A stretch of DNA of 35,070 bases from Eubacteriaceae bacterium (GTDB taxonomy: Bacteria > Bacillota > Clostridia > Eubacteriales > Anaerofustaceae). The stretch's first letter is position 1. The number at the start of each line of letters is the position of its first letter. The notes beneath the pieces are model-generated. The model saw only the letters and a list, made by a program, of their open reading frames with translations. It did not search any database and was not told where the DNA came from. The position numbers and the translations under genes are program-made. This document shows positions 1 through 35,070 of this stretch, one piece after another. The stretch is from contig JAFXKY010000055.1 in assembly GCA_017531485.1 (NCBI GenBank), positions 1-35,070 on the forward strand. The letters are read 5' to 3'.

Positions 1-213
1 GCGCAGCCACGGGCAACCGATGCTCAGCATCGGTTGCGGCGCGGGCGGGGGTGGGTGGGCGGGGATGTCAAAAAAGGAAAAGTGCGACAGCACTTTTCTA
101 CCTTATTGAAAGCCGCTGAAATCCCATTTCAGCGGAAAAGGACGGAGAGGCACCTATGGAGCAAGGCTTGGAGTTTACGGAGAGCCTTGCGGATATACGG
201 TGCATTGACGTCC
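1..213. repeat. Family A composite repeat, copy 1 (left end cut by window)
   Basis: Same module as at 7786-7961 and 28233-28409. In + orientation it holds an imperfectly closed hairpin (ACCGATGC/GCATCGGT, about 16-36), a G-rich tract with five G runs separated by one base (43-64), an A run, an AAAAGTGC/GCACTTTT hairpin, a CCGCTGAAAT/ATTTCAGCGG hairpin, and a nested structure. The nested structure has outer arms GGACG (140-144) and CGTCC (209-213), middle arms GCACC (150-154) and GGTGC (199-203), and inner arms GCAAGGCT (161-168) and AGCCTTGC (183-190). The inner arms differ from the other two copies on both sides, so pairing is kept. No credible coding. Function unknown; a structured RNA on the minus strand or a mobile, palindrome-rich element are both possible. 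Confidence 0.85.
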
Positions 214-226
214 TCGGGCGGGGATG

Positions 227-260
227 TCAAAAAAGGAAAAGTGCGACAGCACTTTTCTAC
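227..260 (-). terminator. Rho-independent terminator of arcC, derived from family A hairpin
   Basis: On the minus strand, AAAAGTGC, a TGTC loop and GCACTTTT are followed by CC and six T (A run 229-234 on +). It lies directly after the arcC stop codon. About 45 bp around it (217-260) repeat the segment at 58-101 almost exactly, so the terminator unit of the family A repeat is duplicated here and appears to serve arcC. Confidence 0.8.
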
Positions 261-285
261 ATCATACTCTTTGCCGGAATACGGA

Positions 286-1239
286 CTAAAACACCGCTTC
301 CGGCACTTTTGCTTCCTGATATATCACAGTTCCCGCGCCTTCGCTTATGGCATAAGCGGCGTTTTCGAGGGATGTGATTATCGCCGTTTTCCCGGGAGCA
401 GAATTTACGAACTCTGTCGCTGCCTTTACTTTAGGCAGCATGCTTCCGTCGGCAAAATGCCCTTCGCGGATATATTTCTCAAGCTCCTGTGTGGTGACTC
501 CGGTGAGTTTCTGCTGATCGGGCTTGCCGTAATTGAGGTATACGTTGTCCACAGCGGTGAGTATGAGGAGAATATCCGCGTTTATCTGCCTTGCGAGAAG
601 GGAAGCGCTGAGGTCCTTGTCGATGACGCACTCAACTCCGACTTTCCTTCCGTCAACTTCACATACGGGGATCCCGCCTCCGCCACAGGTAATGACGATA
701 TGTCCCTCATCGAGAAGCTTCAGTATGGCGCTCTTTTCCGCGATATGAACAGGGCGTGGGGATGCGACGACACGTCTGTAACCGCGGCCGCTGTCTTCCT
801 TCATTATAATACCCGGATTTTCGCTCATGATCTTTGTTGCTTCCTCAAGGCTGTAAAACGTGCCGATAGGCTTTGTGGGGGTGAGGAATGCAGGGTCGTT
901 TTTGTCGACGTACACTTCCGTGATGAGGGACTGAGCTGTATATTTGAGTCCGTGAGTGTTGATGCTGTCATTAAGGGCACTCTGAAGGTGATATCCTATA
1001 TATCCCTGACTCATGGCGCAGCACTCTACAAGAGGCATACTGATGTCCGAATTTTCGAAAGCGAGTTTTATAAGCCCCACCTGCGGACCGTTGCCGTGGG
1101 TGATGATGATCTGATAGTCGTTTTGTCTGTCGGAAAGAAGGGAAGTGATCATTTCGCAGGTGATCCTGACGTTCTTTATCTGCTCCGTCACATCATTTCC
1201 AAGGGCGTTGCCGCCGAGGGCGAGAACGATTCTTTTCAT
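286..1239 (-). CDS. arcC: Carbamate kinase
   Basis: Interconverts carbamoyl phosphate + ADP and carbamate (NH3 + CO2) + ATP; usually the ATP-yielding last step of arginine, agmatine or purine/allantoin fermentation, in the cytoplasm. The 317-residue product has the usual length of the amino-acid kinase family. Visible motifs are N-terminal LALGGNAL, THGNGPQVG near residue 50, CGGGGIPV near 185, and VIDKD(L)(S)A(S)LLA near 205, which form the phosphate and nucleotide sites. The start has a good GGAG 7 nt upstream. It stands alone: no arginine deiminase or ornithine transcarbamylase lies within the window, so its pathway cannot be told from context. It is divergent from secG across about 270 bp. 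Confidence 0.95.
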   Translation of the reverse strand: MKRIVLALGGNALGNDVTEQIKNVRITCEMITSLLSDRQNDYQIIITHGNGPQVGLIKLAFENSDISMPLVECCAMSQGYIGYHLQSALNDSINTHGLKYTAQSLITEVYVDKNDPAFLTPTKPIGTFYSLEEATKIMSENPGIIMKEDSGRGYRRVVASPRPVHIAEKSAILKLLDEGHIVITCGGGGIPVCEVDGRKVGVECVIDKDLSASLLARQINADILLILTAVDNVYLNYGKPDQQKLTGVTTQELEKYIREGHFADGSMLPKVKAATEFVNSAPGKTAIITSLENAAYAISEGAGTVIYQEAKVPEAVF

Positions 1240-1391
1240 ATATTTCTCCTTGATTTTAAAATGAAATCCGTAAAGTCCGAAAACTTTTCCGTTTTATTTT
1301 CTGCGAATGAGTAAAAATTATGCCTGTGGGTAAAGCGATGTGAAAAAATGTCTTTATTCTGTAAAAAAGTAGATAAAAAATGAAAGTTTTG

Positions 1392-1421
1392 CTTTAAATT
1401 TCCGCGGCTCTGTGATATAAT
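1392..1421 (+). promoter_or_regulatory. Promoter of secG-hppA
   Basis: Consensus -10 TATAAT at 1416-1421 preceded by TG (extended -10). The -35 is weak: TTTAAA gives a 17-bp spacer. Between it and secG lies an imperfect hairpin (AAGGCGGTAA against TTACGGCCTT, about 1432-1458) in the leader. Confidence 0.6.
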
Positions 1422-1511
1422 ACCATGAGCTAAGGCGGTAAGGATAAATTACGGCCTTGGTTTTGCGGGATAATCCCCGGTAATAATAAAATGTGTGTGG
1501 AGGTACAAACA

Positions 1512-1739
1512 ATGGAAATCGCTTTATTATTAGTCCTTGCCGTATCTTGCATCGCAGTGATCGTATCAGTTGTTTTACAGGAATCAAACGACAGCGGTCT
1601 CGGCACTCTTGCAGGTCAGGAAGAAAAGCTTTTCGGTAAAGCAAAAGCGACAGGCAGACAGGCTTCATTAAAGAGAATTACTGTCATCTCTTCAGCTGTC
1701 ATGGTTGTTACAATTCTTCTTTATAACATTATCAGCTAA
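1512..1739 (+). CDS. secG: Preprotein translocase subunit SecG
   Basis: Small non-essential partner of SecYE in the Sec translocon of the inner membrane. The 75-residue product has two hydrophobic segments (about residues 2-22 and 52-74) joined by a loop with the family motif VVLQ(E)S..SGLG(T)LAGQ, here VVLQESNDSGLGTLAG. The ATG at 1512 is chosen over one at 1491 because GGAGGT lies 8 nt upstream and the family starts with this hydrophobic segment. In many Firmicutes secG is followed by rnr and smpB; here hppA follows after 30 bp, probably on the same transcript. Confidence 0.9.
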   Translation: MEIALLLVLAVSCIAVIVSVVLQESNDSGLGTLAGQEEKLFGKAKATGRQASLKRITVISSAVMVVTILLYNIIS

Positions 1740-1769
1740 TAATACTTTTAAATTCATCGGAGGAAAAAA

Positions 1770-3776
1770 GTGGAATTTATCATTTATCTTGCTCTCGCTA
1801 TCGGCGTAGTAGCACTCGGCTATGCATTTATTCTTGCCGGAAAAATTTCAAAGATCAAAGTTGAAAACGAAAGAATGAACGAAATCGCATCTTACATTCA
1901 CGAAGGTGCTATGGCGTTCCTTACAAGTGAATACAAATGGGTTGCTGTTTTCGTAGGCGTACTCTTCTTTGTAATCATGTTCGGACTCGGCGTAAAAACA
2001 GCTATCTGCTTCGTTATCGGTGCAATCCTTTCTGCTCTCGCAGGCTTCTTCGGAATGCAGGTTGCAACAAAAGCTAACGTAAGAACAGCAGAAGAAGCTC
2101 AGCACGGTCTCGTAAAAGCTCTCGCAGTTGCATTCAACGGCGGCGCTGTTATGGGTCTTTGCGTAGTTGGTCTCGGTATCAGCGGTGTTGTAATTGCTTA
2201 CATCATCTCCGGCGGCGACACATCTATCCTCACAGGCTTCGGTCTCGGTGCTTCTTCAATCGCTCTCTTCGGACGTGTTGGCGGTGGTATCTACACAAAA
2301 GCTGCTGACGTAGGCGCTGACCTCGTTGGTAAAGTTGAAGCAGGTATCCCGGAAGACGACCCGAGAAACCCGGCAGTTATCGCTGACAACGTAGGCGACA
2401 ACGTTGGTGACGTTGCAGGTATGGGCGCTGACCTTTTCGAATCATATGTTGGTTCTATCATTTCTGCAATCACACTCGGTACAGCAGTTGCTATTAACGG
2501 CATCGGTTCTGTAGTATTCCCGCTTGCTCTCTCAGCAGTTGGTATCGTTGCATCAATCCTCGGTTCTTTCTTCGTTAAAGGCAAAGACGGTTCAGACCCG
2601 CACAAAGCTCTTAACGCAGGAACATACATTGCAGGTGTTATCACACTCATCGCTGCAGCAGTTCTCACAAACTACTGCCTCGGCGAATTCAAGTATTTCT
2701 GGGCAATCGTTGCAGGTCTCGTTTGCGGTATCGCAATCGGTAAGATCACAGAAATCTACACATCAGCTGACTACAAACACGTTCAGAAGATCGCTAAACA
2801 GTCTGAAACAGGCGCTGCTACAACAATCATCGCAGGTCTCTCAGTTGGTATGATGTCAACGATGCTCCCGATCATCCTTATCTGTATCGCAATCCTCGTA
2901 GCTTACGTTCTCTGCGCAGGCACAGGCGAAGCTGCAAATGCAACAGCAGGTCTTTACGGTATCGCACTCTCAGCAGTTGGTATGCTCTCAATCTCAGGCA
3001 TGACAATCGCTGTTGACGCTTACGGTCCGATCGCTGACAACGCAGGTGGTATCGCTGAAATGAGCGAACTCGATCCTGCAGTTCGTGAAATCACAGACAC
3101 ACTCGACTCAGTTGGTAACACAACAGCTGCTATCGGTAAAGGTTTCGCTATCGGTTCTGCAGCTCTTACAGCTCTTGCTCTCTTCGCTTCTTATCAGGAA
3201 GCAGCTAAAATCAGCGCAGAAGCTATGTCTATCATGAACCCGATGGTTATCGTTGGTCTCTTCATCGGTGGTATGCTTCCGTTCGTATTCGGCGCTCTCA
3301 CAATGGACGCTGTAGGCGAAGCTGCTAACGACATGGTAGAAGAAGTTCGCAGACAGTTCAGAGAAATCCCGGGCATCATGGAAGGAACAGGCAAACCTGA
3401 CTACTCAAGCTGCGTAAGCATCTCAACACAGGCTGCTCTCAAAAAAATGATCGTTCCGGGTCTCATTGCTATCGCTGCTCCGCTCGGAGTTGGATTCATT
3501 CTTGGCAAAGAAGCTCTTGCAGGTCTCCTCGCAGGTGCACTCGTAACAGGCGTTCTCATGGCTATCAAGATGTCTAACGCAGGCGGCGCTTGGGACAACG
3601 CTAAGAAATACATCGAAGGCGGCGCTCACGGTGGTAAAGGTTCTGAACCGCACAAAGCTGCAGTTGTTGGTGACACAGTAGGCGACCCGTTCAAAGATAC
3701 ATCAGGTCCGTCACTCAACATCCTCATCAAACTTATGACGATCGTAGCACTCGTATTTGCTCCGCTCTTCATCTAA
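1770..3776 (+). CDS. hppA: Membrane-bound pyrophosphatase, K+-dependent type (H+ or Na+ pump)
   Basis: Hydrolyses pyrophosphate and couples this to export of H+ and/or Na+. The 668-residue polytopic protein has the family's usual length and about 16 predicted helices. The substrate/Mg site is clear at about residues 180-224 ([12 protein letters not shown], then [20 protein letters not shown]). The stretch [10 protein letters not shown] at 449-458 has Ala where K+-independent enzymes have Lys, so the enzyme should need K+. Which ion is pumped cannot be read with confidence. Start is GTG with GGAGG 9 nt upstream. Codon choice is far more restricted than in neighbouring genes (CTC, GGT, GCT, CAG, AAC, GAC), which points to very high expression. 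A strong terminator follows. Confidence 0.97.
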
Positions 3777-3809
3777 TAGTTTAAATTAAAAATCGATTCA
3801 CACACACTG

Positions 3810-3838
3810 CCCTCCCTTTAAACGGGGAGGGTTTTTTA
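3810..3838 (+). terminator. Terminator of secG-hppA
   Basis: CCCTCCC (3810-3816) pairs with GGGAGGG, followed by six T (3832-3837). The next gene's start is 13 nt further on. Confidence 0.9.
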
Positions 3839-3850
3839 GAAGGTAAATAT

Positions 3851-4303
3851 ATGGATAAGTATGAAATTCTCTCAATAAAAGACCATCCCGGGTTAATTCC
3901 TCAGGCGGCGGAGTGGTTTGCGGGAAAATGGAAAGTGTCTATTGAAGCATATCTTGATAGTATGAATGAAGCGGTGGATAATCAGGATAGTGTTCCTGAC
4001 TGGTTCATAATAATTGAAGAGGGAAGAATAATCGCCGGTCTTGGGGTCATTGAAAACGATTTTCATGCAAGGAAGGATCTTGCTCCGAATGTCTGCGCTG
4101 TGTTTGTGGAAAAAGAGTACCGCAGGCAGGGGATCGCGAGGATGATGCTTGGATATGTGGTTGAGAAGCTCAGAGATAAGGGAATTTCTCCCGTATATCT
4201 CCTGACGGATCACACGGAATTTTATGAAAAGATCGGTTGGGAATTTTACTGTCAAGTTCAGGAAACGTCAGGCGGATATGCAAGGTTATATATTCACAGA
4301 TAA
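3851..4303 (+). CDS. GNAT family N-acetyltransferase
   Basis: Acetyl-CoA-dependent N-acetyltransferase of unknown substrate, 150 residues, cytoplasmic. The acetyl-CoA pyrophosphate-binding motif A is seen as RRQGIARMML at 91-100, after the VCAVFVEKEY strand; a late motif FYEKIGWEF matches the C-terminal GNAT strand that usually reads FYxKxGF. The start is preceded by AGAAGG, which overlaps the end of the hppA terminator, so expression probably depends on read-through or an unseen promoter. Substrate cannot be inferred from neighbours. Confidence 0.85.
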   Translation: MDKYEILSIKDHPGLIPQAAEWFAGKWKVSIEAYLDSMNEAVDNQDSVPDWFIIIEEGRIIAGLGVIENDFHARKDLAPNVCAVFVEKEYRRQGIARMMLGYVVEKLRDKGISPVYLLTDHTEFYEKIGWEFYCQVQETSGGYARLYIHR

Positions 4304-4335
4304 GGCGGGGAACCGTCTTTTTTTTATCCGGATCC

Positions 4336-4381
4336 GGCTCCCTTATTTATAAGGGAGCTGTCACGGAGTGACTGAGGGATG
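4336..4381 (+). repeat. Family B repeat, copy 1
   Basis: Perfect 9-bp palindrome CTCCCTTAT/ATAAGGGAG (338-346 and 349-357 of this 4-kb block), then hairpin GTCAC/GTGAC (4360-4372), then the tail GAGGGATG. Same three-part design as copies at 4523-4579, 4661-4707 and 9530-9578, with different bases in the stems. Confidence 0.75.
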
Positions 4382-4470
4382 TTTGGAATGAGTAGAGGGT
4401 ATACGGAGGAAAGTGTTCCACAGCACTTATGGAAACATCCTTACTTCCCTGCACTTTCCGGTGTATACCC
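4377..4470. repeat. Nested long-range inverted repeat
   Basis: GGGTATAC (4397-4404) pairs with GTATACCC (4463-4470) and, just inside, GGAAAGTG (4408-4415) pairs with CACTTTCC (4452-4459). A competing stem links GGATGTTT (4377-4384) with AAACATCC (4433-4440). These two pairings cross, so this could switch or form a pseudoknot, or simply be a mosaic of inverted repeats. No open frame of note. Confidence 0.6.
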
Positions 4471-4579
4471 GATCCCCCTGCGGCGCGCGCCTGAGTGAAC
4501 GCAGTGGACGAAGGCGCCGCGTCCCCCTACAGGTAAGGGGGATGTCATCGAGCCCGAGGCGAAGATGACAGGGGGATGT
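4471..4579 (+). repeat. Family B repeat, copy 2 with GC-rich 5' module
   Basis: A GCGGCGC...GGCGCCGC module (about 4480-4521) precedes the palindrome CCCCCTAC/GTAAGGGGG (4523-4541), hairpin TCATC/GATGA (4545-4568) and tail CAGGGGGATGT (4569-4579). The same order of modules occurs at 9474-9578 downstream of the recombinase. Confidence 0.75.
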
Positions 4580-4660
4580 CTGAGATGCGGAATGTTGGGG
4601 AGTGGGCGGATGTTCACGCGATCTGCCTTCATAATTATCCGCGAGCTTTGGGCAGTCCCC

Positions 4661-4707
4661 GATCCCCCTGATGACTGCGTCATCTTTCCCCCTTACAAGT
4701 AAGGGGG
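4661..4707 (-). repeat. Family B repeat, copy 3 (inverted)
   Basis: On + the order is reversed: tail GATCCCCCTG (4661-4670), hairpin ATGAC/GTCAT (4671-4683), perfect 9-bp palindrome CCCCCTTAC/GTAAGGGGG (4688-4696 and 4699-4707). With copy 2 it brackets a further stem, GCGGAT/ATCCGC, near 4606-4642. Confidence 0.75.
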
Positions 4708-4717
4708 AAAGATCCAC

Positions 4718-4744
4718 GAAAAACGACCGCCGGAATGGCGGTCG
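4718..4744 (-). terminator. Terminator of the GNAT gene at 4780
   Basis: CGACCGCC (4724-4731) pairs with GGCGGTCG (4737-4744); on the minus strand the hairpin is followed by TTTTTC. Confidence 0.85.
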
Positions 4745-4779
4745 TGGATAATATGTTTATAAGGTTGATATCTGCAAAA

Positions 4780-5283
4780 CTATTTGAGGATGCCGTAAAG
4801 AACGACGTCGTAAATGTTGTCGTTTTTGACTACGGCGTTTTTCATATATCCTTCTTTTTCATATCCGTTCTTTTCGAGAACTTTCTGGGAAGCGATGTTG
4901 GGGGAATATACTTTTGCGGAGATGCGGAGAAGACCGAGTTCTTCAAAAGCGATTTTTGTGATCTCTTCAACGGCTTTTGTCATGACTCCATGTCCCTTTG
5001 CTTCGTCGAGAAGGAGATATCCGATCTCAGCATCGCATGAAAATACGTCGCTTTTCTTTTCAACGGAGATATTTCCGACGACTTTGCCGTTAACGACGAT
5101 AGCGCGGAATGTGCCTTCCGTACCTTCGTTTTTCATTGCGCAGTTTTCGATCCACCATTTTCCGTTTGCTGCAGTATACGGATAGGGAAGGCCGTTTGTG
5201 AGGAAGCTTCTGTCAACGTTGTGGCATACGTTTGCAAGGGCTTCACAGTCATCGGGAGTCCATTTTCTGAGTTCTATTTTCAT
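4780..5283 (-). CDS. GNAT N-acetyltransferase, RimJ/RimL-like
   Basis: Transfers acetyl from acetyl-CoA to an amine, in this subfamily often the N-terminal amine of a protein or a small molecule; substrate unknown here. The 167-residue product has the RimL-type N-terminus (IELRKWTPDDCEALA), the central strand AEIGYLLL and the acetyl-CoA loop KGHGVMTKA near 96-104, then a C-terminal NxxSQKVLEKNGYEKEG motif that is diagnostic of the Acetyltransf_3 family. An in-frame ATG lies 21 nt upstream, but the AAGGAG between the two starts supports 5283. It follows thrS on the same strand with a hairpin between them. Confidence 0.88.
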   Translation of the reverse strand: MKIELRKWTPDDCEALANVCHNVDRSFLTNGLPYPYTAANGKWWIENCAMKNEGTEGTFRAIVVNGKVVGNISVEKKSDVFSCDAEIGYLLLDEAKGHGVMTKAVEEITKIAFEELGLLRISAKVYSPNIASQKVLEKNGYEKEGYMKNAVVKNDNIYDVVLYGILK

Positions 5284-5301
5284 ATTTTTCTCCTTTAAAA
5301 T

Positions 5302-5325
5302 CATGCTCCCGAAAGTGGGAGCATG
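5302..5325 (-). terminator. Hairpin after thrS, likely terminator
   Basis: Perfect 9-bp stem CATGCTCCC/GGGAGCATG; on the minus strand it is followed by ATTTTA, a weak T tract. It separates thrS from the downstream GNAT gene and may only partly terminate. Confidence 0.6.
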
Positions 5326-5334
5326 GATAATGTA

Positions 5335-7245
5335 TTATTTTGCTTTTGTTGCGATCTCTTCGAGGAGCATCTTGAGAGCTTCTTCGATAGGCATATTCTT
5401 CTGTTCTTCTGTCTTTCTTGAACGGATAGTAACTGTTCTTTCTTCAGCTTCTTTAGAGCCGACTACGAACATATACGGTGTTTTGGAAAGCTGTGCTTCA
5501 CGGATCTTGAAGCCGAGTTTTTCGTTACGGTCATCAACTTCAACGCGGATGTCCACTTTGTCGAGCATTTCAGCGATTTCGTGGCAGTAAGCGTTATATT
5601 CTTCGTTTACAGAGAGGATCTTGACCTGAACCGGGCTGAGCCAGAGGGGGAATGCGCCTGCGAAGTGTTCTGTGAGGATACCGATAAATCTTTCGATAGA
5701 ACCGAATACTACGCGGTGTACAACAACCGGGCGGTGTTTTTCACCATCGGGACCGATGTAAGAAGCGTCGAATCTTTCCGGAAGCTGGAAGTCGAGCTGG
5801 ATCGTACCGCACTGCCATGTTCTTCCGATGGCATCGTTGAGGTGGAAGTCGATCTTCGGGCCGTAGAATGCGCCGTCGCCTTCGTTTACAACGTAATCTT
5901 TTCCTGCTGCATCGAGAGCTTCGATGAGTTTGTTTGTAGCTTCTTCCCAGTCTTTTTCATCGCCGATGTGTTTTTCGGGCATTGTTGAGAGTTCCACGTG
6001 ATATGAGAAACCGAAGAGAGAGTAAACGTAGTCATTGAGTTTGATAACGTTTAAGATCTCATCTTTGATCTGGTCCTTTGTCATGAAGATATGAGCATCG
6101 TCCTGTGTGAAGCAGCGTACTCTCATAAGGCCGTGGAGAGCGCCGCTCTTTTCGTGACGGTGAACAAGGCCGAGTTCGCCGACTCTCATGGGGAGATCTT
6201 TGTATGAAACAACTTTTCTGTTGAAGAGGAGCATTCCGCCCGGGCAGTTCATGGGCTTGATTGCGAAATCTCTTTCGTCGATAGTTGTGAAGTACATATT
6301 TTCGTGGTAGTTGTCCCAGTGACCGCTTCTCTTCCAGAGTTCGCTGTCAAGGATCATCGGAGTTTTTACTTCGTCATATCCTCTCTTCTGGTGTTCTTTT
6401 CTCCAGAAGTTTTCGAGTTCGTTGCGGATGATCATTCCTTTCGGGTGGAAGAACGGGAATCCCGGACCTTCTTCCATGATTGAGAAGAGGTCTAATTCTT
6501 TACCGAGTTTGCGGTGGTCTCTCTTCTTTGCTTCTTCCTGAAGATGGATATATTCATCTAAAAGTTCCTGTTTCGGGAAGGAGATGCCGTAGATTCTCTG
6601 AAGCATCTTGTTCTTTTCGTCGCCTCTCCAGTAAGCACCTGCGATTGAGAGGAGTTTGAAAGATTTGATCATTGAAACAGCGGGAATGTGCGGGCCTGCG
6701 CAGAGATCCCAGAATTCGCCATGTTCATAGAAAGAGATAGCTTCGCCTTCAGCGATAGCTTCGCAGAGTTCGACTTTATAGATTTCTTCTGCGTCCTGAG
6801 CTTTCTTGATAGAATCTTCTCTTGAGAGTTCGTAGCGGATGATCTTCGGGTTTTCACCGATGATCTTCTTCATTTCTTTTTCGATCTTTGTGAGGCTTTC
6901 CGGTGTGAAAGCTTCGTCGCAGTCGAAGTCATAGTAAAAACCGTTGTCGATAGCCGGACCGATAGCTACTTTAACGTTCGGGTAAAGTCTTTTAACAGCC
7001 TGAGCCATAACGTGGGAAGTTGTGTGCCAGAATGCTTTCTTACCGCCTTCATCGTCGAATGTGAGGAGTTTAAGTTCGCAGTCGTTTTCGATAGGGATGC
7101 GGATGTCAACAACTTTGCCGTCGATTTCAGCGGCGAGAACCTGTTTAGCAAGGTTTTTGCTGATTGATGAAGCTACTTCGAGAGATGTGATACCGTTTTC
7201 GTATTCTCTGACAGCGCCATCGGGGAATGTGATCTTGATTGTCAT
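5335..7245 (-). CDS. thrS: Threonyl-tRNA synthetase
   Basis: Charges tRNA-Thr with threonine; cytoplasmic dimer. The 636-residue protein has the full set of domains: TGS (about 1-60), editing domain with HTTSHVMAQA near 73-82 and CAGPH near 180, the class II catalytic core with motif 2 in MRVGELGLVHRHEKSGAL, zinc ligands in NCPGGM, DDAHIF and VVHRVVFGS, and a C-terminal anticodon-binding domain. The ATG has GGAGG 7 nt upstream on the minus strand. Expression is controlled by the T-box leader at 7284-7512. Confidence 0.98.
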   Translation of the reverse strand: MTIKITFPDGAVREYENGITSLEVASSISKNLAKQVLAAEIDGKVVDIRIPIENDCELKLLTFDDEGGKKAFWHTTSHVMAQAVKRLYPNVKVAIGPAIDNGFYYDFDCDEAFTPESLTKIEKEMKKIIGENPKIIRYELSREDSIKKAQDAEEIYKVELCEAIAEGEAISFYEHGEFWDLCAGPHIPAVSMIKSFKLLSIAGAYWRGDEKNKMLQRIYGISFPKQELLDEYIHLQEEAKKRDHRKLGKELDLFSIMEEGPGFPFFHPKGMIIRNELENFWRKEHQKRGYDEVKTPMILDSELWKRSGHWDNYHENMYFTTIDERDFAIKPMNCPGGMLLFNRKVVSYKDLPMRVGELGLVHRHEKSGALHGLMRVRCFTQDDAHIFMTKDQIKDEILNVIKLNDYVYSLFGFSYHVELSTMPEKHIGDEKDWEEATNKLIEALDAAGKDYVVNEGDGAFYGPKIDFHLNDAIGRTWQCGTIQLDFQLPERFDASYIGPDGEKHRPVVVHRVVFGSIERFIGILTEHFAGAFPLWLSPVQVKILSVNEEYNAYCHEIAEMLDKVDIRVEVDDRNEKLGFKIREAQLSKTPYMFVVGSKEAEERTVTIRSRKTEEQKNMPIEEALKMLLEEIATKAK

Positions 7246-7283
7246 TTTTGTTCCTCCAAAAATTATTATTTTGGGACGAATAT

Positions 7284-7512
7284 AAAAAAGTCCCTGTGTA
7301 TATTCACAGGGACGAAGTAATCCGTGGTTCCACCCAAATTAGCAATTATGCTCACTCATTTTCCTTTAACGCAGGTTACGTCCCGTCCTACTTGATTCAG
7401 CGGGCAGCTCGGAAGTGGTTTTCGCGGTTCTCAAACAGGATATTTTCAGCTTACATATCCCTCTCTGGGAGTGAGGTTATCGTTACTCGTCTTCGTCAAA
7501 GCCTTTTAAACT
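7284..7512 (-). promoter_or_regulatory. T-box riboswitch of thrS
   Basis: Transcribed leader between promoter and thrS. The T-box sequence TGGGTGGAACCACGGA is at 7321-7336 (minus strand). Directly after it comes the terminator hairpin GTCCCTGTG/CACAGGGAC (7290-7298 and 7305-7313) with six T. An AGAGAG-type loop lies near 7466. In the specifier region the minus strand reads GAAAACCACTTCCGAG, giving a probable ACC (Thr) specifier at 7417-7419, which fits the gene it controls. Uncharged tRNA-Thr should stabilise the antiterminator and switch thrS on. Confidence 0.93.
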
Positions 7513-7518
7513 TATATT

Positions 7519-7547
7519 ATATTATCACTAAAATTTAGTTTTGTCAA
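7519..7547 (-). promoter_or_regulatory. Promoter of thrS
   Basis: TTGACA (7547-7542), 17-bp spacer, TAATAT (7524-7519) on the minus strand, placing transcription start just before the T-box stem I. Confidence 0.85.
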
Positions 7548-7637
7548 TGGTATTTTATGCGTTTTTGATTATAGATGTGTTTCATAGTCAATAATCCCCG
7601 TAAAGCTATCTGCACTCCCGCCCGCCACCCCCGCCGC

Positions 7638-7785
7638 CGGGCCGTGCATGCACGGCCGGCCAAGTGGCTTTGCCACTTGGCCGCGAAAGCATGGCTTTCG
7701 CGCGGCGGCGGCAGCGCCGCGCGGGTCGCTTTGCGACCCGCACCCGAAGGCTTTGCCTTCGGGAACCGATGCGGAGCATCGGTTG
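7638..7785. repeat. Array of seven adjacent hairpins (family A, copy 2, variable part)
   Basis: Back-to-back palindromes with unrelated stems: CCGTGC/GCACGG, GGCCAAGTGGC/GCCACTTGGCC, GCGAAAGC/GCTTTCGC, GCGGCG/CGCCGC, CGGGTCGC/GCGACCCG, CCCGAAGGC/GCCTTCGGG, AACCGATGC/GCATCGGTT. Loops are 2-3 nt, and most stems end in GC at the loop. Open frames across the array are a by-product of GC richness. The array runs straight into the conserved module. Confidence 0.85.
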
Positions 7786-7961
7786 CGGCGCGGGAGGGGG
7801 TGGGTGGGCGGGGATGACAAAAAAAGAAAAGTGCGACAGCACTTTTCTACCTTATTGAAACCCGCTGAAATCTCATTTCAGCGGAAAAGGACGGAGAGGC
7901 ACCTATGGAGCTAAGACAGCAGAGAATCGGAGGTCTTAGCGTAAATACGGTGCATTGACGT
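7786..7961. repeat. Family A composite repeat, copy 2, conserved module
   Basis: G runs of 3, 5, 3, 3 and 4 with single-base loops (7792-7813), A run, AAAAGTGC/GCACTTTT hairpin, CCGCTGAAAT/ATTTCAGCGG hairpin (one loop base differs from copy 1), then nested arms GGACG/CGTCC, GCACC/GGTGC and GCTAAGAC/GTCTTAGC. On the minus strand the AAAAGTGC hairpin is followed by TTTTC and a run of seven T, an intrinsic terminator. It ends 39 bp before the small ORF that leads the recombinase. Confidence 0.88.
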
Positions 7962-8000
7962 CCGCGGGCGGGTGAAATAAAAACGAGGAGGTGTGTTCAG

Positions 8001-8168
8001 ATGAAGGTAATAAGCCACACTCAGCAGGAACTGAATAATATCGTCATTTTAAACGGCGAAGTGTATGAAATAATCTCGGAAGCAGTATCGGAAGACAGTG
8101 AAGAAGATGAAGGCGGGTCTTTATTGCAGGGTGTCGACGGATATGCAGGCGGAAGGCTATTCCATTGA
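8001..8168 (+). CDS. Small ORF leading and overlapping the recombinase
   Basis: Fifty-five codons, starting at ATG 8001 with GAGGAGG 8-10 nt upstream, the best ribosome binding site in this region. The product begins MKVISHTQQELNNIVILNGE and has an acidic stretch (SEDSEEDEGG). It overlaps the recombinase by 71 bp in another frame, so it may couple translation of the recombinase or encode a small accessory protein. I do not recognise the family. The first ~35 codons outside the overlap look protein-like; the last ~20 are constrained by the recombinase frame. Confidence 0.55.
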   Translation: MKVISHTQQELNNIVILNGEVYEIISEAVSEDSEEDEGGSLLQGVDGYAGGRLFH

Positions 8169-9459
8169 TGCCCAGAAAGAACTGCTCGCAAGTTATTGCA
8201 GGATCAAGAATATAGATAAATACGATTATTATATCGACGCAGGTTATTCCGGAAGCAACATGGAACGCCCGGGGCTTGAGAAGCTGAAAGATGATTGTAA
8301 GGAAAAGAAAATAAACGTTGTTATTGTCTATAAGCTCGACAGGCTCTCCCGAAGTCAGAAGGATACCTTATTTCTCATCGAAGAAATATTTATACCAAAT
8401 GGTGTGGATTTTATTTCCATAAGTGAAAATTTTGACACCGCAACGCCGTTCGGCAAAGCCATGATAGGTATTCTTTCCGTCTTTGCCCAGCTCGAAAGGG
8501 AAACTATACGTGAAAGAACGAGAATGGGGATGAAGGAGAGAGTGAAGGCAGGTTATTTCCCCGGCGGCGGAAAGCTTCCGTATGGGTATGATTATGATAA
8601 GATAAAAGGCATCCTCGTTCCGAATGAAAGGGCGGAGGATGTCAGGAAGATGTATGAAATGTATATCGACGGATATTCCACAGGCAGGATCGCGGAGATG
8701 TTCGGAATAAAGTACGATTCCATGATAAAGAACATATTGAAAAGCAAGATAAACTGCGGGATCATTGAATATAACGGCAGTGAATACGACGGACTGCATG
8801 AAGCGATCGTTGACAGGTCCGTGTATGACACAGCCATGAACATCATGCAGGGGAGATCTTCACGGTATGTGAGGGTTTCGGAAAATCTGTTGACGGGGAT
8901 ACTTTATTGCGGTGTCTGCGGGGCAAAGATGCGGTATCAGAAATGGGGAAGTGCAGGAAAAAAGATATGTTGTTATTCACAGCAGTCCGATAAGCCATAC
9001 ATGATAAAAGACAAAAACTGCGACAACAAGAAAAACTTCGCTGATGAGATCGAAAGGCTTGTCATAGGCGAGCTTTTCAAGATGTCCCTTGATCCGGAGA
9101 GGATATCTTCTCAGGAGAGAGATGGTGTGAGTGAGAGTTATGAACGTCTGAAAAAGAGAATTGAGGAAAATGACAAAAAGATATCGAATCTGTTGAATTT
9201 CATTGCCAAAGGCATTGCTGTAGAGGAGACGGAAAGCAAGATCGCGTCGATTTCGGAAGAAAACGGAATTCTTAAAAAGAGGCTCATGGAGAGCGAGAGG
9301 AGAGTGAGTAATTTATCAAGTTTCCGTCAGAAGATCACGGGGCTGAGTGACATCTGGGGAGAGCTTGATGATAAAAAGCGGCGGGCGATAGTATTAAGTC
9401 TTGTGGAGAGGGTGGTGGTAACGTATGAGGACATAGATGTTTATTATACGTTTTCGTGA
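8098..9459 (+). CDS. Large serine recombinase (resolvase/integrase family)
   Basis: Site-specific DNA recombinase that cuts and rejoins through a phosphoserine link. The 453-residue product has the N-terminal resolvase catalytic domain with nucleophile S13 in YCRVSTDMQ, the arginine-rich YKLDRLSRSQKD segment near 80-90 and the FGKAMIGILSVFAQLERETIRERT helix. A Recombinase domain follows (about 155-260), then a zinc ribbon starting at C270xxC273, and a coiled-coil segment (about 330-410). Start could be GTG 8098 or ATG 8107. No excisionase, cargo or clear att repeat is seen, so it may be a stranded remnant of a mobile element. It is bracketed by a family A repeat upstream and a family B repeat downstream. 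Confidence 0.93.
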   Translation: MKKMKAGLYCRVSTDMQAEGYSIDAQKELLASYCRIKNIDKYDYYIDAGYSGSNMERPGLEKLKDDCKEKKINVVIVYKLDRLSRSQKDTLFLIEEIFIPNGVDFISISENFDTATPFGKAMIGILSVFAQLERETIRERTRMGMKERVKAGYFPGGGKLPYGYDYDKIKGILVPNERAEDVRKMYEMYIDGYSTGRIAEMFGIKYDSMIKNILKSKINCGIIEYNGSEYDGLHEAIVDRSVYDTAMNIMQGRSSRYVRVSENLLTGILYCGVCGAKMRYQKWGSAGKKICCYSQQSDKPYMIKDKNCDNKKNFADEIERLVIGELFKMSLDPERISSQERDGVSESYERLKKRIEENDKKISNLLNFIAKGIAVEETESKIASISEENGILKKRLMESERRVSNLSSFRQKITGLSDIWGELDDKKRRAIVLSLVERVVVTYEDIDVYYTFS

Positions 9460-9473
9460 GGATAGCACTCATG

Positions 9474-9624
9474 CGGCGCGAGATCCGAACGAGCGAAGCG
9501 AGTGAGGAGTTGCGAGGCGCCGCCGCGGTCCCTCTTACTTGTAAGGGGGAAAGAGGGCGAAGCCCTCAGGGGGATCGGTGAGAACGCAGAGAGGGTGCGT
9601 ATCAGTGTGTTCTGCATTTTCTCA
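9474..9624 (+). repeat. Family B repeat, copy 4, with flanking stems
   Basis: GC-rich module GCGGCGC...GGCGCCGC (about 9475-9524), palindrome CCCTCTTAC/GTAAGGGGG (9530-9549, one G-T pair), hairpin GAGGGC/GCCCTC (9553-9567), tail AGGGGGATCGG (9568-9578), then a long stem TGAGAACGCAGA (9579-9590) against TCTGCATTTTCTCA (9611-9624). No coding potential. It occupies the gap between the recombinase and the next gene. Confidence 0.78.
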
Positions 9625-9654
9625 GGATCATTTTACCTTCCGATGTGGAATTTT

Positions 9655-9693
9655 TTATAAAAAATACTCACGCAGGATGATCCTGCGTGAGTA
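9655..9693 (-). terminator. Terminator of the URO-D-family gene
   Basis: Perfect 13-bp stem TACTCACGCAGGA/TCCTGCGTGAGTA (9665-9677, 9681-9693), followed on the minus strand by a run of T. Confidence 0.9.
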
Positions 9694-9700
9694 TCTATGA

Positions 9701-10798
9701 TTATTCGTTTGCGAATTTTTCTCTTGAGAGATAGTAAACAAATTCCGCGATTCTCGGATGCTGAACGGGGAATGTGATGTTAAGCATTACTTTCTTGCCT
9801 GTTTTTGCGTATTTTTCGACATACTCTTTTGCGATCTCGAACGCTTCTTCGTCGGTGTTCTTCGGTGTGGAGTCTGTGGGGATACCAATTAAGATATCAT
9901 TTGCAGCCGTTTCGAAAAGCACATCAAAGTCGTTGATTACTTCCTGCGGTGCCCAGATGTCGATTCCTGCTTCGATGAATACGGGTACGAGTGTTTCGTT
10001 TTTGCCGCAGGAGTGAAGCTCGAAATACATTCCTCTCTTGTGGCAGGATTCCACGAGTCTTCTGATGTACGGAACGAGCATTTCTCTAGCCGTTGCGTTT
10101 GAGAACTGCGGAGCGCGCTGTGTTCCCCAGTCGTCATTGAACATGATGACGTCTGTTTTGAGGTATTTATGCAGGTAATCAATGAGTTCGTCATAAAAAT
10201 CACAAAGTTTATCGAAAAGTCTGTGAACGCCTTCTTTTTCGTCTTCGTCAACGTATGCGATCATTACTTTATCGAAGTCCATGAATGAGATGATCCTTTC
10301 GTTCAGCCCGTTCATGATCCATGTTCTGACGAGTCTGTCTTCTGAGAAGATATGGGCGTTTGCCTTCGCGGATTCTTCCCAGCCGAAGGTGGAGATGTCG
10401 GGGAAGGTTACGTATTCTTCCCATTTTGTGATGTCCGGAATGAGGGGATTGCCCGGTTTTACCATTGCTCCGCCTGTTACGGGAATAAATTCCCATTCAA
10501 CGCCGAACATATCTTTTCCTCCTGCACCTTCCGCAACGCATACCATCGGCTCAGCTTCCATTACGAATGAACGGACCACATGGTCTTTGATAACTCTCGG
10601 GCTTAAAGCCGTCATTCCCGTCATATCCGGAAGATACATGGGTTTTTCGCCTTTTAATACCTTTACGATATTTTCTTTTTCGCTTATGGGGAAGTTTCTT
10701 TTCGGTTCTTCGCCTTTGAACATTGTGGAAACGTAGCTGCCGACTACCTTCCATTCATCCTGATATTTTTCCGTCAGGTTTTTGATCGTAATTGTCAT
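9701..10798 (-). CDS. Uroporphyrinogen decarboxylase (URO-D) family protein, methyltransferase-like
   Basis: 365 residues. Belongs to the URO-D superfamily, but the features fit the corrinoid/coenzyme M methyltransferase branch (MtaA/CmuA-like) more than heme synthesis. There is a metal-ligand pattern with HSCG near residue 265 preceded by FNDDWG near 222-227, and no heme-pathway neighbour. Such proteins move methyl groups between corrinoid proteins and acceptors, or act on unknown substrates. Start has a good AAGGAG upstream. It is a single-gene unit with its own promoter (10856-10884) and terminator. The exact reaction is not inferable. Confidence 0.85.
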   Translation of the reverse strand: MTITIKNLTEKYQDEWKVVGSYVSTMFKGEEPKRNFPISEKENIVKVLKGEKPMYLPDMTGMTALSPRVIKDHVVRSFVMEAEPMVCVAEGAGGKDMFGVEWEFIPVTGGAMVKPGNPLIPDITKWEEYVTFPDISTFGWEESAKANAHIFSEDRLVRTWIMNGLNERIISFMDFDKVMIAYVDEDEKEGVHRLFDKLCDFYDELIDYLHKYLKTDVIMFNDDWGTQRAPQFSNATAREMLVPYIRRLVESCHKRGMYFELHSCGKNETLVPVFIEAGIDIWAPQEVINDFDVLFETAANDILIGIPTDSTPKNTDEEAFEIAKEYVEKYAKTGKKVMLNITFPVQHPRIAEFVYYLSREKFANE

Positions 10799-10855
10799 TT
10801 TGTTCTCCTTTATATTATATTTGCCGTATTTTCCGGGCAGATGTCTGCATATCTG

Positions 10856-10884
10856 ATTTTAGCATACATAAATTTTACAGTCAA
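10856..10884 (-). promoter_or_regulatory. Promoter of the URO-D-family gene
   Basis: Minus strand TTGACT, 17-bp spacer, TAAAAT, about 57 bp ahead of the start codon. Confidence 0.8.
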
Positions 10885-10926
10885 TTATATTTATTCAATT
10901 AAAAGAATTTTCTGTACATTCATGAT

Positions 10927-10954
10927 AAAAAAGAACGGACTTCTACAGTCCGTT
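10927..10954 (-). terminator. Terminator after the Cys-rich hypothetical gene
   Basis: AACGGACT/AGTCCGTT stem (10934-10941, 10947-10954); on the minus strand CTTTTTT follows. T-rich on both sides, so probably bidirectional. Confidence 0.85.
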
Positions 10955-10959
10955 TTCTT

Positions 10960-11574
10960 TCATACCGTCTCAAAACTATCAAGCAGCGTTTTCTTTCCGT
11001 TTTCGTCTGTCAGGCGGATCTCGATGCAGATGAATGCGTTGGTATAAAACTCATATGAACATTCATCCCCTGTCGCCTCTATAAATGATTCGAGGTCAGC
11101 TTCGTTCTCCACAGTGACTTCGATCTTATATACTGAATTCCCTTTACGGGCGAACTGTGGCGAATATTTTCTTATTTCCTCATCTTCCGACGTCATGCCG
11201 TCGTATCCGTGAAATCTGCTGTCAAACAGGACAAACTCTTCCTTGCAGGATGAGCAAATTACTTTTACAACGTTGACATACATAAACGGCGGAGGGGAAG
11301 GAATTTCGATATATTTCCTGAAAAAGAAAAATTTCTTTACGTACGTACGCGTTTTTCCGTTTTTGTCCACATACCCGTGAAGGGTCTTATATCCCGTGTC
11401 GGGAAAATTGTGATTGTAATCATTTATACTCTTCTTTTCTTCTTTCGTGTGGACGTTTTCAAAAACACTGAATGTTTCGCATCCGCAGGTGCATTTTATT
11501 CTGAATGTGACGATGTCTTTTTTGCGTTTCTCGTTACAGGCGTACTTACGAAGATATTGCGGTACGGTACTCAT
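10960..11574 (-). CDS. Hypothetical protein with zinc-ribbon-like cysteines
   Basis: 204 residues, family not recognised. An N-terminal CTCGC cluster (near residue 28) and a later CSSC (near 110) could form a split treble-clef or zinc-ribbon site. In between is a basic, aromatic stretch (KKFFFFRKY) and a PPPF turn; the C-terminal half is an acidic alpha/beta region. No signal peptide or membrane helix. The gene has its own terminator and lies downstream of rluD; 24 bp separate them, so it may be the last gene of the division/RNA cluster. Confidence 0.7.
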   Translation of the reverse strand: MSTVPQYLRKYACNEKRKKDIVTFRIKCTCGCETFSVFENVHTKEEKKSINDYNHNFPDTGYKTLHGYVDKNGKTRTYVKKFFFFRKYIEIPSPPPFMYVNVVKVICSSCKEEFVLFDSRFHGYDGMTSEDEEIRKYSPQFARKGNSVYKIEVTVENEADLESFIEATGDECSYEFYTNAFICIEIRLTDENGKKTLLDSFETV

Positions 11575-11598
11575 GGGAATTCCTTTCTTTTTGGTGAA

Positions 11599-12504
11599 TC
11601 ATTCCGTAAATTCATAATACCACTGAGGCATTTCGCTCTCGAACTCCACGTACTCCTTTGTCGTCGGGTGGATGAATCCCAACTTTCCTGCGTGGAGGAG
11701 CTGGTCGTTGTATGGCTTGTCGATGGGGGTATTTCTGCCGTAAACAGGATCTCCGACGATGGGGTGATTTATTGCCGCCATATGGACCCTGATCTGATGT
11801 GTTCTGCCTGTTTCTAAATTTACTTTCAGGACGGTGGTCTTGTCGTTTTTGTGGTGGACTGTGTAGTGCGTTACGGCATTTTTTCCGTTATTGTGGTTTA
11901 TTGCCATTTTCTTACGGTCACTTGTGCTTCTTCCGATAGGCGCGTTTATCGTCCCCTTGTCCTTTTCGAAGGTGCCGTGAACGACGCAGGTATATTCCCT
12001 CGTGATGGAATGGACGGCAAACTGTTCGGAAAGGGCGTTATGTGCCGTATCGTTCTTCGCGACGACCAGAAGTCCGCTTGTGCCCATGTCGATGCGGTGG
12101 ACGATTCCCGGGCGGATGACGCCGTTGATGGTGGAAAGGTCCTTCACGTGATACAAAAGCGCATTCACCATCGTCCCCGATTCGTTGCCGTTTGCGGGAT
12201 GTACGCACATTCCCGCAGGTTTGTTGATTATGGCGATGTCGCTGTCCTGATATACTATATCAAGGGGGATATCTTCGGGGATGATGTCAAGCTCTTTTAT
12301 TTCAGGCAGGAGGAAGCTCACTTCGTCGCCTTCCTTCAGTTTGAGGGATGCTTTTGCGACTTTCCCGTTTACGTACACTTCTCCGTTATCAAGCAGTTCT
12401 TTTATCTTCGCCCTTGAAAAGCCTTCGACGTTTTCCGAGAGAAATTTATCAACTCTTGCAGATGAAGCTTCCCGTGGGACGGTTATTGTAGTATAGTTTT
12501 CCAT
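11599..12504 (-). CDS. RluD-family 23S rRNA/tRNA pseudouridine synthase
   Basis: Isomerises uridine to pseudouridine in RNA. The 301-residue protein has an N-terminal S4 RNA-binding domain (about 13-70) and the catalytic domain with HRIDMGTSGL at 136-145, where D139 is the catalytic aspartate; GRTHQIRVH and PIVGDPVYG follow. The family is normally 290-330 residues. The start lies one base after the ylmH stop codon, so the two are probably co-translated. In many Firmicutes the rluD paralogue follows lspA near the ylm cluster; here lspA is missing and it sits straight behind ylmH. Exact target positions are not assignable. Confidence 0.93.
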   Translation of the reverse strand: MENYTTITVPREASSARVDKFLSENVEGFSRAKIKELLDNGEVYVNGKVAKASLKLKEGDEVSFLLPEIKELDIIPEDIPLDIVYQDSDIAIINKPAGMCVHPANGNESGTMVNALLYHVKDLSTINGVIRPGIVHRIDMGTSGLLVVAKNDTAHNALSEQFAVHSITREYTCVVHGTFEKDKGTINAPIGRSTSDRKKMAINHNNGKNAVTHYTVHHKNDKTTVLKVNLETGRTHQIRVHMAAINHPIVGDPVYGRNTPIDKPYNDQLLHAGKLGFIHPTTKEYVEFESEMPQWYYEFTE

Positions 12505-12505
12505 T

Positions 12506-13249
12506 TTAGCTGTATTTTTTCAGGGTGATTCTCGTATTGCCCTTTTTCGTCATTCCCGAAATGTCGCCGACGATGAATTTGCCCTTTGAACGGACGGAGA
12601 CCGTGTCTCCGATCCTGACCTGATAACCGGGTTTTACCACGAGGTTGTTGTTTACTCTTACCTTCTCTGCCTTGACGAGGGCGCTCGCTTCGCTTCTTGA
12701 AAGTTTATATACAGCGTGAACAACGGCGTCGATCCTGAGGGAAGGGATGATTACGTTCACATCAGTGAATGTGGGTTCGATGATGATCCTCTCATCGAAT
12801 GAAACCACTCTTGCGTCTGCGTCTTCCGAAGCGATGCGGGAAATATGGCTCTCCAGGAATTCGCCCAGAGGGCTGCTGACAAAGACCTGCGCTCCGGTAT
12901 CAAGGGTGTTGATGTCGCCGATCCTTGAACGATCGATGCCGAGGGAGATGAGGGTTCCGAGGACGTCGCGGTGCTGAAGGGGGTGTTTTGATCTGATGTG
13001 AACCACGTCGATGGGAAATTCATTTTCTTCAGGCTCGCTTCCTTTTGGGAAGATCGCCATCATCTTTCTTTCCGCATAATCACTTCCGCCGAAAAACGCA
13101 CAGTCACATTCCGGATATCTTGCGATCTCCCTTTCTGTCTTGAGCTGAACGGAAGGTTCAACGAAATCGAGATATGCGGGGTTTCCCGTAAGGGAAGAGA
13201 TATTTATTGCATCTTCTATTTTTGAAAAGAGGAAGTCTTTTTGTGACAT
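12506..13249 (-). CDS. ylmH: YlmH family RNA-binding protein (S4 domain)
   Basis: Cell-division-cluster protein, in Bacillus linked to ribosome-associated quality control by binding stalled 50S-peptidyl-tRNA. The 247-residue product has the YlmH N-terminal region and the C-terminal S4 domain (about 175-235) with LRIDAVVHAVYKLSRSEA and VRVNNNLVVKPGYQV. Start at 13249 is preferred over an in-frame ATG 42 nt upstream because AGGA precedes it and the family begins with this MSQKDFLFSKIEDA-type helix. It lies 70 bp downstream of sepF. The ylmG/yggT gene usually found between them is absent. Confidence 0.92.
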   Translation of the reverse strand: MSQKDFLFSKIEDAINISSLTGNPAYLDFVEPSVQLKTEREIARYPECDCAFFGGSDYAERKMMAIFPKGSEPEENEFPIDVVHIRSKHPLQHRDVLGTLISLGIDRSRIGDINTLDTGAQVFVSSPLGEFLESHISRIASEDADARVVSFDERIIIEPTFTDVNVIIPSLRIDAVVHAVYKLSRSEASALVKAEKVRVNNNLVVKPGYQVRIGDTVSVRSKGKFIVGDISGMTKKGNTRITLKKYS

Positions 13250-13319
13250 ATTAATATTCCTTTGTTTATTTTTTAAAAGTAAGACCGTCAAAAGATTTTG
13301 GCGGCCTCTTTATATGTAT

Positions 13320-14015
13320 TTAAAGTTCGATATCTTCAAGATCTTCGTCGTCAACGATCGGCGGGAATTCATCTTCGAATTCTTCTTCGATGATGTCGTC
13401 GGAATAATCTTCTCCGAATTCTTCGTCTTCTTCATCTTCAACGCGGACAGCGTTTGAGATGTCGATGGTTGCAGGGGTAAGGATGAGGACTGTGTCGCTG
13501 ATCTGAGAAACTTTGCCGTCGATCATGTATGCCGCGCCGTATACAAAGTCATAAAATCTGCAGTAATCTTCTTCGGAAAGCTTGTCTGTGTTGACAACGA
13601 CTGCATAACCTTTTCTGAGCTCATCACACACATCTCTTACTTCGCCGACCTTTGTCGGGGTGAAAACTCTCATGCGAGCTGATGTTTCTTCGTAAATGTT
13701 CATATTTCCTCCGGAATTCTTTGTTTGATTTGTCGGCTCAACCACCGCTTTGGGGTATCTTGATTCTTTTGTTTCTGCTTTGAATGTTTCTTTCTTTATA
13801 TCTGCTTTTGGCGGATCGTTTTTCACCACAGGTTTTACTGCCGGTTTCTTTTCTTTCACTGTTTCTTTTACAGCTTCCTTCGGCTTTTCTTCCTGAGTGA
13901 CTTCATCTTCTTCTGTTTCGGCATATATCTCTGAACCGAACAGTCCGAGAATATTGTCCATCCATTTGCCTTTTTTATTGTCGGATTCGGTGTTGTCGAA
14001 TTTGTTGTCTTTCAC
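13320..14015 (-). CDS. sepF: Cell division protein SepF
   Basis: FtsZ-binding protein that helps build and anchor the division ring. The 231-residue product has an N-terminal amphipathic segment (WMDNILGLFG), a Lys/Pro/Glu-rich linker, the conserved SepF domain (about 105-185, with RVFTPTKVGEVRDVCDELRKGYAVVVN and GAAYMIDGKVSQISDTVLILTP), and an unusually acidic 40-residue tail. Start is GTG 14015 with GGAGG 8 nt upstream, 14 bp after yggS. The acidic tail beyond the core domain is longer than in Bacillus SepF. Order yggS-sepF-ylmH is typical of Firmicutes. Confidence 0.93.
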   Translation of the reverse strand: MKDNKFDNTESDNKKGKWMDNILGLFGSEIYAETEEDEVTQEEKPKEAVKETVKEKKPAVKPVVKNDPPKADIKKETFKAETKESRYPKAVVEPTNQTKNSGGNMNIYEETSARMRVFTPTKVGEVRDVCDELRKGYAVVVNTDKLSEEDYCRFYDFVYGAAYMIDGKVSQISDTVLILTPATIDISNAVRVEDEEDEEFGEDYSDDIIEEEFEDEFPPIVDDEDLEDIEL

Positions 14016-14029
14016 TTTTGTATCCTCCG

Positions 14030-14707
14030 TTAAATAAACAGTGCCCTTCCGATCCTTACTGTATTGGAACCGCATTTTACGGCACTTTCAAAATCGTCTG
14101 TCATGCCCATTGATAATGTATCAATATTTATATTATCATATTCGGCGGAAAAATTCATCAGTTCGGAGTAAATATTTTCTGTTTTTGTGAAGAATTTTTC
14201 AAGCTCACTTTCTTCAATATGTGCCGGAGCCATCATCATTATTCCGCGGACCGTGATATTTTCCTTTGTGGCGCAGTACAAAAGCGCATCTTTTACTTCA
14301 TCGGCTTCATATCCGTGTTTCTGGGGTTCTCTGGCAACGTTGACCTGAAGGAGGATATTCATATTCACTCCTTTCAGCTTTGCCTGACGGTCGATCTCAT
14401 CGACGAGGGAATTTCTGTCTACGGAGTGGATCATGTATACCTTGTCGATGATGTATTTCACTTTGTTTGACTGAAGGGTACCGATAATGTGCCAGCGGAC
14501 GTCGGAAGGAAGCTTGTCGTATTTTTCCATGAATTCCTGCACGCGGTTTTCGCCGAGGTCCTTTACGCCTGAGTCAATGACCTGCATTATCTCTTCAACG
14601 CTTCTCGTTTTCGTTACTGCCACGAGGGTCACGTCGTTTTCTCTTCCCGCCTGTTTCTTTGCGGCATTTATTCTTTCTTTGATGTTTTTAATGTTGTCAG
14701 AAATCAT
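14030..14707 (-). CDS. yggS: YggS/YlmE family PLP homeostasis protein
   Basis: Pyridoxal-phosphate-binding protein that buffers PLP and affects amino-acid balance; no known catalysis. The 225-residue TIM-barrel protein has the PLP lysine in VTLVAVTKTR (near 33), LGENRVQEF, WHIIGTLQSNK, and the C-terminal LSMGMTDDFESAVKCGSNTVRIGRALF signature. ATG 14707 has GGAG 6 nt upstream and overlaps the end of the HlyD-like gene by 11 bp, implying translational coupling. Confidence 0.95.
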   Translation of the reverse strand: MISDNIKNIKERINAAKKQAGRENDVTLVAVTKTRSVEEIMQVIDSGVKDLGENRVQEFMEKYDKLPSDVRWHIIGTLQSNKVKYIIDKVYMIHSVDRNSLVDEIDRQAKLKGVNMNILLQVNVAREPQKHGYEADEVKDALLYCATKENITVRGIMMMAPAHIEESELEKFFTKTENIYSELMNFSAEYDNINIDTLSMGMTDDFESAVKCGSNTVRIGRALFI

Positions 14708-16004
14708 AATCTTCTCCATCCAAAAGTATTTCCGTCTTGTTCGTGAGAGTGGGGTTCCGGCTCGCTCTGAGAATGGCGGTCTTGTCAGTATATCTGTCTA
14801 CGGTCACCTCTAAAGCTTCCTTTGCGCTTCCGCCGCGGAGGCGGATTATGTATGTCTTGCCGTCTTTTTCGACGATCGAGGACTTGTTGAGGACGAATGC
14901 CCTGAAGCTTTCAGTCTGCAGTTCTCCGTTTTCGATGCGCATTCCCTCAAGGCGGGGGATGTCGCTTCTGAAAGCGATGACAGCGGCTTTTTTATCTCCT
15001 GCGTCGATGACATCAACGAGATATCCCGTGAGGATATCGCCGTCCGTGCTTTTGACGGAGATCTGCGGGAAGTTGATGAGCAGGTCGATGCGGTCAAAAA
15101 GGTAGCTGTAATATCCGCCGGACTGATCGGTGTTATAGCGGTTGATGATGTCGCTCTTTCTGTTTTTTGCGCGGTCCTCGCTGGGGATGACGGTTTTTTT
15201 ATCCACAAGTGCGGCGATGATTGCCCTGTCGCGGGCTGTGGAACGGATGATGTAAGTATTGTCCTTCGTTTCTTCCGGCTCGGGCTTGTAGCTTTCGAGA
15301 TAGGAAAAAAGTTCGCTGTCCGCGCCTTCGAGGGAGATCAGGTTCATTACGTCTTCATATCCGTCCGTATTGAAATACACATATCCGAAGACTGCAAAGT
15401 TGAGGTTATACATATTCAGCGGAAGTGTGTCGTTTTCGAGCATGGTGTTGTAACGGTAACGGATGTTGTACATTTCCGAAAGGGGAGTGAGGATGAACTG
15501 AGTTGCTCCGCGGAGCATATTTTCATAGCTTTTCAGTTCATTTATTCTCTTTTCGAGGATCTTTCTCTGATTTTCGTCTTCTTCCGTCATGAGGTTTTCC
15601 GTGAGGGCGTTTATGTCGTCACGGGTGAGGATGATCTTTTCGTATACCTCCCATTTTGTGTTGATGGAAGGGTTGTCGATCATGAAGCTGACGGAATCGA
15701 TCTTTTCTTCGATGAAAGCTTTCGAACGGAGGCGGTAATTATCGGAAATGAGGTCCGTGGCGGAGAGGGAAGTTCCTTCCTGCACGGTTATATTTATAGG
15801 GTTTGAGGTGGTTATTTTAGTATGATCTTCATCCTTGAAGGTATAAAGCCTTGCCGGTTCGCTGATGAAGACTGTTTCTGAGCGGAGGATGACTGTTTTT
15901 TCGGGGATCATTCTGAGAACGAGGTACCCTAAAAACGTAACTGCTGCCAATACGAGAAACAACGTCTGTCTGTTTATTTTGATGCGGTCTGTGTTTTTGT
16001 GCAA
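14697..16004 (-). CDS. HlyD-like membrane protein of the division cluster
   Basis: 435 residues. One membrane helix near residues 12-31, then a long extracytoplasmic region with a first beta segment (PARLYTF), a helical stretch with coiled-coil character (about 115-165, TEEDENQRKILEKRINELKSYENML), and a C-terminal beta-rich part with G-G turns. This order resembles HlyD-type membrane fusion proteins. Genes annotated this way commonly sit directly upstream of yggS-sepF in Clostridia, so a role in envelope or division is likely, but no export partner is adjacent. Start is TTG 16004 with AGGAGG 5 nt upstream; promoter at 16034-16062. Confidence 0.72.
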   Translation of the reverse strand: MHKNTDRIKINRQTLFLVLAAVTFLGYLVLRMIPEKTVILRSETVFISEPARLYTFKDEDHTKITTSNPINITVQEGTSLSATDLISDNYRLRSKAFIEEKIDSVSFMIDNPSINTKWEVYEKIILTRDDINALTENLMTEEDENQRKILEKRINELKSYENMLRGATQFILTPLSEMYNIRYRYNTMLENDTLPLNMYNLNFAVFGYVYFNTDGYEDVMNLISLEGADSELFSYLESYKPEPEETKDNTYIIRSTARDRAIIAALVDKKTVIPSEDRAKNRKSDIINRYNTDQSGGYYSYLFDRIDLLINFPQISVKSTDGDILTGYLVDVIDAGDKKAAVIAFRSDIPRLEGMRIENGELQTESFRAFVLNKSSIVEKDGKTYIIRLRGGSAKEALEVTVDRYTDKTAILRASRNPTLTNKTEILLDGEDYDF

Positions 16005-16033
16005 CTTGGCCTCCTGGTATATTTAATTATAAT

Positions 16034-16062
16034 ATTTTACCATACACAACATTTTTTATCAA
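16034..16062 (-). promoter_or_regulatory. Promoter of the hlyD-like/yggS/sepF cluster
   Basis: Minus strand TTGATA, 17-bp spacer, TAAAAT; 30 bp ahead of the TTG start. Likely drives all five genes down to rluD. Confidence 0.8.
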
Positions 16063-16144
16063 TGATTTTGAAATGATTTGTATCTAAACTTAAACGAAGG
16101 ACATTTTTCATATAAGATAGTTTATACGATATTCGGAGTTTGTA

Positions 16145-16173
16145 TTGAAATTGAAATAAGGATATGTTATAAT
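16145..16173 (+). promoter_or_regulatory. Promoter of the first B12/iron-type ABC operon
   Basis: TTGAAA, 17-bp spacer, TATAAT with a TG before the -10. The 64-bp leader is too short for a cobalamin riboswitch and I see no Fur-like palindrome. Confidence 0.8.
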
Positions 16174-16237
16174 GAACCAAACATTCTACGAAAGAAGATA
16201 TTACGGAGAAAAATATCTTTATTCAGGAGAGAAAGAC

Positions 16238-17143
16238 ATGAAAAAATTACTGGCAATCACACTCGCAGTCCTTATGATCGTATCATTTGCGGCTTGTGGA
16301 AATGACGAAGGCGGCAAGACAGGCGAAATCACTTTCACCGACTCAGACGGCAAGAAGATCACTCTTTCAGAACCGGCTGATGTTATCGTAAGTATTTCAC
16401 CGGCTGTTACGGAAATGGTCTTCGCAGTAGGTGCGGGAGATACCTTAAAAGCGAAATCAACGTGGTGCAACTATCCGGCTGAAGTGGCAGACGTTGAAGT
16501 AATCGGCGATGCTTATACGGGTATCAGCATCGAACGCATCATCGAGCTCGAAGCAGACATCGTCATCATCACAGGTTCAACTGCGGCAGGTGCTACGGAG
16601 GCTCTCGCGGCAGCAAACATTCCCGTATGCAACATCGACTTTGAAACTGTGGATGCTGTTTACGAAGGCATTACCAATATCGGTATCATCACAGGCAAGA
16701 CAGCGGAAGCTGAAGCTCTCAACACAAAGCTCAAAGCTGACCTGAAAGACCTTACGGACAAGTGTGCGGCTTTTGAAAAGAGAAGCCTTTTCATCGACTG
16801 GGGTGGACTTTATTCTTCAAGCAAGGTTGACTTCTTCGGAGGAATCCTTGAATACATCAACTGCGAGAACATCGCTTATGATTATGAGTACACATCACCT
16901 CAGGTTCCCGCAGAAACGGTTATCGAAAAGAACCCTGATGTTTATATCGTGACATCAGCTCAGGAATATTTCGAAAAACCTGCAGGATTTGATGAGATCG
17001 CAGCTTTCAAAAACGGCGAAGTACATTACATCGACTACTTCGATCCGGTATGCGACATGGTTTCACGTCCGGGTCCGAGATTTGTTGAAGGGCTTAGTGT
17101 TATCGCAGAAATGGTACATCCGGAACTTAAAACGGCTGAATAA
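16238..17143 (+). CDS. ABC transporter substrate-binding lipoprotein (BtuF/FepB-like)
   Basis: Extracellular receptor of a metal-chelate importer (cobalamin, heme or siderophore class). The 301-residue precursor has a lipoprotein signal with SFAAC and lipidated C20, a Ser/Gly/Asn linker, and the helical-backbone metal-receptor fold: a DGKKITLSEPADVIVSISP strand, STWCNYPAEV and IERIIELEADIVI. The WCNYP motif is common in BtuF-type cobalamin binders, so cobalamin or a cobinamide-like ligand is favoured. ATG 16238 with AGGAGAG is chosen over an ATG 66 nt upstream. It heads an operon with permease, ATPase and an nnrD gene. Confidence 0.9.
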   Translation: MKKLLAITLAVLMIVSFAACGNDEGGKTGEITFTDSDGKKITLSEPADVIVSISPAVTEMVFAVGAGDTLKAKSTWCNYPAEVADVEVIGDAYTGISIERIIELEADIVIITGSTAAGATEALAAANIPVCNIDFETVDAVYEGITNIGIITGKTAEAEALNTKLKADLKDLTDKCAAFEKRSLFIDWGGLYSSSKVDFFGGILEYINCENIAYDYEYTSPQVPAETVIEKNPDVYIVTSAQEYFEKPAGFDEIAAFKNGEVHYIDYFDPVCDMVSRPGPRFVEGLSVIAEMVHPELKTAE

Positions 17144-17153
17144 TTAAATCAGG

Positions 17154-17209
17154 GGAGTGCGATGCACTCCCTCATCATGAATTTTCAAGCGGCGTTTTGC
17201 GCCGTTTTT
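17154..17209 (+). terminator. Intra-operon hairpins (partial terminator or mRNA stabiliser)
   Basis: GGGAGTGC/GCACTCCC hairpin, then CGGCG/CGCCG followed by five T (17205-17209). Sits between the binding protein and the permease and probably lowers downstream expression relative to the binding protein. Confidence 0.65.
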
Positions 17210-17233
17210 ACTCTATTATGGAGAGATAGATAT

Positions 17234-18265
17234 ATGGATAAGAAAAAATTAACGGCATATTTGGTAACATCGCTTATAGTTTCTGTGGCGGTTTTAGTGG
17301 GATGTACGTTTTTCGGCACAGCGGACATCACTTTTACCCAGACCTGCCAGATACTTTTAAATAAAATGTTCGGGCTTTTCTCCGAAGAGGTAGCTGCGCT
17401 CGGTTCGAAAGGAACTATCGTATGGCTTCTCCGTTTCCCGAGAGCGCTTCTCGCTTTCCTCGTCGGCGGGACCCTTTCCCTTTGCGGCGGAGTATATCAG
17501 GCGATCTTCAAAAACCCCATGGCAGACCCGTATGTTCTCGGCATCTCATCAGGTGCCGCATTCGGCGCGACCATCGGAATGGTATTCAATGTTTCAGGAA
17601 GCTTCCTCGGTCAGAACATGACGTCTGTTCTTGCGTTTTTGTTTGCGACTGTAACGGTATTTTTTGTATACAACATCGCCAAAGTCGGAAGAAGTGCGCA
17701 TATCACATCCCTTCTTCTCAGCGGTACGGCGGTGAGTCAGTTTCTGACGGCGATCATCTCGTTTTTAATGCTTATATACACGACGGACATGAAAAAGATC
17801 TATTCATGGACACTCGGTTCATTCTCCGCGAAGAGCTGGAGCCATGTAATTTTAGTCATTCCGTATATCATCATCGGCAGTATCATAATCTTCACATATT
17901 GCCGCGATCTCGACATCATCATGCTTGGTGACGACACTGCGATCCGTTACGGCGTAAATACGGAAAAGACAAAGAAGACCCTTTTCCTCGTCACAGCGCT
18001 TACAATGAGTGCCTGCGTCAGCGTCAGCGGCATCATCGGTTTTGTCGGCCTCATCAGCCCGCACATCGTAAGGCTTTTTACAGGTCCGAAGCACAAAGTC
18101 CTTCTTCCGTTCTCATTCCTCTTTGGGGGAGTGGTGATGTGTGTATGTGACACTATTGCCAGAAGTATTCTCGGAAGTGAGATCCCTGTGGGAATCGTGA
18201 CGGCGATCATCGGCGCACCGTTCTTTATCTACCTTCTCAGGGCGAAGAAAACGGAGGTGATGTAA
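17234..18265 (+). CDS. ABC transporter permease, FecCD/BtuC family
   Basis: Membrane channel of the importer. The 343-residue protein has about 10 hydrophobic helices and typical family motifs: RFPRALLAFLVGGTLSLCGGVYQAIFKNPMADPYVLGISSGA, GxFSAKSW and SGIIGFVGLISPHIVR, and EIPVGIVTAIIGAPFFIYLL at the end. ATG 17234 is chosen over an in-frame ATG 72 nt earlier because GGAGAG precedes it and the family starts with a short basic N-terminus. Its stop codon overlaps the ATPase start (TAATG). Confidence 0.95.
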   Translation: MDKKKLTAYLVTSLIVSVAVLVGCTFFGTADITFTQTCQILLNKMFGLFSEEVAALGSKGTIVWLLRFPRALLAFLVGGTLSLCGGVYQAIFKNPMADPYVLGISSGAAFGATIGMVFNVSGSFLGQNMTSVLAFLFATVTVFFVYNIAKVGRSAHITSLLLSGTAVSQFLTAIISFLMLIYTTDMKKIYSWTLGSFSAKSWSHVILVIPYIIIGSIIIFTYCRDLDIIMLGDDTAIRYGVNTEKTKKTLFLVTALTMSACVSVSGIIGFVGLISPHIVRLFTGPKHKVLLPFSFLFGGVVMCVCDTIARSILGSEIPVGIVTAIIGAPFFIYLLRAKKTEVM

Positions 18266-19536
18266 TGGAAAATTACGCATTATCCTTTGAAAATGTAACT
18301 GTGGCATTCGGCGAAGTCGAAGTCCTCAGAAACTTCAGTTGTGACATAAAAAAAGGCGAGTTTGTCAGCGTTATCGGTCCCAACGGCTCAGGTAAGTCAA
18401 CGATGATCAACGCAATCCTTCAGAGCATCAGGACAAAGTCCGGAGAAATATATTTAAACGGAAAAAACAACAAGGATTATTCCTCAAAACAGCGCGCGCA
18501 GTATGCGGCGGTGGTTCCGCAGGTCTTTTCAACGTCGTTTGCGTTCAAGGCGTGGGATGTTGTAATGATGGGAAGAAACCCGTATCTTTCAAGGATGCAG
18601 TCGGAAACCGCTGAGGATGTTGCCATCGTCGAAGAAGCCATGCGCATCACAAACACCCTTCACCTCAAGGACAGAAAGATCACTTCTCTCTCCGGAGGTG
18701 AAAGACAGAGAGTAATTATCGCAGGTGCCCTTGCGCAGAAACCCAAGCTTCTTATTTTGGATGAACCCACCAACCATCTGGACATTCACCACACCCTTGA
18801 GATCCTTCAGCTCGTAAAGAAGCTCAACGTTGAAGAAGGGTTGACGGTATTTGCTGTACTTCATGACATCAACATGGCGGCGAGATTCTCCGACAGGCTG
18901 ATACTTATGAAGAACGGGGTGAACGTAAAGACGGGAACTATCGAAGAGATCGTCAATGAAGAAACTCTGAAGCCCGTATACATGATCGACATGGTCGTAA
19001 AGAATAATCCCCTTACTCAGTCTCTTGAAATGGTTGCGCTGAGAAAGAAGACGGATGAGATAAAGACAGATGCGGCGAAAGTCCACGTCATTTCAGGTGG
19101 CGGAAGCGGCGCTGTCATACTCGAAAAATTAAAGCGCACAGGTTACCGTGTCACAAGCGGTGTACTGAATCTTGGGGATTCGGATTATGATCTTTGTCAT
19201 TTCTTAGAGATCCCGACGGTGACGGAAGCACCTTACAACAACATTTCAGATGAGGTCCACAGAAAGAACGTTTCTGTTATGAACGACAGCGAAGTTATCA
19301 TCATAACCGACGTTCCCATCGGAAACGGCAACCTGAAAAACATCGAAGCTCTTAATGAAATAAACCTCGAAGGCAAGAAGATATACGTCCTGCCTTCGGA
19401 AAACAGGGATTATACGGAAGGCAAAAAAGCCGACCGGATCATCGGTGAGCTTGTGGAAAAAGGCATTGCCGGATATATCCGTCTGAATGAGCTTGTGGAA
19501 AAAATTGAGGGATATTCCCTTGTGGAGAGAGTATGA
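18265..19536 (+). CDS. ABC transporter ATPase (BtuD/FecE-like) with extra C-terminal domain
   Basis: Energises the importer. Residues 1-260 form a standard FepC/BtuD ATPase: Walker A GPNGSGKST (38-46), signature LSGGERQR (142-149), Walker B LLILDEPTNHLD (162-173) and the switch His in FAVLHDINMAAR. Residues 272-423 are an added domain that starts KVHVISGGGSGAVILEKL and looks like a Rossmann-type nucleotide or cofactor fold, ending near residue 420. Similar extensions occur in archaeal BtuD-type ATPases. The role of the extension is not known to me. Starts at the TAATG overlap with the permease and ends overlapping nnrD by 4 bp (ATGA). Confidence 0.9.
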   Translation: MENYALSFENVTVAFGEVEVLRNFSCDIKKGEFVSVIGPNGSGKSTMINAILQSIRTKSGEIYLNGKNNKDYSSKQRAQYAAVVPQVFSTSFAFKAWDVVMMGRNPYLSRMQSETAEDVAIVEEAMRITNTLHLKDRKITSLSGGERQRVIIAGALAQKPKLLILDEPTNHLDIHHTLEILQLVKKLNVEEGLTVFAVLHDINMAARFSDRLILMKNGVNVKTGTIEEIVNEETLKPVYMIDMVVKNNPLTQSLEMVALRKKTDEIKTDAAKVHVISGGGSGAVILEKLKRTGYRVTSGVLNLGDSDYDLCHFLEIPTVTEAPYNNISDEVHRKNVSVMNDSEVIIITDVPIGNGNLKNIEALNEINLEGKKIYVLPSENRDYTEGKKADRIIGELVEKGIAGYIRLNELVEKIEGYSLVERV

Positions 19537-20408
19537 ACGATATTTTAAATGTGAACATACAAAAGATGCTGCCCATTCGGGCGGCATCTTCTCATAAAGG
19601 CACGTACGGAAGGCTGACCTGCGTTGTCGGTTCGTCACATTACCGCGGCGCGGCGGCGCTGTCAACAGTTTCCGCCCTCCGTTCGGGAGCAGGGATAGTG
19701 CGCCTTGCGAGCGTTGAGCCGGCAATAGCGGTTGCGGCGGGAATGGATCCGTCGATGATATTTCTGCCCCTTGAGATGACGGAGGGCGGAAGTATCGGAA
19801 TGCATAATTGGGAAGAGATAGTGAGTGCATCCCATGACAGCAAATCCATGCTCATCGGAAGCGGCATCGGGCAGGATAACGACACGAAGATCCTCGTCAA
19901 GGAGCTTGTGGAGAAATTTGAAAAGACGCTGATCCTTGATGCGGACGCGTTGAACATAATTTCCGGACTTGGGGTGGATATTCTCAAAAAGTGCATGATG
20001 ACGCCGATAATAACTCCTCACATCGGGGAAATGGCGAGCCTTACGGAAACGACAGCAGAAGCTGTCAGCGAAAATATGGAAGAGTGCGCAAAGACATTCT
20101 CAATGGCATATTCCTGCATTACTGTTCTTAAAAGCTCAAAGACCGTGATCTCCGACAAGACGGGAGAGATATTCGTCCTCGACAGCCCGAACCCGGCCCT
20201 TGCGACGGCAGGAAGCGGAGATGTGCTTGCGGGACTTATCGCAGGGCTGTCCGTGCAGGGCATATCGCCCACAGATTCCGCGATCCTCGGGGTATACATC
20301 CATTCAGAAGCGGGAAAGAGAGCCGCGAAGAAATATTCAACATATTCGACCACAGCGAAAGACATACTCTCAGAGATCCCGGAAGTGTTTTTACAGCTTG
20401 GAAGATAA
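19533..20408 (+). CDS. nnrD: ADP-dependent NAD(P)H-hydrate dehydratase
   Basis: Repairs damaged hydrated NADH/NADPH using ADP (CARKD family, ribokinase-like fold), cytoplasmic. 291 residues; motifs include the KGTYGRLTCVVGSS start, RSGAGIVRLA, TPHIGEMASL and the catalytic GSGD (227-230). Only the dehydratase is present; the partner epimerase NnrE, usually fused N-terminally in bacteria, is absent from this protein and from the window. Translational overlap with the ABC ATPase (ATGA) puts it in the importer operon, which is unusual and suggests a shared signal. Confidence 0.93.
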   Translation: MNDILNVNIQKMLPIRAASSHKGTYGRLTCVVGSSHYRGAAALSTVSALRSGAGIVRLASVEPAIAVAAGMDPSMIFLPLEMTEGGSIGMHNWEEIVSASHDSKSMLIGSGIGQDNDTKILVKELVEKFEKTLILDADALNIISGLGVDILKKCMMTPIITPHIGEMASLTETTAEAVSENMEECAKTFSMAYSCITVLKSSKTVISDKTGEIFVLDSPNPALATAGSGDVLAGLIAGLSVQGISPTDSAILGVYIHSEAGKRAAKKYSTYSTTAKDILSEIPEVFLQLGR

Positions 20409-20445
20409 TCCGATCAGGATATTAAGATATTCAATATACAGCATT

Positions 20446-20479
20446 CCCCGCACAGAAAAGTGCGGGGTCAGTTTTTTTT
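20446..20479 (+). terminator. Terminator of the first ABC operon
   Basis: CCCCGCAC/GTGCGGGG with AGAAAA loop, followed by a run of eight T. The same 22-bp hairpin recurs at 21764-21785. Confidence 0.92.
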
Positions 20480-20585
20480 GACTCACAAATAAATTTTAAT
20501 CAGAATTTAATGTTTCAATCTGTTGATTGTGCGTCGTATTTTTGGTATTCTTATTATATAAAACAACTATGAAAGGATGTCTGAT

Positions 20586-21761
20586 ATGAGGTTCAAAAAG
20601 CGATATATACTTCTGATCCTTGTGGTTCTTGTCTTATTTTCCGATACTGTAGGTATGCTCTGTAACAGAATCACTTTTTCTTCTGTTGAAAGAGATCATC
20701 TTAAAGAATTAAAAAATCTCTCTGCAGATGATATTTTGTCAGATATGTCGGAATGCAGACATCCGGATGATTATTACGACCTGCATCTGTATGCACTGAG
20801 AAAGAAGAGAAAAGACGAAACTGCAGAATTCTGGTATAATGCTTCACTTAATGATGAATATTCCATGACAGCAAGAAGAGCCGCACTGCAGATGTATGCG
20901 GATAAGGTGGGTCTTTCTCTCGAATCGCGCAGGCTTCTGTATGAAACGCCATCGGAAAAGATCGCCGAGTTTTATAAATCTGCTCTGTATTTTATAATAA
21001 CATCCGGTGCGAAAATGGAGACGGAATGGGATATAATGGAGAGAATAAGTCCGACTGACGAAGGGGCAGAGTATCTTGAAGCATTTTTCTATGTGACTGA
21101 TGTGGACGAATACTATTCCGACGCCCTTTCATGGCTGAGAGGCGGTAATTTATACCGTCGCTATGAGGTAACGGAAAAAGTCCTTTCTGATCATGAAAGT
21201 TATTTGCCCGGACAGGTTGCGGCGGCGCTGAGTTACAGATCTTTCCAGCTGGGAAAAAACGAACCGGATTATACGGCAGAGGAGCTGTTCGCAGAAAGGG
21301 AAGCCTTTACGGATCTTTGCATAGAGATAATTGAAAGTGATCTGTACAGGACAGATGAAGCAGGGGATTTTGACATAACTGATCCCGTATATATGGCGGC
21401 AGATTCGTTAAGTGAAATATACTGCGAAAAGGCCGTGAGATATTTGTTTTTAAATGAAGAAATGATCCTTGAAAGATTTGGGGAAGATCGTGGATTTTAC
21501 ATTTTATTCGGTGCTGTAAACGATAATGAAGAGATGTTTTCTAAATTATCTCAGCTAAGCCAAAAACAGGAAGATGTGGAGCTTCTTGTGAAATCGCTGA
21601 AGTATCATCCGCTGAAAGATGTGAACGACAACCTTAAAAAGACTCTCAGCCTTGATGAATATAAGGGAAAATATGAAATAAAATATCCCGATGATCATGA
21701 CGGGACTTTTGCTTATACGGATTTAATAAAAGAAGTAATATATTCATGGACGTTTGACTGA
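20586..21761 (+). CDS. Membrane-anchored hypothetical protein
   Basis: 391 residues, not recognised. One N-terminal membrane helix (about residues 6-24, after MRFKKR) acts as anchor or signal; the rest is predicted outside, rich in Glu/Asp/Lys and largely helical, with pairs of short amphipathic helices that could be TPR-like. No cysteine or catalytic motif stands out. Start at 20586 has AAAGGA 8 nt upstream; an in-frame ATG 9 nt earlier has none at a usable distance. Single-gene unit between two copies of the same terminator hairpin. Family-level homology is the only route to function. Confidence 0.75.
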   Translation: MRFKKRYILLILVVLVLFSDTVGMLCNRITFSSVERDHLKELKNLSADDILSDMSECRHPDDYYDLHLYALRKKRKDETAEFWYNASLNDEYSMTARRAALQMYADKVGLSLESRRLLYETPSEKIAEFYKSALYFIITSGAKMETEWDIMERISPTDEGAEYLEAFFYVTDVDEYYSDALSWLRGGNLYRRYEVTEKVLSDHESYLPGQVAAALSYRSFQLGKNEPDYTAEELFAEREAFTDLCIEIIESDLYRTDEAGDFDITDPVYMAADSLSEIYCEKAVRYLFLNEEMILERFGEDRGFYILFGAVNDNEEMFSKLSQLSQKQEDVELLVKSLKYHPLKDVNDNLKKTLSLDEYKGKYEIKYPDDHDGTFAYTDLIKEVIYSWTFD

Positions 21762-21763
21762 CA

Positions 21764-21790
21764 AACCCCGCACAGAAAAGTGCGGGGTTT
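21764..21790. terminator. Bidirectional terminator between the hypothetical gene and hom/ACT unit
   Basis: Stem AAACCCCGCAC/GTGCGGGGTTTG around loop AGAAAA; the stem is identical in core to that at 20446. It lies between convergent genes. Confidence 0.85.
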
Positions 21791-21793
21791 GTA

Positions 21794-22273
21794 TTAATTC
21801 ACTTCAAATTCTTTATAAAGGTTTTTAAGGGCAGGTTTTGCGCTTTCCTTGTCGATGATGCAGGAGATCTTGCCTTCTGATGTGGAGATCGTCTGGATAT
21901 TTACTCCGATCTCATAAAGCGCCTTGAAGAATTTTGCAGCGACCTTTGATATTGTAAGCATTCCTGCGCCGATTACGGACAGGCGTGCGATTCCGAGCGA
22001 ACAGATGACATTTGCCGCGTCGATCTCTTTTGCGAACTCGATGGAGATCGCCTGCGCTTCCTGAAGCTGATCGATGGGGACTGTGAAAGTGATGTCGTTG
22101 ATGTTGTTGCGGTTGACGTTCTGGACGATACTTTCGAGTCGGATGCCTCTTTCGGCGATCTTGCTGAAAAGCTGGAATGCGATTCCCGGTCGGTCGGGAA
22201 CTTCGGGGATGGTGATCTTTGCTATATCGTCTTCTAAGGTAATTGCCCTGATAAGGCTTTCGTCTTTGTACAT
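21794..22273 (-). CDS. Free-standing ACT-domain protein like the regulatory end of aspartate kinase
   Basis: 159 residues made of two ACT domains. The wording matches the C-terminal part of aspartokinase: DIAKITIPEVPDRPGIAFQLF, IVQNVN, FTVP, then VIGAGM and INIQTISTSEGKISCIID, the effector-binding pair for Lys/Thr. No kinase domain is attached and none is nearby. ATG 22273 has AAGGAGG and sits 10 bp after hom, so both are co-transcribed. It probably forms the small regulatory subunit of a separately encoded aspartokinase, or a sensor that acts on homoserine dehydrogenase. Distinguished from the PheB-type ACT proteins by the aspartokinase-type motifs. Confidence 0.85.
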   Translation of the reverse strand: MYKDESLIRAITLEDDIAKITIPEVPDRPGIAFQLFSKIAERGIRLESIVQNVNRNNINDITFTVPIDQLQEAQAISIEFAKEIDAANVICSLGIARLSVIGAGMLTISKVAAKFFKALYEIGVNIQTISTSEGKISCIIDKESAKPALKNLYKEFEVN

Positions 22274-22283
22274 GATTTCCTCC

Positions 22284-23528
22284 TTAAAGTAAGCTGTGTT
22301 CCATTCTCGCGTAGAATACGTCGTCTGCGCACTCTCTGAGCTGTTCATAAAGAGATAACATATCTGATGAACGGATGAGTTCTGTCGTGAAGAACACTTT
22401 GGAATTTGTGTATGTAAGGTTGTTTTTCTTTATCGCGCCTGATGCGAGGTCGATGACTTTCTCGAACTGATCGTAATTTTTTACGGATGCGCGGATGTAA
22501 TATTCATTTTTGATGCCACTCAGACCGTATGAATTGGCTGTTTCTGCGAAGTTGATGTGATTTCCCGAATCTTCTTCATTGAGGGCTTTGATGGTGTCGG
22601 AAACGACGGCATTTGCCGTAGCATCTTTTCCCGCGCCTTTGCCCATAAAGCATAATTCACCGATGATGTCGCCGTAAAGGAGGATGACGTTATATTCCTG
22701 ATTTACGTTGCACATCACCGAGTCCTTCGGCAACAGAACGGGTGTGACGGAGATAGAGTACTTATCGTCCTTCAAAAGTGCCTGACCGATATATTTGAAA
22801 TCATAACCCATGGTGTCCGCCATTTTTACGTCGTCAAGGGTGATGTTGCTGATGCCTCTGAGGTGAACGTCTTCCGTCTTTGCGTGGGTGTGGAAAGCGA
22901 GGGAAGCGAGGATGCAGATCTTTCGCATCACGTCATATCCTTCGATGTCTGCCGTCGGGTCCGCTTCCGCAAAGCCCAGATCCTGAGCGACTTTGAGAAC
23001 TTCGTCAAAATCCCTCATCTCTTTCGTCATCTTGGTGAGGATAAAGTTGGTGGTTCCGTTTAATATCCCCTGAATCTTCGTTATCTTGTTGATCTTGAGA
23101 GTTTCCACGATTGAGGAGATAATGGGGATGCCGCCGCCGACAGCGCCTTCGTAATAGAGCTTTACGTTATTTTTGTTTGCAAGATCAGTCAGTTCCGCGA
23201 TATGGGCGCAGATGACTTCCTTGTTGGCTGTGACGACGTGTTTTCCTCTTTCGAGGGATTTTTTAATGTATGTATATTCAGGTTCCATGCCGCCCATGGC
23301 GCTGATGATGATGTCGACGGAGTCGTCATTTATGATGTCTTCAAAATCATCTGTCAGGACGCAGTCCGTGGGATTTACGGCTCTGCGTTTATTTTTGTCT
23401 CTTACGAGTATCCACTTTATTGCGGCGGGAGTTTCTTTTCCTGCGAAATAAAGACCTCTGTGCTGATTGATTATTTCATACACTCCCAGTCCTACAGTAC
23501 CGAAACCCAAAAGGGCAATTTGTTTCAT
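22284..23528 (-). CDS. hom: Homoserine dehydrogenase
   Basis: Reduces aspartate semialdehyde to homoserine with NAD(P)H, for Thr/Met synthesis. 414 residues: N-terminal Rossmann GFGTVGLGV (about 8-16), VTANKEVICAH, YEGAVGGGIPII, the GILNGTTNFILTKM catalytic stretch, EADPTADIEGYDVMRKICILASLAF, and a C-terminal ACT domain (about 335-405). ATG 23528 with GGAGG is chosen over an in-frame ATG 36 nt upstream. Downstream ACT gene is likely a regulatory partner. Confidence 0.97.
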   Translation of the reverse strand: MKQIALLGFGTVGLGVYEIINQHRGLYFAGKETPAAIKWILVRDKNKRRAVNPTDCVLTDDFEDIINDDSVDIIISAMGGMEPEYTYIKKSLERGKHVVTANKEVICAHIAELTDLANKNNVKLYYEGAVGGGIPIISSIVETLKINKITKIQGILNGTTNFILTKMTKEMRDFDEVLKVAQDLGFAEADPTADIEGYDVMRKICILASLAFHTHAKTEDVHLRGISNITLDDVKMADTMGYDFKYIGQALLKDDKYSISVTPVLLPKDSVMCNVNQEYNVILLYGDIIGELCFMGKGAGKDATANAVVSDTIKALNEEDSGNHINFAETANSYGLSGIKNEYYIRASVKNYDQFEKVIDLASGAIKKNNLTYTNSKVFFTTELIRSSDMLSLYEQLRECADDVFYARMEHSLL

Positions 23529-23583
23529 ATTTACCTCCGGTGTACAGATTAACGTGAATATCACGCCGAAAAGTATTAATCTG

Positions 23584-23612
23584 ATTTTAACACATAGCTT
23601 TGGTTAAATCAA
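23584..23612 (-). promoter_or_regulatory. Promoter of hom-ACT
   Basis: Minus strand TTGATT, 17-bp spacer, TAAAAT with TG just before the -10. The leader contains the palindrome CGTGATATTCACG (23552-23564), a possible operator or hairpin. Confidence 0.8.
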
Positions 23613-23767
23613 TCGAAATAATTCACGCTTTTTATGAATAATACACTTTTCCCCGTCAACAATATGAATAACGAAAGAACGTACGTATTTCACAAGATGC
23701 CGCAACCGGCATAACATATTAGGGGAAACCCCATAAAAATGCATTATTTGGTTTAAGGAGAAACCGT

Positions 23768-24124
23768 ATGAGTTTACAGATAAAAAGAGGCGATGTGTAT
23801 TATGCGGATCTTAGCCCGATCGTCGGAAGTGAGCAGGGCGGAGTCCGTCCGGTGCTCGTTCTGCAGAATGACATAGGCAACCGTTACAGCCCCACGATAA
23901 TAGTATCCGCCATTACATCACAAATGAATAAAAACAAACTTCCCACCCACATTCCCGTATCTTCATCAACGGGACTTGCGAGGGATTCGGTTGTGCTTCT
24001 GGAGCAGATCCGCACTATTGACAAGATGCGCCTTCGGGAAAAGATCGGGCATGTGGACGCAGACACTATGGAAAAGATCAACGACGCGCTTGCTGTCAGC
24101 TTCGGCATGAACAGGTTGTTCTGA
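23768..24124 (+). CDS. mazF: MazF/EndoA (PemK) type endoribonuclease toxin
   Basis: Sequence-specific mRNA interferase, in Firmicutes cutting at UACAU-like sites. 118 residues with the hallmark RGDVYYADLSPIVGSEQGGVRPVLVLQND, ITSQMNKNKLPTHIPV and LLEQIRTIDK(M)RL motifs, as in EndoA of Bacillus. Start has AAGGAG 7 nt upstream. The antitoxin gene that normally lies just upstream is absent: the upstream region belongs to the divergent hom unit and holds only tiny unconvincing frames. Whether an antitoxin is encoded elsewhere is unknown. Confidence 0.95.
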   Translation: MSLQIKRGDVYYADLSPIVGSEQGGVRPVLVLQNDIGNRYSPTIIVSAITSQMNKNKLPTHIPVSSSTGLARDSVVLLEQIRTIDKMRLREKIGHVDADTMEKINDALAVSFGMNRLF

Positions 24125-24200
24125 AATTTCCGTTTGTTGGATGAATAAAATGCTGCCGGGAATAAAACAATAATAGCGAATAAAAATCAAGGAGAGGAAC

Positions 24201-24653
24201 ATGAGAAAACTCATTGCAATCTTAATTTCCTTCATGCTTCTCTTTACTGTGGCGGCATGCTTCGGTAAGGACGACGGGAAGGACAACATGAATAATAACA
24301 ATAATAACGGTTCAAGTCAGGGCGGAAGCTATAACGACGGCACAAACGGCGGCGGCAGCGGCGGAAATATGAACGGCGGAAGCATGAACGGTGGCGGTAT
24401 GAACAACGGAAGTATGAACAACGGAAGTATGGATTCCGTCGAAGATCTGACGGATGCGGAAAGGGAAACTCTCCGTTCGCAGATCGATTCCACCCACGGC
24501 CTTACTTTCGGCGACATCCGTTTTGAAGGAACAAAGGCGATGATCACACTCAAAGACGTCACCGAAGAAATCGGGGATGATGTAAGAAATTCCATCAGGG
24601 ATATGGTCAGATCTATCCGCGGAAGTGTGACGGATGTGGAAATTTTAAAGTAA
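24201..24653 (+). CDS. Lipoprotein with Asn/Gly/Met-rich repeat linker
   Basis: 150 residues. Lipoprotein signal with TVAAC, C20 lipidated. Residues about 30-80 are low complexity: an Asn run, then degenerate repeats of GGSMNG/NNGSM type. The remaining 70 residues are a small folded domain (LTDAERETLRSQIDSTHGLTFGDIRFEG...DVEILK). Function unknown. The repeats may vary in length between strains. GGAG lies 8 nt before the start. Confidence 0.8.
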   Translation: MRKLIAILISFMLLFTVAACFGKDDGKDNMNNNNNNGSSQGGSYNDGTNGGGSGGNMNGGSMNGGGMNNGSMNNGSMDSVEDLTDAERETLRSQIDSTHGLTFGDIRFEGTKAMITLKDVTEEIGDDVRNSIRDMVRSIRGSVTDVEILK

Positions 24654-24656
24654 TAT

Positions 24657-24679
24657 AAGCGGCTCAGGCCGCTTTTTTT
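24657..24679 (+). terminator. Terminator of the lipoprotein gene
   Basis: AAGCGGC/GCCGCTT stem with short loop and seven T. Confidence 0.9.
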
Positions 24680-24688
24680 GGTGGGATA

Positions 24689-24717
24689 TTGCATAAAAAT
24701 GCGTGATATGATAAAAT
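24689..24717 (+). promoter_or_regulatory. Promoter of the DUF3786 gene
   Basis: TTGCAT, 17-bp spacer, TAAAAT; an inverted repeat GCAT/ATGC overlaps the -35. Confidence 0.75.
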
Positions 24718-24748
24718 ATAATCAATATTATATCTGTCGGGAGGTATT

Positions 24749-25405
24749 ATGCAGAAAAAAGACCTTTCAAATCACGAGATAACCAAAAACAATACGAAAG
24801 AACTGTTTCTCACTTATGATCAGGAAAAGATGATAAAAAAGTGGGATCTGAAACATGACGAAGAATACCTTTACATAAATTTTTTAAATACGCCTTACCG
24901 CATAAACCGTCTTACGGGCAACGTCGAAGAGCTTGACCTCAGCGGAGGAGTCTTAAGGGAAGCGGGTTTCAGCGATACTCTGAGCATATTTGATGTTCTC
25001 TGTTATTCAAAAGACGACTGCCGCCTTGCGGGAACGTTCTGCACAGTCAACAGCCTGAAAGGAATTGCGTATACGGCAGGTCCCGGAAGCGGGATGTTTG
25101 ACAGAAATGCGGCTTTTGTTGACAAAAATCAGCATATCTTTGCGGAGTTTTTTGAATCTCTCGGCGGTGAGAAGGTCACAGGCGGGGATATCTCATATAA
25201 GATACAGATATTTGATTTCATGCCCGCGATAGTGCGCTTCTGGGCGGCGGATGATGAATTTCCTGCGGAAATTAAATTTTACTGGGATGAGAATATACTG
25301 ATGTATATGCATTTTGAAACGGTATTTTTCATAATGTCCCATATTTACGGGCTTCTCAGGAAATATGCGGAAAAATGCGGAATAAAATTCGAAGAAGGAA
25401 GATAG
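24749..25405 (+). CDS. DUF3786 family protein
   Basis: 218 residues, cytoplasmic. Matches the DUF3786 pattern: an N-terminal helical part, YLYINFLNTPYRINRLTGNVE, FDVLCYSKDD, AFVDKNQHIFAEFFESLGGEK and the C-terminal FMPAIVRFWAADDEFPAEIKFYWDEN. Proteins of this family occur mainly in anaerobes, often with corrinoid or Fe-S proteins, but have no assigned activity that I know of. GGGAGG precedes the start. The small gene at 25413 follows. Confidence 0.8.
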   Translation: MQKKDLSNHEITKNNTKELFLTYDQEKMIKKWDLKHDEEYLYINFLNTPYRINRLTGNVEELDLSGGVLREAGFSDTLSIFDVLCYSKDDCRLAGTFCTVNSLKGIAYTAGPGSGMFDRNAAFVDKNQHIFAEFFESLGGEKVTGGDISYKIQIFDFMPAIVRFWAADDEFPAEIKFYWDENILMYMHFETVFFIMSHIYGLLRKYAEKCGIKFEEGR

Positions 25406-25412
25406 ACAGGTA

Positions 25413-25553
25413 GTGAATATAGTACAAATCGCGCTTATTGTGGGAATAATCCTCGGACCGGTGGTAATTATAAGCGCTGTCAAAAAGCAGAAAAAGAAAA
25501 ACTCCGCTTGCGACGGAAACTGCAAAAGTTGCAACAAAATCGGATGTGAATAA
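25413..25553 (+). CDS. Tiny membrane protein with Cys-rich tail (FeoB-associated type)
   Basis: 46 residues: a hydrophobic N-terminal helix (about 3-22), a Lys-rich stretch (KKQKKKNSAC) and a Cys tail CDGNCKSCNKIGC. The layout matches FeoB-associated Cys-rich membrane proteins (Pfam family of ~50 residues), but no feoA/B lies here. GTG start; ribosome binding site is weak (AGG about 3-5 nt before). Gap to the DUF3786 stop is 7 bp, so co-translation is plausible. It is too short to be obvious in automated calls. Confidence 0.65.
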   Translation: MNIVQIALIVGIILGPVVIISAVKKQKKKNSACDGNCKSCNKIGCE

Positions 25554-25582
25554 GTTAATAAATTCAAAACGTGAATAAATTC

Positions 25583-25618
25583 AAAAAAAGCCCTGACGGA
25601 TCTTAAAGATCGTCAGGG
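25583..25618 (-). terminator. Terminator of the lipoprotein gene at 25603 (shared with + strand)
   Basis: CCCTGACGGATC/GATCGTCAGGG stem; on the minus strand a run of T follows. The lipoprotein stop codon is in the hairpin loop. Confidence 0.85.
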
Positions 25619-26127
25619 TCGTTTTTCAGTTTGCAGTCAAAATAATTTTCAACGAGATATTCATAATCACTCAATGCGCAGAATGATCCCCAAAAACTCA
25701 GGACTTTACCTTCGGAGGTGTATTCCCCGACATATCCCCGGAAGCTTTCGTTTTCATAATCAGCCCAGAGAATGAGGAAGCTGTCGTCGGAATAATTCAG
25801 CTTTATGCATATATCCTTCGGGGAATTGTACGTATAGTACTTATTCAGTATCTCCCTTTCCGAAAAATAATCCACAAAATCCGTTATCATATCTTCCGGC
25901 AGGGTTTCAAGAACTTCGCATTTTTCAAGGTCAATGGGTTTCAGCTTTCTGAAATGATCCGGCACCCATGAAGAGAATTTTTTCTGTTCCGGGTTGTCGT
26001 AATTTATCAGCTCCACACTTACCACGTCGTTTAATTCTTCCCTGTCGATGTCATACTGCCCCGGATCGCATGAGGAAATGGACAGGCACATTAAGATGAT
26101 CATTATCACGCAAATGAATTTCTTCAT
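25603..26127 (-). CDS. Putative lipoprotein
   Basis: 174 residues. Signal with SISSC, C20 lipidated. The mature part is acidic and includes a WVPDHFRKLKP segment; unknown family. Start has GGAGG 11 nt upstream. It lies 25 bp downstream of the YwqG-like gene and is probably in the same transcript. Confidence 0.72.
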   Translation of the reverse strand: MKKFICVIMIILMCLSISSCDPGQYDIDREELNDVVSVELINYDNPEQKKFSSWVPDHFRKLKPIDLEKCEVLETLPEDMITDFVDYFSEREILNKYYTYNSPKDICIKLNYSDDSFLILWADYENESFRGYVGEYTSEGKVLSFWGSFCALSDYEYLVENYFDCKLKNDPDDL

Positions 26128-26152
26128 CCGTTATCTGACCTCCGTAAGTTTT

Positions 26153-27019
26153 TTAATAACACTGAAGTGAGAACCACATATTTTCAAAGCGGCAGTTTTT
26201 CAGGTCGTCTTTTCTGATGTAATAATACAGCATGCCGCAGTCGCCGAACATCCACTCATAATCGTCTGTTTTGATGGTGGAGAGCTGCAAAAGGAGGATC
26301 CAGTCTTTGGCTTTTTCGCGGATATCCATTTTCAGTTCCTGCGGGGTGTTGCGGTAGCTTTCCGCATCGCCTGAATAAAGTCTGCGGAAGGCCCTTTCGC
26401 AGTCCGTCAGCATTTCGCTCTGGATGATGTCCGCATATCCGAGGAGCTTGTGACGTTCGGGGATGTCGTCTGTATCGACGCCGAGTTTTCCGAGGGCTTC
26501 GTCATAATCCTCAAAATCGCAGTCTTCGTCTTTAAGCGCGTCATATTCCTCAAACATCGGGTAAGAAACTTCGGGGATGAATTCTATTTTACGCTGAGGG
26601 ATAATGTATTCTTCGGGAAGGTCTTCGGGAAGCGGCGTTTCTATGAGAGAAGAGATGTCTTCGAAATAAAACACTCTCGCAGAGCCGTTATCTCTCGGAT
26701 CAAATCCCCAGCATGACGATTCACATTCATAAAAAAACGACATAATTCCTTTTTCGGGAAGCATATTGTCCTTGTCATATTGTTTTACTTCCGCAAGGTT
26801 GATCTGACAGAAGAACGACAGAGGACGGGTGATATTATCGTCATAGCTTCTGAATGTGGGCCACTCAAAATTTTCGGGAAGAAGCGGTCTTCCGCCGAAC
26901 TTACTTTGGGAAGAAGAATTAAGAAGTGAGTTACTCATCTTAAGTCTTACTGAATTCTTCGCAAGCTTTTTTATGTCTTTTTTAAGAGGATCTTTTTTGA
27001 AGAGATCACGTAGAGCCAT
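26153..27019 (-). CDS. YwqG/DUF1963 family protein
   Basis: 288 residues. DUF1963 motifs: SKFGGRPLLPENFEWPTF near the N-terminus, LSFFCQINLAEV, LPEKGIMSFFYECES, HKLLGYADIIQSEM and the C-terminal LLLQLSTI..WMFGDCGMLYYYIRKDDLKN..FENMWFSLQCY. The family is a fold of unknown biochemical role, some members in toxin or immunity loci. AAGGAG upstream. It precedes the lipoprotein gene; 14 bp follow the alpha/beta hydrolase gene. Confidence 0.85.
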   Translation of the reverse strand: MALRDLFKKDPLKKDIKKLAKNSVRLKMSNSLLNSSSQSKFGGRPLLPENFEWPTFRSYDDNITRPLSFFCQINLAEVKQYDKDNMLPEKGIMSFFYECESSCWGFDPRDNGSARVFYFEDISSLIETPLPEDLPEEYIIPQRKIEFIPEVSYPMFEEYDALKDEDCDFEDYDEALGKLGVDTDDIPERHKLLGYADIIQSEMLTDCERAFRRLYSGDAESYRNTPQELKMDIREKAKDWILLLQLSTIKTDDYEWMFGDCGMLYYYIRKDDLKNCRFENMWFSLQCY

Positions 27020-27033
27020 AACATTTCTCCTTA

Positions 27034-27993
27034 TTATTTTTCAAGAGTATTATATATCTTTTCCCACACTTTTTCGTCCTGCAGGGTCATTCTTTCCCAG
27101 TCGAAGCGGGCTTTGAATTCTTCCTTTTCCTTATTGGTTCTTTCGTGGTCGTTATATTTCGAGAGTTCCGCCACGAACTCGTCTTTATATTTCACGGCGT
27201 CGGAAGTATAGTTCGGGTTATGTGCCTTATTTTTCTCAAGGACAAATTCCACATTCGGTTTATCCTTCAGGGCGGAATAAAGCAGATCATAATGACACTC
27301 CTTCTTTACCATCGGGTCGTCTTCGGAATAGATGAGAAGGACGTTTGCAGATGTATTTTTCAATGTTTCCACAGCGTTGTATTTCACGAAGTCAGGGTTT
27401 GTCCTTTCTTCGAGTTTATAGATATCTTTTCTCCAGAGGCTGAGGATGCCGGGGAAGTTCTGTTTTACCATTTCCCACACGCTTACGAATCCTGAGATAG
27501 GGATGACGTGTTTTATGTACGGGTGAAGGGCGAGGATATTCAATGTTGAGAACGCGCCCCAGCTGTGTCCGATGACGGAGAAGGTGAAGTCTGTGAAGTA
27601 TTCCTCGTTTTTCAATGCGTTCATGCAGTCGTTCAGGTCGACGAGGGACTGGGTAAGTCCGTTTGAAGATTCTCCGCCGGAGAGCATACATCCCGTATGG
27701 TCATAGGAAAACACGAGATAACCTTTCTTTGCGAGAAGTTCGATCTCCTTCATATAGGAGAGGTGGCCGCCGCCGTGACCGTGGTCGAAGATAATGAGGC
27801 GGTTTTTTATGGGGTTTTCGTACCAGTAAAAATTGCCTTTAAGGGTATGGCCTTTGCAGGACGGGAAGGAATATTCTTTGCTGTTCAGTCCGGGGAAGTC
27901 CTTAGCGGAGAAGTAAAACACAAGTCCCGAATCGTCACAGCGGACGAAGATGTTCTTTTTATATATTTTTTCGATGGCATTTTTAAATATCAT
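27034..27993 (-). CDS. Alpha/beta hydrolase
   Basis: 319 residues. Oxyanion region HGHGGGHL (71-78), nucleophile S144 in GHSWG, acid residue D225/D226 in IYSEDDPMV and His258 in NKAHNP form a complete triad. Resembles family 'alpha/beta hydrolase' esterases with a basic, Lys/Glu-rich C-terminal tail. No signal peptide, so cytoplasmic. Starts the three-gene unit hydrolase, YwqG-like, lipoprotein. Substrate unknown. Confidence 0.85.
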   Translation of the reverse strand: MIFKNAIEKIYKKNIFVRCDDSGLVFYFSAKDFPGLNSKEYSFPSCKGHTLKGNFYWYENPIKNRLIIFDHGHGGGHLSYMKEIELLAKKGYLVFSYDHTGCMLSGGESSNGLTQSLVDLNDCMNALKNEEYFTDFTFSVIGHSWGAFSTLNILALHPYIKHVIPISGFVSVWEMVKQNFPGILSLWRKDIYKLEERTNPDFVKYNAVETLKNTSANVLLIYSEDDPMVKKECHYDLLYSALKDKPNVEFVLEKNKAHNPNYTSDAVKYKDEFVAELSKYNDHERTNKEKEEFKARFDWERMTLQDEKVWEKIYNTLEK

Positions 27994-28020
27994 ATCTGAC
28001 CTCGGTATATATTTTTTTTC

Positions 28021-28026
28021 ATTATA
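28021..28026 (-). promoter_or_regulatory. Extended -10 of the hydrolase unit
   Basis: Minus strand TGTGATATAAT; no good -35 at 17 bp, so probably an extended -10 promoter. Confidence 0.6.
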
Positions 28027-28075
28027 TCACAAACGTCGGCATGTTGCGATATTTTTCGCATATTCAGTCGTTTTG

Positions 28076-28232
28076 TGGCGCCGCCGTGCTCAGCGCTCTG
28101 CGCTGAGCCGCCTGAGGCTTCGCCTCAGGCAAAATCCGCGGATGCGGATTTTACGGCGGCGGCAGCGCCGCGCGTCTGTGCGAAGCACAGACGCAGTCCG
28201 TGGCGAAGCCACGGACGAGCGTTGCTGACAAC
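28076..28232. repeat. Hairpin array of family A, copy 3
   Basis: Consecutive palindromes: GCTCAGCGC/GCGCTGAGC, GCCTGAGGC/GCCTCAGGC, AAAATCCGC/GCGGATTTT, GCGGCG/CGCCGC, GCGTCTGTGC/GCACAGACGC, GTCCGTGGC/GCCACGGAC, GAGCGTTG/CAACGCTC. Only the GCGGCG stem is shared with copy 2. Nothing here encodes protein. Confidence 0.85.
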
Positions 28233-28409
28233 GCTCGCGGCGCGGGGGTGGGTGGGCGGGGATGGAAAAAAAAGAAAAGAGCGAAGCACTTTTCTACCTT
28301 ATTGGCTCCGCTGAAATCCCATTTCAGCGGAAAAGGACGGAGAGGCACCTATGGAGCTAAGACAGCAGAGAATCGGAGGTCTTAGCGGAAATATGGTGCG
28401 TTGACGTCC
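28233..28409. repeat. Family A composite repeat, copy 3, conserved module
   Basis: G runs of 5, 3, 3 and 4 with single-base loops (28244-28261), an A run, an imperfect AAAAGAGC/GCACTTTT hairpin (one A-A and shifted base, so weaker than in other copies), CCGCTGAAAT/ATTTCAGCGG, and nested arms GGACG/CGTCC, GCACC/GGTGC and GCTAAGAC/GTCTTAGC. It lies between the divergent hydrolase unit and the hypothetical/crp unit. Confidence 0.87.
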
Positions 28410-28475
28410 GTGGATGGGAATATGTCTTATCCACAGAAGGGTAAGCTATTATATATCCGTTTATTTTATGCAGGA

Positions 28476-28504
28476 TTGATACGTATGAAAAAATGTGATA
28501 TAAT
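28476..28504 (+). promoter_or_regulatory. Promoter of the hypothetical/crp unit
   Basis: TTGATA, 17-bp spacer, TATAAT; the -10 lies inside the palindrome TGTGATATAATCACA (28494-28508), a possible operator for the downstream Crp/Fnr regulator. Confidence 0.78.
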
Positions 28505-28532
28505 CACATCAGTAAATCAAAAGGGGAACATT

Positions 28533-29027
28533 ATGCCGAAATTAAATACACTTGTTACATATAAAGACTCTTATGAGCTCATGCTCAAAAAGGTGAAAGG
28601 ACCGAAATACTATATCGCGAAGGTGGAATATACTCAGGAAGATTATGACAGAATAATTTCTCAGTCAAAGGAATATGTCGTATATACCGAAAACGAAGAG
28701 ATAAAATACATCGTGACGGAAAAATCCGCTACCCCCGTGACGTCAAATTCCGAAACGCTTGTCGGCGAACCGAAAGTGAGTGATATTGTGGTAAAGGACA
28801 ATGAATTTGCGGGGATACTGGTATATTGTCAGCATGAAAGCGAAACTTATATGATCTACAGTCTTGACGATGAAGGCGAAGGGCTTGTGCTCATAAACGG
28901 CGAAACTGCAGGGCTTACAGAAGACAGCTTCAGCTTCAACCCCGGAGACAGAAAACTCGTGAATACTTACCGCATCATGAAAAGATCCGATTGGGAAAAC
29001 AGATTGTGGGGAGTAAATGAAAAATAG
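28533..29027 (+). CDS. Hypothetical protein upstream of the Crp/Fnr regulator
   Basis: 164 residues; no known family. Mostly beta/alpha with a start MPKLNTLVTYKDSYELM, acidic and without signal or membrane segment. ATG 28533 has AAAGGGG 7-8 nt upstream. Its end overlaps the regulator gene by 11 bp (ATG inside), so translation is coupled. May supply a ligand or partner for the regulator; this is inference from overlap only. Confidence 0.72.
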   Translation: MPKLNTLVTYKDSYELMLKKVKGPKYYIAKVEYTQEDYDRIISQSKEYVVYTENEEIKYIVTEKSATPVTSNSETLVGEPKVSDIVVKDNEFAGILVYCQHESETYMIYSLDDEGEGLVLINGETAGLTEDSFSFNPGDRKLVNTYRIMKRSDWENRLWGVNEK

Positions 29028-29703
29028 GATAAAGGCAGGCAGTCTCTGGTTTATGGAATCCTGCCGGCAGGAAACGAAAGATGCTTTTCTTTCTTCGGGG
29101 AAAGTCGTGAAATATGAGAAAAACATTTGTTTCATCCGTCCGAGAGAAGGCAAGAACGCCCTGTTCTTCCTTTTGGACGGTAAAGTGCAGGTATATAACC
29201 TTACAAATGGCGGTCTGAAGAAGATACTCTTTATTCTCGGCAGCAATGAGCTTGTCAATCAGAGAATATTCGGCGACGTTGATACAATATATGCGGAGAC
29301 GTTGGATGAGTGCGAACTTTTTATCATTGACAGAGAATGTCTGTTAAATCTGATGAAACAGGATTTTTCACTGTCAAAAGCGCTTATGACATATCAGGAA
29401 AAGAAGATGTGGAGGCTTGAACATCAGCTTAAAAATACTTCCGGAAGCATATATCTTGAAAAGAAGCTCGCGTCCAGGTTGTGGAAGCTTGCGAGGGATT
29501 TTGGCATTCTGGCGTCAAAAGGTATGCTCATTGATATGCCTCTTTCAGTCACTTTCCTTGCGGATCTTCTCGGTGCGTCGAGGGAGAACACATCCCGTTC
29601 CCTGAAAAAGCTGACAGAAATGGATCTCGTTTTTGTGGATAAGAAGAAAATTTATGTAAAAATGGATGAAACGTCCCGTTTTTACAAATCCCATGATAAA
29701 TAG
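29017..29703 (+). CDS. Crp/Fnr family transcriptional regulator
   Basis: 228 residues: N-terminal cyclic-nucleotide-binding-like beta-barrel (about 15-110), dimer helix, and a C-terminal winged helix with the recognition segment LSVTFLADLLGASRENTSRSLKKLTEMDLV (about 176-205), typical of the family. It lacks the N-terminal cysteine cluster of Fnr, so it probably senses a small molecule or heme rather than oxygen through Fe-S. Just downstream is a perfect TGTGA-N6-TCACA site and an asr-type region, suggesting it controls that region. Confidence 0.93.
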   Translation: MKNRIKAGSLWFMESCRQETKDAFLSSGKVVKYEKNICFIRPREGKNALFFLLDGKVQVYNLTNGGLKKILFILGSNELVNQRIFGDVDTIYAETLDECELFIIDRECLLNLMKQDFSLSKALMTYQEKKMWRLEHQLKNTSGSIYLEKKLASRLWKLARDFGILASKGMLIDMPLSVTFLADLLGASRENTSRSLKKLTEMDLVFVDKKKIYVKMDETSRFYKSHDK

Positions 29704-29713
29704 TTCATGATTT

Positions 29714-29742
29714 AAAGATCTTTTCGGGGATCTTTTTTATTT
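29714..29742 (+). terminator. Terminator of the crp unit
   Basis: AAAGATC/GATCTTT stem followed by a T-rich run. Confidence 0.85.
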
Positions 29743-29752
29743 TTTGTGATTT

Positions 29753-29768
29753 TGTGATATCTGTCACA
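29753..29768. promoter_or_regulatory. Crp/Fnr-type operator
   Basis: TGTGATATCTGTCACA: TGTGA and TCACA half-sites with the canonical 6-bp spacer, perfect inverted repeat. It lies 82 bp upstream of the decayed asrA start, 65 bp downstream of the regulator gene end. Confidence 0.85.
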
Positions 29769-29834
29769 GAATTATCCGCGTAAAGAAGATATTATTTAGT
29801 CAGAAATCAAGCAGACTGAAAAGGAGATCATGCA

Positions 29835-29986
29835 ATGGGTTATGTTTTTTCAAAAGAGCAATTCTGTCATGTTTTCGGAAGGCTGAAAGAAAATCATCTG
29901 ATTTTTGCTCCGAAGATATTTCCGGGAAGCGGAATTCATTTCGGTTGACGGATAAAATAATCGTGTCTGAAAACATATCCCCTTGA
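29835..29986 (+). pseudogene. asrA: Remnant of asrA (anaerobic sulfite reductase subunit A)
   Basis: ATG 29835 has AAGGAG 8 nt upstream and opens a 37-codon frame, MGYVFSKEQFCHVF..LIFAPKIFPGSG, that matches the N-terminus of AsrA-type 4Fe-4S proteins (MGyxxSKexF...IfAPkxFxGxG). After a frameshift near 29937-29942 the next frame continues FRLTDKIIVSEN, which fits the following AsrA segment (FSDTDxIxY). Stops at 29948 and 29986. Normal AsrA is about 340 residues, so some 290 codons and the whole of asrB are missing. The leftover still lies behind an intact operator. Confidence 0.75.
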
Positions 29987-30011
29987 AAGAACGTCAGTAT
30001 CAAAGTATAAT
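29983..30011 (+). promoter_or_regulatory. Promoter of the AsrC-like/importer operon
   Basis: TTGAAA, 17-bp spacer, TATAAT, with 32 bp to the AsrC-like start. The -35 lies at the end of the asrA remnant, so the operon can be transcribed without the original upstream promoter. Confidence 0.82.
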
Positions 30012-30043
30012 TAAACCATACTTACGGATTTCAGGGGGATATT

Positions 30044-30970
30044 ATGAAAATTACGACACAGATGATAAATGAAGTAAAAGCGAAAGGATTTCTTATTAAC
30101 AGGGCAACAACGAAATTTTCCGGCAGGATCGTTCCGAGAGGCACGATCTTTACTGCGAAGGATTTTGCGGTAATGAGCGAGATCGCAGATAAATTCGGAA
30201 ACGGCAAGCTCATGGCAACGAGCCGCCAGTGCATCGAGATTTCCGGCATTGAATATGAAAACATTCAGGCGGCTATCGACTTCGCTTCTGAAAACGGACT
30301 TTCTTTCGGCGGAACAGGCGCAAAGGTCCGCCCGGTCACTGCCTGCAAGGGAACGACGTGCATCTACGGAAACATCGACACTCACCGCATCGCAACCCTC
30401 ATCCACGACGAGTTTTATGTTGGCAGAAATTCAGTAAAGCTTCCGCACAAGATCAAGATCTCAGTCGGCGGATGTCCCAACAGCTGCATAAAGCCGTCGG
30501 TGAATGACATCGGTATCGAAGGACATAAAGTGCCTGTTTTTGACGAAGACAAATGCAAAAAATGCAAAAAATGCGTTGTGGAAAGCTCATGTCCCGTAAA
30601 GGCGGCGGAGTTTGTAGACGGAAAGCTCATCATTGACAATAAAAAGTGCATCGACTGCGGAGTATGCATCGAAAAATGCACCTTTGACGCCTTTGACAGA
30701 GAAAACACTCCTCCTGCATACAAGATCTTTATCGGCGGAAGCTGGGGCAAGAGAACGGTCAAAGGAACTGCTCTCAGCAAGTACGTTACGGAGGAGGATA
30801 TCCTTCCCATTATTGAAAAGACGATCTTATGGTTCCGCGACAACGCAGAATCAAAGGAACGCCTCGGCGCTGCAATCGAAAGGATAGGCTTTGAAAAATT
30901 TGAGAGAGAAGTAGTGGAAAGTGATGAGCTTCTTTGTCGCAGGGAGGAAATTTTAAATAAGGAGATCTGA
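30044..30970 (+). CDS. AsrC-like siroheme/4Fe-4S nitrite/sulfite reductase
   Basis: 308 residues. Siroheme-binding reductase core with the [4Fe-4S]-siroheme cysteines C101-x4-C106 (TACKGTTC) and C144-x3-C148 (GGCPNSC), and two ferredoxin clusters: CKKCKKC...SSCP (171-184) and CIDCGVCIEKC (202-212). It is related to the AsrC subunit of the anaerobic sulfite reductase and to the single-gene Clostridial 4Fe-4S/siroheme proteins with CKGTTC/GGCPNNC. Typical AsrC uses C-x5-C; the shorter spacing is noted. AsrA and AsrB are not present, so its electron donor must be another ferredoxin. GGGGG precedes ATG. Overlaps no gene; the importer starts 5 bp later. Confidence 0.9.
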   Translation: MKITTQMINEVKAKGFLINRATTKFSGRIVPRGTIFTAKDFAVMSEIADKFGNGKLMATSRQCIEISGIEYENIQAAIDFASENGLSFGGTGAKVRPVTACKGTTCIYGNIDTHRIATLIHDEFYVGRNSVKLPHKIKISVGGCPNSCIKPSVNDIGIEGHKVPVFDEDKCKKCKKCVVESSCPVKAAEFVDGKLIIDNKKCIDCGVCIEKCTFDAFDRENTPPAYKIFIGGSWGKRTVKGTALSKYVTEEDILPIIEKTILWFRDNAESKERLGAAIERIGFEKFEREVVESDELLCRREEILNKEI

Positions 30971-30974
30971 CAGA

Positions 30975-31904
30975 TTGAAGAAAATATTATGTGTGGTTAT
31001 GGCGCTTGTGATGAGCGTGGCTTTGTTTGCGTGCAAAGGTGAAGGTGATTCAGAAAAAGACGGAATAATTCTGACGGATCATGCCGGCAACACCGCATAT
31101 CTTACGAAGACTTCAAGGGTCGTTTCGTGTTACGCTTCACTTACGGACTGCTGGCTTCTGGCAGGGGGAGAGGTCGTGGGGGTGACGGATGATTGTGAAG
31201 AGAGGGGAATTATTTTTGAAAACTCTCCTGCGATCATCGGTTCCACAAAAGTCATCGACGTGGAAAAGATAGTATCCCTTGATTCAGATTATGTCATCAT
31301 GTCCTATGACCTTACGGCGCAGAGGGAGCTGGAAGATGTGCTTGAGAGTATGCAAATACCATACGGATATTTCAGGGTGGATACGTTTGAGGATTATGAA
31401 AAAATCATGAGTTCCTTTACTTCCGTCACGGGAAGAAAAGACCTTTATGAAGAAAACGTTTCAAAGCCGAAGGAAAACATATCCCGCATCCTTTCGGAAA
31501 TACCTGATGACAACGACGACACTTTCCTGCTTCTCCGGGCATATTCAACGGGGATGAAGGTCAAGAGGGATGACAATCTTGCAGGGCTGATATTAAATGA
31601 GATGCATCTAACAAACATCGCCGATCTTTCTGAGTCAATTCTTGAAGAGCTGAGCATGGAGAAGATACTCCTGGAAGATCCGGAATACATCTTCATTTCA
31701 ACTATGGGAGATGAAGAGGCGGCGAAGAAGTATATAAGTGAGAATATTTCTTCCGATCCTGTGTGGCAAAGCCTCAGTGCGGTGAAGGAAGGAAGGGTAT
31801 TTTTCCTGCCGCAGGAACTTTTTCATTATAAACCAAACGAAAAGTGGGACGAAAGTTATGAATATATCAGAAAAATCCTTTACCCGGAGGTCGTACCGGA
31901 GTAA
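30975..31904 (+). CDS. ABC transporter substrate-binding lipoprotein (second importer)
   Basis: 309 residues, extracellular receptor. Lipoprotein signal with ALFAC, C20, after MKKILCVVMAL. Helical-backbone metal-receptor fold: GIILTDHAGNTAYLTKTSRVVSCYASLTDCWLLAGG, VIDVEKIVSLDSDYVIM and the C-terminal WQSLSAVKEGRVFFLPQEL. Substrate is a metal chelate (heme, cobalamin, siderophore). Start is TTG with AAGGAG 10 nt upstream, reading MKKIL. It follows the AsrC-like gene after 4 bp, so it is co-transcribed. The 3' end overlaps the permease start by 47 bp. Confidence 0.88.
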   Translation: MKKILCVVMALVMSVALFACKGEGDSEKDGIILTDHAGNTAYLTKTSRVVSCYASLTDCWLLAGGEVVGVTDDCEERGIIFENSPAIIGSTKVIDVEKIVSLDSDYVIMSYDLTAQRELEDVLESMQIPYGYFRVDTFEDYEKIMSSFTSVTGRKDLYEENVSKPKENISRILSEIPDDNDDTFLLLRAYSTGMKVKRDDNLAGLILNEMHLTNIADLSESILEELSMEKILLEDPEYIFISTMGDEEAAKKYISENISSDPVWQSLSAVKEGRVFFLPQELFHYKPNEKWDESYEYIRKILYPEVVPE

Positions 31905-32898
31905 GACGGCAGGGGTGATGATGATCCTTGGCGTTTTGCTTATTCTGAGTTTCTTGCTCAGCGTCCTGTTCGGTTCCACAGGCGCGAAGCTTACGGATGC
32001 TGTCAGGGCGTTTATTTCGGGAAATTACACAGATGCGTCACTTCGTATCATCTTATATATCCGTCTGCCGCGCGCTGTGGCGGCTGTCCTCGCAGGGGCG
32101 GCGCTGTCCGTTTCGGGAGTCATCATTCAGGCTGTACTGAATAATTCAATGGCATCTCCCAACATCATCGGAGTGAATTCCGGCGCAGGGCTTGCGGTAA
32201 GCATAGTGGTGGCGATATTTCCGTTTATGGCAGACTATCTCCCCATAGCGGCATTTTTCGGCGCGCTGTCTTCATGTATGCTCATATATTTCATCAGCGC
32301 CAGGACCAATTCAAGCAGGCTGACCATCACTCTGGTTGGGATCAGTATATCGAGTATACTCTCCGCAGGGATAAATGCCGTCAGGACGATATTCCCCGAC
32401 AGCATATACAATACAAATACGTTTATGGTCGGCGGCTTTTCGGGAGTGAGCTTTGCGGACATCTCCTTTGCGTGGAAGTTCATACTGGCGGGAATACTGT
32501 TCTCAGTCTTTCTCGGAAAAGACATCGACATCCTCTCTCTCGGCGAAGAGAGCGCTATGTCGCTTGGGATGAACGTAAAGATGAAGAGATTTATTCTTCT
32601 TGCCACAGCGAGCATCCTCGCGGGAAGCGCCGTCAGCTTTGCGGGGCTTTTAGGCTTCGTGGGGCTTCTGGGGCCGCACATCTCAAGGAGGATATGTCCT
32701 TCTTCTCACCGAAGCCTTATTCCCATAAGTGCGCTTATTGGCGGGATCATCGTAAGTATATGCGATCTCATAGGAAGGGTGATCTTCGCGCCGTATGAGC
32801 TTCCGGTGGGAATAATAATGTCGTTTGTGGGCGGACCGTTCTTTATCGGGCTTATCCTGATGGGGAGAAAGTCGAGGGTTTATGATCAGGTTATGTAA
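31858..32898 (+). CDS. ABC transporter permease, FecCD/BtuC family (second importer)
   Basis: 346 residues with about 10 helices; motifs RLPRAVAAVLAGAALSVSGVIIQAVLNNSMASPNIIGVNSGAG, LGxDIDILSLGEE and FAGLLGFVGLLGPHISR, plus ELPVGIIMSFVGGPFFIGLIL. It differs in sequence from the permease at 17234. The chosen ATG overlaps the binding protein by 47 bp; a later in-frame start near 31918 is possible, but would remove the short basic N-terminus. The end overlaps the ATPase by 17 bp. Confidence 0.92.
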   Translation: MNISEKSFTRRSYRSKTAGVMMILGVLLILSFLLSVLFGSTGAKLTDAVRAFISGNYTDASLRIILYIRLPRAVAAVLAGAALSVSGVIIQAVLNNSMASPNIIGVNSGAGLAVSIVVAIFPFMADYLPIAAFFGALSSCMLIYFISARTNSSRLTITLVGISISSILSAGINAVRTIFPDSIYNTNTFMVGGFSGVSFADISFAWKFILAGILFSVFLGKDIDILSLGEESAMSLGMNVKMKRFILLATASILAGSAVSFAGLLGFVGLLGPHISRRICPSSHRSLIPISALIGGIIVSICDLIGRVIFAPYELPVGIIMSFVGGPFFIGLILMGRKSRVYDQVM

Positions 32899-33646
32899 TG
32901 TATCTTTTTCTTATGACGACAAAAGTATAATAAAAAACATCTCCCTCAGACTTGAAAAAGGAAAAATATATTCCGTCATCGGTCCCAACGGTTCGGGAAA
33001 AAGCACGCTTTTAAAGCTCATCGGAAAACTCAGGACGTGTGACGGCGGAAATATCACCCTTGACGGGAAGGATTACGGGGAATATTCCCGGAAGGCCTTT
33101 GCCAGATGCGTGGCGAGTCTTCCGCAGTCGAGAAATATACCGATGATACGCTCATGGGAGCTTGTGTCCCACGGAAGATTTCCGTATCTTGACGGAAGAA
33201 GGGTGCTGTCAAAGGAAGACAGGCTCATCGTCGACAGATCCCTCCGCCTTGCGGGAGCAGAAGAATTTGCTTTACGCAGCGTTTCTGAGTTGTCAGGCGG
33301 CGAAAGGCAGAAAGTATATCTCTCAATGCTTTATGCGCAGGAAGCGGAGTATATTCTTCTTGACGAGCCGACGACGTTTCTGGATATGTCTTCCAAGTTC
33401 GGGGTGATGAACACTCTTACGGATATGAAAGAAGCGGGGAAGTGCGTCGTGGCGGTCTTGCATGAATTATCCCTTGCGCTGAAATATTCCGATGAGATCA
33501 TCGTCCTCTCTCACGGAGAGATCGTCTTTTCGGGAACTCCAAAGGAGCTTGTTGAAGGGAATATTTTAGGGGATGTCTTCGGAATAAAGGCAGTGTGTGT
33601 TACAATAGACGGAAGTAATGAATATATCATAAAAGAGGTCGGTTAA
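32882..33646 (+). CDS. ABC transporter ATPase, FecE/BtuD family (second importer)
   Basis: 254 residues, single domain without the C-terminal extension of the first ATPase. Walker A GPNGSGKST (34-42), Q-loop SLPQ, signature LSGGERQK (about 137-144), Walker B YILLDEPTTFLD (about 157-168) and H-switch AVLHELSLALK. TAATG overlap with the next gene. Confidence 0.93.
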   Translation: MIRLCNVSFSYDDKSIIKNISLRLEKGKIYSVIGPNGSGKSTLLKLIGKLRTCDGGNITLDGKDYGEYSRKAFARCVASLPQSRNIPMIRSWELVSHGRFPYLDGRRVLSKEDRLIVDRSLRLAGAEEFALRSVSELSGGERQKVYLSMLYAQEAEYILLDEPTTFLDMSSKFGVMNTLTDMKEAGKCVVAVLHELSLALKYSDEIIVLSHGEIVFSGTPKELVEGNILGDVFGIKAVCVTIDGSNEYIIKEVG

Positions 33647-34149
33647 TGGAAAACAAGGCAAAACGCATGGCGTATTCTTCTGTGGGGATCGCGCTGAGTG
33701 TGGTAATAATGTTTCTCGGAGCGGTGCTTGAACTGGGGATGTACGCTTCTCCCCTTATTGCGGGAATGATACTGATGTTTCTCGGCACAAAATACGGCAG
33801 GAAGTGGCATCTGAGCCTTTATATCGCAACGTCGATACTCTCTGTCCTTCTCGTGCCGCACATCGAGGCGAATATGATGTTTGTGGGATTTTTCGGGTGG
33901 TATCCGATAATCAGGCCATCTCTTCAGAAGCTTCCGAAAGGGATATCTTTTGCGGCGAAGGTCATAATATTCAACCTGACAGTAATAGTGATAGAATATA
34001 TCGTCGTGACAGTGCTCGTTCCGGAAGTTCTTACAAAATGGATGATCGCGATCCTTCTCGTCATAGCAAATGTGGCGTTTGTGATGTACGACGCACTCAT
34101 TCCGCGAATGGAGAGGGTAATGAAGGTCTATGCGAAGAAATTGAAATAA
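33646..34149 (+). CDS. Small polytopic membrane protein of the importer operon
   Basis: 167 residues, four to five hydrophobic helices: MAYSSVGIALSVVIMFLGAVLELG, SPLIAGMILMFLG, LYIATSILSVLLVPHIEANMMFVGFFGWYP, IIFNLTVIVIEYIVVT and MIAILLVIANVAFVMYDAL. It resembles membrane proteins found in Clostridial gene sets as ECF-type S-component-like proteins; that is only a fold-level resemblance. Its start overlaps the ATPase stop (TAATG), so it is translated with the importer. May modulate transport or belong to an associated sensing function. Confidence 0.68.
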   Translation: MENKAKRMAYSSVGIALSVVIMFLGAVLELGMYASPLIAGMILMFLGTKYGRKWHLSLYIATSILSVLLVPHIEANMMFVGFFGWYPIIRPSLQKLPKGISFAAKVIIFNLTVIVIEYIVVTVLVPEVLTKWMIAILLVIANVAFVMYDALIPRMERVMKVYAKKLK

Positions 34150-34155
34150 ACAGAC

Positions 34156-34184
34156 AAAAGCACACCGGGGGTGTGCTTTTGCTT
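34156..34184 (+). terminator. Terminator of the AsrC-like/importer operon
   Basis: AAAAGCACAC/GTGTGCTTTT stem with CGGGG-type loop, T tract following; also A-rich on the left, so it can end transcription from either strand. Confidence 0.9.
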
Positions 34185-34328
34185 TAGAATTCGATGTAAA
34201 ATATGAAATCATTTTGTGTTTCAGTATCTACTTGTTTTTCCATAGAACCGGAAGCATTTACTTTTATTCCCATGTTTTTAACTGCAGCATCTATACCGGC
34301 GGCAGCATTGCCGATGATGTTCTTGAAT
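34184..34328 (-). pseudogene. 3' remnant of an unrecognised minus-strand gene
   Basis: On the minus strand an open frame ends at the TAA (34186-34184). Over about 47 codons it reads as plausible protein (NAAAGIDAAVKNMGIKV...SGSMEKQVDTETQNDFIF). Upstream of 34328 the frame runs into promoter DNA repeated at 34931, so the true start is lost. Homologue unknown. Suggests the region 34329 onward was inserted or rearranged. Confidence 0.5.
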
Positions 34329-34377
34329 GGCAAACTATTTTGCACATATTGAAAATCCCACATACTTATGGTACAAT
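34329..34377 (+). promoter_or_regulatory. Promoter module 1 with operator-like palindrome
   Basis: GCAAA/TTTGC inverted repeat (34330-34343), TTGAAA (34349-34354), 17-bp spacer, TACAAT (34372-34377). A 36-bp stretch (34329-34364) is repeated nearly identically at 34931-34966. Confidence 0.82.
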
Positions 34378-34443
34378 GATACTGGAAAAGTATCTGTGTA
34401 AACAGTTAGATAAACCATGAATTTGACAAAGAAGTGTGATTGT

Positions 34444-34584
34444 ATGAAAAAGAATAAAGGTATCGCTATTTTATTGTTTGCTATTTTACTGCAAATGTGC
34501 AGTTCGGGAATGGAGTTGCTTACATTGGCAGTGGGCACTGTAGGATTAGTTGTTGCGATTATTGATGATAGCAAGAAAGACTGA
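34444..34584 (+). CDS. Small membrane protein, 46 residues
   Basis: MKKNKGIAILLFAIL..., two hydrophobic stretches (about 6-18 and 25-40) and a charged end DDSKKD. ATG 34444 has AAAGAAG 9-12 nt upstream. The leader up to the start codon matches that of the next gene (34593-34620) over about 27 bp. Function unknown. Confidence 0.6.
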   Translation: MKKNKGIAILLFAILLQMCSSGMELLTLAVGTVGLVVAIIDDSKKD

Positions 34585-34616
34585 CCAATTCCAATTTGAC
34601 AAAGGAGTGTGATTGT

Positions 34617-34865
34617 ATGAAGCCAGAATTTAAGAAACGTTTAGTAGCAATGGGAATCATTGTTCTGGTGTTTAGTGTTCTGAACACAGTGTTTAAGCAT
34701 TGGATTTTTTCAAGTATCGGTTTTTGTATTAGTGGTTTGCTTTGTGTAGTCCGTCCTGTAAAAATGAACGATATTCAACCAGAGAAAAGGCAACTTATGG
34801 AATGCAGAATAGCTGGTGTCATAGTGATACTGCTTGGCATAATGTTAAGAGCCAGACTCTACTAA
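34617..34865 (+). CDS. Small membrane protein, 82 residues
   Basis: Two to three hydrophobic segments (about 9-24, 27-44 and 62-78) with a basic start MKPEFKKRL. ATG 34617 has AAAGGAG 9 nt upstream; an in-frame TTG 21 nt earlier is not favoured. Same leader sequence as the 46-residue gene. I do not recognise the family. Terminator follows at 34888. Confidence 0.65.
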   Translation: MKPEFKKRLVAMGIIVLVFSVLNTVFKHWIFSSIGFCISGLLCVVRPVKMNDIQPEKRQLMECRIAGVIVILLGIMLRARLY

Positions 34866-34887
34866 ATTCCAATTTACTCGAACAGAT

Positions 34888-34923
34888 AAAAATGCTATGA
34901 GGAAATTTCCCCATAGCGTTTTT
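34888..34923 (+). terminator. Terminator of the small membrane protein pair
   Basis: Stem GCTATG/CATAGC with an AT-rich inner part, followed by a run of five T. Confidence 0.8.
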
Positions 34924-34930
34924 GACTTTT

Positions 34931-34979
34931 GGCAAACTATTTTGCACATATTGAAAATCCCACATATTAATGGTATAAT
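34931..34979 (+). promoter_or_regulatory. Promoter module 2 with operator-like palindrome
   Basis: Same 36-bp segment as at 34329-34364, then TTGAAA, 17-bp spacer, TATAAT (34974-34979), a better -10 than module 1. Confidence 0.85.
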
Positions 34980-35017
34980 CTATTTGATAAATAAGAATTT
35001 GACGAAGGAGATGTGCA

Positions 35018-35070
35018 ATGAGCAACAAAGACATTATAAAATATTTTTACGAAGTGGTTGTCTCCGAAAA
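35018..35070 (+). CDS. Partial gene, N-terminus only
   Basis: ATG 35018 with AAGGAG 7 nt upstream. The 17 visible residues, MSNKDIIKYFYEVVVSE, resemble the start of SnoaL/NTF2-like (ester cyclase type) proteins, but the length is too short for a firm call. Runs off the window edge. Confidence 0.5.
   Translation, partial: MSNKDIIKYFYEVVVSE

What the first reader, a model, noticed from the sequence alone, without database searches (positions are those of the whole stretch)
7638..7961. Composite repeat with G-quadruplex tract, hairpin array and covarying stems, three copies in 28 kb
Three copies (1-213, 7638-7961, 28076-28409) share an ordered module: G runs with single-base loops, A run, AAAAGTGC hairpin, CCGCTGAAAT hairpin and a nested stem. 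The nested stem's inner arms are GCAAGGCT/AGCCTTGC in copy 1 and GCTAAGAC/GTCTTAGC in copies 2 and 3: several bases change on both sides and pairing stays. This is direct evidence for selection on a folded nucleic acid. I do not recognise the family.
Basis: seen in the sequence. Interest (0 to 1): 0.85.

Follow-up and report, generated by a model that had tools for sequence, protein, structure and literature searches.

The report
Dispersed cloverleaf-and-rod folding DNA repeats
The repeat is real: it joins two independently dispersed, non-coding elements that keep an elaborate fold (a double cloverleaf, and a hairpin plus rod) while their letters change, found in one bacterial genus only, which makes it a good system for asking how folded repeats spread and are kept.

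Summary
The "hairpin array" is a twin cloverleaf: two head-to-head four-way junctions, each a closing stem with three near-perfect arms, then a G-tract and a terminator-like hairpin. The "nested stem" part is a separate ~105-nt module, M: a hairpin plus a rod with two purine-rich internal loops. The genome holds 45 M hits (36 full length) and about 40 cloverleaf hits. The sister species has about 20 diverged M hits and single cloverleaves with largely different arms. No other genome searched has M (0 of 339 in the class).

M covaries far above shuffles (0/500). Its wobbles are strand-biased (G·U 50 cells, A·C 4), so the + strand is the folded one. Cloverleaf arms also covary, but almost without wobbles and with GNA/TNC triloops that mirror each other in the two lobes, as DNA-level palindromes kept by template switching would.

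Covariation alone is therefore not direct proof of selection, but for M strand bias plus conserved loops make it likely. No Rfam, phage or plasmid match. Best reading: two non-autonomous mobile structured repeats of REP/BIME/MITE kind, perhaps mobilised as folded single-stranded DNA. The enzyme is unproven; transcription is untested.

The parts
7616..7632 (+). C-rich tract, left arm of a possible outer stem with the G-tract
   Evidence: Predicted pairing 7616-7632 with 7796-7813; absent in copy 3, so not a constant part.
7633..7709 (.). Left cloverleaf of copy 2: closing stem 7633-7639/7703-7709; arms 7640-7657, 7658-7682, 7683-7701
   Evidence: Fold and comparison with about 20 left lobes; triloops of left lobes are TNC, not GNA (22 vs 1).
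7714..7791 (.). Right cloverleaf of copy 2: closing stem 7714-7720/7785-7791; arms 7721-7741, 7743-7763, 7764-7784
   Evidence: DNA fold z -9.7; 23 lobes: 98.6% of cells paired, 17 pairs and 103 cells changed on both sides, 0/500 shuffles.
7792..7813 (+). G-tract of copy 2 (G-quadruplex motif)
   Evidence: Only three G4 motif sites in the window, at the three copies.
7825..7848 (-). Terminator-like hairpin with T-run, reading leftward into the element; foot 5'-AATAAGGTAG
   Evidence: Fold; survey of 26 such hairpins.
7856..7963 (+). M module of copy 2: hairpin 7862-7884, rod 7889-7963 with GAG/TGA and GGA-type internal loops
   Evidence: R1 118.5 bits; covariation; RNA z -7.2.
12..57 (+). Copy 1 (truncated by contig start): end of right cloverleaf and G-tract
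   Evidence: Repeat family D1; sequence.
57..101 (+). Left 45-bp direct repeat of copy 1: G-tract, A-run, terminator-like hairpin 76-99
   Evidence: Identical to 216-260.
107..213 (+). M module of copy 1: hairpin 113-135, inner stem 161-169/182-190
   Evidence: R1 116.3 bits; fold.
216..260 (+). Right 45-bp direct repeat of copy 1 (hairpin 235-258), also in terminator position for arcC on the - strand
   Evidence: arcC.
28079..28161 (.). Left cloverleaf of copy 3: closing stem 28079-28087/28153-28161; arms 28088-28108, 28110-28130, 28131-28152
   Evidence: Fold; arms differ from copy 2 in sequence, not in plan.
28165..28243 (.). Right cloverleaf of copy 3: closing stem 28165-28171/28237-28243; arms 28172-28194, 28196-28216, 28217-28236
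   Evidence: Fold; R3 80 bits.
28244..28262 (+). G-tract of copy 3
   Evidence: G4 motif.
28273..28295 (-). Terminator-like hairpin of copy 3
   Evidence: Fold.
28302..28409 (+). M module of copy 3
   Evidence: R1 114.6 bits.

Best explanation
The feature is a composite of two non-autonomous, structure-constrained mobile repeats restricted to one genus. Element 1 is a twin cloverleaf: two inverted three-armed four-way junctions flanked by inward-pointing, terminator-like hairpins; it often sits just behind genes or doubles as their terminator. Element 2 (M) is a ~105-nt module whose + strand folds as a hairpin plus a rod with two purine-rich internal loops. Shown here: dispersal in many intergenic copies, absence from the orthologous site in the sister species, fold conservation, strand bias for M, near absence of wobbles in the cloverleaf, genus restriction in the genomes held. 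Inferred: both spread by an enzyme acting in trans that recognises the folded single strand, as Y1 HUH transposases do for REPs; cloverleaf palindromes are kept perfect mainly at DNA level by template switching, while M is kept by selection on the folded + strand (single-stranded DNA during mobility, or a transcript).
For: 45 M hits in G000 and 21 diverged ones in G001, none in 65 other genomes of the order or in 339 of the class. M copies examined lie outside ORFs of 90 aa or more; the upstream gene is co-directional in 19 of 27. The orthologous thrS-recombinase interval in G001 is 118 bp with no element. M covariation. Wobble asymmetry. Consensus fold of + strand -48.7 versus -31.8 for - strand. 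Cloverleaf covariation with 4 wobble cells among 787. GNA/TNC triloops mirror-imaged between lobes, left 1:22 and right 26:7, Fisher p 1.4e-8 on related copies. G001 cloverleaves share the plan with largely different arms. Direct repeats abut M: 45 bp identical in copy 1, 47 bp with one mismatch in L010, about 18 bp in L026/L028, 80 bp at lower identity in G001. One Y1 transposase, weakly RAYT-like, lies in G000 beside another cloverleaf repeat.
Against: No transposase gene was found flanked by M or by the twin cloverleaf, and R1 finds no M near the Y1 genes. The Y1 protein scores far below the RAYT cut-off (32.5 versus 80 bits). The REP GT[AG]G foot is found at only 6 of 26 terminator hairpins by the script (8 if AG inside the stem counts) and was not seen at M. 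Direct repeats of 18-80 bp are unusual as target duplications, and flanks of unrelated copies also resemble each other (mismatched pairs up to score 176). Absence in G001 could be loss. Copies are related, so shuffle tests overstate independence.
Confidence: 0.5

Rival explanations
1. M is a functional RNA (an sRNA or 3'-UTR element) kept for the host, that happens to be repeated; the folded RNA is the selected object.
For: + strand bias of wobbles and conserved internal loops and hairpin top; more copies downstream of co-directional genes (19 of 27).
Against: No conserved neighbour gene seen; copy number and positions differ between sister species; 5 copies lie on a contig with prophage genes; 6 of 25 copies with both neighbours lie antisense to both; no expression data.
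Confidence: 0.25
2. No selection: the matching arm changes come from intrastrand template switching at palindromes and from block exchange between copies.
For: Template switching makes compensatory changes and loop inversions in one step (PMC8794818; PMC8604942). Cloverleaf arms are near-perfect, almost wobble-free and turn over; 7 of 33 right-lobe GNA/TNC triloops are in the opposite orientation; M hairpin types reassort against rod types.
Against: For M: 50 G·U versus 4 A·C cells, hairpin loop never inverted in 31 copies, internal-loop bases nearly invariant, tandem G·A loop kept in the sister species. The process does not by itself explain constant junction geometry.
Confidence: 0.15
3. The composite is a transcription insulator: a double terminator with G-tract, recruited behind genes.
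For: Inward terminator-like hairpins with T-runs at array ends; arrays directly behind gene terminators.
Against: Copies 2 and 3 lie between divergent genes; terminator hairpins need neither cloverleaves nor M.
Confidence: 0.07
4. M is the guide-type RNA of an unknown RNA-guided mobile element (as the bridge RNA of IS110 or the RNA of TnpB/IscB elements).
For: Hairpin plus rod with internal loops; strand-specific; mobile-like dispersal.
Against: The internal loops are conserved, whereas guide loops should vary (general knowledge); Rfam finds nothing at E up to 1 in M. IS110, TnpB and IscB genes were not searched for.
Confidence: 0.03

Closest known systems
REP / BIME / REPIN palindromic repeats with RAYT (TnpA-REP) transposases
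   Same: Intergenic, multicopy, hairpin-based, mosaic, inverted doublets; some terminal hairpins here carry a GTAG/GTGG foot; a weak RAYT-like gene is present.
   Different: Much larger units (78-nt cloverleaf lobes, ~105-nt M module); M lacks the GT[AG]G foot; no transposase found flanked by these repeats.
MITEs and other small non-autonomous bacterial repeats
   Same: No conserved ORF, intergenic, dispersed, similar inverted ends on some twin cloverleaves, direct repeats beside some M copies.
   Different: No autonomous partner identified; direct repeats long and variable; elaborate conserved branched fold.
Rfam structured RNAs (sbcD and radC RNAs gave weak hits in the array)
   Same: Several hairpins in a row.
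   Different: Hits are far below gathering score (23.4 vs 40 and 15.5 vs 40), lie in the cloverleaf, and M gives none.
Double-hairpin / GC-cluster elements of organelle genomes (general knowledge, plus PMC2800124 abstract)
   Same: Dispersed hairpin-forming repeats in intergenic DNA.
   Different: Not branched junctions with a strand-specific rod; different hosts; no homology tested.

Membership tests
REP/REPIN | GT[AG]G tetranucleotide 0-2 nt 5' of a hairpin (PMC6006769) | tested here: inconclusive
   Terminator hairpins: 6 of 26 by script (8 counting AG in the stem), background 2%, but copies are related. M hairpin: none seen in the 5' flanks printed.
REP/REPIN | Dedicated transposase gene flanked by the repeats (REPtron) | tested here: not met
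   The Y1 gene in G000 has no M within about 1.5 kb and is beside a different cloverleaf-type repeat; protein below RAYT cut-off. Contig breaks leave room for a missed gene.
REP/REPIN | Inverted doublet of hairpin units | tested here: met
   Twin cloverleaf with mirror-image GNA/TNC loops.
REP/REPIN | Unit of 20-40 bp | tested here: not met
   Lobes of about 78 nt, M of about 105 nt.
MITE | Terminal inverted repeats | tested here: inconclusive
   Inward hairpins with similar feet at both ends of some arrays; M has none evident.
MITE | Target-site duplication | tested here: inconclusive
   Direct repeats of 18-80 bp abut M at four or five loci; no precise empty site recovered.
MITE | Relative with a transposase gene | tested here: inconclusive
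   Only the Y1 family was searched.
Rfam family | Score above a gathering threshold | tested here: not met
   Only the thrS T-box in the window; nothing for M at E up to 1.
Group II intron (class C, inserts behind terminators) | Catalytic intron RNA | tested here: not met
   No intron model reaches threshold. Reverse transcriptase genes were not searched.

The most novel reading that the evidence does not exclude
M and the cloverleaves are substrates of a not yet described mobilisation system that reads branched nucleic acid shape rather than sequence: a near-perfect four-way junction with free arm sequence as the transposing unit, with M as a second, strand-specific unit of the same system.
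Probability: 0.12. Interest if true: 0.85.

Novelty: new variant of a known kind. Interest (0 to 1): 0.55.

Why it matters
Two kinds of covariation lie side by side in one element: strand-asymmetric with wobbles (M) and nearly wobble-free (cloverleaf). That makes the question 'does covariation prove selection, or can template switching alone produce it?' testable in one genome. If mobile, the cloverleaves would be mobile elements recognised by shape while arm sequence turns over freely. The M family is absent from Rfam and merits a covariance model.

Tried and rejected
Plasmid and phage collections (blastn distant): no match. A core pattern of M in viral contigs: none. The same pattern in 84,980 GTDB genomes gave 3 exact hits; read and tested with the M model they are chance (no model hit at those places). 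Serine recombinase at 8098-9459 as the element's own enzyme: rejected, since it sits at the same place in G001 without the element. Y1 transposase as proven partner: not supported. Pairing of the C-tract with the G-tract as a constant outer stem was dropped because copy 3 lacks the C-tract. A kink-turn reading of the first internal loop was considered and dropped because the bulge pattern is not constant.

Full report
What was checked. The three copies are at the stated coordinates. Their G-tracts are the only G-quadruplex motifs in the window.

Two elements, not one. BLAST of the 324-bp feature against its own genome gave 49 matches covering different parts of the query. A search with the 3' half alone gave 41, many in other surroundings. 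Reading these loci shows two units. One is the GC-rich array with C- and G-tracts. The other, called M here, runs from the CCGCTGAAAT hairpin to TGACG[CT]CC. M occurs next to the array or inside another repeat class built on CCCCCTTA..TAAGGGGG.

The array is a twin cloverleaf. Copy 2 folds with a left lobe (7633-7709) and a right lobe (7714-7791), each a closing stem plus three arms of about 7-11 bp with almost no unpaired junction base. The right lobes extracted elsewhere and about 20 left lobes fold the same way. On 23 right lobes 98.6% of cells pair, 17 pairs and 103 cells change on both sides, none of 500 shuffles reach this, and slid controls pair at 29-39%. There are only 4 wobble cells among 787. 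The loops are mostly GNA or its complement TNC: 69 of 101 triloops against 12.5% for random triplets. They are mirror-imaged between lobes: left TNC 22, GNA 1; right GNA 26, TNC 7 (copies are related, so the p-value is nominal). GNA triloops closed by C-G make unusually stable DNA mini-hairpins (general knowledge; 'GCGAAGC' papers listed). In the sister species G001 the same plan appears as single cloverleaves with a closing stem CCCGCCGCAGGC/GCCTGCGGCGGG and largely different arms, one of them 17 bp long. A third class in G000, ATCCCCCT..AGGGGGAT, is also a three-armed cloverleaf in most copies.

M. Seventeen copies aligned with a hand-drawn fold: 97.7% of cells paired, 14 pairs with both-sided change, 0/500 shuffles. 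With 31 distinct copies G·U cells number 50 and A·C 4, in 12 and 3 pair columns. A caveat is that the fold was predicted with G·U allowed; the hand-drawn fold leans the same way. The consensus energy is lower on the + strand, -48.7 against -31.8. The rod carries two internal loops: GAG opposite TGA, which can form tandem G·A pairs, and GGA opposite GGA. The model from G000 (R1) finds 11 copies in G001. There the stems differ but the AAAT-NNN-ATTT hairpin top and the GAG/YGA loop persist. On the joint alignment, which was fitted to the R1 model, 13 pairs change on both sides, 0/500 shuffles. The joint model R2 finds 45 and 21 hits in the two species, none in 65 other genomes of the order and none in 339 of the class. 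Those searches used strict filters, so distant forms could be missed.

Is it mobile? The interval between thrS with its T-box leader and the serine recombinase gene in G001 is 118 bp without the element, against about 500 bp here. M copies are intergenic; five lie on contig C50, which carries prophage genes. M is flanked by direct repeats at several loci: 45 bp identical in copy 1, 47 bp in L010, about 18 bp in L026 and L028, 80 bp in G001 L079. In copy 1 and L010 the repeats match within a locus and differ between loci, which suggests duplication at the target, but flanks of different copies are also alike, so this is not decisive. No enzyme is tied to either element. A Y1 (IS200-like) protein in G000 resembles REP transposases weakly, below the curated cut-off, and has no M nearby.

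Does covariation prove selection? Template switching between palindrome arms creates compensatory changes and inverted loops in one event (PMC8794818, read; PMC8604942 abstract). The cloverleaf pattern (near-perfect arms, hardly any wobble, some inverted loops, turnover of arms) fits that process. M does not fit it as well: wobbles are one-sided, its hairpin loop is never inverted among 31 copies, and loop bases are nearly invariant.

Known families. Rfam gave only the T-box at gathering score; sub-threshold hits fall in the array and none in M. Paper searches found REP/BIME/REPIN literature but no described cloverleaf repeat of this kind; the library is open-access only, so absence there is weak evidence. 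Membership in REP is not claimed: unit size and the transposase association fail, and the tag is inconclusive.

Verdict. A genuine, genus-restricted pair of structured, probably mobile repeats; a new variant of the REP/BIME/MITE kind. The mobilising enzyme and any RNA function are inferred and untested.

Noticed in passing
window 7305-7508 (-): T-box leader upstream of thrS, above the Rfam gathering score.
   Followed up: yes
window 4470-4715 and 9529-9581: Another cloverleaf-type repeat class (ATCCCCCT .. AGGGGGAT) with interchangeable hairpins such as GATGACGCAGTCATC and GAGGGCGAAGCCCTC.
   Followed up: partly
L045 (G000:C50): Phage terminase and portal genes with an M copy close by; five M copies on this contig.
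   Followed up: partly
L102 1090-1995 (-) (G000:C73): Y1 (IS200-like) transposase, weakly RAYT-like, overlapping an mcsA-like ORF and next to a cloverleaf-type repeat.
   Followed up: partly
window 8098-9459 (+): Large serine recombinase (resolvase, recombinase and zinc-ribbon domains) conserved in place in the sister species.
   Followed up: partly
window 34328-34377 and 34930-34979: 50-bp direct repeat (94%) upstream of small ORFs, with a related 29-bp repeat at 34420 and 34593.
   Followed up: no
many contig ends of G000 (e.g. C41, C58, C20, C8, C55): Assembly breaks at the twin cloverleaf, so copy counts are uncertain and probably lower bounds.
   Followed up: partly

What the first reader, a model, noticed from the sequence alone, without database searches (positions are those of the whole stretch)
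7786..7961. Minus-strand reading looks like a compact ncRNA with its own intrinsic terminator
On the minus strand the module runs: GGACG...CGTCC nested stem-loop, CCGCTGAAAT hairpin, then AAAAGTGC-TGTC-GCACTTTT followed by C and a run of T. That is the layout of a ~150-nt structured RNA ending in a Rho-independent terminator. The hairpin array lies beyond the terminator. In copy 3 the terminator hairpin is weaker, so that copy may be decayed. No convincing minus-strand promoter precedes any copy.
Basis: inference. Interest (0 to 1): 0.7.

Follow-up and report, generated by a model that had tools for sequence, protein, structure and literature searches.

The report
Structured mosaic repeat between bacterial genes
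The region is one copy of a modular repeat scattered between the genes of one bacterial species: its folding part is shaped to fold on the opposite strand from the one first proposed, and the terminator beside it is a separate module that usually occurs without it.

Summary
All the hairpins described are present. The region is one copy of a genome-wide mosaic intergenic repeat with separable modules. Block B (window 7862-7963, about 102 nt) has 36 full-length copies in this genome and none in 66 other genomes of the order. Across copies its helices change by compensatory substitution (19 of 34 pairs), while two tandem G.A internal loops stay almost invariant. This is strong evidence for selection on a single-stranded fold. 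The folded strand is PLUS, not minus: consensus energy is -50.6 against -36.9 kcal/mol, all 28 distinct copies tested fold better on plus, and G-T pairs outnumber A-C 17 to 4 on strand-neutral pairs. The minus-strand hairpin plus T-run (block A) is a genuine terminator-like signal, but a separate module. It recurs without B, and 7 of 14 block-A hairpins lie 8-66 nt after a same-strand gene end. It sits beside only 5 of 34 assessable block-B copies. So 'a minus-strand ncRNA with its own terminator' is not what the family shows. Closest kinds: pneumococcal BOX plus SPRITE, and REP/BIME. How it spreads and whether it is transcribed are unknown.

The parts
7631..7790 (.). array of short perfect palindromes (hairpin array), ending in GGCGCGGGAGGGGGTGGGTGGGCGGGG; limits approximate
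   Evidence: read; same architecture with different palindromes at copy 3 (28080-28250) and in L008, L026, L029
7806..7861 (-). block A: GGGCGGGGATGACAAAAAAA + GAAAAGTGC-loop-GCACTTTTC + TACCTTATTG; read on minus it is an intrinsic-terminator-like module
   Evidence: minus-strand terminator, stem 7848-7825, 10 pairs; recurs in other loci, often without block B
7862..7884 (+). block B hairpin 1 (CCGCTGAAAT CTC ATTTCAGCGG)
   Evidence: A1 columns 1-23; 3 of 10 pairs with two-sided changes, 100% of cells paired
7889..7963 (+). block B three-tier stem: helix 2 (GGACG/CGTCC), tandem G.A internal loop 1, helix 3, tandem G.A internal loop 2, helix 4, variable apical loop
7940..7944 (+). 3' side of internal loop 2 in this copy reads CGTAA where other copies read CGGAT/CGGAA; column 81 (window 7942) is G in 28 of 29 distinct rows and T in one
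   Evidence: alignment A1 and column counts
57..265 (+). copy 1: block A (57-106) - block B (113-213) - second block A (216-265), the latter 28 nt past the end of the open frame of the minus-strand AA_kinase gene (286-1239)
28254..28409 (+). copy 3: block A with weakened hairpin (28254-28307) - block B (28308-28409)

Best explanation
This is one copy of a species-restricted mosaic intergenic repeat built from interchangeable palindromic modules. SHOWN by sequence: block B has sharp ends (CCGC...GACGYCC), is dispersed in 36 full-length copies, sits next to different neighbour modules even when its own 102 nt are identical, and conserves a plus-strand fold with two near-invariant tandem G.A internal loops through compensatory changes. 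SHOWN: the minus-strand terminator belongs to a different module (block A), which also occurs without block B just downstream of gene ends. INFERRED: block B is a non-autonomous dispersed element whose plus-sense single strand (RNA, or ssDNA during mobilisation) is recognised through the fold, so structure is what selection sees; block A has been tolerated or co-opted at gene ends as a transcription terminator, as proposed for pneumococcal SPRITE. At copy 1 it would terminate the AA_kinase transcript, which runs on the minus strand.
For: 36 full-length matches (94.9 bits or more) among 45 in the own genome; 0 matches in the 60 other genomes and the 66 others, and no match in phages, plasmids or viral contigs. 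Covariation: 19 of 34 pairs with two-sided changes, 0 of 500 shuffles. Internal-loop entropy 0.15 and 0.04 bits against 0.56 and 0.85 for helices 3 and 4. Strand. One identical 102-mer occurs 7 times with 6 different right-hand neighbours. Block A lies 8-66 nt past a same-strand open frame of at least 150 aa in 7 of 14 hairpins; no block B in the block-A search regions L099-L108. Direct A-B-A arrangement with locus-specific A variants at copy 1, C15:85 and C15:42839.
Against: No mobilising enzyme is identified: the one Y1_Tnp gene has lost both HUH histidines, and no RVT_1 is found in this 95%-complete assembly. No clean empty site was shown. G-T over A-C asymmetry also fits ssDNA, and composition accounts for part of the strand difference (shuffles -4.5 +/- 3.1 against observed -10.0 kcal/mol). 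Copies are paralogues, so covarying cells are not independent events. The structure used for the 70-against-4 count was derived on plus; the strand-neutral count is 17 against 4. In 3 of the 7 gene-end block A cases (L022, L099, L101) another hairpin plus T-run already lies between gene and block A, so block A is not the only terminator there.
Confidence: 0.66

Rival explanations
1. One reading: a minus-strand small RNA of about 150 nt, starting at the GGACG arm and ending in the block A terminator.
For: Order of hairpins and T-run on minus; the outer helices pair on either strand.
Against: The minus fold is weaker in every distinct copy (28 of 28) and in consensus; terminator-like sites follow block B on minus in only 9 of 36 copies; promoter-like sites are at chance (1 observed, 1.26 expected); the conserved loops are G.A-rich only on plus.
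Confidence: 0.07
2. REP/BIME element mobilised as ssDNA by the genome's single RAYT-like Y1 transposase.
For: Exactly one Y1_Tnp gene, RAYT-like; a palindromic CCCCCTTA..TAAGGGGG module lies directly upstream of it; compensatory changes are reported for REPIN hairpins (PMC3116915, passages read).
Against: The HUH motif aligned as NHGH/DHVH/NHVH in three relatives reads DRAN here. No block B in the 7.5 kb around the gene. Y1_Tnp genes occur in relatives that lack block B. Block B is about 102 nt, multi-tier, without a GTAG foot.
Confidence: 0.12
3. Block B is a cis-acting transcribed RNA with a host function (processing site, attenuator or protein-binding site), spread by recombination.
For: Near-invariant tandem G.A loops between covarying helices; the upstream neighbour is co-directional in 20 of 27 copies with a crude ORF call.
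Against: Downstream orientation is random (16 same, 15 opposite). Several copies lie beyond their upstream gene's own terminator. The ORF caller was crude: in the window it picked spurious ORFs for copies 1-3. No conserved gene partner was seen.
Confidence: 0.15

Closest known systems
Pneumococcal BOX elements (PMC3049150; passages read)
   Same: Modular, species-limited, intergenic, predicted to fold extensively if transcribed; module combinations vary.
   Different: No sequence relation tested; block B is a single 102-nt unit with tandem G.A loops, and it mixes with several palindromic modules.
Pneumococcal SPRITE repeats (PMC3049150; passages read)
   Same: Repeat resembling a Rho-independent terminator, enriched near the 3' ends of genes and thought possibly co-opted; matches block A's behaviour.
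   Different: SPRITE has an 18-bp duplex and long U-rich tract; block A has about 9-10 bp and a T7 run, is followed by a palindrome array, and sometimes flanks block B on both sides.
REP/BIME and REPIN elements with RAYTs (PMC2817692, PMC3116915, PMC3733652; passages read)
   Same: Extragenic palindromes in mosaics, species-specific, compensatory changes reported.
   Different: No GTAG-foot unit in block B, no inverted doublet seen, no catalytically intact RAYT found here, much larger multi-tier fold.

Membership tests
Small RNA gene with its own intrinsic terminator (minus strand) | Conserved fold on the transcribed strand | tested here: not met
   Plus strand is favoured:
Small RNA gene with its own intrinsic terminator (minus strand) | Terminator linked to the structured part in most copies | tested here: not met
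   9 of 36 copies
Small RNA gene with its own intrinsic terminator (minus strand) | Promoter before the 5' end | tested here: not met
   1 of 36 against 1.26 expected; sigma-70-like consensus only
Small RNA gene with its own intrinsic terminator (minus strand) | Transcript detected | not testable with these tools
   no expression data held
REP/BIME-RAYT system | Catalytically complete RAYT (HUH + Tyr) in the genome | tested here: not met
   DRAN in place of NHxH
REP/BIME-RAYT system | RAYT gene flanked by copies of the repeat | tested here: inconclusive
   No block B within C73:9000-16500, but a palindromic module of the same mosaics lies directly upstream
REP/BIME-RAYT system | Short extragenic palindromes in mosaic combinations, species-specific | tested here: met
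REP (GTAG or CGTC tagged) | 20-40 bp palindrome with a tetranucleotide foot | tested here: not met
   block B is 102 nt and multi-tier; a CGTC string occurs on minus inside the outer arm, not as a foot (definition from PMC3733652)
Rfam RNA families | Match to a curated covariance model | tested here: not met
   no block B match at gathering score, no plausible weak one
MITE | Terminal inverted repeats and target-site duplication with a related IS | tested here: inconclusive
   no terminal inverted repeat in block B (CCGC.. / ..GCCC); A-B-A direct flanks of about 45-50 bp at three loci are not a usual short TSD; IS elements of the genome were not surveyed

The most novel reading that the evidence does not exclude
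Block B is an undescribed class of structured RNA (or ssDNA) that spreads within one bacterial species as a minimal, protein-free element. Its multi-tier fold with two tandem G.A motifs is the unit recognised by an unknown host or mobile enzyme, a bacterial analogue of a SINE-like structured parasite, while coupled modules (terminator, palindrome arrays) make each insertion tolerable at gene ends.
Probability: 0.2. Interest if true: 0.75.

Novelty: new variant of a known kind. Interest (0 to 1): 0.45.

Why it matters
It shows how a within-genome repeat family can supply strong covariation evidence by itself and reveal which strand is the functional one, correcting a plausible strand call made from hairpin order alone. 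If block B is mobile through its fold, it would be a small, tractable system for asking how protein-free structured elements spread in bacteria with no identified transposase; if it is a host RNA motif, the invariant tandem G.A loops point to a specific binding partner.

Tried and rejected
Rfam at gathering threshold for the window and at relaxed E-values for copy 2 and one consensus-like copy: nothing for block B. The T-box hit at 7305-7508 (minus) belongs to the ThrRS leader.

A 17-codon ORF (ATGGAGCTAAGACAG..., with an SD-like GGAGAGG) inside block B copies 2 and 3: rejected, because many copies carry GC in place of the AT of ATG with a compensating change on the partner strand (A1 columns 44-45 with 84-85).

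Pattern scan of the genome collection: 14 single hits, mostly Streptomyces; none of the 14 matches the model at E<=1, so treated as chance. Viral contigs, phages and plasmids: nothing. Block A/B DNA in 12 other genomes of the family: one 19-nt match only.

RAYT as the mobiliser: weakened by loss of both HUH histidines. Reverse transcription: no RVT_1 in the assembly, which is a draft.

Literature: five searches on intergenic, palindromic or structured repeats and one adding Clostridia and terminators listed no paper whose title or abstract start describes this family; within that limit I found no print record of it.

Known weaknesses of my own scripts: the block-A regex missed at least one obvious copy, L029, seen, and printed a few chance hits (window 1270-1289) that I left out of the 14; I also left out hits printed on the opposite strand of a block A hairpin. 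The ORF-neighbour count uses crude ORFs, and for window copies 1-3 it chose spurious ORFs. In one search, 36 rows were collapsed to 29 distinct, 35 copies to 28 (C43:19930 was added only later). A1 and model R1 hold 26 of the 36 copies.

Full report
OBSERVATION. The window holds three copies: 57-213, 7806-7963 and 28254-28409. Copy 3's terminator hairpin is indeed weaker. A terminator-like site of this kind is expected about 0.9 times in shuffles of the 700-nt stretch, so it is not evidence alone.

IT IS A GENOME-WIDE REPEAT WITH SEPARABLE MODULES. The window is contig C44 of a 2.17-Mb draft genome. BLAST with the finding gives 44 matches in that genome, and they split into two parts: block A (query 1-52) and block B (query 53-167) occur separately. 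Twenty-six block B copies were extracted (one search listed 27 regex hits, of which the one at C63:9420 looked like a chance hit and was left out) and aligned (A1). A covariance model R1 finds 45 matches at E<=0.01 in the own genome: 36 full-length at 94.9 bits or more, and 9 weaker or partial. The model finds none in 60 relatives, or in all 66 other genomes returned for the order (overlapping sets, stricter filters). Phages, plasmids and viral contigs give nothing, and 14 pattern hits in the genome collection do not match the model.

THE FOLD IS REAL AND LOOKS LIKE RNA. RNAalifold gives 34 pairs, 19 with two-sided compensatory change. Over 20 distinct rows, 96.8% of cells pair, with 99 two-sided cells against 32.9 in shuffles; 0 of 500 shuffles reach these values, and sliding the partner by one to three columns drops pairing to 34-42%. 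One measure, the number of further pair types, does not exceed shuffles (167 of 500 reach it). The helices vary (mean entropy 0.56 bits for helix 3, 0.85 for helix 4), but the two internal loops hardly do (0.15 bits for columns 33-35/95-97, 0.04 bits for 47-48/80-82; 29 distinct rows of 36 copies). On plus these loops are tandem G.A oppositions (33.97, 34.96; 47.82, 48.81). The finding's own copy is the one with T at column 81.

THE STRAND IS PLUS. Consensus energy is -50.57 on plus and -36.92 kcal/mol on minus. All 28 distinct copies tested are more stable on plus; the mean core difference is -10.0 kcal/mol, against -4.5 +/- 3.1 for shuffled sequences of the same composition, so composition explains part. 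With DNA parameters 27 of 28 agree. On the 30 pairs predicted on both strands, G-T cells number 17 and A-C cells 4. On all 34 plus-derived pairs it is 70 against 4, a biased count. Related copies are not independent, and G-T tolerance also holds in ssDNA, so the result says 'plus-sense single strand', not strictly 'transcribed RNA'.

THE TERMINATOR IS A DIFFERENT MODULE. Within 120 nt on the minus-strand 3' side of block B a terminator-like site is present in 9 of 36 copies (two of the 36 have less than 60 nt of flank before a contig edge). Block A itself is beside block B in 5 of the 34 copies with enough flank (reading). Elsewhere block B is mostly preceded by GTTCCACGAACC- or GTTCCACTTACTCAC-type modules. 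Block A occurs alone: of 14 block A hairpins found by script, 7 lie 8-66 nt after a same-strand open frame of at least 150 aa, including window 236-257, 28 nt past the AA_kinase frame. In three of those (L022, L099, L101) another hairpin plus T-run precedes it. The regions L099-L108 contain no block B. This is the pattern described for pneumococcal SPRITE, which are enriched close to 3' ends of genes and may be co-opted as terminators (PMC3049150, passages read).

MODULARITY AND SPREAD. One identical 102-nt block B occurs seven times with six different right-hand neighbours starting exactly after GACGCCC, so block B behaves as a unit with sharp ends. At copy 1, C15:85 and C15:42839 block B lies between two block A copies that share locus-specific variants, suggesting local duplication on insertion or a tandem event; no empty site was proven. 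The genome has one Y1_Tnp gene, RAYT-like (below NCBI's cut-off), whose HUH motif reads DRAN where three relatives read NHGH, DHVH and NHVH. There is no RVT_1. The mobiliser, if any, is therefore unknown. Neighbour genes: upstream co-directional in 20 of 27, downstream 16 of 31, with a crude caller.

JUDGEMENT. The family is a new variant of a known kind: mosaic, foldable, species-limited intergenic repeats (BOX/SPRITE, REP/BIME), with an unusually strong RNA-like core. The most novel reading still open is that block B is a new structured mobile RNA/ssDNA element. Papers: PMC3049150, PMC2267715, PMC3116915, PMC2817692 and PMC3733652 were read as passages only; all other papers were seen only as search listings.

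Noticed in passing
7631-7790 and 28080-28250: Arrays of different short perfect palindromes (about 8-9 bp stems, 3-5 nt loops) with shared outer GC-rich borders; architecture conserved, individual palindromes differ between copies.
   Followed up: partly
4330-4720 and 9529-9590: Another abundant palindromic module, ATCCCCCTG..TCCCCCTTA..TAAGGGGGA..CAGGGGGAT, cloverleaf-like; found beside many block B copies elsewhere and directly upstream of the Y1_Tnp gene (L086 4330-4530).
   Followed up: partly
8098-9459: Large serine recombinase (Resolvase, Recombinase, Zn-ribbon domains) right after copy 2, preceded by a short ORF at 8002; copy 2's right flank keeps only GGGCGGG of a possible second block A, so the recombinase may have inserted there.
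   Followed up: no
L085 1090-1995 (minus): RAYT-like Y1 protein that has lost both HUH histidines, while three long-type homologues in related genomes keep them.
   Followed up: partly
34328-34377 and 34930-34979: Near-identical 50-nt promoter-region-like repeats upstream of small ORFs at the right end of the window.
   Followed up: no
7305-7508 (minus): T-box leader upstream of threonyl-tRNA synthetase (Rfam RF00230, 114.6 bits).
   Followed up: no
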